Assembly: GCA_020161845.1 (NCBI GenBank)
Contig: JAIUNK010000038.1
Location: 1 to 36,994 of the forward strand
From: Actinomycetota bacterium
GTDB lineage: Bacteria; Actinomycetota; Actinomycetes; Actinomycetales; Dermatophilaceae
Reading direction: 5' to 3'
Length of the DNA: 36,994 bases
The notes beneath the pieces are model-generated. The model was given only the letters and a program-made list of their open reading frames with translations. It made no database searches and was not told the origin of the DNA. This document shows positions 1 to 36,994 of the stretch, piece by piece (the stretch's first letter is position 1; every line of letters begins with the position of its first letter). Made by a program: the position numbers and the translations under genes.

Positions 1-52
1 CGAGGCCTTCGGCGTCGCGTTGTTCGTATTCGCAGAAAACGGTGCGGCTCAT
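1..52 (-). CDS. yggX: YggX family Fe(II)-trafficking protein, N-terminal 17 codons
   Basis: Only the first 17 codons are inside the window; they read MSRTVFCEYEQRDAEGL. This matches the start of YggX, a small cytosolic protein linked to iron handling and protection of Fe-S clusters, including that of MutY. The conserved Cys at position 7 and the EGL motif are visible. The gene lies directly after mutY on the same strand with a 10-base gap, the same order as the mutY-yggX pair of gammaproteobacteria. This neighbourhood is the main support for the assignment. Confidence 0.8.
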   Translation of the reverse strand, partial: MSRTVFCEYEQRDAEGL

Positions 53-62
53 CGGGTGACCT

Positions 63-1139
63 TCAGCGTGGCGGCAGCTGCGCGACGAGCAGGGTGCGGA
101 TCGGGGCCGGGATGCCGAGGCCCGGCAGGTCCGCTGCATCGATCCAGCGCAGGTCGCCATTGTCGCGCACCGCCGGCTTCAGCGCGACCTCGCGCCAGGC
201 CAGCGGCTGCAGCGTGAGGCGATAGTGGGTGAACCCGTGCGCGATCGCGTCGAGCGCTTCGGCAACGTCGTAGCCGTCGCCGACGTGGCTGGCGAACCAT
301 GCGCGCGCGGCGTCGTGGTCGGGATGTTCGGGCAGTGACCACAGCGCGGCCCAGATGCCGGTCGATGCCCGGCGCTGCAGCAGCACGCGGCCCTCCGCAT
401 CGCGCAGCAGCAGGGCGAGCGCGTGGCGTTCCGGCAGCGGCTTGCCGGGCTTGGGCGTGGGCAGGTCGTCGACGCGGCCTTCGCGCAGCGCGATGCAGTC
501 GTGCTGCAGCGGGCACAGCACGCAGGCCGGATCGTGGCGCGTGCACAGCGTCGCGCCGAAATCCATCTGCGCCTGGGTGTAGTCGGCCATGCGCCCGTCG
601 GGCACGCCCTGCACGTGGCCTTCGGCGATCGCCCACAGTGTCTTTTCAACCGCGGGCGTGCCCGGCCAGCCATTGACGCCGTGCACGCGGCACAGCACGC
701 GCTTGACGTTGCCGTCGAGGATCGGGAAGCGGTCGCCCCAGGCCTGCGACAGGATCGCGCCGGCGGTGCTGCGGCCGATGCCGGGCAGGGCGAGCAGGGC
801 GTCGATGTCGCGCGGCAGGTCGCCGCCGTGGCGTTCGGCGCAGATGCGCGCGGCGGCGTGCAGGTTGCGCGCGCGGGCGTAATAGCCCAGGCCCGACCAC
901 AGCGCCAGCACGTCGTCGAGCGAAGCATCGGCCAGCGCGCGCACGTCGGGCAGCGCGGCGACGAAGCGCTCGAAATAGGGGATCACCACGCGCACCTGCG
1001 TCTGCTGCAGCATGATCTCCGACAGCCACACGCGGTAAGGCGTGCGTGGGTGCTGCCACGGCAGGTCATGGCGCCCGGATACGTCGAACCAGCGCAGCAG
1101 GTGCGTGGCGTAGGTATCGCTTGCAGGCGTGGTGTTCAT
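63..1139 (-). CDS. mutY: A/G-specific adenine DNA glycosylase MutY
   Basis: This 358-residue protein removes adenine mispaired with 8-oxoguanine in base excision repair. Visible in order are the catalytic Glu in SEIMLQQTQV, the helix-hairpin-helix LPGIGRSTAGAIL, the catalytic Asp in ILDGNVKRVLCRVHG, a Cys-x6-Cys-x2-Cys-x5-Cys [4Fe-4S] loop (CTRHDPACVLCPLQHDC), and a C-terminal Nudix-like domain that in this family reads 8-oxoG. The length is normal. The ATG at 1139 overlaps the stop of the upstream AsmA-like gene by four bases (ATGA), so the two are probably translationally coupled. The yggX start follows. Composition and neighbours are gammaproteobacterial, unlike the rest of the window. Confidence 0.95.
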   Translation of the reverse strand: MNTTPASDTYATHLLRWFDVSGRHDLPWQHPRTPYRVWLSEIMLQQTQVRVVIPYFERFVAALPDVRALADASLDDVLALWSGLGYYARARNLHAAARICAERHGGDLPRDIDALLALPGIGRSTAGAILSQAWGDRFPILDGNVKRVLCRVHGVNGWPGTPAVEKTLWAIAEGHVQGVPDGRMADYTQAQMDFGATLCTRHDPACVLCPLQHDCIALREGRVDDLPTPKPGKPLPERHALALLLRDAEGRVLLQRRASTGIWAALWSLPEHPDHDAARAWFASHVGDGYDVAEALDAIAHGFTHYRLTLQPLAWREVALKPAVRDNGDLRWIDAADLPGLGIPAPIRTLLVAQLPPR

Positions 1140-2458
1140 CGCGTCGGCGCCGCGAGAGGCGTGTCGTCGTCCTCGAACTCGATCGTCACGCCTTCCAGGC
1201 GTGCGCCGGACACTTCCACCCGCGGCGCTTGCAGACGGCCTTGCAGCGGCGGCAGCGGGGAATCCTGCGCGCCGGCGGCGGCCCAGTCGGCGATGGCCGG
1301 CACGCGCAGGCGGCCGTCGAAGCGCAGATCCTGCCCCGCACCGGATGCGCGGTCGTCGCGCACGACACGCAGCTGCAGCGGATCGGACAGGTCCGTGCTG
1401 CCGGCATACGCGATCGAGACCGAGAGCGGCGCCTGCGATTGGCCCAGCGGCGGCGGCAGTGCCGGCCAGTCCGCGGGCCACTGTGCAATGCGGCCATCCA
1501 GTTCGACCAGCAGCCTGCCGCCGAGCGCGAACCTGCCGCGCGCGTCGAACGTCGGCACCACGCCTGCGCCGCGCACCGCGATGCCCGCGGGCGCCAGGGT
1601 CGACGTGTCGCCATGCCTGCGTAGCGGGCCGTGCACGCCGAGCACGAAGGGAATCGAAGTGTCGCCGGAGACGTAGCGTGCGCTGGCGCCGAGGTGCAGC
1701 GGCAGCAGTTGCACGCCGTCGTTCCAATGCAGCGCGCCCGACAGCGTGATCCAAGCCGGCAGCTGCCAGCCATCGCGCTGCATGGCGACGTGGCCGGCCA
1801 CGCCGACGCCGCTGCCGCTGGCCTGGCGCATCAGCGTCGCCGCGAGGTTGAACGGCACGCGCGTGGCGTCATCGGCGTAGCGGCCGCGCAGCGTCGTGCG
1901 CAGCGGCTGCGCCGGCTGCAGGCGCGGGATGGACAGGTCGAGCGATTCGATCCGCCAGCCGTCGCCATCGACGCGGCCATCGCGCACGTGCACGCCTTCG
2001 GCCAGCGTCGGCAGCCGCGTGTCGCCCGGCGGGCGCGTGGCCAGCCAGTGCCGGAGCGCCGGCAGGTCGAGGGTCGGGGTTTCAAGTTCGATGCGGGTGA
2101 GGTCGAGCGGGTCGCCGAGGCTGCGCAGCGTGCTCCACGGCAGCGCGACCAGCACGCGGTCGACGCGCAGCAGCGGCGTGTCCGCGCCGGGTTCGCGCGC
2201 CACCACGTTGCGCACCACGAAGGTGGGGCGCTCGCCGAGGCGGGACGCGGGATCGCCCTCGGCGCTGATCTCGAGGTTGAGCGCCGCGCCCAGGTGCGCG
2301 AGCACCATCGGCACCATGCGTTCGGGCGGCAGCACGATCCACACCACCAGCCACAGCAGTGCCAGCAACAGCAGCGGGACCGCGCACAGCACCAGCAGCC
2401 ACCGCAGCCAGCGCCGGCGCGCCCGCGGGGCTCCGGCCTGGCCCGTCGCGGCGTTCAC
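1136..2458 (-). CDS. AsmA-like single-pass membrane protein (DUF748/AsmA type)
   Basis: The 440-residue product has a basic N-terminus followed by one long hydrophobic segment (about residues 17-40, LRWLLVLCAVPLLLLALLWL). A long beta-rich region without catalytic motifs follows, with phrases such as LNLEISAEGDPASRLGERPT typical of AsmA-type proteins. In this family an inner-membrane anchor carries a periplasmic beta domain implicated in outer-membrane lipid or protein homeostasis. The start is a GTG overlapping the ftsY stop (GTGA), and its own stop overlaps the mutY start, so ftsY, this gene and mutY form a tight operon. Family assignment is by overall appearance; the exact subfamily is uncertain. 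Confidence 0.65.
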   Translation of the reverse strand: MNAATGQAGAPRARRRWLRWLLVLCAVPLLLLALLWLVVWIVLPPERMVPMVLAHLGAALNLEISAEGDPASRLGERPTFVVRNVVAREPGADTPLLRVDRVLVALPWSTLRSLGDPLDLTRIELETPTLDLPALRHWLATRPPGDTRLPTLAEGVHVRDGRVDGDGWRIESLDLSIPRLQPAQPLRTTLRGRYADDATRVPFNLAATLMRQASGSGVGVAGHVAMQRDGWQLPAWITLSGALHWNDGVQLLPLHLGASARYVSGDTSIPFVLGVHGPLRRHGDTSTLAPAGIAVRGAGVVPTFDARGRFALGGRLLVELDGRIAQWPADWPALPPPLGQSQAPLSVSIAYAGSTDLSDPLQLRVVRDDRASGAGQDLRFDGRLRVPAIADWAAAGAQDSPLPPLQGRLQAPRVEVSGARLEGVTIEFEDDDTPLAAPTR

Positions 2459-3597
2459 CCGCCGAGGGCTTCGGGCAGCAGCGCGTCGACGAAGGCTTCG
2501 GCGTCGAACACGCGCAGGTCTTCGGGGCGTTCGCCGATGCCGGCGAAGCGGATCGGGATGCCGAACTCGCGCGCCAGCGCGAACACCACGCCGCCCTTGG
2601 CGGTGCCGTCGAGCTTGGTCACCACGAGCCCCGTGACGCCGACCGCGGCATGGAACTGGCGCAGCTGCGACAGCGCGTTCTGGCCGGTGGTGCCGTCGAT
2701 GACCATCAGTACTTCGTGCGGCGCGGTCGGGTCGAGCTTGCCGAGCACGCGGCGGATCTTGCCCAGTTCGGCCATCAGCCCGCCCTGCGTGTGCAGGCGG
2801 CCGGCGGTATCGGCGATCAGCACCTCGGTGCCGCGCGACTTCGCCGCCTGCAGCGCGTCGAACGCGACCGAGGCGGGATCGGCGTCCTGGCCCTGCGCGA
2901 TCACGGTGACGCCGTTGCGTTCGCCCCAGGCCTGCAGCTGCGCGACCGCGGCGGCGCGGAAGGTGTCGCCCGCGGCGAGCATCAGCGACCGGCCTTCGTC
3001 GCGGAAGCGGCGCGCAAGCTTGCCGATGGTGGTGGTCTTGCCGACGCCGTTGACGCCGACGGTGAGGATCACGAAGGGCTTCGCGCCGGCATCGATGGCC
3101 AGCGGCCGGGCGACAGGTTGCAGCAGCGCGACGAGTTCGGCGCGCAGCGCGGCAAGCAACGCATTGGCGTCGGCGAACTCGCGCGACTTCATGCGCTTGC
3201 GCAGGCCTTCGATCAATTGCGTGGTGGCGGCGACGCCGACGTCGGCGGTCAGCAGGGCGGTCTCGATCTCGTCGAGCAGGTCGTCGTCGAGCTTCGGGTT
3301 GCGCGAGAACAGGCCGCCGAACGAGCGCGCGAACGCGCTGCCGCGCAGGCGCTCGCGCCAGCCGGGCTTGCCGGCGGGCGCGGGCGGCGCGGCGTCGGGC
3401 GTGACGTCGGCGGGTGCCGGTTCGGGCGGTATCGCCTCCGGGATCGGCGCGGAACCGGTGTCGGCGGGCGCCGCATCCGGGAACGCGGCCGCCAGTTCGT
3501 CGACGCTGAAGCCGGCCTTGCGTCCCGCCGCGTCCTCGGCCGGCGGCATGGCCGTCGCGTCGGGGGCAGGCTTCTTGCGGCCAAACAGTCGGATCAT
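2455..3597 (-). CDS. ftsY: Signal recognition particle receptor FtsY
   Basis: This is a 380-residue SRP-receptor GTPase that docks ribosome-nascent chain complexes at the inner membrane. An acidic, Pro/Ala-rich A region (about residues 1-80) precedes the NG domain. GTPase motifs are clear: G1 GVNGVGKTTTIGKLA, the DTFRAAAVAQLQAW loop, G3 DTAGR, and G4 TKLDGTAKGG. The protein ends in GIGERPEDLRVFDAEAFVDA, the usual FtsY C-terminus. The start MIRLFGRKKP at 3597 fits FtsY proteins of Xanthomonadaceae-like bacteria. It is the first gene of the ftsY/AsmA/mutY run and is divergent from the exported-protein fragment at 3764. Confidence 0.95.
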   Translation of the reverse strand: MIRLFGRKKPAPDATAMPPAEDAAGRKAGFSVDELAAAFPDAAPADTGSAPIPEAIPPEPAPADVTPDAAPPAPAGKPGWRERLRGSAFARSFGGLFSRNPKLDDDLLDEIETALLTADVGVAATTQLIEGLRKRMKSREFADANALLAALRAELVALLQPVARPLAIDAGAKPFVILTVGVNGVGKTTTIGKLARRFRDEGRSLMLAAGDTFRAAAVAQLQAWGERNGVTVIAQGQDADPASVAFDALQAAKSRGTEVLIADTAGRLHTQGGLMAELGKIRRVLGKLDPTAPHEVLMVIDGTTGQNALSQLRQFHAAVGVTGLVVTKLDGTAKGGVVFALAREFGIPIRFAGIGERPEDLRVFDAEAFVDALLPEALGG

Positions 3598-3763
3598 CGG
3601 GCGGGTGCGCGGCCGGCAGGGGGTGTCCGGGAGGGCGCACATGCTATCACCCGGCCTGCGACGGTCCGTGACCGGGCGGTCGTGACCGCCAGCCCTTGTG
3701 CAGGCGCATCCGGATGCGGTTCCATCCCGCGCTGTTTCGTTCGATTCCCGCTGGAGGTTGTCG

Positions 3764-3880
3764 ATGCCGTTCGTTCGCCGCATTCGTCCGATCGCGTTCG
3801 CCCTGGTGCTGTCGGCCCCGCTGCTGGCGTCGGCCCATGCCGCCCTGGCGCAGGACGCCGCGCCGGTCCCGGGCGAAGCC
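3764..3880 (+). CDS. Exported protein, signal-peptide fragment cut at the assembly/recombination joint
   Basis: The ATG at 3764 has a good ribosome binding site (GGAGG, seven bases upstream). It encodes a clear Sec signal peptide: basic MPFVRRIRP, a hydrophobic core with ALVLSAPLLASAHAALA, and an AxA cleavage site before QDAAPVPGE. After about 40 codons the frame enters the start region of an oppositely oriented permease and reads through low-complexity sequence, so the true gene is truncated. The mature protein is not visible and I cannot name the family. An exported peptidase next to ftsY would be plausible in Xanthomonadaceae, but that is only a guess from synteny. Confidence 0.55.
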
Positions 3881-3910
3881 GCCACCGCCAGCGCCGCGAA
3901 CCCGCCGACG
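3875..3910. other. Junction between gammaproteobacterial and actinobacterial DNA
   Basis: Left of this interval all genes belong to a gammaproteobacterial ftsY-mutY-yggX neighbourhood. Right of it all genes are actinobacterial. Two unrelated genes in opposite orientation are both cut here: the exported protein reading rightwards from 3764 and the TauE/SafE permease reading leftwards from 3987. No transposase, integrase or tRNA lies at the joint. The shared stretch near 3888-3908 (rich in GCC and GCG) could be a short microhomology. An assembly chimera is the simplest explanation. Confidence 0.75.
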
Positions 3911-3987
3911 CTGGTCTTCGACAGGCCGATCACGACGGCGGCGAGGGCCAGGACCAGCCCTGGCACGGACAGTGGCTCGACAGGCAC
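3880..3987 (-). CDS. TauE/SafE (TSUP) family permease, N-terminal fragment
   Basis: From a GTG at 3987 with an AGGATAGG ribosome binding site, the minus strand reads 36 residues that form the first membrane helix of the TSUP family. The helix is LVLALAAVVIGLSKTSVGGF followed by AALAVA, with the family hallmark GLSKTSVGG (usually G.SKTG/A.GG). TSUP proteins are anion or sulfur-compound permeases of the cytoplasmic membrane. The reading frame then runs into unrelated sequence at the junction, so at least 85% of the gene is missing. It lies downstream of the EtfD-like gene, from which a strong hairpin separates it. Confidence 0.65.
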
Positions 3988-4082
3988 GGGCCCTATCCTG
4001 CCGCGCCGGCCCACCCGCGCCGGCAGCCCCCGCCCGTCCCGAGGCTGTCATCCTCGTGCAGTGGTCCCGACCGGGGTCGACA

Positions 4083-4138
4083 ACCGCTCGGCGCCCCCCT
4101 CTTCATACCGTGGTATGAGGAAGCGGGCGCCGAGCGGT
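4083..4138. terminator. Long inverted repeat between the EtfD-like gene and the TauE fragment
   Basis: A 13-bp perfect outer stem (ACCGCTCGGCGCC at 4083-4095, complement at 4126-4138) encloses a second perfect stem, TCATACC-GT-GGTATGA (4103-4118). Together they make one near-continuous hairpin of about 27 pairs. It sits 67 bases after the stop of the minus-strand EtfD-like gene and 95 bases before the TauE start, a position suited to a transcription terminator. There is no clear T-tract, as is common in actinobacteria. The inner 16-bp palindrome could also be a protein-binding site. Confidence 0.6.
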
Positions 4139-4204
4139 CGGGTCGGGTGCTGCGGTACGCCGGGTGCTTCGGGTACGCCGGGGGCGGCGGCGCGATCGAC
4201 GCCG

Positions 4205-7200
4205 TTAGCCGCCGAGGATCTTCATGGCCTCGGACGCCGGCATCGTGGTGCGCTCGCCGAGCGCTTCCCGCAGCTTGGCCCACTGGGCGTTGCCCGCAGC
4301 GACCGGGGCAGCGGCCGCAGGTGCTGCAGCAGCCGGCGCCGCCGACCGGGCGGGCACCTGCGCGGGCTCAGCCTTCGCCTCGGGGGCTGGTGTCGGCGCG
4401 GCCTCGGGCTTCGCTGGTGCCTCGGCCTCGGTCGGGGCCGTCGGCGCAGCGGCCGGCGACTTCGACTTCAGCACCGAGGCGAGCTTGACCGGGGCCTTCT
4501 TCGCCGGTGCCGCGGTTGCTTCCGGTGCGGCTGGCTCGGCCTGAGGCGCCGGAGCTGCCGCGGGGGCAGGTGCCGGTGCGGGGGCAGGAGCCGGTGCGGG
4601 GGCAGGAGCTGCCGCGGGCGCCGGTGCGGGGGCAGGAGCTGCCGCGGGCGCCGGTGCGGGAGCGGCCGCCGGGGCCTGGGCGGGGAGACTGCCCAGCACG
4701 GCCATGGCCTCGGACGCCGGGATCATGGTGCGGTCGCCGACCTTCTCGCGCAGAGCCGCCCATGCAGCAGCCCCGCCTGTAGGCGCCGCGACAGCCGGGG
4801 CCGCAGCTGGAGCGGCGGCCGGAGCCGGAGCTGGAGCTGGAGCTGCGGCAGCATCGGGTGCCGGGGCCGGAGCTACGGCGGGCGCAGGGGCCGGAGCCTC
4901 CGCGGCGGGGCCAGGAGCCGGGGCCGGAGCCTCGGCGGCGGGGGCCTCAGCGGCGGTGGCTGCTGGGGGCTGCTCTGGTGCCGCGGCCGGCTCGGCCTTG
5001 GCTGCAGCCGGTGCCGGCGTCGAACCCAACACGGCCAACGCCTCGGACGCGGGCATCGTCTTGCGGTCGCCGAGCTTTTCGCGCACCAGCGCCCAGGCCG
5101 CGGCGCCGGCAGCGCCAGCCGAAGGAGCGGCGGCGGAGACCGGAGCAGCAGTAGGTGCTGGAGCAGGCGGCGCGGTCTCGGGAGCCGCAGCGGCGGGCTC
5201 AGCGGGGGCGCTGGCAGCTGCGGCCGGGGCAGGTGCGGCAGGTTCAGCCGGGGCCGGAGCAGCTGGGGCGGCACCCATCGCGGCGAGCGCTTCCGCGGCC
5301 GACATCTTGCCCTTGGGCATGGTGGCGGCCGTCGCCGGTGCTGGCTGCGCAGCCGGTGTCTCGACCGGCGGCGCGACGGCCTCGGTCGCGTCGGTGTCGC
5401 CGCCCCCGACGGGGGCCTGCGCGGCCTCCTCCTCGGCACGCTCGAGCACGTCCTCGGCGGCCGGCGTGGTCGCCGTGTCGCCCTCGTTGGCCCCGGCCAG
5501 GTCGGCGTCGGTTTCCCCGGCCCGCTTCGACGCCTCGGCCTCGTCCCGGAACTCCCCGGCCGCCGCGGGCGCGGACGCACCCGGCGCCTCATCAAGAGGA
5601 GCCTCGACGACCTCGGCCGCCTCGGCCTTCACGACCTCAGCTGCCTCAACGGGCGCCGGTGCCGGAGCCGCGGCAGGCTCGGGTGCCCGATCGACGGGAG
5701 CGCGCACCGCCGCCAGCAGCATTTGTGCCACGTCGACAACCTCGACCTCGGCGCGCGCCGTACCGTTCTCCTTCTGCGCGTTCAGGCCGTCCGACAACAT
5801 GACCCGGCAGAACGGGCAGCCGATCGCGATCCGCTCGGCGCCGGTAGCGACGGCCTCCGCCGTACGGTTGGCGTTGATCCGTTCGCCGAGCTTCTCCTCC
5901 ATCCACATGCGCGCGCCGCCGGCGCCGCAGCAGAACGACTTTTCCTTGGAACGCGCCATCTCGGAGTACGACACGCCAGGCAGGGCGCCGAGCAGCTCGC
6001 GCGGCGGGGCGTACACGTGGTTGTGCCGGCCCAGGTAGCACGGGTCGTGGTAGGTGACGCTGCGTCCGGTGGAGGCGACGTCCTTGGCCGAGGCCACCTC
6101 GGGCCGGGACACCGGGGTCAGCTTGCGCTCGCGCACCAGCCGGTTGAGCAGCTGGGTGTGGTGGATGACCTCGTAGTTGCCGCCGAACAGCGGGTACTCG
6201 TTCTTCAGCGTGTTCAGGCAGTGCGGGCAGGTCACGACGATCTTGGTCGCCTGGGACTCGTTGAGGATCTCGATGTTCTGTGCGGCCAGCATCTGGAACA
6301 GGATCTCGTTGCCGGCCCGACGCGCCGAGTCACCGGTGCAGGACTCGCCCTCGCCGAGCACGGCGAAGGTGACGCCGGCGGTGTGCAGCAGCTCGGCCAC
6401 GGCGCGTGTGGTCTTCTTGGCGCGGTCTTCGTAGGCCCCGGCGCAGCCCACCCAGAAAAGGTAGTCGACCGACGCGAGCGACTCCACATCGGCGCCGACG
6501 ACGGGTACGTCGAACGGCAGGCCCTTGGCCCAGTCCATCCGATCCTTGGGCGCCATGCCCCACGGGTTGCCCTTGCCCTCCATATTCTTGAACAGGCCAC
6601 CCAGCTCGCCGGGGAAGGCCGATTCGATGAGCACCTGGTGACGGCGCATGTCGATGATGGAGTCGACGTGCTCGATGTCGACGGGGCACTGCTCGACGCA
6701 CGCGCCACACGTCGTACAGCTCCACAGGACGTCGCTGTCGATGATCGCGTCCGGGCCGAGCGCGTCGTACGCCCCGAGCGGGTACTTCTCCTCGTACCCC
6801 GTGGCGCCCACCAGCGGGATCTCCTCGAGCCGCTTGATGTGCTTGGGCTCGTCGTGGCGGGTGTCCTCGCTGGCCAGGATCCACGGCGCCTTCTCGTGCG
6901 CGTGATCGCGCAGGGTCATCACGAGCAGCTTCGGCGACAGGGGCTTGTCGGTGTTCCAGGCCGGACATTGGCTCTGGCAGCGACCGCACTCGGTGCAGGT
7001 GGTGAAGTCCAGCAGCGACTTCCAGGAGAAGTCCTCGGCCTTGCCGGCGCCCATCCGCGGCTCGCTCGGCTCGCCGTCGCCCTCGGGCTCCTCGCCCATC
7101 GCCTCGATGTCGGCCAGCGTCATCGGGGTGCCGGCCGGGGTCAGCATCGGACGGACCGCACCGAGCGCCGTACGGCCGGAGGACTCCCGCTTGAACCAGA

Positions 7201-7981
7201 TGTTGACGAAGGCCAGGAAGCGGTGCCAGGCCACGCCCATGGTGGGTTGGGTGGAGATGACGATCATCCACGCGAAGCTGATCAGGATCTTGAGCATCGC
7301 GAAGATGTAGATGGCCTCGTAGAGCTGCGGCAGTGCCTCCCGGCCCGAGCCCATGTAGCCCCACATGCCGGCCATCCAGCCGGTCAACGGGAAGTGCAGC
7401 AGCATGCTCTCGCCGGGGCTGTCGATCTGCACCATCCGCGCCTCGAGGGAGCGCAGCAGCAGGATCATGATCGTGACGCCGAGGATGGTGGCCTCGACGT
7501 AGTACGCCTGCCACCAGGTCGAGCCGAAGAACCGGCTGCGGCGACCGTGCACGCCGGCGGCCGAGCGCGGGTGGTTGCGTTGCCGGATCACGATCAGCGC
7601 GATGATGCCGACCAGGCCGCCCCAGCCGAGCAGCTCGACCAGCCATTCGAACGGCGGGAAGTGCCCGATGATCGGCAGCCGGAACTCCGGCCAGACCAGC
7701 TGGAAGAACGCGTTGACCAGCGTGGAGAAGAGCACGAAGAAGCTGACGGCCACGAACCAGTGCGCCAGCGACACGATCGGCAGGCGCTTCATCCGGGTGT
7801 GGAACAGGAACTCCTTGATCACGACCCAGGTGCGTTGCAGCGGACGGTCCGTGCGCGTCGGGTCGGCGGTGCCCATCCGGAAGACCTGGGAGTAGGTCCA
7901 CACCCGCCGGAACAGCATGATCCAGCCGAGCGACGGGACGACGAGGCACAGCACGATCGCCGTGATCTGGAGCGCTGACAT
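4205..7981 (-). CDS. EtfD-like membrane Fe-S oxidoreductase with long Ala/Pro-rich repeat tail
   Basis: Numbered from MSALQITAIV at 7981, the protein has 1,258 residues. About six membrane helices (residues 3-245) resemble a NarI/HdrE-type haem membrane domain. Two [4Fe-4S] motifs follow: CTECGRCQSQCP (about 329) and CTTCGACVEQCP (about 422). Then come two CCG-type domains with CPHC (585), DPCYLGRHN (646), SFCCGAGGARMW (682) and GCPFC (721). This layout is that of HdrD/GlpC-like oxidoreductases such as M. tuberculosis EtfD (Rv0338c), which takes electrons from ETF during fatty-acid oxidation. The core ends near residue 760. The last 500 residues are Ala/Pro linkers carrying four copies of a short motif (see the repeat entry). 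The upstream in-frame extension to 8134 lacks homology-like features, so the start at 7981 is preferred. Confidence 0.85.
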   Translation of the reverse strand: MSALQITAIVLCLVVPSLGWIMLFRRVWTYSQVFRMGTADPTRTDRPLQRTWVVIKEFLFHTRMKRLPIVSLAHWFVAVSFFVLFSTLVNAFFQLVWPEFRLPIIGHFPPFEWLVELLGWGGLVGIIALIVIRQRNHPRSAAGVHGRRSRFFGSTWWQAYYVEATILGVTIMILLLRSLEARMVQIDSPGESMLLHFPLTGWMAGMWGYMGSGREALPQLYEAIYIFAMLKILISFAWMIVISTQPTMGVAWHRFLAFVNIWFKRESSGRTALGAVRPMLTPAGTPMTLADIEAMGEEPEGDGEPSEPRMGAGKAEDFSWKSLLDFTTCTECGRCQSQCPAWNTDKPLSPKLLVMTLRDHAHEKAPWILASEDTRHDEPKHIKRLEEIPLVGATGYEEKYPLGAYDALGPDAIIDSDVLWSCTTCGACVEQCPVDIEHVDSIIDMRRHQVLIESAFPGELGGLFKNMEGKGNPWGMAPKDRMDWAKGLPFDVPVVGADVESLASVDYLFWVGCAGAYEDRAKKTTRAVAELLHTAGVTFAVLGEGESCTGDSARRAGNEILFQMLAAQNIEILNESQATKIVVTCPHCLNTLKNEYPLFGGNYEVIHHTQLLNRLVRERKLTPVSRPEVASAKDVASTGRSVTYHDPCYLGRHNHVYAPPRELLGALPGVSYSEMARSKEKSFCCGAGGARMWMEEKLGERINANRTAEAVATGAERIAIGCPFCRVMLSDGLNAQKENGTARAEVEVVDVAQMLLAAVRAPVDRAPEPAAAPAPAPVEAAEVVKAEAAEVVEAPLDEAPGASAPAAAGEFRDEAEASKRAGETDADLAGANEGDTATTPAAEDVLERAEEEAAQAPVGGGDTDATEAVAPPVETPAAQPAPATAATMPKGKMSAAEALAAMGAAPAAPAPAEPAAPAPAAAASAPAEPAAAAPETAPPAPAPTAAPVSAAAPSAGAAGAAAWALVREKLGDRKTMPASEALAVLGSTPAPAAAKAEPAAAPEQPPAATAAEAPAAEAPAPAPGPAAEAPAPAPAVAPAPAPDAAAAPAPAPAPAAAPAAAPAVAAPTGGAAAWAALREKVGDRTMIPASEAMAVLGSLPAQAPAAAPAPAPAAAPAPAPAPAAAPAPAPAPAPAPAPAPAAAPAPQAEPAAPEATAAPAKKAPVKLASVLKSKSPAAAPTAPTEAEAPAKPEAAPTPAPEAKAEPAQVPARSAAPAAAAPAAAAPVAAGNAQWAKLREALGERTTMPASEAMKILGG
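4208..5325 (-). repeat. Protein repeats in the EtfD-like C-terminal tail (one half, three full copies)
   Basis: Three copies of a motif of about 26 residues, W-x2-LRE-x-LG-[DE]-R-x3-PASEA-[LM]-x-[VI]-LG, lie near residues 960-985 (WALVREKLGDRKTMPASEAL), 1071-1097 (WAALREKVGDRTMIPASEAM) and 1231-1257 (WAKLREALGERTTMPASEAM). A shorter copy, GKMSAAEALAAMG, lies near residue 888. They are separated by 85-135 residue linkers made almost only of Ala, Pro, Glu and Thr, like the swinging linkers of acyltransferase E2 subunits. The conserved Trp, LRE and PASEA positions imply a folded two-helix unit. I do not recognise the motif as a named domain. Confidence 0.75.
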
Positions 7982-8140
7982 GCTGCGATGATACGGAGCG
8001 GGGTGGTCGCGGATGGCTCGAAGGCCTGTGACGTCTCTCTCGAGCGGGACATTTCGACCGGTGACCTGCGGGTTGGTTACTGGTCGGTAGAGGACGCTCG
8101 CCCACCACCGGTCAATCCGTGAGACGGCATGCATAAGACT

Positions 8141-8170
8141 TTGTTGGAATATTCATAACGGTCCTACTGT
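8141..8170 (+). promoter_or_regulatory. Candidate sigma-70-type promoter for cysK
   Basis: TTGTTG at 8141 and TACTGT at 8165 are spaced 18 bases apart, in a locally A+T-rich stretch (GAATATTCATAA) that stands out from very G+C-rich surroundings. It is about 100 bases upstream of the cysK ATG, in the spacer that also serves the divergent EtfD-like gene. The palindrome-like GAATATTC inside the spacer could bind a regulator. This is sequence inspection only. Confidence 0.3.
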
Positions 8171-8272
8171 TGCCCGGGGACGGACGTGACGACCGTCCAC
8201 GTCTGTGACCCACCGACGACCTACCGCTGACTTACCCACGACCAACCGCCGACATCAGGGGATTGACACGAC

Positions 8273-9199
8273 ATGCCCGTCTTCGCCGACGTGACCGCCA
8301 CCGTGGGGCGTACGCCCCTCGTCCGCCTCAACCGCATCGCCCCGGGCGGGGCCACCATCCTCGCCAAGTGCGAGTTCGCGAATCCGGCCGGCTCCGTGAA
8401 GGACCGCATCGGCGTGGCCATCGTCGACGCCGCCGAGGCCTCCGGCGAGCTCCGTCCCGGCGGGACCATCGTCGAGGCGACCAGCGGCAACACCGGCATC
8501 GCCCTGGCGATGGTCGGCGCCGCCCGGGGCTACCGGGTCGTCCTGACCATGCCCGACACGATGAGCACGGAGCGGCGCGCGCTGCTGCGGGCCTTCGGCG
8601 CGGAACTGGAGCTCACCCCGGGCGCCAAGGGCATGCAGGGCGCCGTCGACCGGGCGAACGAGCTCGCCGGGGCTGACAACGCGATCCTGGCCAGCCAGTT
8701 CGCCAACCCGGCCAACCCGAAGATCCACCACGACACCACCGGCGCCGAGATCTGGGCCGACACCGACGGCGTCGTCGACGTGCTGGTCGCGGGCGTGGGC
8801 ACGGGCGGCACGGTGTCCGGGGCCGGGCGCTACCTCAAGGAGCGCAACCCCCAGGTGCGCGTCGTCGCCGTCGAGCCGGCCGAGTCGCCGATCCTGTCGG
8901 GCGGTACGCCGGGGCCGCACAAGATCCAGGGCATGGGCGCCAACTTCATCCCCGAGAACTTCCAGCGCGACGTCGTCGACGAGGTCGTGACCGTCGATGC
9001 GCCGACCGCCGTGGAGTTCGCCCGCAAGGCCGCCACCCAGGAGGGTCTGCTGGTGGGCATCTCCGCCGGGGCCAACCTCGCCGCCGCCGCACGCCTGGCT
9101 GCCCAGCCCGAATACGCCGGCAAGACCATCGTCACCGTCCTGTGCGACACCGGCGAGCGCTACCTGTCCACGATCCTCTTCGAGGGCCTGACCGGCTGA
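8273..9199 (+). CDS. cysK: Cysteine synthase A (O-acetylserine sulfhydrylase)
   Basis: The 308-residue PLP enzyme makes L-cysteine from O-acetylserine and sulfide. The N-terminus has [12 protein letters not shown]. The PLP-binding Lys is in [11 protein letters not shown], the phosphate and substrate loop is [11 protein letters not shown], the second glycine-rich PLP loop is [17 protein letters not shown], and the end carries [12 protein letters not shown]. Length and motifs are those of CysK rather than cystathionine beta-synthase, since no CBS domains are present. It is followed after 71 bases by cysE on the same strand, the common actinobacterial cysK-cysE pair whose products can form the cysteine synthase complex. 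Confidence 0.95.
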
Positions 9200-9270
9200 T
9201 CAGGCCGCGTCCCTTCCGGGGATCCCCTGCCGACCTGCGACAACCCCTGCCGATCCGGGAGAAGGCCACC

Positions 9271-10113
9271 ATGAGCGCCATCTGGAATGACGTACCAGCG
9301 GTCCGCGAGGACGAGGCCGGTCCGGTCTCGCGCACCTCGACCCGCCTGTTGCGGGTGATTCGCGGGGATCGCGACGTACGGCGTGGGCTGTGGGGACCCG
9401 ACGGCCCCGACGGGGCGGACACCTCCAGCCAGGAGGAGGCCCGGGAGGCCGGCCGCCCGGAGTACGAGGTCCCGACCCCGCGGGAACGCCGCGACGCCGA
9501 CCAGGCCGGACTGCACCGCAGGGGCAAGCTCGCCAAGGCGCGCGACTCGGTCCTGGAGGACCTCGACGCCGCCATCGAGCGAGACCCCGCGGCGACCGGT
9601 CGCCTGCAGATGGCGCTGGTCAGCCCCGGTCTCCACGCGATCTGGGCGCACCGGTTGGCGCACGAGATGTGGGCTCACGACAAGGGCAAGCTGCCCGCGC
9701 GGCTGCTCTCCCAATGGACCCGCGCCCGCACCGGCATCGAGATCCACCCCGGCGCGACGATCGGGCGGCGGTTCTTCATCGACCACGGGATGGGCGTCGT
9801 GATCGGGGAGACGGCTGAGGTGGGTGACGACGTGATGATGTACCACGCCGTCACCCTGGGCGGGCGCACCCTGGCCAAGGGCAAGCGGCACCCGACCGTG
9901 GGCGATCACGTGACGCTGGGCGCGGGCGCCCGGGTGCTGGGTGCGATCACGGTCGGCCCCGGCGCCCAGATCGGGGCCAACTCGGTGGTCGTCAAGGACG
10001 TCCCGCCGAACACGGTGGCCACCGGCGTGCCGGCCAAGCACCGCGCCATGGAGCTTCGGCCGGCCGAGGACCCGTACGAGGCGATGTTCGCCGAGCCGCA
10101 GCTGTGGATCTGA
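9271..10113 (+). CDS. cysE: Serine O-acetyltransferase with N-terminal extension
   Basis: The 280-residue product acetylates L-serine with acetyl-CoA, the step before CysK. The catalytic part begins around residue 85 ([15 protein letters not shown]) and shows [13 protein letters not shown], the left-handed beta-helix start [22 protein letters not shown], and the active-site region [12 protein letters not shown]. The ATG at 9271 has a strong ribosome binding site (GGGAGAAGG). About 80 residues before the catalytic part, rich in Arg, Asp, Glu and Gly, are not part of usual short actinobacterial CysE proteins and look disordered. The last residues (AEPQLWI) differ from the Ile-ending CysK-binding tail of enterobacterial CysE only in context; the protein also ends in Ile. 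Confidence 0.93.
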
Positions 10114-10262
10114 GGGCGTCCTGAGATAGCCGGCCCCGGCCGATCCGAGGTAGCCGCCAGCCGCCGTTGCGGCACCCGCCCGATGTGGGCGGCGCGGCGC
10201 TCCGATGTGGGCGCGCATGCTTCTCCGATGTGGGTGCGGATGTGGGTGCGCGTGCTTCTCCG

Positions 10263-10335
10263 GTGTGGGTGCGCGTGTGGGTGCATAAGTTGTCGTGATG
10301 GCAGCAGGTTCTGCACCCACATCTGCACCCACATC
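10263..10335 (+). repeat. Dispersed palindrome-ended repeat, copy A
   Basis: The element has TGTGGGTGC-type arms, doubled on each side, bounding a central spacer (AAGTTGTCGTGATGGCAGCAG). The right arm is the complement, GCACCCACATCTGCACCCAC. The same architecture and an alignable spacer (AAGTGGTCGTGATAGCAGCAG) occur in the reverse direction at 26803-26874. Both copies lie in long intergenic regions. Confidence 0.7.
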
Positions 10336-10366
10336 CGCTCCCACAGCCGCATCCACCGGACGGGCG

Positions 10367-10490
10367 GCCGAGCAGCCGGACGAAGTGGGGCGGCAGTCGA
10401 CGGGAGTCGGGCCGAGCAGCCGGACGAAGTGGGGCGGCAGTCGACGTGAGTCGGGCCGAGCAGCCGGACGAAGTGGGGCGGCAGTCGACG
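10367..10490 (+). repeat. 44-bp tandem repeat, three copies
   Basis: Units start at 10367, 10411 and 10455 with GCCGAGCAGCCGGACGAAGT and contain GGGGCGGCAGTCGACG. The first two differ by one base (GGGAGTCGG versus GTGAGTCGG), and the third diverges after its first 36 bases. There are no spacers between copies. The array is immediately upstream of nudC. Confidence 0.9.
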
Positions 10491-10583
10491 CGGCCGGGGG
10501 CCCGCCGCCCGTCCGGCGCCGGCCTCGCCTCGCTCCGGCGGGCCGTGCTGCGCGGGACGCCCACCGCTGCCTAGGATTTCGGC

Positions 10584-11552
10584 GTGACGAGCGCTCCCGA
10601 TGCGGCCCGCCGTACCCCGCCGTACCCCGCCGTTCGCGACCTGTGGTTGCAACACTCCGGCTGGGATCGGCGCGGGCACGATCGGTTGCGCGACGACGCC
10701 GCCGAGGTAGCGCTCGCCGCCCCCGGCACGCGCGTGTGCGATGTGGCACCCCTGCACGTCCGGCTCCGCGACGACCGCCGTGCCCTGGCCTGGCGCCGCC
10801 CCGAACCCGGCGACGGTGGGCCCGAGGCGTTGACGCTGTGGCTGGGCGGCCCCGAGGGGTCTCGGCGGCTGGTCCGGGTGCACCGCACGCCGGGGGATCC
10901 CGAGGACGGCTGGACCCCGTGGCGCGAGGCGACGGCGGCGTTGACGACGGCGGATGCCGAGGCGATGTCCGTGGGTCTGGGCGTGGGGCGATGGCACCGG
11001 CTGCACGGCTACTGCTCGCGGTGCGGGACGGCCACCGCACTGGCCAGTGCGGGCTGGCTGCGGCGGTGTCCGAGCTGCGACGCCGAGCATTACCCGCGGA
11101 CCGACCCGGTCGTCATCATGGCGGTGCTCGACGCGGACGACCGGATCTGCCTGTCCCGGGGCCACCACTGGGCCTCAGCCGTGGGCATGTCCTGCCCGGC
11201 GGGGTTCGTCGACGCGGCGGAGTCGCTGGAGGACGCCGTACGTCGGGAGGTGGCCGAGGAACTCGGCCTCACGGTGACCGAGGTGTCCTATGCGGGCAGC
11301 CAACCCTGGCCCGCCGCAGCGCAACTGATGGTCGCCATGGTCGCGCACGTCGCCGACCCCGGCCTGGCCATCGACCCCGATGAGGTGGTCGCGGCCCGCT
11401 GGTTCACCCGGGCCGAGCTCGACGGGGCGCTCGCCGCGGGCGAGGTGACCCTGCCTGCGTCGTACGCCGCGGGCCGGTGGCTGATCGAGGGCTGGCTGGG
11501 ACACCGGGTCCCCGACGATTACGCCACGATCTACAGCCGCGCGCCGTACTGA
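10584..11552 (+). CDS. nudC: NAD(+) diphosphatase / RNA-decapping Nudix hydrolase NudC
   Basis: The 322-residue protein starts at a GTG at 10584. It has the NudC layout: a variable N-terminal domain, a four-Cys zinc ribbon (YCSRCGTA and RRCPSCDAEHYPR), a Nudix box fitting Gx5Ex7REUxEExGU (GFVDAAESLEDAVRREVAEE), and the NudC signature SQPWP followed by an LM pair. NudC enzymes hydrolyse NADH or NAD(+) to the mononucleotide and AMP and remove NAD caps from RNA. The signature here reads SQPWPAAAQLM where most family members have SQPWPFPxSLM, so the substrate loop is slightly altered. The gene stands alone, and the tandem repeats lie directly upstream. Confidence 0.92.
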   Translation: MTSAPDAARRTPPYPAVRDLWLQHSGWDRRGHDRLRDDAAEVALAAPGTRVCDVAPLHVRLRDDRRALAWRRPEPGDGGPEALTLWLGGPEGSRRLVRVHRTPGDPEDGWTPWREATAALTTADAEAMSVGLGVGRWHRLHGYCSRCGTATALASAGWLRRCPSCDAEHYPRTDPVVIMAVLDADDRICLSRGHHWASAVGMSCPAGFVDAAESLEDAVRREVAEELGLTVTEVSYAGSQPWPAAAQLMVAMVAHVADPGLAIDPDEVVAARWFTRAELDGALAAGEVTLPASYAAGRWLIEGWLGHRVPDDYATIYSRAPY

Positions 11553-11628
11553 CGAGTGCAATGCGGACGCGGGCAATCCTGACGCGTCGCCGCGTCGATC
11601 GCCCCGCTGCCCTGCCGCCCGGGCCGCG

Positions 11629-11829
11629 TCAGCGCGGATCGACGCTGCCGCCGGTGGCGTCCTCGGCGGTCCGCCGGATCTCGGCCTCCGGATTCTGGGT
11701 GCGTTCCAGCGATTCGGCCAGGATCGCCTCGGCCTGACCGATGGGGTCATCGCTCCCGGCCGCGATCTCCTCCGGCAGGAGCTCGGCGCGGGAGGTGTCC
11801 TCTGGGGTCGGGGCTTCGTCGCTGCTCAT
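11629..11829 (-). CDS. Small acidic hypothetical protein
   Basis: A 66-residue acidic protein (MSSDEAPTPEDTSRAELLPE at the start), probably helical in its middle (IGQAEAILAESLERTQNPEAEIR). It has no signal peptide, membrane helix or recognisable motif. It follows the YtxH-like gene on the same strand by 18 bases, so the two are likely co-transcribed. The codon pattern (G/C-rich third positions) supports coding. Function unknown. Confidence 0.6.
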   Translation of the reverse strand: MSSDEAPTPEDTSRAELLPEEIAAGSDDPIGQAEAILAESLERTQNPEAEIRRTAEDATGGSVDPR

Positions 11830-11847
11830 GGTCGCCGCCTGGGGTGG

Positions 11848-12201
11848 CTACTGACCCTGCTCGGAGTGCGGCGTCATGCCCTCGCGCATGTCGTCGTCGG
11901 CCTTGGCCTCACCCGGGGCGCTGCTGGCGCCCGTTGCGTCGGCGACCTTGGCCTTCGCGGTGTCGGCCGCCCCGCCGAGCTTGGCCTGCACCTCGGGCGC
12001 CTTCTCCTTGGCCTTGTCGACGACCGCGCCGCCCGTCTCGGCGACGAACGACTGCGCCTGCCCGACCTTCTCCTGCACGCGCGGGTCGTGCCACAGGCTG
12101 TCGGCCTGGGTCTTGATCTGCTCGTACCGGCCCCGACCGGCCTTCGCGCCAAGGACATAACCGGCCGTCGCGCCGGCGAGGAACATGAGTCGGCCACGCA
12201 T
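11848..12201 (-). CDS. YtxH-like small membrane-associated stress protein
   Basis: The 117-residue product begins MRGRLMFLAGATAGYVLGAK, a glycine-rich hydrophobic N-terminal segment followed by the basic AKAGRGRYEQI. An Ala/Lys/Glu-rich amphipathic helical region follows (VVDKAKEKAPEVQAKLGGAA). This is the pattern of YtxH/DUF-type actinobacterial proteins attached to the membrane by one short helix; their role is poorly known and often linked to general stress. The ATG at 12201 has an excellent ribosome binding site (AAAGGGGG), which decides against the longer frame starting at 12252. It probably forms an operon with the acidic protein gene downstream. Confidence 0.7.
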   Translation of the reverse strand: MRGRLMFLAGATAGYVLGAKAGRGRYEQIKTQADSLWHDPRVQEKVGQAQSFVAETGGAVVDKAKEKAPEVQAKLGGAADTAKAKVADATGASSAPGEAKADDDMREGMTPHSEQGQ

Positions 12202-12419
12202 CGCGGGCCCCCTTTCACCAGATGTGCTGCGGCGAACGAGGGTTCGCCGCACTGGTCGCGAGCCTAGACGGTACCCGCCGGGCCGGCATCCGGGAAGCCT
12301 CCGAGCAGGCGCGATGTGGGCGAGCGGGGGTAACTGGTTAGGCTACGTCGCTGACCGCATGCTCGCGGCGCCGATTCGGTGCCCGCCGAGCAGATGGACC
12401 GAGGAGAGGGTTCAGGGCC

Positions 12420-13577
<1,158 letters not shown>

Positions 13578-13593
13578 CACCTGCGCTACATCG

Positions 13594-13625
13594 GCGGAGG
13601 GCGTGGGATTCGAACCCACGATGAG
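13594..13625. repeat. Displaced 3' end of tRNA-Ser(UGA): left attachment-site copy of a mini-island
   Basis: These 32 bases are identical to 14855-14886, the T-arm and 3' acceptor strand of the intact tRNA-Ser(UGA) gene. Here the rest of the tRNA is absent and the sequence diverges at once after GATGAG. Duplication of a tRNA 3' end is the usual footprint of site-specific integration. The 1.2 kb between the copies carries only a toxin-antitoxin pair. Confidence 0.85.
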
Positions 13626-13703
13626 CGTTGACGCTGTCGTCTTGACCTGACGAGGGCGGGGCGACGCCAAGCCCGCGGCGGGAGTTGCTGTCATCATGGG
13701 GAG

Positions 13704-14411
13704 GTGACCCAGCCGGTTGATCTGCTTGAGCGCCCTGTGTATGGCATGGCGCAGATTGATCGCGTTCTGGGACTGCAGTCAGGGACCGCCAAGCGGTGGA
13801 TCGACGGCTACCAGCGACAGGGCAGGCACTACGAGCCCGTCGTGCGCCACGAGTCCACCGGGAACGATGTGGCCACCTGGGGGGAGTTCGTGGAAACGCG
13901 GCTGCTCTCGGAATACAGGGACGCTGGCGTGCCGCTCATCAGGCTGAGGCCAGCGGTGGAGATGCTGCGCCGGGAGTTGGGCACGCCCTATCCGCTGGCT
14001 TCGGCGCGGATTTGGCTGGATGTGTCGGGGCGGGAGCTGGTTCGTCGGGTTCAGGACGTGGTCAGCTTGGACAAGCCGCTTCAGCTGGTGATCGTACGCA
14101 CGGGTCAGCAGGTGTTGGACTGGTCGCCGCAGGCACGTGATTTTAGCGAGTCGAGCGACTGGGTGAACTCGGGGTTTGGCGAGCAGATCTGCCGGCTGCG
14201 ACCGCGGGCGTCGATCGAGGAAGTGGTGATCGACCCGCTCGTGAGTTTCGGTGAGCCCACGGTGCAGGGCCGCGGAGTGCGTACGGAGATCATCGGGGAG
14301 CTGTTCCGTGCGGGGGAGCCCGTTGACGCGATCGCTGACATGTACGAGATGACGCGACTGCAGGTCGACGCGGCGTTGCGATATGAGCTCGTTCGCAGTC
14401 AGGCCGCCTGA
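13704..14411 (+). CDS. VapB45-like DUF433 antitoxin
   Basis: The 235-residue protein starts at a GTG at 13704 with a good GGGGAGG ribosome binding site. The N-terminal 40 residues (YGMAQIDRVLGLQSGTAKRW) look like a MerR-type helix-turn-helix. The C-terminal 60 residues (FGEPTVQGRGVRTEIIGELF, then PVDAIADMYEMTRLQVDAAL) match the DUF433 antitoxin domain. Size and layout are close to M. tuberculosis VapB45 (Rv2018, about 239 residues). The PIN-like toxin gene follows after eight bases. Such antitoxins neutralise the toxin and repress the operon. The pair is bounded by the 32-bp tRNA-Ser repeats, and its codon use looks less G+C-biased than the neighbours, both suggesting acquisition. Confidence 0.82.
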   Translation: MTQPVDLLERPVYGMAQIDRVLGLQSGTAKRWIDGYQRQGRHYEPVVRHESTGNDVATWGEFVETRLLSEYRDAGVPLIRLRPAVEMLRRELGTPYPLASARIWLDVSGRELVRRVQDVVSLDKPLQLVIVRTGQQVLDWSPQARDFSESSDWVNSGFGEQICRLRPRASIEEVVIDPLVSFGEPTVQGRGVRTEIIGELFRAGEPVDAIADMYEMTRLQVDAALRYELVRSQAA

Positions 14412-14419
14412 GGGCGGAG

Positions 14420-14842
14420 ATGACGGCACAGCGCGACGGGTTGCGTTTCTACGTCGATGAAAGCGCGCTCGGACTGGGGAAGGCCCTGGAGGCGGCGCGG
14501 CGCGACACGGTGCATGTGGGGCACGGGCTTGTTCCGGAGTGTCCATTGGGGGTGCTCGACCCGGTCTGGATTCCGGCGGTGGCCAGCCGAGGACTCGTCG
14601 CCATCGGGCGGGACAAACACATCCGCACCAGGCCGGCGGAGCTGGCACAGATTCGAGACTCTGGACTTCGGGTGCTCCGCATTGGTGGGAAGCGGGACTT
14701 GCCGACGTGGGACTGGCTGGTCAGGATCGTGCGGCGCTGGGACGCCATCTAGCAGCTGTTGCGCGAGCGCCCCGACGGGCCATGGATCTACGTGCTCAAT
14801 GAGCGGAATCTGGTCGAGGTGCCTCTTCCGCCGGCTTCGTAG
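14420..14842 (+). pseudogene. VapC45-like PIN-domain toxin, interrupted by an in-frame TAG
   Basis: From the ATG at 14420 the frame gives 110 residues of a PIN-like protein (LRFYVDESALGLGKALEAAR, then GRDKHIRTRPAELAQIRDSG) and stops at TAG 14750-14752. The same frame continues without a stop to 14842, adding 29 codons that include GPWIYVLNERNLVEVPLP, which look like a genuine continuation. Full length with readthrough would be about 140 residues, close to the 138 of M. tuberculosis VapC45 (Rv2019). The toxin therefore seems C-terminally truncated by one nonsense change, or the TAG is a sequence error. VapC-type toxins are RNases. The acidic residues in YVDES and IGRD are retained in the truncated part. 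Confidence 0.75.
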
Positions 14843-14854
14843 CCGGCCCAGGGA

Positions 14855-14886
14855 GCGGAGGGCGTGGGATTCGAACCCACGATGAG
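14855..14886. repeat. Attachment-site copy inside intact tRNA-Ser(UGA)
   Basis: This is the right copy of the 32-bp direct repeat with 13594-13625, covering the discriminator, 3' acceptor strand and T-arm of the tRNA gene. With the left copy it delimits the vapBC mini-island. The orientation of both copies is the same, as expected for integration at a tRNA 3' end. Confidence 0.85.
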
Positions 14887-14943
14887 GGATCACCCCATAG
14901 CGGTTTTCAAGACCGCCGCACTAGGCCACTATGCGAGCCCTCC
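14856..14943 (-). tRNA. tRNA-Ser(UGA)
   Basis: The minus strand folds as an 88-nt class II tRNA. Acceptor strands are GGAGGGC and GCCCTCC with discriminator G. The anticodon stem-loop is GCGGT-CTTGAAA-ACCGC with anticodon TGA. There is a long variable arm and the T-loop TTCGAAT. CCA is not encoded. The 3' end has been used as an integration site. Confidence 0.96.
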
Positions 14944-15018
14944 CGACCCGGTCACCCGGGCACAGGTCAGTGTACGGCGCTGGCCCCCAACCACCCGGCA
15001 TCCCGGTCGGGCCGCCGA

Positions 15019-15957
15019 TCAACACCGACCACCGGGCAATTCGCGCACCCGGGGACCGACGAACTGCGCCACCGTGGTCAGCTCGGCCGTCGCCACGTCG
15101 TACCCGCCGTCGCTCACCACCAGCACCGCCACCGCCACCCGCCCCCCGTCGGCCGTGGTCAGGACCCCGAGCTGCCGCGCCAGATATCCGCCCTCGACCC
15201 GCGGACCCCACCCGCCCTTGTACGCCTCCGCCCCGACCGCGCCCAGCCCCCACCCGGGCGACGCGGCCAGGGTGCGCAGGTGCTGATAGGCGGCCGCGGC
15301 GGCGGGTCGGCAGGGCAGGCTCGCCGCGTACGTCGCCGAGCGCGCCAGGGTCCAGTCGGTTTGACCGTACGGCGTATACGGGGCGCGCACCTCGGCGTAC
15401 GGCACCACCGTCTGCGCGTCGCCACCCGCCCGCAGCTCCGCCTGGACGGCCGATGCGGCCGTGGCGCCCGAGCCCAGCCGTGTCCAGAGCACCCCCGCCG
15501 CGTCGTTGTCGGACTGTTCCAGCGTCCGCCGTTGCGTGTCGGCCTCGCCCGCGCCGAACGCGCTGCCGAACGCCACGGCCAGCGGCACCTTGATCGTCGA
15601 CCAGGCCGGGCCGCCGGCCTGGCCACCCCAGGAGAACGACCACCTCGGAGATCCGAGGGGTTCGGGCGGTCGAACCGGCGTGATCGCCACGCCTGCCCGC
15701 CGCCCGAGGCCGTCGGGGAGAGCGAGGAAGGCCGCATCGGCGCCGGGGAGCGTGGGCGTGGCCGTGAGTGCGGACGCGGCGCCGGCCGACGCCGTACCCG
15801 CTGAGGCCGACGGCGGCCCGTCGGCACCCGACGTACCGCCGGTGTCGGCCGAACCGGCCGGATCGCCCGAACCGGAACCGGAACCGGCGCCACAGCCCGC
15901 CAGCAGCGCAGCGCAGAGCGCGGGCAGCGCACCGGCCGCCCCTCGACGTCCGCGCAC
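15019..15957 (-). CDS. Beta-lactamase-fold serine hydrolase lipoprotein
   Basis: This 312-residue protein starts at a GTG one base after the CsoR-like stop. A lipobox (ALLAGC, Cys22) and a Gly/Ser/Ala-rich tether (residues 23-70) precede a class A beta-lactamase-like domain. The SxxK motif is S120-T-I-K123, SDN is at 149-151, and a KTG-like motif is K247-G-G. The omega-loop Glu166 region of class A enzymes is not evident; the stretch between SDN and KGG (TPYGQTDWTLARSATYAASL) lacks an ExxLN motif, so beta-lactam hydrolysis is doubtful. A DD-peptidase-like or non-catalytic envelope role is possible. Near-overlap with the upstream repressor gene suggests a two-gene operon. Confidence 0.75.
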   Translation of the reverse strand: MRGRRGAAGALPALCAALLAGCGAGSGSGSGDPAGSADTGGTSGADGPPSASAGTASAGAASALTATPTLPGADAAFLALPDGLGRRAGVAITPVRPPEPLGSPRWSFSWGGQAGGPAWSTIKVPLAVAFGSAFGAGEADTQRRTLEQSDNDAAGVLWTRLGSGATAASAVQAELRAGGDAQTVVPYAEVRAPYTPYGQTDWTLARSATYAASLPCRPAAAAAYQHLRTLAASPGWGLGAVGAEAYKGGWGPRVEGGYLARQLGVLTTADGGRVAVAVLVVSDGGYDVATAELTTVAQFVGPRVRELPGGRC

Positions 15958-15958
15958 G

Positions 15959-16222
15959 TCAGGCGAACGACAGGAAGATCTTCTCCAGCCGCTTGGCGTC
16001 CAGGCTGCTCTCGTCGCCGGCGTCGATACACCGCCGCAGAGTGGAGGCGATCAGGGAGTACGCCGCGCGGTCGATGGCCTTGCTCACCGCGGCCAGCTGG
16101 GTGACCACGTCCTCGCACTCGCGGCCGTCATCGATCATGGCGAGGACGCCGCCGAGTTGCCCCTGGGCGCGCCGCAGGCGGTTGACGACCGGAGCCATGT
16201 CAGTGGGATCGAGGGAGACCAT
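15959..16222 (-). CDS. CsoR/FrmR-family transcriptional repressor lacking the His ligand
   Basis: The 87-residue all-helical repressor has the family core VNRLRRAQGQLGGVLAMIDD. In the numbering of M. tuberculosis CsoR the copper ligands are Cys36, His61 and Cys65. Here Cys36 (RECEDV) and Cys65 (TLRRCI) are kept, but position 61 is Thr. Loss of His with both Cys kept is the pattern of persulfide-sensing CstR-type members rather than Cu(I) sensors. The ATG at 16222 is preceded by an inverted-repeat operator at 16298. The downstream partner is the beta-lactamase-fold lipoprotein; no copper ATPase, chaperone or sulfurtransferase gene is adjacent. Confidence 0.85.
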   Translation of the reverse strand: MVSLDPTDMAPVVNRLRRAQGQLGGVLAMIDDGRECEDVVTQLAAVSKAIDRAAYSLIASTLRRCIDAGDESSLDAKRLEKIFLSFA

Positions 16223-16297
16223 GGGCGTCGCCTTCCGGACCGGACCGGCGCCGCCGGTCGACAACACGCCCGGCAAAGGCCGGAGGTTGCGACAATA

Positions 16298-16313
16298 ATA
16301 CCGGCGGGGGTAT
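16298..16313. promoter_or_regulatory. Candidate operator for the CsoR-like repressor
   Basis: ATACCGGCGGGGGTAT is an inverted repeat (ATACC...GGGTAT) with a G-rich centre, the shape of CsoR/CstR-type operators. It lies 75 bases upstream of the repressor start, in the spacer shared with the divergent LacI-family gene. Autoregulation of the repressor-lipoprotein pair is likely. Confidence 0.6.
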
Positions 16314-16384
16314 GACGGGCGCGAGGCCGGTCGCGACACGATGAGGCGGGGCAGCGTCGTCGCCGGCGCTCGCCGTGCGCGAGG

Positions 16385-17410
16385 ATGGGAGCCATGCCGG
16401 GTGTCACTATGACGATGGTCGCGCGCGACGCCGGTGTATCGGTGAGCACCGTGTCGCACGTGATCAACGGGACGCGTCCGGTCAACCCCGATACGCGGCG
16501 CCAGGTGCTGGCGTCGATGGAACGCCTCGGCTTCCGCCATCGGCCGGTGACCGGGTCCCTGGCGGCCGGCTCGACCCTGACGATCGGGCTCGCGCTGTCG
16601 GCCTCGGTCAACCCCGCGCTGCGCGAACTCGTCGACGGGGTGGAGGCGGAGGCCTCCCGGCGTGGGGTGCAGATGATCCTCGCCGACACGCACGACGACG
16701 CCGAGCACGAGGCCAAGGTCGTGGCCCGGCTGCTCGCCCACCACGTGCACGGGCTGCTGGTGGTCCCGTCCGTGGATTGGCAGGACGGCGCGCTTCGCCT
16801 GATCCGGGAGCGGTCCGTGCCCCTGGTCGTCATCGACCGGCTGCAGGACATCCGCGCCGACCAGGTGGGCGTCGAAAACGAGGCCGCGGCCATCTCCCTG
16901 GTCGACCACCTGCTGCAGCGCGGTCACACCCGAGTGGCCTACGTGGGGGGACCGCACGGTCAGGCCACCTTCCGGGAGCGCAGGTCCGGCTACCAGGAGG
17001 CGCATCGCCGCCGCGGACTCGCCGTCGATCCCGACCTGGTGATCGAGGACAGCGTCAGCGAGGACACGGCACGCCGTGCCGTGGCCGCCCTGCTCGCCGG
17101 GCCCCAGCCGCCGACCGGCCTGTTCACCGCCGGTTATGCGGCGACGCTCGGCGCCCTGCGCGCGGCCCGCAGCGCCGGCATCGCGGTGCCCGGCGACCTC
17201 GCCATGGTCTGCTTCGACGAGGTGCCCTGGTCGGGCATCGTGGACCCCACCATGACGGCGCTCGCCCAGCCGTGGTTCGCGATCGGCGCCCGGGCCGTGC
17301 AGATGCTGATCCGGCGGATGAACACCCCGGACGCGCCCGTGCAGTCGTTGCGCCTGGCCGGCGAGGTGGTGCATCGGCGCAGCTGCGGGTGCGAGGGGTC
17401 TGGCCGCTGA
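16385..17410 (+). CDS. LacI-family transcriptional regulator
   Basis: The 341-residue protein has an N-terminal LacI helix-turn-helix (MVARDAGVSVSTVSHVINGT, then RPVNPDTRRQVLASMERLGF). A hinge and a periplasmic-binding-protein-like sensor domain follow (GLLVVPSVDWQDGALRLIRE; RGHTRVAYVGGPHGQATFRE; LAMVCFDEVPWSGIVDPTMT). The family usually binds a sugar or nucleoside and represses nearby catabolic genes. No sugar transport or catabolic operon is adjacent, so the target is not apparent. ATGs at 16385, 16394 and 16409 compete and none has a well-spaced ribosome binding site. MPGVTMTMV at 16394 fits the usual N-terminal length best. Confidence 0.9.
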   Translation: MGAMPGVTMTMVARDAGVSVSTVSHVINGTRPVNPDTRRQVLASMERLGFRHRPVTGSLAAGSTLTIGLALSASVNPALRELVDGVEAEASRRGVQMILADTHDDAEHEAKVVARLLAHHVHGLLVVPSVDWQDGALRLIRERSVPLVVIDRLQDIRADQVGVENEAAAISLVDHLLQRGHTRVAYVGGPHGQATFRERRSGYQEAHRRRGLAVDPDLVIEDSVSEDTARRAVAALLAGPQPPTGLFTAGYAATLGALRAARSAGIAVPGDLAMVCFDEVPWSGIVDPTMTALAQPWFAIGARAVQMLIRRMNTPDAPVQSLRLAGEVVHRRSCGCEGSGR

Positions 17411-17650
17411 CGACATCCCCGGATGCCGCTCCCCGTTGGGCGGCCCAAAGAATCTGGGCGCTCGACCTGTTCGGCCCGAAGGGGCCCGTGCTACCGTGAA
17501 GCTTGGTTGCTTAGCGGTTCCTCGTAGCAAACCGGGCAGATCTGATCGGTCCGGGTGGGCATGTCCCGCGGTGTCGGGGGTGCGTCGCAGCCAGGTGCGC
17601 ACGTTCCCGTGTCGCGCCGACGGCCTCACAGATAGAGAGTTGTATTTCGC

Positions 17651-17854
17651 ATGGCTCAGGGCACCGTGAAGTGGTTCAACGCCGAAAAGGGCTTCGGTTT
17701 CATTGCTCAGGACGGCGGCGGCCCCGACGTCTTCGTTCACTACACCGCCATCCAGACGAGCGGCTACCGCTCGCTCGACGAGGCGCAGCGAGTCGAGTTC
17801 GAGGTGACGCAGGGCCCGAAGGGTCCGCAGGCGGACAACGTCCGTCCGCTCTGA
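17651..17854 (+). CDS. Cold-shock domain protein CspA-type
   Basis: This is a 67-residue single cold-shock domain with both RNA-binding motifs, KGFGFI (RNP1) and VFVHYT (RNP2), starting [20 protein letters not shown]. It binds single-stranded nucleic acid and melts RNA structure. The gene is alone, with roughly 150 bases of upstream sequence that could be a long 5' leader, as is usual for cold-shock genes, and with a very strong terminator 22 bases downstream. Codon use is strongly biased to favoured codons, consistent with high expression. Confidence 0.95.
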
Positions 17855-17875
17855 GCGTCCCCACTCTTCAGACTT

Positions 17876-17912
17876 CGAGAAGGACCCCCGGGATCCCCGG
17901 GGGTCCTTCTCG
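17876..17912 (+). terminator. Rho-independent terminator of the cold-shock gene
   Basis: CGAGAAGGACCCCCGGG is followed by a three-base loop and its perfect 17-base complement, giving one of the most stable hairpins in the window. It lies 22 bases after the stop codon. A T-rich tail is missing; the TTCT within the stem is followed by GTGTG. Confidence 0.9.
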
Positions 17913-18000
17913 TGTGCCGGTGCCCACCCCCTCATGTGCCGGTGCTGACCCCGTCGTGTGCCGGTGCTGACCCCGTCGTGTGCCGGTGCGGACCGCTCGT
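17913..18000 (+). repeat. 22-bp tandem repeat, four copies
   Basis: Copies start at 17913, 17935, 17957 and 17979, each opening TGTGCCGGTGC. The middle two are identical (with TGACCCCGTCG), and the outer two vary at two to four positions. The array fills the space between the cold-shock terminator and the tRNA-Ser(GCU) region. Confidence 0.9.
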
Positions 18001-18101
18001 GAGTGGCGGCGCCGTCACCGCTGGCGCGCTTTTGTCTTGCGCTGGTCCGAACGGGTAACCTTGCCACGACCTCGACGGCCCCGCGCGGGCCGTCGACGCG
18101 T

Positions 18102-18195
18102 GGAGGCGTCGCCTAGTCCGGTCTATGGCGCCCGCCTGCTAAGCGGGTTTGGGGGTTATACCCCATCGAGGGTTCAAATCCCTCCGCCTCCGCCA
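18102..18195 (+). tRNA. tRNA-Ser(GCU)
   Basis: A class II tRNA with acceptor GGAGGCG/CGCCTCC and anticodon stem-loop CCCGC-CTGCTAA-GCGGG (anticodon GCT). It has a long variable arm (TTGGGGGTTATACCCCA), T-loop TTCAAAT, discriminator G at 18192 and encoded CCA at 18193-18195. Confidence 0.96.
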
Positions 18196-18201
18196 CGCGC
18201 G

Positions 18202-18236
18202 AAAGACCCGGCACCGCCTCAGGTGCCGGGTCTTTT
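18202..18236 (+). terminator. Rho-independent terminator after tRNA-Ser(GCU)
   Basis: AAAGACCCGGCACC and GGTGCCGGGTCTTTT form a 13-14 bp perfect stem with a six-base loop ending in four T residues. It is seven bases beyond the encoded CCA. Confidence 0.92.
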
Positions 18237-18274
18237 CGTGGCGATCAGCCCCCTCGGCGCGGGACTGTCGGCCC

Positions 18275-18380
18275 GCGACGTACAGTACTCCGCCTCACGC
18301 CGGCAGCCGTTTTCATCGCTGCAGGTCAGGAGATCGACCGTTGCGGCGCAGGGGCCCAGAAGGGCGGTACTGTACGTCGC
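18275..18380. repeat. 14-bp perfect inverted repeat with 78-bp spacer
   Basis: GCGACGTACAGTAC (18275-18288) pairs exactly with GTACTGTACGTCGC (18367-18380), and a few outer bases (CCGCC/GGCGG) extend it. Each arm contains its own near-palindrome GTACnGTAC. It lies between the tRNA-Ser(GCU) terminator and the end of the convergent GT39 gene, so it could be a stem at the 3' end of the GT39 transcript or a binding-site pair. Confidence 0.75.
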
Positions 18381-18432
18381 CAGCCGGCTGACTCGGTGCG
18401 TGGGCCTGGGGACTCCTCGAGGCGCGGCCCGG

Positions 18433-20562
18433 TCAGGACGTCGGGTTCGTCAGCGGCTTGGTCAGGTCGAAGAACGTCTGCCCGCCGATGCTGACCTGGG
18501 CGTAGTTGGCCTCCACCCAGGCCGAGATCTGTGCCGCGGCGTTGCTGCCGCCGTTCTGGCGCCCGCCCATCCCGCCACCGGCGCGGAAGTAGTGGATCTG
18601 ACCGGCCCGGACGTAGTCCTGGAACTGCGCCAGCGTCGGGCTGGGGTCCGAGCCGTTGAAGCCGCCGATGGGCATGACCGGTTCGCCGGTGCCGAGCTGC
18701 AGGCCGGCCGCGTTCTGGGAGCCGATCGTGGCGGCGACCCAGCGGTACTTGGCAGCGTCGGCCTGCATGGCCTGGACGACGGCGCGGTCCGGCACGCTCG
18801 CGTCGAGGAGCCCGCCCCCGCCGCCGGGGGCCTGTGTGCCGGCGGGGAATTGCGCCGCGCCGGGCAGCAGCGCCCCGCCGGGGAATCGCGCCCCGCCGGG
18901 GAATTGCGCCCCGCCGGGGGCGCCCCGGCCGCCGAAGCCCCCCGGACCCCCCATCCCGGCCCCCGCCGGTCCGGCCGTGACGATCGAGCCGGTGTGCTGC
19001 GTCGCCACGGTGGAGGCCGCGTAAGCCGCCGGCCCCGCGAGCGTCGCGACGACGGCCGTGCCCGCGACGATCGGCACGACTCGGGCGTGGATCCGGTCGT
19101 GCACCAAGAGCAGCAGCGCGGTCGCCAGGCCCACGGTCAGCACCGCGTACCGCAGCGGCCCGTAGGCGACGCCGGCCACCCGGGTCAGCAGCACGAAGCC
19201 CCAGCTCGCGGCGGCCGCGGTGCCGACGGCCAGAGCGGCCGTCCACAGCCACGAGTCGCGCCGTCGCCAGCCGATCCCGGCGCCCAGGCCCACGAGCGCG
19301 GCGATGCCGGGGGCCAGCGCGACCGTGTAGTAGTCGTGATAGATCCCGGCCATGAAGCTGAACACCAGGGTGGTCACCACGGTCCAGCCGCCCCAGACGA
19401 GGAGGGCGGCGCGCAGGGGATCGGTACGTCGAGCGCGGGCGGTCGCCACCAGCCCGACGACGAGGAAGATCAGGGCCGTCGGAAGGAACCAGCTGACGTG
19501 CCCGCCGGAGACGCCGGCGAACATCCGGAACAGGCCGGTCGAGCCCCACATGCCGCCACCCGCAGCTCCGGCCGGAGCCCCGCCGGGCGGCCCGCCGCCC
19601 ACCGAGCCGACTTCGTTGCCGTTGATGCGGCCGAAGCCGTTGTACCCGAAGGTCAGCTCGAGGAAGGAGTTGTTCTGGCTGCCACCGACGTACGGACGCA
19701 TCGACGCCGGCAGCAACTCGACGATCGCGACCCACCAGCCGCCGGTGAGCACCATCGCGCTCAGCCCGGCCAGGGCACCGAACAGCCGGCGGCCCAGGGA
19801 TCCGGGCGCGACGCAGAGGTAGACCAGGCCGAGCACCGGGACCAGCAGGAACGCCTGGAGTGTCTTGGTCAGGAACGCCAGCCCGAGGAACACCCCGACC
19901 AGCGCGAACCAGCGCACGCTCGACATGCCCCAGCGGCCCGCGCGCGACGGCTCCGGCTCGATAGCGCGCAGCGTCGCCCAGGCGGCGGCGACGAGCAGGA
20001 GCGTCAGCAGCGCGTCGGGGTTATTGAACCGGAACATCAGCACGGCCACCGGGGTCAGGGCGAGCACCGCCCCGGCGATGAGCGCGCCGCCGTGCCCGGC
20101 GTACCGGCGCACGCTGCGGTAGAGCAGCCCCACCGCGGCGACGCCCATCAGCACCTCGGGGACGAGCAGGGCCCACGTGGAGAGCCCGAACAGCCGCACC
20201 GACGCAGCCATCACCCACAGCGCCGCCGGGGGCTTGTCGACGGTGATCGAGTTGCCGGCGTCGGAGGAGCCGAAGAAGAAGGCGGTCCAGTCGACGGAGC
20301 CCGCCTGTGCGGCGGCCGAATAGAACGAGTTGGCGTAGCCGTTCGCGCCCAGCCCGTAGAGGTAGAGGCCGAGGGTCGCCAGCAGCAAGGCGACGTAGCC
20401 GAGCTGCTCGGATCGGGGCCAGGCGCGGAACCCGCGGCGGTCGATCGGCCCCGCCACGTCGGCCCCGGAGTTGGCGCCGGCCCCGGAATCGGGGATGGCG
20501 CCTGGTGTGACGCCTGCTTTGGCGCCCGGTGTGGCTTGCGGGTCGGTGACGGTGACGCTCAT
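18433..20562 (-). CDS. GT39-family membrane glycosyltransferase (ArnT/PMT-like)
   Basis: The 709-residue polytopic protein has about eleven membrane helices. It shows the GT39/ArnT-type motif ITVDKPPAALWVMAASVRLF, in which the DKPP loop helps bind the lipid-linked donor. Such enzymes move a sugar from a polyprenyl-phosphate donor to protein or lipid outside the membrane. A 45-residue Gly/Ala/Pro-rich N-terminal region and a large outside C-terminal domain flank the helices. The latter has a 24-bp DNA repeat encoding GGAQFPGGARFPGG (around 18845-18925). The ATG at 20562 has a GAGGG ribosome binding site. It follows the histidine kinase by 65 bases on the same strand, so the kinase/regulator pair probably controls this surface modification. 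Confidence 0.82.
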   Translation of the reverse strand: MSVTVTDPQATPGAKAGVTPGAIPDSGAGANSGADVAGPIDRRGFRAWPRSEQLGYVALLLATLGLYLYGLGANGYANSFYSAAAQAGSVDWTAFFFGSSDAGNSITVDKPPAALWVMAASVRLFGLSTWALLVPEVLMGVAAVGLLYRSVRRYAGHGGALIAGAVLALTPVAVLMFRFNNPDALLTLLLVAAAWATLRAIEPEPSRAGRWGMSSVRWFALVGVFLGLAFLTKTLQAFLLVPVLGLVYLCVAPGSLGRRLFGALAGLSAMVLTGGWWVAIVELLPASMRPYVGGSQNNSFLELTFGYNGFGRINGNEVGSVGGGPPGGAPAGAAGGGMWGSTGLFRMFAGVSGGHVSWFLPTALIFLVVGLVATARARRTDPLRAALLVWGGWTVVTTLVFSFMAGIYHDYYTVALAPGIAALVGLGAGIGWRRRDSWLWTAALAVGTAAAASWGFVLLTRVAGVAYGPLRYAVLTVGLATALLLLVHDRIHARVVPIVAGTAVVATLAGPAAYAASTVATQHTGSIVTAGPAGAGMGGPGGFGGRGAPGGAQFPGGARFPGGALLPGAAQFPAGTQAPGGGGGLLDASVPDRAVVQAMQADAAKYRWVAATIGSQNAAGLQLGTGEPVMPIGGFNGSDPSPTLAQFQDYVRAGQIHYFRAGGGMGGRQNGGSNAAAQISAWVEANYAQVSIGGQTFFDLTKPLTNPTS

Positions 20563-20627
20563 GCCCTCACGGTCGGCAGCATCGCTGTGGGGGAGCTGTG
20601 TGGGCACTGTCGCGGCACGATGACCGG

Positions 20628-22100
20628 TCAGGCCAACGGAAGGCGGACCGTGAAGACCGTGCGGCCGGAGCGGCTCTGCACGTCGACGCTGCCGCGGTGC
20701 GCCGCGACGACCGCATCGACGATGGACAGCCCCAGGCCCGTCGAGGGGGTCGGGGTGCCGTTCGCGGCGACGCGCGCCCGCGCCTCGTCGCCCCGGGCGA
20801 ACCGGGTGAAGATGCGGGGGAGCAGCTCCTCCGGAATGCCGGGGCCGTCGTCGGTCACGGTGAGGACGGCGTGCCCGCCCTCGGCCCGGACCCGGGCGAC
20901 GACGGTGGTACCCGCCGGGGTATGCGTCCGGGCGTTGGCCAGCAGGTTCACCACGACCTGGGTGAGTCGGGCCGAGTCGCCGACGGTCTCGACCGCCTCC
21001 TCGGGCAGGTCGAGCTGCCACGTGTGCTCGGGCCCGGCGGCGTGCGCATCGCTGACCGCGTCGATGACGAGCATCGTCAGATCGACGGGCTCGTGCGCCA
21101 GCTCGCGACCGGCGTCGAGCCGGGCCAGCAGCAGCAGATCCTCGACGAGATGCGCCATCCGCTCGGATTCGGAGTCGATGCGGGTGAGCGCGTGCGAGAT
21201 GCCCTCCGGCACCGGATCAGTCTCGCGGCGGGACAGCTCGGCGTACCCGCGGATCGACGCCAACGGGGTCCGCAGCTCGTGGCTGGCGTCCGCGACGAAC
21301 TGGCGCAGCTGGGTCTCGCTCCGGTGCCGCGCCCGCAACGAGCTGTCGACGTGATCGAGCAGCTCGTTGAGCGCGGCGCCGACCTGACCGACCTCGGTGC
21401 GGGTGTCGGTGTCCCGCGCCGCGACGCGTTCAGGGATCTGGACGGCGCCACTGGCCAACGGCGTCCGGGACACCCGCCCCGCGATGGAGGCGACCCGCTC
21501 CAGCGGGCGCAGACTCGCCCGGATCAGCCAGGCGGCTCCGCCGGCGAGTACGAGGATCCCCAGGGCGGCGCCGGTGGCGGTCACCACCACGATGCCGTTC
21601 AGGGTGTCCTCGACCGGTTTCATCGGCAACCCCGAGATCACGGTGCCCCCGCTGCGGTCGGTGCGGATCAGGCGGTAGGAGCCGAGCTGGTCGCCCAGGT
21701 TGACCGTGCTCGGGCGATCGGACAGGTTGGCCGCCAGCAGGGCGTTGATCGTCGCGATGCTGGCCGTGCTGTCGTCGATCCGCTTGTTGTCCGTGGTGAA
21801 CGCCACGAACCGGTCGGGTAGGCCGCCGCGCATGTCGAGATAGAGGAAGTCACCGCCGATGCCAGGTCCGGGCGCCGCACGTCCCTCGCCGCGGCCGGGA
21901 CCGCGGACGCCGTCATCGGTGGCCCGGTTCACGGTCTGGGTGACGCGCCGGTCCAGCTGGTCCGAGAGGGTTTGCTGGGTGACCAGCACCGTCATGACGC
22001 CGGTGGCGATCGTGACGAGGATGAAGAGCAGCACGATGGACAGGACCAACTTGCGGCGCAGGGACATGACACCCAGGATCCCTCGCACGCGCGTCGACAT
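20628..22100 (-). CDS. HAMP-domain sensor histidine kinase
   Basis: The 490-residue kinase has two membrane helices (about residues 15-40 and 165-190). These enclose an outside domain of about 125 residues, and a HAMP segment (IRASLRPLERVASIAGRVSR) follows. The phospho-acceptor His is in FVADASHELRTPLASIRGY. The ATP-binding boxes are N (NLLANARTHTP), G1 (TDDGPGIPEE) and G2 (TGLGLSIVDAV). It is an OmpR-type partner kinase. A second start, MSLRRKLVLSIV at 22067, is as plausible as the one given. The cognate response regulator lies at 23513 on the same strand, but a secreted-protein gene on the other strand separates them, which is unusual. Confidence 0.93.
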   Translation of the reverse strand: MSTRVRGILGVMSLRRKLVLSIVLLFILVTIATGVMTVLVTQQTLSDQLDRRVTQTVNRATDDGVRGPGRGEGRAAPGPGIGGDFLYLDMRGGLPDRFVAFTTDNKRIDDSTASIATINALLAANLSDRPSTVNLGDQLGSYRLIRTDRSGGTVISGLPMKPVEDTLNGIVVVTATGAALGILVLAGGAAWLIRASLRPLERVASIAGRVSRTPLASGAVQIPERVAARDTDTRTEVGQVGAALNELLDHVDSSLRARHRSETQLRQFVADASHELRTPLASIRGYAELSRRETDPVPEGISHALTRIDSESERMAHLVEDLLLLARLDAGRELAHEPVDLTMLVIDAVSDAHAAGPEHTWQLDLPEEAVETVGDSARLTQVVVNLLANARTHTPAGTTVVARVRAEGGHAVLTVTDDGPGIPEELLPRIFTRFARGDEARARVAANGTPTPSTGLGLSIVDAVVAAHRGSVDVQSRSGRTVFTVRLPLA

Positions 22101-22310
22101 GGTTTCAGCACACGCCGTACCGCGGTGTCCCCGCTGTCCTGCGCCTGTGGCCCACCTGTGCAGGCCGGTGTTGTATCTGTCCGGGCAGCCCGGCGCAGGT
22201 CGACGTCATGGACGAATCTGGTTGACGCTGCTTACTGTTGAGTTCTGGGCGGGTCCCCGGTCGACAGCATCGGCGACAGGTGGCGCCGTCCAGGGGCAAG
22301 GGGTGTCGCC

Positions 22311-23485
22311 GTGTCTGCCGCTGATCCGTCTTGTACCCGCCATCCGCGCCGCCGCCTGCTCCCGACGGCTGTCGCAGTCGCCGCGCTGGCCGTCCCGGTC
22401 GCGGCAGCCCCCACAGCGGCGAGCACGCCGACCGCCACCGCCAGCCCCTCCGCGGCAGTGCCGGGCCCGCAATCGTCGTACGGCCTCGACGACCCGACGC
22501 AGCCCGTGGCCTCGGCCAAAGCCGCCGCCAAGAGCCTGCCGTACCGCCTCGTCGCGCGGACGGCAGCGGCGGCTATCTGACCAGCGCGGCCGGTGGTGCG
22601 GTGGCGCTGAACACCCCGGTGGACCACTGCCCGGACGGGGTGCCGCAGGACTGGCAGCCCACCGCCATCGGGCCCTCCGGGGTCACGCTCGGCCATCTGA
22701 CCTGCGCGGTCAGCCTGGGGTCGCGGTCGGACACCGAGGTGGTCCGGTGGGCGGCGCCCGCGGCGGTCCCCGCGACGATCGGCGGCGCGCCGGTGATGAG
22801 CGGCGATGCGCACGGCATCGCCGTCAATGCCGCCGGCGCGGCCCTGGTGGTGAGCGAGCGGTGGTTCGCCGAGCCGTCGCTGGTGACGTACGTCGTGGGC
22901 GGTGGTGCGCAGCAGCGCGAGCTGATGCTCGACGCGACGACGCCCGTCGAAGGCTCCGACCTGGCCGACGACGGCACGGTGGTCGGCAGCGTCGTCACCT
23001 GGGACGAGCTCGGCCCGGCGCAGCGACCCGTGATCGCCTCGGCGACGGCCAGCCGGCCGACGCTGCTGCCCTGGCCGGCGGACCAGCCGCTGAGCTACGG
23101 CACGCAGAACGCGCCGCCGCTGCTCATCTCGCCCGATGCGCGGTTGATCGTGCGCAATGTCGCCGGTGGGGCCGGTGCTGCCGGTGGGGCCGGTGGGGCC
23201 GGTGGGGTCTTGGCCTGGGACGCCAAACGCCGCCCGACCATCCTGCGCGGATCGGAAGGGTTCACGGCGTACGACGTCAACGCCCGCCACGAGATTCTCG
23301 GCGGCACGCAGCTGGGCCCGGCGATCTGGCGCAACGGCACGGTGCGGCAGATCGACGTGCGGGGGCTGCCGGCCGGCGCCGCGATCCAGTGGGCCCTGCG
23401 CTTCAACGCGCGCGGCGAGATCGGGGCGCTGCTGCAGCTCAGCGACGGCAGCAAGCGCCCGGTGCTGCTCGTCCCGGCCCGGTGA
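22311..23485 (+). pseudogene. Secreted repeat protein of unknown function, frameshifted
   Basis: A GTG at 22311 with a well-placed AAGGGG site starts a signal peptide (RRRLLPTAVAVAALAVPVAA). That frame stops at 22580. From about 22560 the frame two bases on carries the continuation (DGSGGYLTSAAGGAVALNTP) to 23485. One missing base near 22555-22565 would join them into a protein of about 390 residues. The body has repeated beta-strand-like units (GGAPVMSGDAHGIAVNAAG; DARLIVRNVAGG; YDVNARHEILGGTQLGPAIW) resembling HAF-type or beta-propeller secreted proteins. It also has a 9-bp tandem repeat (five copies, 23162-23206) encoding Gly/Ala. It sits between the response regulator and kinase genes in the opposite direction. 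Confidence 0.7.
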
Positions 23486-23512
23486 CCGCCGCCTCGATCG
23501 CCGGGCGTCGCG

Positions 23513-24238
23513 TCAGGCGGCGGGTTTGAGGACGTAACCCACGCCGCGCATCGTGTGGATCATCGGCTCCCGGCCGGCGTCGATCTTCTTGCGCAGGTAG
23601 GAGATGTAGAGCTCGACGACGTTGGCCTGGCCGCCGAAGTCGTAGTTCCACACCCGGTCCAGGATCTGCGCCTTGCTCAGCACCCGCTTGGGGTTGCGCA
23701 TCAGATAGCGCAGCAGCTCGAATTCCGTCGCGGTCAGGTTGATCTCGGTCCCGCTGCGGGTCACCTCGTGGCTGTCCTCGTCGAGGGTGAGGTCGCCGAC
23801 GACGAGCAGGGAGCTGGTGTCGTCGTTGCTGATGGCGGTACGCCGCATGAGGGCGCGCAGCCGCGCCACGACCTCCTCGAGACTGAACGGCTTGGTGACA
23901 TAATCATCGCCGCCGGCCGTGAGCCCGGCGACCCGGTCCTCGACCGCGTCGCGAGCCGTGAGGAAGAGCACCGGCACGGTGGGGTCCTCGGCTCGCATCC
24001 GGCGCAGCACCTCCATGCCGTCGAAGTCCGGCAACATCATGTCGAGCACGACGGCGTCCGGAGCGAAGTCTTTGGCGGTGCGCACCGCGGTCAGCCCGGT
24101 GCCGGCGGTCTCGACCTGCCACCCCTCGTAGCGCAGCGCCATCCGCAGCAGCTCGGTGATGTTGGCCTCGTCGTCGACGACCAGGACGCGGACGGGGGAT
24201 CCGTCGGGGCGGGTGAGAGTGGGGGCGGAGGTGCTCAT
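23513..24238 (-). CDS. OmpR/PhoB-family response regulator
   Basis: The 241-residue regulator has a receiver domain with the acidic pair in VLVVDDEAN, phospho-acceptor Asp in AVVLDMMLPDFDG, and the conserved Thr and Lys in LFLTARD and YVTKPFS. A winged-helix DNA-binding domain follows (LTATEFELLRYLMRNPKRVL; NVVELYISYLRKKID; IHTMRGVGYVLKP). It pairs with the kinase at 20628, which is on the same strand but 1.4 kb downstream. A small Gln/Pro/Gly-rich membrane protein gene is divergent from it across a 184-base spacer. Confidence 0.95.
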   Translation of the reverse strand: MSTSAPTLTRPDGSPVRVLVVDDEANITELLRMALRYEGWQVETAGTGLTAVRTAKDFAPDAVVLDMMLPDFDGMEVLRRMRAEDPTVPVLFLTARDAVEDRVAGLTAGGDDYVTKPFSLEEVVARLRALMRRTAISNDDTSSLLVVGDLTLDEDSHEVTRSGTEINLTATEFELLRYLMRNPKRVLSKAQILDRVWNYDFGGQANVVELYISYLRKKIDAGREPMIHTMRGVGYVLKPAA

Positions 24239-24422
24239 GACAACGATTGAACGGCAGCGCCCGTGGCGTGCGCTATGGCGTGGCTGTGGCTTTCCTGTGA
24301 GCGCTTCTCAGGCAGGGCATGTGCCCGGCACAGCATCGTCACAGGCTCGCGACCGATGGTGCCGGTGAGCACGTCGTACGGTTGGGCCGCGCACAGCGGC
24401 CCCGTCGAGTCAGGAGCCAGCC

Positions 24423-24830
24423 ATGGAACGGCCCGTCCCGCCATCCTCCCTCGAACCGCCCGCGCCTGGGCTGCCCGGCCGGTCCGAGCCCGGGATCGCG
24501 CCGTCCGCGACCACCCCGGCCGCCACGCCAGCCCGCTGGTCGGGCCGGAAGACGGCGGTGGTCGCCGCCCTGGCGATCGGGTTCGCCACGGCGGCCACGG
24601 CTGCCGCCGCGAGCGTGCTGCCGGCCGGCTCCGGCGCTGGCGGGGAGGGACCGGGAGTCCGCGGCGGGCAGACCCGTCAGCTGCCGAATGGAGCGCCGGG
24701 TCAGGGACGGGGCCAGCGCGGCCAGTTCCCTGGGCGGGGCCAGGACCCGCAGCAGGGTCAGGCGCCGCAGCAGGGTCAGCTTCCGCAGCAGGGCCAGGAC
24801 CCGGCCCAGGGCCAGGCTCCGCGGCGGTAA
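24423..24830 (+). CDS. Small membrane protein with Gln-Gly-Gln repeat tail
   Basis: The 135-residue product has a Pro-rich cytoplasmic start and a single hydrophobic segment (TAVVAALAIGFATAATAAAA). A low-complexity outside tail follows, made of Pro-Gln-Gln-Gly-Gln-type units (QDPQQGQAPQQGQLPQQGQD) from imperfect 15-18 bp DNA repeats around 24735-24825. An AGGAG site precedes the ATG. It is divergent from the response-regulator gene, so it may be a target of that system and act at the envelope. No homologous family is recognised; low-complexity composition makes prediction unreliable. Confidence 0.6.
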   Translation: MERPVPPSSLEPPAPGLPGRSEPGIAPSATTPAATPARWSGRKTAVVAALAIGFATAATAAAASVLPAGSGAGGEGPGVRGGQTRQLPNGAPGQGRGQRGQFPGRGQDPQQGQAPQQGQLPQQGQDPAQGQAPRR

Positions 24831-24902
24831 CCCCGGGCCAGAGCGCTCCCGACCGCGCGAATCACGCCAGCGGTCGGGAGCGGTGACCTCGGCGCCGTAC
24901 GG

Positions 24903-26402
24903 TCAGCGCACCGGCTTGCCCGGCGGCACGGACAGGACGAGGAGCTGGCCGCCCTCGACGGTCTCGGCGTCGGTGGCATAGTGCGCCTGGACGTCGAGCA
25001 GGTACTTCCCGGCGCCCAGCCACGGCGCGGGAATGATCCCCGAGCTCTCCTCGTCGCGGGTGAGGAAGTTCTTGGCCCCCGGCACGAAGCGGTTCGGGTC
25101 GTGCTGGGCGATCTTGGCCAGCGCCTTGCTGGCGGGGTCGTACTGGAACAGCCCCGCGAGGTAGTCCTGGCCGCCCGGGTCCTCCTGCAGCAACACCTGG
25201 CCGCGGGAGTTGACGGTCATGTTGTCCATCATCCGCGGTCCGCGCTGGCCGGCGCTGCCCGCTGCGGCGTCGTACGCCGGGCTCGACACCGGCACCGTGG
25301 CCGTGCCGCCCTTGGTGACGTCCGACGGGTCGGCGAAGGAGAGGTGCCACAGCCGCGAGATCCCGGTGAACGAGCCCGTCGTGTTGACGTAGAAACCCTT
25401 GGGGTCGGTCGGATCCCACGAGCCGTCCTCCGGGCGCGCCAGCGAGCTGACGCCGAGCGCCTTGCTCGCGGTCTCCAGCTGCGCGCCGGTCATCGCGGCC
25501 GCGCCGGGGATGTGGACCAGGCTGAACCGCGCCCCGGTCGCCGGCACGGCGGTGGCGTCCGTCTCGGTGGCGACGTCGTCGATCTTCAGCCCGTAAAGCT
25601 CCCCGCCGACCAGACCGGCCCGCTCGACCGGGTTGCCGGTGGCGCGCTTGGTCCCGACGTACACGTAGACCTGCCCGCCGCCCGAGTCGTCCGTCCCGAC
25701 GACGATCGTCTCGGCGCCGGTGCCGGGCTTGGCCAGGACGTTCTCGAAGCTGTAGTGACCCAGCCAGGGCAGCTGGTAGCTCGTGCCGGCCTGCGCCCCC
25801 GTGGCGACGTGCGCGAATGCGCGGCCCTCGGCGCCGTTCTCCTCTCCGGTGAGGAAGATCCGGTCGGTCGTGCCGAGCCCGGTCGCGGCGTCGTAGAACG
25901 CGCTGGGGTCGGCGAGGTTCGCCGAGCAGAACCGGCTGAATGCCGTGGTCTTCGCGGTCCACGTTCCCGCGGTGCCGTCGGCCAGCATGACCTTCGTGAT
26001 GAGGTCCTCGCCCGAGCGGACGGCCAGGGTGGTCGAGTCGATGATCCACCTCGAGACGAATGCGCCCGTCGAGCCGTGCGCGCGAGCGACCCCGGCGGTG
26101 CCGCCCAGCTCGTGGTTCATCAGCAGGGTGAACGTGCCATCGCCGTTGTCCCAGCCGCCGAGGCCATCCGGGATGCCGACCATGCGGTAGCCGTTCTGCG
26201 CGCGGTCGCCCACGGTGAGCGCGCTGGTCGTGGTGATACCCGGGACGGTGCGGACCAGGTAGGGGCTCTGCGAGCTCGACGGGCCGGTCGAGGTGCCGGG
26301 CGCCGAGCCGCCGGGCGCGGCGGTGGCCGCGACGGCGGACAGGCCCGCGGTCAACGCCACGGCGGCAGCGAGGGTCATGGCGGCACGCGTGCGGGAGGGC
26401 AT
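24903..26402 (-). CDS. PhoX-like (DUF839) secreted phosphatase-family protein
   Basis: The 499-residue protein starts at 26402 with AAGGAG five bases upstream and has a Sec signal peptide (MTLAAAVALTAGLSAVAATA). The mature part carries PhoX/DUF839-type motifs of a beta-propeller: TLLMNHELGG, LTGEENGAEGRAFAH, TDDSGGGQVYVYVGTKR, LARPEDGSWDP, DNMTVNSRGQVLLQEDPGG and FLTRDEESSGIIPAPW. PhoX enzymes are Ca/Fe-dependent phosphomonoesterases outside the cell, but many actinobacterial members are untested and no Tat twin-arginine motif is evident here, so phosphatase activity is inferred only from the family. It stands alone; the upstream spacer is the repeat-rich region. Confidence 0.8.
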   Translation of the reverse strand: MPSRTRAAMTLAAAVALTAGLSAVAATAAPGGSAPGTSTGPSSSQSPYLVRTVPGITTTSALTVGDRAQNGYRMVGIPDGLGGWDNGDGTFTLLMNHELGGTAGVARAHGSTGAFVSRWIIDSTTLAVRSGEDLITKVMLADGTAGTWTAKTTAFSRFCSANLADPSAFYDAATGLGTTDRIFLTGEENGAEGRAFAHVATGAQAGTSYQLPWLGHYSFENVLAKPGTGAETIVVGTDDSGGGQVYVYVGTKRATGNPVERAGLVGGELYGLKIDDVATETDATAVPATGARFSLVHIPGAAAMTGAQLETASKALGVSSLARPEDGSWDPTDPKGFYVNTTGSFTGISRLWHLSFADPSDVTKGGTATVPVSSPAYDAAAGSAGQRGPRMMDNMTVNSRGQVLLQEDPGGQDYLAGLFQYDPASKALAKIAQHDPNRFVPGAKNFLTRDEESSGIIPAPWLGAGKYLLDVQAHYATDAETVEGGQLLVLSVPPGKPVR

Positions 26403-26559
26403 GAGGCTCCTTCGGGGGAGGGGCGGTGATCCGGATCAGGGGGGCCGGACTCCACGAACGATAGGCAGCGCTCATGACCGCTTCGGGACCGCTTCGGGAC
26501 CGCAGGTCGTCGCCCCGGTGAACGGCCTGTGACCCTTGCCGTCCGGCCTCGACTGGCAC

Positions 26560-26659
26560 AAACCGATATCGCATTGGCGCCGGGACTCGCGACATTATGA
26601 CGAAGCAGCTGATCCAGAGCTTGCGCTCGCGGGAGGCCCGACCAATGCGATATCGGTTT
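26560..26659. repeat. Inverted repeat with 18-bp perfect arms, MITE-like
   Basis: AAACCGATATCGCATTGG (26560-26577) and its exact complement (26642-26659) bracket 64 bases. Similarity continues inwards in weaker form (CGCCGGGACTCGCG against TCGGGCCTCCCGCGAGC when inverted), giving imperfect arms of about 38 bases. No coding capacity and no clear target-site duplication are seen. Confidence 0.85.
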
Positions 26660-26704
26660 GGGCATGGTCGCGCGCCGCGGCGGTACGTCGTCTGTCGAGG
26701 CGGG

Positions 26705-26815
26705 CTCACGTCCTGTCGACGACGACGCCTCTGGGTGGGCACTCACGTCCTGTCGACGTCGACACCCGCTGGGAGGGGACTCACGTCGTGCCGTCGTCGG
26801 GCCTGTGGGTGCGGG
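26705..26815 (+). repeat. Imperfect tandem repeat, three copies, period 37-38 bp
   Basis: Units start at 26705, 26742 and 26780 with CTCACGTCCTGTCGACG, CTCACGTCCTGTCGACG and CTCACGTCGTGCCGTCG. The second half of each unit varies. The array abuts the dispersed palindromic element just as the 44-bp array abuts its copy at 10.3 kb. Confidence 0.75.
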
Positions 26816-26874
26816 TGTGGGTGCCGAATCTGCTGCTATCACGACCACTTCTGCGCCCACAGGTGTGCCCACAG
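26803..26874 (-). repeat. Dispersed palindrome-ended repeat, copy B
   Basis: Read on the minus strand this aligns with 10263-10335: doubled TGTGGG-type arms, spacer AAGTGGTCGTGATAGCAGCAG, and closing arm GGCACCCACACCCGCACCCA. Arms and spacer are conserved while single bases differ, so it is an old repeat family rather than a recent duplication. Confidence 0.7.
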
Positions 26875-26932
26875 CCGCCGCAGCGGGCGGGACGCCAGCC
26901 GTGCCTCATGTCGTCCCCGACGACGACATGAC

Positions 26933-26971
26933 AAAGGGCCGACCGCCTCGGGTGAGACGGCCGGCCCTTTT
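26933..26971 (-). terminator. Terminator downstream of pckG
   Basis: AAAGGGCCGACCG and CGGCCGGCCCTTTT form a 13-bp stem with one mismatch and a 12-base loop. On the minus strand, the direction of pckG, the stem ends in CCCTTTG. It is about 130 bases past the pckG stop codon. Confidence 0.8.
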
Positions 26972-27103
26972 GCCGTACGAGCTAGATCATCGTCAGGCGC
27001 CGAGTCCTTCTGGCGCCTTCCTCAACGCTCGCTGCGCTCGACGTTCACGGGCGATCTCCTCAACGCTCGCTTCGCTCGCTAGATCGTCGATCGCCAGCGA
27101 TCG

Positions 27104-28927
27104 TCAGGCGCCGACGCGCTTCTTCAGGCCCTCGAACTCGTCCTTCAGTTCCTGCGGGAGCTTCTCGCCGAACTTGCCGAGCCACTCCTCGATCATCGGG
27201 ATCTCGTTCTTCCAGCCGGCCTCGTCGTACTCGACGGCGGTGGCGACCTGCTCCGGCGTCAGGTCCAGGCCGGTCACGTCCAGCTCCTCGGGCTTGGGCA
27301 TGATGCCGACCGGGGTCTCGACGCCCTCGGCCTTGCCCTCGAGGCGGTCGATGACCCACTTCAGGACGCGCACGTTGTCGCCGAAGCCCGGCCACACGAA
27401 CTTGCCGTTCTCGTCCTTGCGGAACCAGTTGACCTGGAAGATCTTCGGCAGGCCCTCTTCGCCGTGGGTCTTGCCGATGTTGATCCAGTGCTGCACATAG
27501 TCGGCCGCGTTGTAGCCGATGAAGGGCAGCATCGCCATCGGGTCACGACGGACGACGCCAACCGCGCCCGCCGCCGCCGCCGTCGTCTCCGAGGACAGGA
27601 TCGTGCCGACGAACGTGCCGTGGTTCCAGTCGCGGGACTGGTAGACCAGCGGCACCGTGCCGGCGCGCCGGCCGCCGAACAGGAACGCGTCGATCGGCAC
27701 ACCGTTGGGGGCGTCGTACTCGGGAGCCATCATCGGGCACTGCTTGGCCGGGGTGGTGAACCGGGCGTTCGGGTGCGCGGCCTTCTCCTCGGAGTCCGGG
27801 GTCCAGTCGCGACGCTTCCAGTCGGTCAGGTGCGCCGGCGCATCCTTGGTCATGCCCTCCCACCAGACGTCGCCGTCGTCGGTCTTGGCGACGTTGGTGA
27901 AGATCGAGTTGCCCCGCTCGATGGTCAGCATGGCGTTGTTGTTGGTGTCCGCGCCGGTGCCGGGAGCGACGCCGAACAGGCCGGCCTCGGGGTTCACGGC
28001 GTACAGCCGGCCGTCCTTGCCAAACCGCATCCAGGCGATGTCGTCGCCGACCATCTCGGCCTTCCAGCCGGGGATGGTGGGCTCGAGCATGGCCAGGTTG
28101 GTCTTGCCGCAAGCGCTCGGGAAGGCCCCACCGATGTAGTAGGTCTTACCCTCCGGGCTGGTCAGCTTCAGGATGAGCATGTGCTCGGCCATCCAGCCCT
28201 CGTCGTGCGCGATGGCGGAGGCGATGCGCAGCGCGTAGCACTTCTTGCCCAGCAGCGCGTTGCCGCCGTAGCCGGAGCCGAAGCTCCAGATCTCGCGGGT
28301 CTCGGGGAAGTGGCTGATGTACTTCGTCTCGTTGCACGGCCACGGTGCCGACTTCTCGCCTGGCGCCAGCGGAGCCCCGACGGAGTGGATGCACTTCACG
28401 AACGCCGCGTCGGTCTCTTCCATCTGCTTCTGCACCTTGGCGCCGATGCGGGCCATGATGCGCATGTTGATCACGACGTATTCGGAGTCGGTGAGCTCCA
28501 CGCCGTACTTGGGCTCGTCGGCCTCCAGGTGACCCATCACGAACGGGATCACGAACATCGTGCGGCCCTTCATGCAACCCCGGTAGAGGTCGGTCATCAG
28601 GGCCTTCATCTCGGCCGGGTCCATCCAGTTGTTGGTGAAGCCCGCGCCGTCCTGCGTCTCGCTGCAGATGAACGTCTTGTCCTCGACGCGCGCGACGTCC
28701 TTGGGGTCGGAGGCGCACCAGAACGAGTGCGGCTTCTTCTCGTCGTTGAGGCGTACGAACGTGCCAGCGTCGACCAGGTCCTGGCAGAGCCGCTCGTTCT
28801 CCTCTTCGGAGCCGTCGACCCACACGACCTTGTCGGGCTGGCAGAGGGCTGCGACCTCGTCGACCCACGCAGCAAGTCCGGCGTGCGTGGTGCCGCCTTC
28901 GGTGGGGATCTTGGTGGTTTCGGTCAT
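27104..28927 (-). CDS. pckG: Phosphoenolpyruvate carboxykinase (GTP)
   Basis: The 607-residue enzyme interconverts oxaloacetate and PEP with GTP/GDP, the entry step of gluconeogenesis. Length is standard for the GTP class. The phosphate-binding loop with the reactive Cys is [19 protein letters not shown], the metal/nucleotide segment is [16 protein letters not shown], and others are [27 protein letters not shown] and [18 protein letters not shown]. The ATG at 28927 has a GAAGGGA ribosome binding site. The gene is alone, with its terminator in the repeat-rich spacer. Confidence 0.97.
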
Positions 28928-29010
28928 CGCGGGTCCCTTCAGGTCGTGGGTTGCGGACGTCGTACGTCGTGAGCCCGCCTGCTCTCGGTCTGCGCGGGGC
29001 GGGGCTTGGG

Positions 29011-29285
29011 TCACACCTTACGAGCTGAGGTTGGGTAACGGTCCGGCGTAGTGGGGCGACTTGTGAGGAGTACCTCACAGCCCGACGTGCCGCCGCGGAG
29101 GGCGCGTCCGAAGGGCTCGACGCGCCCGTCGACGGCCAGGATCTGGTCGGACCGGCGAAGCACGGCGGGGGCGTGACCGGCCTCCAGCACGGTGGCGTCG
29201 AGCGCGTCGATCGCGGCCCAGGCGGCGCGCGCGGAGGTGTCATCGAGGGCCGAGGCCACCTCGTCCAGCAGCGGCAGCCGTCGCC
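29011..29285 (-). pseudogene. ABC-transporter ATPase remnant (Walker B to C-terminus)
   Basis: The minus strand encodes LPLLDEVASALDDTSARAAW, a Walker B and D-loop sequence, then ALDATVLEAGHAPAVLRRSD with a H-loop-like His, then QILAVDGRVEP. This is the last 70 or so residues of an ABC ATPase. An in-frame TGA lies just upstream of the Walker B segment, and there is no Walker A or signature motif anywhere before it. The piece lies 34 bases beyond the stop of the MarR/GbsR-type gene on the same strand. I read it as a decayed relic. Confidence 0.7.
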
Positions 29286-29320
29286 GTCACAGCAGGTCGG
29301 CGGCTACGGCAGGTCGGCGG

Positions 29321-29869
29321 CTACGGCAGGTCGGCGAGAAGCGCGGCCTTGCGCTGGTCCCACTCGGCCAGGGCCGTGGACAGCACGGCGCCCAGGTAGC
29401 CGAACATCTGCGCATTCAGCCACAGCCGACGCCCCGCGGGGGTGGTCGGGCCGCCGGCGGCGGCGGCGCCCTCGGCGAGCAGGGCCTGCGTCGCCCCGAT
29501 GACGTCGTTCTTGGTGGCGAGCGTGGCGTACCAATCGTCGCTGATCAGGGCGTGTACGACGTGCCGGGAGCCGGGTTCGCGCAGCTTGCGCGTCATGCCG
29601 ATGGTGCTCAGATAGGAGGTCGCGGTCGAGATCGCGGCGGGGGAGACGCCGAGCGCCTGGCCGAGTTCGGTGGCGGTCATGCGCCCGTCGGGGTCGGCGA
29701 GCAGCGCGGCGAAGACGTGGGCGCTCAGCCCGGGCATGCCGGAGGCCTGCAGGAGCGCCCCGAAATGCTGGATGAACTCGGCGACCCGGGGCTCGTCGCG
29801 CGCGGGTTGCGCGGTCGGTACGTCGCGCGCGGGTTGCGCGGTCGGTACGTCGCGCGCATCCGTGGCCAT
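29321..29869 (-). CDS. MarR/GbsR-type transcriptional regulator
   Basis: The 182-residue winged-helix regulator has the HTH region DGRMTATELGQALGVSPAAI with the recognition helix STATSYLSTIGM, a wing (RKLREPGSRHVVHALI), and a helical C-terminal dimerisation part (LNAQMFGYLGAVLSTALAEW). The N-terminus contains a perfect 27-bp duplication (29794-29820 and 29821-29847) that repeats RDVPTAQPA, outside the fold. It is divergent from an ABC exporter with a palindromic operator between them, a layout in which the regulator usually represses the exporter and itself until a toxic ligand binds. Confidence 0.85.
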   Translation of the reverse strand: MATDARDVPTAQPARDVPTAQPARDEPRVAEFIQHFGALLQASGMPGLSAHVFAALLADPDGRMTATELGQALGVSPAAISTATSYLSTIGMTRKLREPGSRHVVHALISDDWYATLATKNDVIGATQALLAEGAAAAGGPTTPAGRRLWLNAQMFGYLGAVLSTALAEWDQRKAALLADLP

Positions 29870-29947
29870 GCTGCCTCCCCCACCTCATCGAGATCTCGGC
29901 TGGCCCGCCCCCATGGTCGCCCCCGGCGGACCCGACGTACTCGAAGA

Positions 29948-29963
29948 TTCACAAAATTGTGAA
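29948..29963. promoter_or_regulatory. Palindromic operator between regulator and ABC exporter
   Basis: TTCACAA-AA-TTGTGAA is a perfect 7+7 palindrome in an A+T-rich patch. It lies 20 bases before the exporter GTG and 78 bases before the regulator ATG. It is the natural binding site for the divergent MarR/GbsR-type protein and would overlap the exporter promoter. Confidence 0.8.
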
Positions 29964-29983
29964 ATCAGCGTAGCGTACGAAGC

Positions 29984-30925
29984 GTGACTACCGTCATCGA
30001 GGCCCACGGCCTCACCAAGAGTTTCGGCACCACCCGGGCGCTGGACGATCTCGACCTGGCGGTCGAGCAGGGCGAGGTCCACGGCTTCCTGGGCCCCAAC
30101 GGTGCCGGCAAGTCCACCACGATCCGAATCCTGCTCGGGCTGCTGCGGGCCGACGCGGGATCGGTCCGACTGCTGGACGGCGACCCGTGGCGCGACGTCG
30201 AGTCCCTGCATCGGCGGATCGCGTATGTGCCCGGGGACGTCAACCTGTGGCCCAATCTGACCGGCGGCGAGGTCATCGACCTGCTGGCCCGGCTGCGCGG
30301 CGACGCCGACCCCGCCCGGCGTACCGAGTTGTTGGAGCGTTTCGACCTGGACCCGACCAAGCGATGCCGCAGCTACTCCAAGGGGAACCGGCAGAAGGTC
30401 GCCCTGGTGGCCGCGCTGTCCAGCCGGGCCGCGGAGGTCTTCCTGCTCGATGAGCCCACCAGCGGGCTGGATCCGCTGATGGAGGCGCAGTTCGCCGAGT
30501 ACGCCCGGGCGCTGCGCGACGAGGGGCGCACGATCCTGCTGAGCAGCCACATCCTCTCCGAGGTCGAGGCGCTGTCCGACCGCATCAGCATCATCAAGGG
30601 CGGCCGGATCGTCGAGACCGGCACGTTGGCCCAGATGCGCCACCTGCACAGCACCCGGGTGCGGGCGCAGACCCGGCAGCCCGCCGCGCTGGACGCCCTG
30701 GCCGGCCTGTCCGAGCTGCGCCAGGACGGGACGACGGTGAGCTTCGTCGTTGCCGACCCCGAACTCGACGCCGCGATCGCCGCGCTCAGCCGGTCCGGTC
30801 TGGTGTCGCTGGTCAGCGAGCCGCCGTCGCTGGAGGAGCTGTTCCTGAGCCGGTACGAGCGGGGCGAGGCGGGTGAGCCGGACGAGGCCCAGGCCGGCGC
30901 CGGCGCCGCGACGGCGGTGCGCTGA
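29984..30925 (+). CDS. ABC exporter ATP-binding protein (DrrA-like)
   Basis: The 313-residue ATPase starts at a GTG at 29984. Motifs are Walker [12 protein letters not shown]-loop [15 protein letters not shown], signature [15 protein letters not shown], Walker [13 protein letters not shown], and H-loop [14 protein letters not shown]. The signature is a variant (YSKGN for LSGGQ), as in many drug and antibiotic exporters. The C-terminal extension (about residues 225-313) is of the DrrA/CcmA type and ends in a low-complexity Ala/Gly tail. The permease gene begins one base after its stop, so they form one operon under the palindromic operator. Confidence 0.92.
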
Positions 30926-30926
30926 G

Positions 30927-32498
30927 ATGAGCGGCCTGCTGCGCCTGGCCTGGCGGCGCGACCGGGTGATGATCCTGGTGACCGTCGCGGTGGTGTGGGT
31001 GCTGACGTACTACTCCGTGGCGGCCATGAAGACCCTCTACGCCTCGCCGGCCGAGCTGCGCCTGGCCAACGCCGAGGCGAATGCGAGCACGGGCGTGGTC
31101 GCCATGTACGGCACCATCCACGACCTCGACTCCGTCGGCGGCATCGGCGCGACCAAGCTGGCCATGCTGAACTTCCTGATCCTGATCTTCCTGGTCATCG
31201 CGATCGTGCGCCGGCACACCCGCGCCGAGGAGGAGACCGGCCGGTTCGAACTGGTGGGCGCCACGCCGGTCGCTCGCCGGGCGCCGCTGGTGACCGCGGT
31301 CCTGTTGGCCGCCGTCGTCGCGGTCGTGATGGGGCTGGGGACGACCGTCGGTGCGCTCGCCGGCGGCTGGCCGGTCACCGGATCGGTGCTGATGGGGCTC
31401 GCGCTGATCGGTGTCGGGCTGAGTTTCACGGGCCTCGCCGCGATCGCCGTACAGCTCTCCGCCAGCAACCGCACCTGCGGAGCGTGGGTCTTCGGGGCGC
31501 TCGGGCTGGCCTTCGTGCTGCGGATGGTCGCCGACGTGGCCGGCGACGGGCCCGCCGGGGTGCTGACCTGGCTGTCGCCGATCGGCTGGGCGCAGCAGGT
31601 GCGCCCGTACGACGGCGATCGGGCCTGGCCGCTGGTGCTGCCGCTCGTGTTCTCGGTGCTCGCCCTGACGGTGGCATTCGTGCTGCAGGGCCGCCGCGAC
31701 CTCGGGGCAGGCCTGCTGCCGGATCGGCGCGGCCGGGCGACGGGTCGCCTGGGCACAGCGGCCGCACTGGCGTGGCGGTTGCAGCAACCGGGGTACGTCG
31801 GGTGGCTGGTCGGCTTCGTCGTCATGGGCCTCGTGTTCGGCGCCGTGGTGGGCACGATCGGCGGGCTGATGACCGGGCAGGCCGAGGACATGCTGCGTCG
31901 GATGGGCGGGGTCGGGGTCGCCACCGACCTCTACCTGACGATGGTCGGGGGGATCGCTGCCCTGGGTGCGGCGGCCTTCGGGATCGGCTCGGTCCTGCGG
32001 TTGCGCGCCGAGGAGAGCGCGGGTCACCTCGAGCTGTTGCTCGGCACGCCGGTGACGCGCCTGCGGCAGTTCTGGGCACATCTGGGGATCGCGCTCGCGG
32101 GCAGTACGTCGTTGCTGGTCGGCCTTGGTCTCGCCATGGCGGGGACTCATGCGGCATCGGCGGGCGGCGGCGCCTTCTGGCGCGAGTTCGGCGCGAACCT
32201 GGCGCCGCTGCCGGCGGTCTGGGTGCTGACCGGAGTCGCCGCCTGCGTGGTCGCGTTCCTGCCGCGCCTCGATTGGCTGGGCTGGGCCGTGTTGGCCGCT
32301 GTCGTCTTGGTCGGTGAGCTGGGCGGGCTGCTGGGGCTGCCGTCCTGGGTCATGCAGATCTCGCCGTTCGCGCACGTGCCGAAGCTGCCCGTGCAACCGA
32401 TGAGTTGGACCCCCGAGGTGGTGCTGACGCTGCTGGCGGCAGGGCTCGTGGCCGTCGCGGCGGCGGGCTATCGGCGCCGCGACATGCCGGTGATCTGA
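30927..32498 (+). CDS. ABC exporter permease with duplicated halves
   Basis: The 523-residue polytopic protein has about twelve helices. The two halves look homologous: each has a cytoplasmic motif after its second helix, RAEEETGRFELVGATPVARR in the first half and RAEESAGHLELLLGTPVTRL in the second. This is the layout of ABC-2-type multidrug exporters paired with a single ATPase. The ATG at 30927 is one base after the ATPase stop, pointing to translational coupling. Substrate unknown; the regulator type suggests a toxic or antibiotic compound. Confidence 0.88.
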   Translation: MSGLLRLAWRRDRVMILVTVAVVWVLTYYSVAAMKTLYASPAELRLANAEANASTGVVAMYGTIHDLDSVGGIGATKLAMLNFLILIFLVIAIVRRHTRAEEETGRFELVGATPVARRAPLVTAVLLAAVVAVVMGLGTTVGALAGGWPVTGSVLMGLALIGVGLSFTGLAAIAVQLSASNRTCGAWVFGALGLAFVLRMVADVAGDGPAGVLTWLSPIGWAQQVRPYDGDRAWPLVLPLVFSVLALTVAFVLQGRRDLGAGLLPDRRGRATGRLGTAAALAWRLQQPGYVGWLVGFVVMGLVFGAVVGTIGGLMTGQAEDMLRRMGGVGVATDLYLTMVGGIAALGAAAFGIGSVLRLRAEESAGHLELLLGTPVTRLRQFWAHLGIALAGSTSLLVGLGLAMAGTHAASAGGGAFWREFGANLAPLPAVWVLTGVAACVVAFLPRLDWLGWAVLAAVVLVGELGGLLGLPSWVMQISPFAHVPKLPVQPMSWTPEVVLTLLAAGLVAVAAAGYRRRDMPVI

Positions 32499-32500
32499 GC

Positions 32501-32893
32501 TCAGCCGAGCACGGCGGCGATGCGGGCCAACACCGCCTCTTCGCGGGGCGAGGTGCCCTTGGCGGCGTCGGCGACGGCGCGGCAGGTGTCCAGGACCACG
32601 CGGGCGAACTCGTCGCGCAGCTGCGGCGTCCTGGCGTCCACGACGGCCAGCGCGGCGCGCAGGTAGCCCTCCATGCTCTCGTCGGCCGGGTCCTGGTAGT
32701 CGTCGGGGGTGTTGAAGTCGCCGGTGACGGCGTCCAGCAGCGGCTGCGGCAGCTCCCGCAGGGCCTTCGTGCCGGCGCGGCCTTCCTTGATCATGCCGAA
32801 GAAGCCGTCCTCGTCAGCCTCGGCGACTTCGCCCACCGCGTTCATCACGCCGTTGCGGACGATCTCGCGCTCGACAAGCGTCAGGTCAGTCAT
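32501..32893 (-). CDS. TerB-like conserved hypothetical protein
   Basis: The 130-residue all-helical soluble protein ends in DTCRAVADAAKGTSPREEAV followed by LARIAAVLG, the form of TerB-like domains (…SPxEExxLxRIxxxLG). The N-terminal half contains DEDGFFGMIKEGRAGTKALR. No signal peptide or membrane helix is present. The ATG at 32893 has GGGGAG at six bases, better than the ATG at 32899, which touches that site. It converges with the ABC permease gene, two bases apart. The role is unknown; TerB-like proteins are linked to stress tolerance. Confidence 0.65.
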   Translation of the reverse strand: MTDLTLVEREIVRNGVMNAVGEVAEADEDGFFGMIKEGRAGTKALRELPQPLLDAVTGDFNTPDDYQDPADESMEGYLRAALAVVDARTPQLRDEFARVVLDTCRAVADAAKGTSPREEAVLARIAAVLG

Positions 32894-33115
32894 GGTCATC
32901 TCCCCGAGGTGTCCTGGTGTAGGTGTGGGACGGCGTTGTGCGGCAGGCGCCGTACGGCGTACCGCGCCGTTCCACCGACCCCAACGGTGCGGCCTGCGAG
33001 ATCGTGCCCGGGTGCCTGTCACCGTTGCTGTCAGACTGGACAGGATGAGCCGCCGCCCCCGGGTGCCCGGCGGACGTCTCCCCATCGTTGCCGTGAGAGG
33101 AGGTCATGGACCGAT

Positions 33116-33135
33116 CTGTATCCTGTGGGATACAG
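33116..33135. promoter_or_regulatory. Palindromic operator/promoter of the higBA module
   Basis: CTGTATCC-TGTG-GGATACAG is a perfect 8+8 palindrome only seven bases before the GTG start of the toxin gene. GGATACAG can double as a -10 region (TACAGT), so the message would be nearly leaderless and occlusion by the antitoxin would be direct. Confidence 0.75.
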
Positions 33136-33142
33136 TGGTTTC

Positions 33143-33457
33143 GTGGACATCCTGACCACGGAGGCTTACGACCGATGGTTTCGCAATATCAAGGACCGGC
33201 ATGCCAAAGCCCGGATCAACCTTGCGCTGAGGCGATGCCAGCTGGATGGTCGCGTGGTCGGTGACGTAAAGCCCGTCGGGGACCAGGTCCGTGAGATGCG
33301 GTTCCATTTCGGTCCTGGTTACCGCCTCTATTTCGTGCAGCGCTGCTCGACCGTGATCCTCCTCTTGGCGGGTGGGGACAAGTCGAGCCAGGACGACGAC
33401 ATCGCCATGGCGAAGCGCCTGGAGCTCCAGCTACGGAAGGAACAGCAATGGCCGTGA
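33143..33457 (+). CDS. higB: RelE/ParE-superfamily toxin, HigB-1 type
   Basis: The 104-residue toxin begins at the GTG at 33143 (VDILTTEAYDRWFRNIKDRH). It shows the addiction-module killer pattern: ARINLALRRCQLDGRVVGDV, then VREMRFHFGPGYRLYFVQRC and LLLAGGDKSSQDDDIAMAKR. Members cleave mRNA on the ribosome. The C-terminal Lys/Asp-rich GGDKSSQDDDI motif is characteristic of the family. Toxin precedes antitoxin, the higBA order, and the two genes overlap by ten bases. Confidence 0.9.
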   Translation: MDILTTEAYDRWFRNIKDRHAKARINLALRRCQLDGRVVGDVKPVGDQVREMRFHFGPGYRLYFVQRCSTVILLLAGGDKSSQDDDIAMAKRLELQLRKEQQWP

Positions 33458-33744
33458 CTCTGCGACGTTGGGATGCCAGCGACTACCTCGACACCAGCGA
33501 AGACATGCTGGCCTACCTCGATGAAGCGGCCCGGAGCGGCGACCCCGCCCTCCTTCAAGCCGCCCTCGGGGACATCGCTAAGGCCAAGGGCATGGCCGAG
33601 ATCGCCCAGGCGGCCGGTGTCGGGCGCGAGTCCCTCTACAAGTCGCTCAGCACGACAGGCAACCCGTCCTTCCAAACGGTCGCAAAGGTCATCGACGCCC
33701 TCGGGGGCCAGCTCACCGTCGTCCCGAAAGATGAGGTCGCCTGA
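33448..33744 (+). CDS. higA: HigA-type antitoxin
   Basis: The 98-residue helix-turn-helix antitoxin has the family start (LRRWDASDYLDTSEDMLAYL) and the XRE-type HTH KGMAEIAQAAGVGRESLYKS with LSTTGNPSFQTVAKVIDALG. It binds the toxin and represses the operon from the palindrome at 33116. It overlaps the toxin gene by ten bases, as in coupled TA operons. The module is about 50 bases from the tRNA-Arg fragment, at the edge of accessory DNA. Confidence 0.9.
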   Translation: MAVTLRRWDASDYLDTSEDMLAYLDEAARSGDPALLQAALGDIAKAKGMAEIAQAAGVGRESLYKSLSTTGNPSFQTVAKVIDALGGQLTVVPKDEVA

Positions 33745-33794
33745 CGCGCGACGCCCCGGCTCAGCTGTCGTGGCTGGTCCGGGGCTTGTGGTGG

Positions 33795-33839
33795 TGGCGC
33801 GCCCGAAGGGATTCGAACCCCTAACCTTCTGATCCGTAG
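33795..33839 (-). pseudogene. 3' half of tRNA-Arg(ACG), displaced attachment-site copy
   Basis: On the minus strand, CTACGGATCAGAAGG, the T-arm (AGGGGTTCGAATCCCTT), the acceptor strand CGGGCGC, discriminator G and CCA form exactly the anticodon loop to 3' end of an actinobacterial tRNA-Arg(ACG). The 5' half is absent; sequence beyond 33839 is unrelated. Such a 45-base fragment is the classic displaced att copy of an island. Its 3' end faces lower coordinates, so the integrated DNA should lie to the right, with the intact tRNA beyond the window. Confidence 0.85.
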
Positions 33840-33840
33840 G

Positions 33841-34485
33841 CGCATTCACGGACTGCACACGTGCGGCCACCTGGTGCTTCGGGTGCTCGGCGCCGCGCTG
33901 TTGTGCGTATTTCTCCACGCGCCGGTTAGCAGAGCGTTAGCAGGGCACGGCCGGTTCGGACAGGATGAGCCGCCGACCCATAGCGGAGCACAAAAGCCCG
34001 ACGGAGTGTGGCTGGGTCAAGGGTGGCCAAAGGCCATCGCGGAGCGACGCGAAGCGCCCTGGACGCGGCCCGGAGTCGGGCGGATGGTCAGCGTCGGGTC
34101 GTCGGCGTGGGGAGGATGCGCGGACTCTGGAGAGGGCGCGGGGTTCGCCACAACCGCCGAGCCATCGACGGCCGGCGGGCGTCTTCTCGACTCAGCGCCA
34201 CTCCCGCCCGACGGCTGCACCGTTGCGGGAGCCCGGATGGCTTCTGCTGACAGGTCAGCCGACGCGAGCGCCGAGACGCAGGTGCGGCCGGGACGCGAGA
34301 ACGGCCGCCAGGCCGCAGCGCAGCGGGCCGGCCGCGCCAGCGGCGCGGCCGGCGCCGACGAAGTCGGCGCCCTTGAACCAGTACAGAAACTCGTCCCGAC
34401 GCCGCCTGCGGTCCTCACGTCGCACGTTGGCGGGGGCGTTGGGCACGGGACGACGCGTCGGGGCGGCCCTGCCAGACTTGGTGAC
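33841..34485. other. Non-coding left end of the tRNA-Arg island
   Basis: No credible gene is seen in these 645 bases, although a frame is open in the direction of the HD-domain gene. Next to the tRNA fragment there are two direct copies of GTTAGCAG (33925 and 33936), which could be integrase arm-type sites. An 18-base sequence, GGACAGGATGAGCCGCCG, at 33958 repeats 33038-33055. Two overlapping strong hairpins lie at 34327-34371. Confidence 0.55.
34327..34371. repeat. Two overlapping perfect hairpins
   Basis: GCCGGCCGCGCC-AGC-GGCGCGGCCGGC (34327-34353) is immediately followed by GGCGCCGAC-GAA-GTCGGCGCC (34351-34371), sharing three bases. Both have three-base loops and no mismatch, so only one can fold fully at a time. 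They lie 115 bases before the HD-domain gene. Confidence 0.85.
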
Positions 34486-35043
34486 GTGTGGGACGTCGAG
34501 CAGGCTCAGGAGATCGCGCGCGACCTCGTTGCGTCGATCGAGCCGCGCTGGTCGCATTTGCAGGCGGTCGGTCGGCTCGCCGAGGAACTCGCGGCCCGGA
34601 AGGGGATCCCTGAGCACGTCGTCGCCGCAGCGTGGCTGCACGACATCGGGTATGGCGAGCGGATCAACGCCCGCGGCTTTCACCCCCTCGACGGTGCGGT
34701 CTACCTGCGCAGCGTCGGCGCACCCGCTGACGTCGTCGCGCTCGTGGCGTGGCATACAGGCGCCCGGTACGAGGCCGCGCAGCGCGGCCTCCTGCGCGAC
34801 TTGGAACAGATGCCCCACCCCGCAGGCGAGGATCTGGATGCTGTGACGATGGTCGACCTTGCCATATCGCCTACCGGGGAGCCGATGCTCGACGTCGACC
34901 GGATCGGCGAGATCCTGACGAGGTACGAGGAGGACGACGCGGTCTATCAGGCGGTCAAGGCTTCTACACCGCACCTGCTCCGGTCGTCGTCGCGGGCGAA
35001 GGGGCGGCTCGGGCTACCGCAGGACTGGCCGATCTGCGGTTAG
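34486..35043 (+). CDS. HD-domain phosphohydrolase
   Basis: From a GTG at 34486 the product has 185 residues (MWDVEQAQEIARDLVASIEP). The HD signature is RWSHLQAVGRLAEELA with the first His, then VAAAWLHDIGYGERI with the His-Asp pair, HPLDGAVYL, and VALVAWHTGA with the next His. The order is that of small HD phosphohydrolases acting on nucleotides or phosphate esters. The frame is open upstream to 33874 but that stretch is low-complexity and contains the hairpins, so the later start is chosen. Its 3' end overlaps the convergent Nudix gene by 30 bases. Confidence 0.82.
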   Translation: MWDVEQAQEIARDLVASIEPRWSHLQAVGRLAEELAARKGIPEHVVAAAWLHDIGYGERINARGFHPLDGAVYLRSVGAPADVVALVAWHTGARYEAAQRGLLRDLEQMPHPAGEDLDAVTMVDLAISPTGEPMLDVDRIGEILTRYEEDDAVYQAVKASTPHLLRSSSRAKGRLGLPQDWPICG

Positions 35044-35481
35044 CGCGTCCTCGATGCGCTGGCGCATCGACGGGTGCATGTCGAGCTGAGCGATGTCCTC
35101 GGGCGCGACCCAGGCGACCTCGTCGCTTTCGCTGCTGGTTGCGGCCTCTCCCCCGATCAGAGTCGCCCGGAAGGCAATCGAGAATTGCTGGCGCACCTCG
35201 CCGTCGTCGTAGGCCATGACATGCCGGGGGTTGGTGTAGGTCCCCGTGATGGTCTCGACCTGTACGTCGTACCCGGTCTCCTCCTTGACCTCGCGCACAA
35301 CGGTGTCACTGATCGACTCACCGATGTCGTGCCCGCCGCCCGGCAACGCCCACTTGCCGTTGTCGGTCTTGTGGATCAGCAGAACTCGGCCCCGATCATC
35401 GCGCACGATGGCGACGACGGACGGCACCACACTGTTGGCCCGAGGTGCCTTCGGGTCGTCAACATAGTCCACTCGCGCCAT
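35014..35481 (-). CDS. Nudix hydrolase
   Basis: The 155-residue protein has a complete Nudix box (GGGHDIGESISDTVVREVKE then ETGY), preceded by VLLIHKTDNGKWALPGG. The short single-domain form hydrolyses nucleoside diphosphate-linked substrates; specificity cannot be read from the sequence. Downstream residues (SDEVAWVAPEDIAQLDMHPS) are typical for the family. The start MARVDYVDDP at 35481 is the only good ATG. It converges with the HD-domain gene. Confidence 0.9.
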   Translation of the reverse strand: MARVDYVDDPKAPRANSVVPSVVAIVRDDRGRVLLIHKTDNGKWALPGGGHDIGESISDTVVREVKEETGYDVQVETITGTYTNPRHVMAYDDGEVRQQFSIAFRATLIGGEAATSSESDEVAWVAPEDIAQLDMHPSMRQRIEDALTADRPVLR

Positions 35482-35817
35482 GGAAGCAGTCTATAGAGCC
35501 AACCCGGGGCGAGTCGGGTGCGATTGCAGCCACCAAAGACTCCGGCCAACCGAGCCTGCGCCATGTTGCGAGCTCCTTCGCGCGACCATACTGGGCCGGC
35601 CCCTTCACCGGCAGGCTGAAAGCGCCTCGCCGCCCTGGCCTAACCCTGATCAGGCCGTTCCGCGCCCGGACGACCCCGAACCTCTCTCGTGTGTGGACGA
35701 CGACGCCGACTGGAAGCCGCCTGGCCTCCTTGTAGCACCTACCGGCCATAAACAGCCGCACCGAGGCGTCACTGACAGCCCGGCGTATCGCCAGCGACTC
35801 CCCCTCCAACATCCGGG
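35482..35817. other. Intergenic region without a supported gene
   Basis: Open frames exist on both strands across this 336-base stretch (for example a 117-codon minus-strand frame ending at 35459), but none shows a recognisable motif, good ribosome binding site or consistent codon pattern. Composition falls from very G+C-rich to more mixed along it, marking the change to the A+T-richer DNA to the right. Confidence 0.5.
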
Positions 35818-36288
35818 CTAGCGCCCAGCGCTCTCCGGCCTTCCTTCCGTGATTCCGGATGGCGCGATGATAACGTTAGCGATGCGGCTGCCCCTATTTA
35901 CCGGGCGGGAACTGGCGTCGTCGGGGCCTGGGTGGAGCAAGACTTCACGCGGTGGATAGTAATCCGTGCCGTCGCTGCGTTTAATCGTAAAAGTGGTTGC
36001 GAGCTTCGTGCGCTCAGCGACCAATGGAAAGTCAATGGGTGCGATCGCGTACCGCTCGCCGGGATGTGCCTGCGATTGGCCACAGATGCCCTCAGCGCAG
36101 GCTGACACCGTTAGTCCCGTAGCATCCTTCATGCTCCGAAGTTCCAGCCAGACAGATATTCCCACAAAGGCCGGTGGTCCAGCGCACGACGACACAAACA
36201 GGACTGCAGAAGTCAAGACAGCCAAGAGGGGCGTATAAAGTCGGGCAGCACGCGATGGTGATCCAGGGGTTGTATCGAGCGGAGGCAG
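35818..36288 (-). CDS. Secreted/lipoprotein of unknown function from A+T-richer DNA
   Basis: The product has a signal sequence (RLYTPLLAVLTSAVLFVSSC) ending in a lipobox-like VSSC. A domain of about 110 residues follows, with phrases such as VWLELRSMKDATGLTVSACA, TTFTIKRSDGTDYYPPREVL and RIANVIIAPSG; I cannot name the family. No ATG or GTG lies in frame before the signal sequence. The given start is a CTG. An ATG at 36298 sits in another frame (MSVPASARYNPWITIACC), so either a rare start or a frameshift is involved. It follows the protease remnant by about ten bases and was probably in one operon with it. Confidence 0.5.
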   Translation of the reverse strand: MPPLDTTPGSPSRAARLYTPLLAVLTSAVLFVSSCAGPPAFVGISVWLELRSMKDATGLTVSACAEGICGQSQAHPGERYAIAPIDFPLVAERTKLATTFTIKRSDGTDYYPPREVLLHPGPDDASSRPVNRGSRIANVIIAPSGITEGRPESAGR

Positions 36289-36298
36289 GAACGGACAT

Positions 36299-36854
36299 TT
36301 ATTGGCGGTAGAAAGAAGCGCCAAAAGACTCTTGGATTCGAATGATATCACTGAACATGTTCTGCGGCCACGCCCAGCCCGTAATTGAACCATAAGCATA
36401 TCCTCCACTGAATACTGGCCCTCCGCTATCCCCATGGTCAACGGTAGTCGTGGTTTGCTTGGTCCAAACAATGGAGTGATACAGTCGGCAGTCCGGAGGG
36501 AAGAGGCTATTGCAGACATACTCCACACTAAAGAGCGAGCCCGTCTTGGGGTTCGTGGCGCCTAGAGTGTCGCAATGGAAGCCGGTGGTCCGACCGAAGC
36601 GACAGACGAAGATCCCTGCTCGCATCCTGCGGCCATCCAGCAGGGTGGTGAAATTGCCCTGGCTTGTTTGGAAGATTGGCGCCACCGCGACTCCCGACCC
36701 CGGCGCGTAACGAGATTCTAGCAGCTCGATATCGAATGGGGACCCGGAGTAGTTTCTCCCCATTCGATAAGGGGTGTAGTATAGATAGTAGTCGTTTCCG
36801 TAGTTTAGGCCCCCACCGCAGTGGTCTGCCGACGTAAGCCCGTAGGTAAGTGTG
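36299..36854 (-). pseudogene. S1-family serine protease (streptogrisin-like), 5' end cut by an IS
   Basis: The minus strand encodes a chymotrypsin-fold protease with all three catalytic regions: His in GLTSADHCGGG, Asp in PFDIELLE, and Ser in DHGDSGGPVFSGG. The motif VCRFGRTTGFHCDTL is the cysteine pair typical of streptogrisin/alpha-lytic-type bacterial enzymes. The first ATG in frame (36763) would miss the His region, and the frame upstream of it is open back to the stop of the IS30-type transposase at 36875. The signal peptide and any propeptide are therefore lost and the gene is broken. Base composition is much more A+T-rich than the flanking genome. Confidence 0.82.
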
Positions 36855-36880
36855 GGCGGTTTCAGGCGGCGGTTTCAGGC
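36855..36880. repeat. 13-bp tandem duplication at the IS/protease boundary
   Basis: GGCGGTTTCAGGC occurs twice head to tail (36855-36867, 36868-36880), overlapping the transposase stop codon. It marks the end of the insertion sequence and may include its terminal repeat; the exact IS edge cannot be fixed from one end. Confidence 0.7.
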
Positions 36881-36994
36881 GGTGAGGGCGACACCGTGTT
36901 CTCCCAGGAGCTTTGTGTAGGCCTCGATGGGTTTGAGCCAGTTGAGGGTCTCGCGGGGTCGGCCGTTGAGTCGCTCCGCGACGGCGTCGAGTTC
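36875..36994 (-). mobile_element. IS30-family transposase, C-terminal 39 residues (runs off window)
   Basis: The minus strand reads ELDAVAERLNGRPRETLNWL and then KPIEAYTKLLGEHGVALTA before a TGA at 36875-36877. The LNxRPRxTLxWxxPxE pattern is the C-terminus of IS30-type transposases of the DDE class. The rest lies beyond position 36994. Its insertion broke the S1 protease gene. Confidence 0.88.

Follow-up and report, generated by a model that had tools for sequence, protein, structure and literature searches.

The closest described relative of the protein examined here is the EtfD of mycobacteria (Rv0338c/MSMEG_0690, 9ojn), in which a folded part precedes a long C-terminal stretch that is disordered and dotted with repeats; ETF has been suggested to bind through this stretch (PMC13083937, excerpt). 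The homologs FadF of B. subtilis and DgcB of P. aeruginosa are also suggested electron acceptors from ETF; unlike the protein described below, they have a short (<3 kDa) or no disordered tail and lack the D1 cluster ligands (PMC13083937, excerpt). How ETF docks on EtfD is stated as an open question in the same structure paper of 2026, and the docking mode is of wider relevance because Mycobacterium tuberculosis without EtfD cannot grow on fatty acids (PMC13083937, excerpt).

An actinomycete EtfD with a long C-terminal tail

The window, i.e., the whole stretch of 36,994 nucleotides that was analyzed from a genome of the family Dermatophilaceae, contains an etfD-like gene with the following features:

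4205..7981, minus strand: etfD-like gene, 1,258 amino acids, ATG at 7981 (ORF reading, Pfam, structure alignment)
5705..7981, minus strand: catalytic core, residues 1 to 759 (alignment to 9ojn, motif positions, ligand list of PMC13083937, excerpt)
4208..5704, minus strand: tail, residues 760 to 1258 (Ala/Pro/Glu-rich composition, low AF2 pLDDT)
5273..5314, minus strand: short unit c0, KGKMSAAEALAAMG, residues 890 to 903 (recurs in two genus mates and in G015)
5024..5095, minus strand: long unit c1, WALVREKLGDRKTMPASEALAVLG, residues 963 to 986 (profile; AF2 helix-turn-helix, pLDDT blocks 78/79/67)
4691..4762, minus strand: long unit c2, WAALREKVGDRTMIPASEAMAVLG, residues 1074 to 1097 (profile; AF2 pLDDT blocks 68/77/73)
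4211..4282, minus strand: long unit c3, C-terminal, WAKLREALGERTTMPASEAMKILG, residues 1234 to 1257 (profile; AF2 pLDDT blocks 86/92/89)

The core consists of a membrane region with the heme histidines H74 and H253, two 4Fe-4S sites and two CCG domains with cluster ligands, which is the domain order of a CCG-type ETF:menaquinone oxidoreductase. Pfam analysis of the 1,258-aa protein identified two CCG domains and Fer4, with the last match ending by residue ~730. Alignment to 9ojn (M. smegmatis EtfD) gave 645 bits across residues 3 to 809, and the fold was matched by Foldseek at E = 6.8e-43. Pairing by motif and 9ojn alignment with the published ligand list (PMC13083937, excerpt) recovered the motifs for clusters D1 to D4 and heme b, namely, C513, C548, C585, H587, C588, C648, C684, C685, C722, and C725 as well as C329/332/335/339, C422/425/428/432, H74, and H253. 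By sequence, ligands, and fold, the protein is an actinomycete EtfD, which bears out an earlier note that had read it as an EtfD-like oxidoreductase. Judging from homology, it would take up electrons from ETF and reduce menaquinone. The gene order on contig C38 is etfB-etfA-etfD-acyl-CoA dehydrogenase, and ETF genes are present in the same genome. A long antisense ORF (3698-7978, plus strand) is probably a GC-rich shadow.

Repeated units of the tail

Among the last 503 residues of the protein are 203 alanines and 95 prolines, and the linker blocks of the tail reach an AF2 pLDDT of only about 29 to 47; from both, the tail is predicted to be disordered. Its three long units (spans counted from W to LG) are each predicted to fold as a helix-turn-helix, in agreement with the small folded units on Ala/Pro arms proposed in the earlier note, and a single residue separates the end of c3 from the stop. 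Modeling of the tail alone, without an alignment, gave a weak result (mean pLDDT of 45.7). Since the copy-to-copy dN/dS values are 0.38, 0.52, and 0.74, the long units appear to be under weak purifying selection, as far as sequences this short indicate. The note had counted three full copies and a partial one. The three full copies were found, whereas the fourth is better described as a separate short unit, because KGKMSAAEALAAMG is without the W/LRE half and recurs in relatives.

The motif matches no named domain in Pfam: within the limits of HMMER's filters, a search with the tail alone returned nothing at E ≤ 10, and the profile gave no significant match to PDB sequences. The earlier note knew of no description of the motif; a disordered repeat tail on EtfD as such had already been reported for mycobacteria. 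Mimicry of an acyl-CoA dehydrogenase was considered and rejected. The top PDB match, 4rm7, was not significant (E = 0.18, in two pieces with i-Evalues of 32 and 210), and neither of the two non-EtfD rows in the own genome looks like an acyl-CoA dehydrogenase; by eye, one is an acetyltransferase-like ORF and the other probably a wrong frame.

Distribution of tails and units

The unit profile was built from six copies, three from Austwickia and three from the window protein, so that its matches in the own genome (three EtfD copies at E = 1e-18 to 5e-18, next row at E = 0.2) are partly circular. There, it finds this gene alone. Three genus mates, including Austwickia with its own profile rows, harbor two to three copies each at E ≤ 2.2e-12, and strong matches outside the own genome were limited to the genus. 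Weak matches were read on the matched strand at 21 loci, two of them in the own genome. Beyond the genus and Piscicoccus, the only EtfD tail among these was that of G015 (E = 0.0016), which was confirmed together with its EtfD core; the remaining weak rows read as unrelated or wrong-frame stretches. One such row, from Piscicoccus (L108, E = 0.009), was taken as a chance match; it has ...RRTMPASEATAKGKAPAVDEATPE close to where a frame of 883 aa ends. The genus mates keep the W and PASEA positions. With other relatives bearing another unit or lacking a tail, PASEA represents one form of a broader pattern.

For a comparison of tails, an ORF was obtained for 113 of 115 EtfD loci, seven of which were cut by contig ends, leaving 106 complete ends; L263 (G123), whose core is divided between two frames, and L274 (G015) stand outside this table and were read separately. 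The loci include the 80 best matches of a search in which two of the six peptides came from the tail, and 34 hand-picked from other matches, so the frequencies given here are not population frequencies. The sampled actinomycete EtfDs have either no tail or a long one: 65 of the 106 stop ≤63 aa past the core, 41 have 129 to 684 aa, and none has 64 to 128 aa. Tailed and tailless members occur within EtfD core clades, and the tail is dispensable for catalysis, because many EtfDs have none.

A unit occurs at least twice in 37 of the 41 long tails and lies within the last 20 residues in 35 of these 37, counts that are not independent of the unit patterns, which were picked by eye from the same tails. 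Four long tails (L253, L268, L270, and L271) have no repeated unit by these patterns, and the end of L246 is a variant, GALGFKSGAKAPG, missed by the pattern. In a pattern-free check, the C-terminal 10-mer resembled an internal stretch better than shuffles did in 19 of 40 tails (p ≤ 0.01) and failed to do so in 21 (p > 0.01); one tail with a masked stretch was left out here and scored as being without a C-terminal unit in the pattern count.

The repeated units, here called stickers, are of the types KGLGIA-GAKRPG, GSLFD, DPWD, MSWE, RFGWA, or PASEA, with lineages having their own. Profile rows fell within EtfD in 3 of 5 cases for PASEA (own genome), 48 of 50 for DPWD (5 genomes), 19 of 22 for GLG (4 genomes), and 37 of 42 for SLFD (5 genomes), and all rows outside had E ≥ 0.19. 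This shows that the four tested stickers are restricted to EtfD in the genomes searched and that stickers differ between lineages. While the disordered repeat tail of mycobacterial EtfD is already known, this turnover of the tail unit between lineages is new.

One sticker on two core lineages

The GLG tails of eight genomes of one family are spread over two EtfD core clades, and a single EtfD clade for them was rejected (AU p = 0.0058, lnL lower by 80), in trees with a simple model and long branches and for a group that was defined once the first tree had been inspected. EtfA of the same eight genomes forms one clade (support 100/100); L011 was left out of the EtfD core tree, and L300 gave no EtfA. 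Ranked by best single domain, a profile made from the Mycobacterium stickers alone found the five other tails of the family (E = 2.6e-5 to 1e-3), the best such domain elsewhere being at E = 1.1. By whole-sequence score, only two of the five stand out (3.5e-8 and 7.7e-5); the remaining three have negative scores (E = 49) and are distinguished only by their best domain. Because the sticker sits on two core lineages and the genomes form a single EtfA clade, it goes with the host and not with the core. The single EtfA clade does not single out ETF, since any vertically inherited protein would show it.

ETF as a candidate partner

We tentatively favor the reading that the tail tethers ETF multivalently and that its stickers co-evolve with this partner. 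EtfD, a membrane Fe-S/heme protein, would pass electrons from ETF to menaquinone, and its tail may be a cytoplasmic, flexible tether whose Ala/Pro arms bear several small stickers, one of them at the free end, each weakly gripping the same soluble partner. This partner would most likely be ETF, held via the end of EtfB. In this way, the tail could raise the local ETF concentration at the CCG/Fe-S entry site, with a putative gain in electron transfer, without a tight stationary complex; ETF also has to visit many acyl-CoA dehydrogenases. The sticker would be replaceable, lineages keeping their own in step with the partner. That related bacteria combine the same tail design with quite different units points to a tether that has to go on matching a partner as it changes. 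More speculative is a full sticker-swap system: the short binding unit on the disordered tether of a fixed membrane redox enzyme would have at least six versions, all fitting the respective local ETF at the EtfB C terminus, and ETF would be delivered to the respiratory chain by a tether that was repeatedly rewired but always multivalent.

Three EtfB residues, L237, D242, and V248, are near-exclusive to the PASEA lineage (7/7 genomes, at most 1/62 other sequences) and fall within 12 residues near the C terminus (69 sequences; p = 0.0047, post hoc). This cluster was first noticed in the output of class-specific columns, initially with four sites (p = 0.0004), of which three were left with more genomes. 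A prediction on the EtfB end fixed beforehand was borne out in 7/7 new SLFD genomes (10/10 with the earlier three), in g77 (3/3), and in tailless members of the DPWD clade (3/3: L005, L012, and L017, the last by a second ETF locus only, no EtfB having been read at the first locus). Against the prediction, 3/3 tailless Kribbella also have the SLFD-type EtfB end. The EtfB end of Arsenicicoccus keeps DEG, with Q in place of K. Lineages with DPWD, GLG, MSWE, and FGWA retain the common EtfB end despite their very different stickers; two loci yielded no EtfB in this comparison, nor did two in the prediction test. The picture of EtfB co-variation with the sticker is mixed.

Class-specific columns were not clearly denser in EtfA and EtfB than in the EtfD core, with 0.6%, 1.5%, and 1.0%, respectively, for PASEA and 1.3%, 0.4%, and 1.3% for DPWD. 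No tail or extension to match that of EtfD was found on ETF: EtfA (28 genomes) and EtfB (23 of them) have neither extensions nor stickers that vary with the class of tail. The net charge of EtfA ranges from -1 to -7 in the seven DPWD genomes and from -7 to -15 in the 21 others, but its relation to the charge of the sticker is not clean: Janibacter, with an acidic sticker, has -11. In mycobacteria, an AlphaFold3 model docks ETF via the EtfD tail (PMC13083937, excerpt), and EtfB coimmunoprecipitates with EtfD (PMC8593149, excerpt); ETF was not seen on purified EtfD according to an excerpt of PMC13083937. Recruitment of ETF by the window tail is consistent with the model, the coimmunoprecipitation, and the host-following sticker.

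Alternative explanations

Multivalent recruitment of another partner, e.g., an acyl-CoA dehydrogenase, a polar or membrane scaffold, or a protease adaptor, with stickers as private addresses, is possible but unlikely. A sticker that follows the host would suit any host factor, and a pull-down with M. tuberculosis EtfD recovered 49 proteins, 41 from the membrane or cell wall (PMC8593149, excerpt). The PASEA profile finds its best PDB match in an acyl-CoA dehydrogenase, yet at E = 0.18 and in two pieces this match lacks significance, and the published model favors ETF (PMC13083937, excerpt). Moreover, the same sticker is found on no other protein in the genomes searched, so no shared receptor is pointed to.

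We consider it rather improbable that the units of neighboring EtfDs bind each other and form membrane patches or condensates as a sticker-and-spacer array. Repeated units on low-complexity spacers, a sticker at the free end, and the high AF2 confidence of the C-terminal unit would fit such an array, and self-binding stickers would be free to drift, so turnover would be explained without a partner. However, the short forms DPWD and SLFD (4 to 6 residues) seem too small to self-bind well, and one sticker on two core lineages within a family would be less expected. We know of no report of EtfD phase separation.

Growth of GC-rich Ala/Pro tails by slippage, with the repeats as passengers without function, could account for the composition, the variable tail length, and the loss or absence of tails in many lineages. 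It is nevertheless very unlikely, given that units are recognizable across genera while the linkers between them differ, that dN/dS between copies is below 1, that a C-terminal unit is present in 35 of 37 repeating tails, that none of the 106 complete ends has a tail of intermediate length (64 to 128 aa), and that the same unit occurs on two cores. Least probable is an intramolecular lid, in which the C-terminal unit docks on its own EtfD core and gates ETF or quinone access: the last unit has a high pLDDT behind a low-confidence linker, but the same sticker occurs on two divergent cores, core clades mix tailed and tailless members, and a lid has no need for several copies.

Comparison with known systems

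With mycobacterial EtfD, the window protein shares the core, the cofactor ligands, and a long predicted-disordered C-terminal region with repeated units. The units differ, being of the basic KGLGIAAGAKRPGAKK type in mycobacteria and 24-residue W...PASEA units, predicted to fold, in the window protein, and a profile of the Mycobacterium unit (KGLGIA-GAKRPG) detected no relation to the tail examined here (E = 11; 49 for the best domain). A set of such natural sticker variants on one conserved enzyme makes ETF docking directly testable.

The swinging arms of E2 acyltransferases (PDH) are Ala/Pro-rich linkers with small folded units. The analogy drawn to them in the earlier note holds for the Ala/Pro arms but not for the domains they carry, as no lipoyl or peripheral subunit-binding domain was found in the window protein (Pfam; tail alone, E ≤ 10). 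Pyrenoid linkers have repeated units, too, and the Rubisco-binding motif is also used at C termini. These linkers (EPYC1 and relatives) are disordered, bring about Rubisco condensation, and are poorly conserved among species (PMC11570498, excerpt). The likeness to the EtfD tail is one of working principle: the sequences are unrelated, and the tail forms a single polypeptide with a membrane redox enzyme. If the tether reading is correct, EtfD would provide a case from a bacterial respiratory chain in which a multivalent tether changes its motif over time, as is known from pyrenoid linkers.

EtfD core and repeat-bearing tail

The etfD-like gene and the repeated units in its tail are arranged as follows.

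Features of the window EtfD
4205-7981, minus strand: etfD-like gene, a single ORF (1258 residues, start codon ATG at 7981)
Residues 890-903: short unit, KGKMSAAEALAAMG
Residues 963-986: long unit 1, W-x2-LRE-x-LG...PASEA...LG
Residues 1074-1097: long unit 2, W-x2-LRE-x-LG...PASEA...LG
Residues 1234-1257: long unit 3, W-x2-LRE-x-LG...PASEA...LG, ending one residue before the stop

Residues 1 to 759 represent the full EtfD core. They align at 645 bits with 9ojn, the cryo-EM structure of Mycobacterium smegmatis EtfD, and a Foldseek comparison of the AlphaFold2 model of residues 60 to 1258 with this entry yielded E = 6.8e-43. The ligands of clusters D1 to D4 and both haem histidines, as listed in section 8 of PMC13083937, have counterparts in the window EtfD by alignment and motif positions. 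The earlier note had described the catalytic core as complete by residue 760. The gene adjoins cysK (8273-9199, plus strand), and no ETF gene was recognized beside it.

From about residue 760 on, the protein consists of 40% alanine and 19% proline. The three full repeat copies described earlier were recovered, while the fourth, "partial" copy is counted here as the one short unit at residues 890 to 903. The dN/dS values between the long copies range from 0.38 to 0.74. The last linker of the tail (4205-5704) also carries a lone KLASVLKSKSPAA stretch (residues 1166-1178) that is unlike the repeat units. No Pfam family was matched in the tail at E ≤ 10, and the unit profile found no significant match among PDB sequences (best E = 0.18), consistent with a motif that lacks an existing named domain. 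AlphaFold2 without an alignment predicted a helix-turn-helix in each copy (pLDDT blocks of ~48-72); with 50 aligned sequences, the copies reached blocks of 78/79/67, 68/77/73, and 86/92/89, and the linkers between them mostly ~30-40. Taken as a prediction, "mini-domains on arms" is thus a fair description of the units.

Assembly quality and a second EtfD cluster

The contig looks chimeric from position 1 to ~4000. Its FtsY gene (2455-~3600, minus strand) is only 49 to 51% identical to FtsY of the genus mates (three other genomes of the genus), and the assembly holds a further FtsY on contig C59. The assembly measures 4.39 Mb, whereas the three genus mates have 3.5 to 3.6 Mb, and its contamination is 4.4%. 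The chimera junction is to the left of the EtfD stop codon (4205), and a truncated TauE/SafE-like start was seen by eye at ~3700-4010. The window's left end appears foreign. The EtfD tail is not an assembly artefact, because all three genus mates have homologues of it.

Contig C38 of the same assembly carries an etfB-etfA-etfD-acyl-CoA dehydrogenase cluster (~38500-42600; loci L242 and L160; EtfB recognized by eye), an arrangement that favours a connection of EtfD with ETF. Its EtfD is tail-less and 48% identical to the window's core. Since each of the three genus mates has one ETF alpha gene and the best C38 relatives (59% identity) lie outside the window's family (118 genomes sampled), the cluster may be acquired or a contaminant. 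The three other family members in the sample gave no match at E ≤ 1e-230.

Distribution of the PASEA unit

In the window's own genome, a profile built from six PASEA copies detected the three EtfD copies at E = 1e-18 to 5e-18, with the next match no better than E = 0.2; in this genome the unit was thus found only on EtfD. Matches at E ≤ 0.1 occurred in 19 of 58 genomes (own and relatives), and values below 1e-11 in four only, every one in the window's genus and including Austwickia sp. TVS 96-490-7B (L001). In Piscicoccus (G008, E = 2.9e-4) and genome G015 (E = 0.0016), EtfD carries a diverged PASEA copy at its C terminus, preceded by short units. Other weak rows were rejected as EtfD-like tails, as they look unrelated when read on the matched strand. 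Another Piscicoccus protein (L108, G008:C4:59680-59736, minus strand) ends in ...LRDGLGRLSARRTMPASEATAKGKAPAVDEATPE, a partial PASEA-like match (E = 0.009) that was taken as chance.

Tails across actinomycete EtfDs

A search of 148 genomes from the class detected EtfD at E ≤ 1e-80 in 132. EtfD ends were sampled, partly by hand, from the window, the top 80 GTDB matches, and 34 regions picked from PASEA-profile matches and the class-wide EtfD search; 113 ORFs were read, 106 with complete ends. Among these, 65 end ≤63 residues past the core and 41 extend 129 to 684 residues, with none between. With unit patterns chosen from the very tails counted, a unit was present at least twice in 37 of the 41 long tails and within the last 20 residues in 35 of the 37 that repeat one. 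Weaker support than the pattern count came from a pattern-free test, in which 19 of 40 tails had a C-terminal 10-mer that outscored its shuffled versions at p ≤ 0.01.

Repeated units ("stickers") in EtfD tails
DPWD: Knoellia, part of Phycicoccus, Arsenicicoccus
MSWE: Janibacter massiliensis; APSWE in J. corallicola
RFGWA: Kytococcus aerolatus
GSLFD: Nocardioides and kin
KGLGIAAGAKRPGAKK: genus taken as Mycobacterium; variants elsewhere in the family
PASEA or short form: window's genus, Piscicoccus, Kineosphaera, G015
Tailless: some Phycicoccus (L020, L025, L026)

When the nine tail labels are mapped on a core-only tree with 112 rows, 11 changes are required; the PASEA lineage forms one clade (SH-aLRT 98), and its sister Arsenicicoccus carries DPWD. 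Three loci of genus g77 (L268, L270, L271) have long acidic tails of 310 to 522 aa with no recognized unit, and their relatives have SLFD. The tail of L247 (G164) combines runs of GGLKKPGGLKKPG, a second, simpler basic repeat, with two KGFGM units. L253 (G177, family f35) has a 256-residue Ala/Glu/Lys tail without a sticker; its nearest sampled relative, L254, is tailless.

In whole-genome searches, EtfD accounted for 48 of 50 DPWD rows (5 genomes), 19 of 22 rows of the mycobacterial unit (4 genomes), and 37 of 42 SLFD rows (5 genomes), and every row outside EtfD had an E of 0.3 or worse. These stickers are therefore not a general address common to many proteins.

The GLG sticker tracks the host, not the core

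Family f22 contains genus g58, taken as Mycobacterium because its tails resemble that of 9ojn. Eight f22 genomes share the KG[LF]G..G.K.PG (GLG) unit type, and their EtfD cores form two clades; forcing them into one was 80 log units worse (AU p = 0.0058, LG+G4, with long branches in the tree and the group defined once the first tree had been seen). In EtfA, these eight genomes form one clade (support 100/100). A GLG profile was built from 12 units of three g58 tails and run on 49 tails. The five further f22 tails gave best-domain E values of 2.6e-5 to 1e-3, against 1.1 for the best remaining tail; by whole-sequence score, just two of these five are set apart. Since one sticker spans two core clades and one EtfA clade, the tail behaves like a part matched to a host factor rather than to its own core. 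This speaks against the tail as a lid on its own core and in favour of a partner in trans, though the pattern itself does not name that partner.

ETF as candidate partner

ETF is the most likely candidate partner of the tail. EtfB co-precipitates with EtfD of M. tuberculosis (PMC8593149), and for M. smegmatis ETF was modelled by AlphaFold3 onto the disordered part of EtfD, while the purified EtfD showed no bound ETF (PMC13083937). The ETF genes searched have neither extension nor sticker.

Three EtfB residues, L237, D242, and V248, are the only ones near-exclusive to the PASEA lineage (7/7 genomes, at most 1/62 other sequences). All lie within 12 residues near the C terminus, a closeness that three random variable EtfB sites reach with p = 0.0047 (post hoc). 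In EtfA, H94 and C155 are likewise near-exclusive to this lineage (68 sequences). A prediction on the EtfB end was written beforehand and tested on 28 further genomes. The EtfB end is distinctive in the SLFD lineage, reading DEDGSGA (10/10 in all). This variant is absent from g77, which is tailed without SLFD (3/3); contrary to the prediction, tailless Kribbella carries it in 3/3. The DPWD, GLG, MSWE, and FGWA lineages retain the common end, and class-specific columns showed no clear excess in density in ETF over the EtfD core. The EtfB C terminus is part of the FAD-bearing half of ETF, which would make it a sensible contact for the tail.

Comparison with mycobacterial EtfD

EtfD and its role are already known, as is the mycobacterial repeat tail, described as Pro/Ala-rich, repetitive, and disordered (PMC11567552, PMC13083937) with conserved interspersed repeats (Szekely 2020, as cited in PMC13083937). 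The papers searched on EtfD, Rv0338c, or IspQ, mainly in non-subscription journals, described neither tails outside mycobacteria nor lineage-specific units. EtfD tails beyond mycobacteria and different units in different lineages thus appear to be new. The window EtfD resembles its mycobacterial counterpart in the shared core and the long Ala/Pro repeat tail but differs in having its own unit, PASEA.
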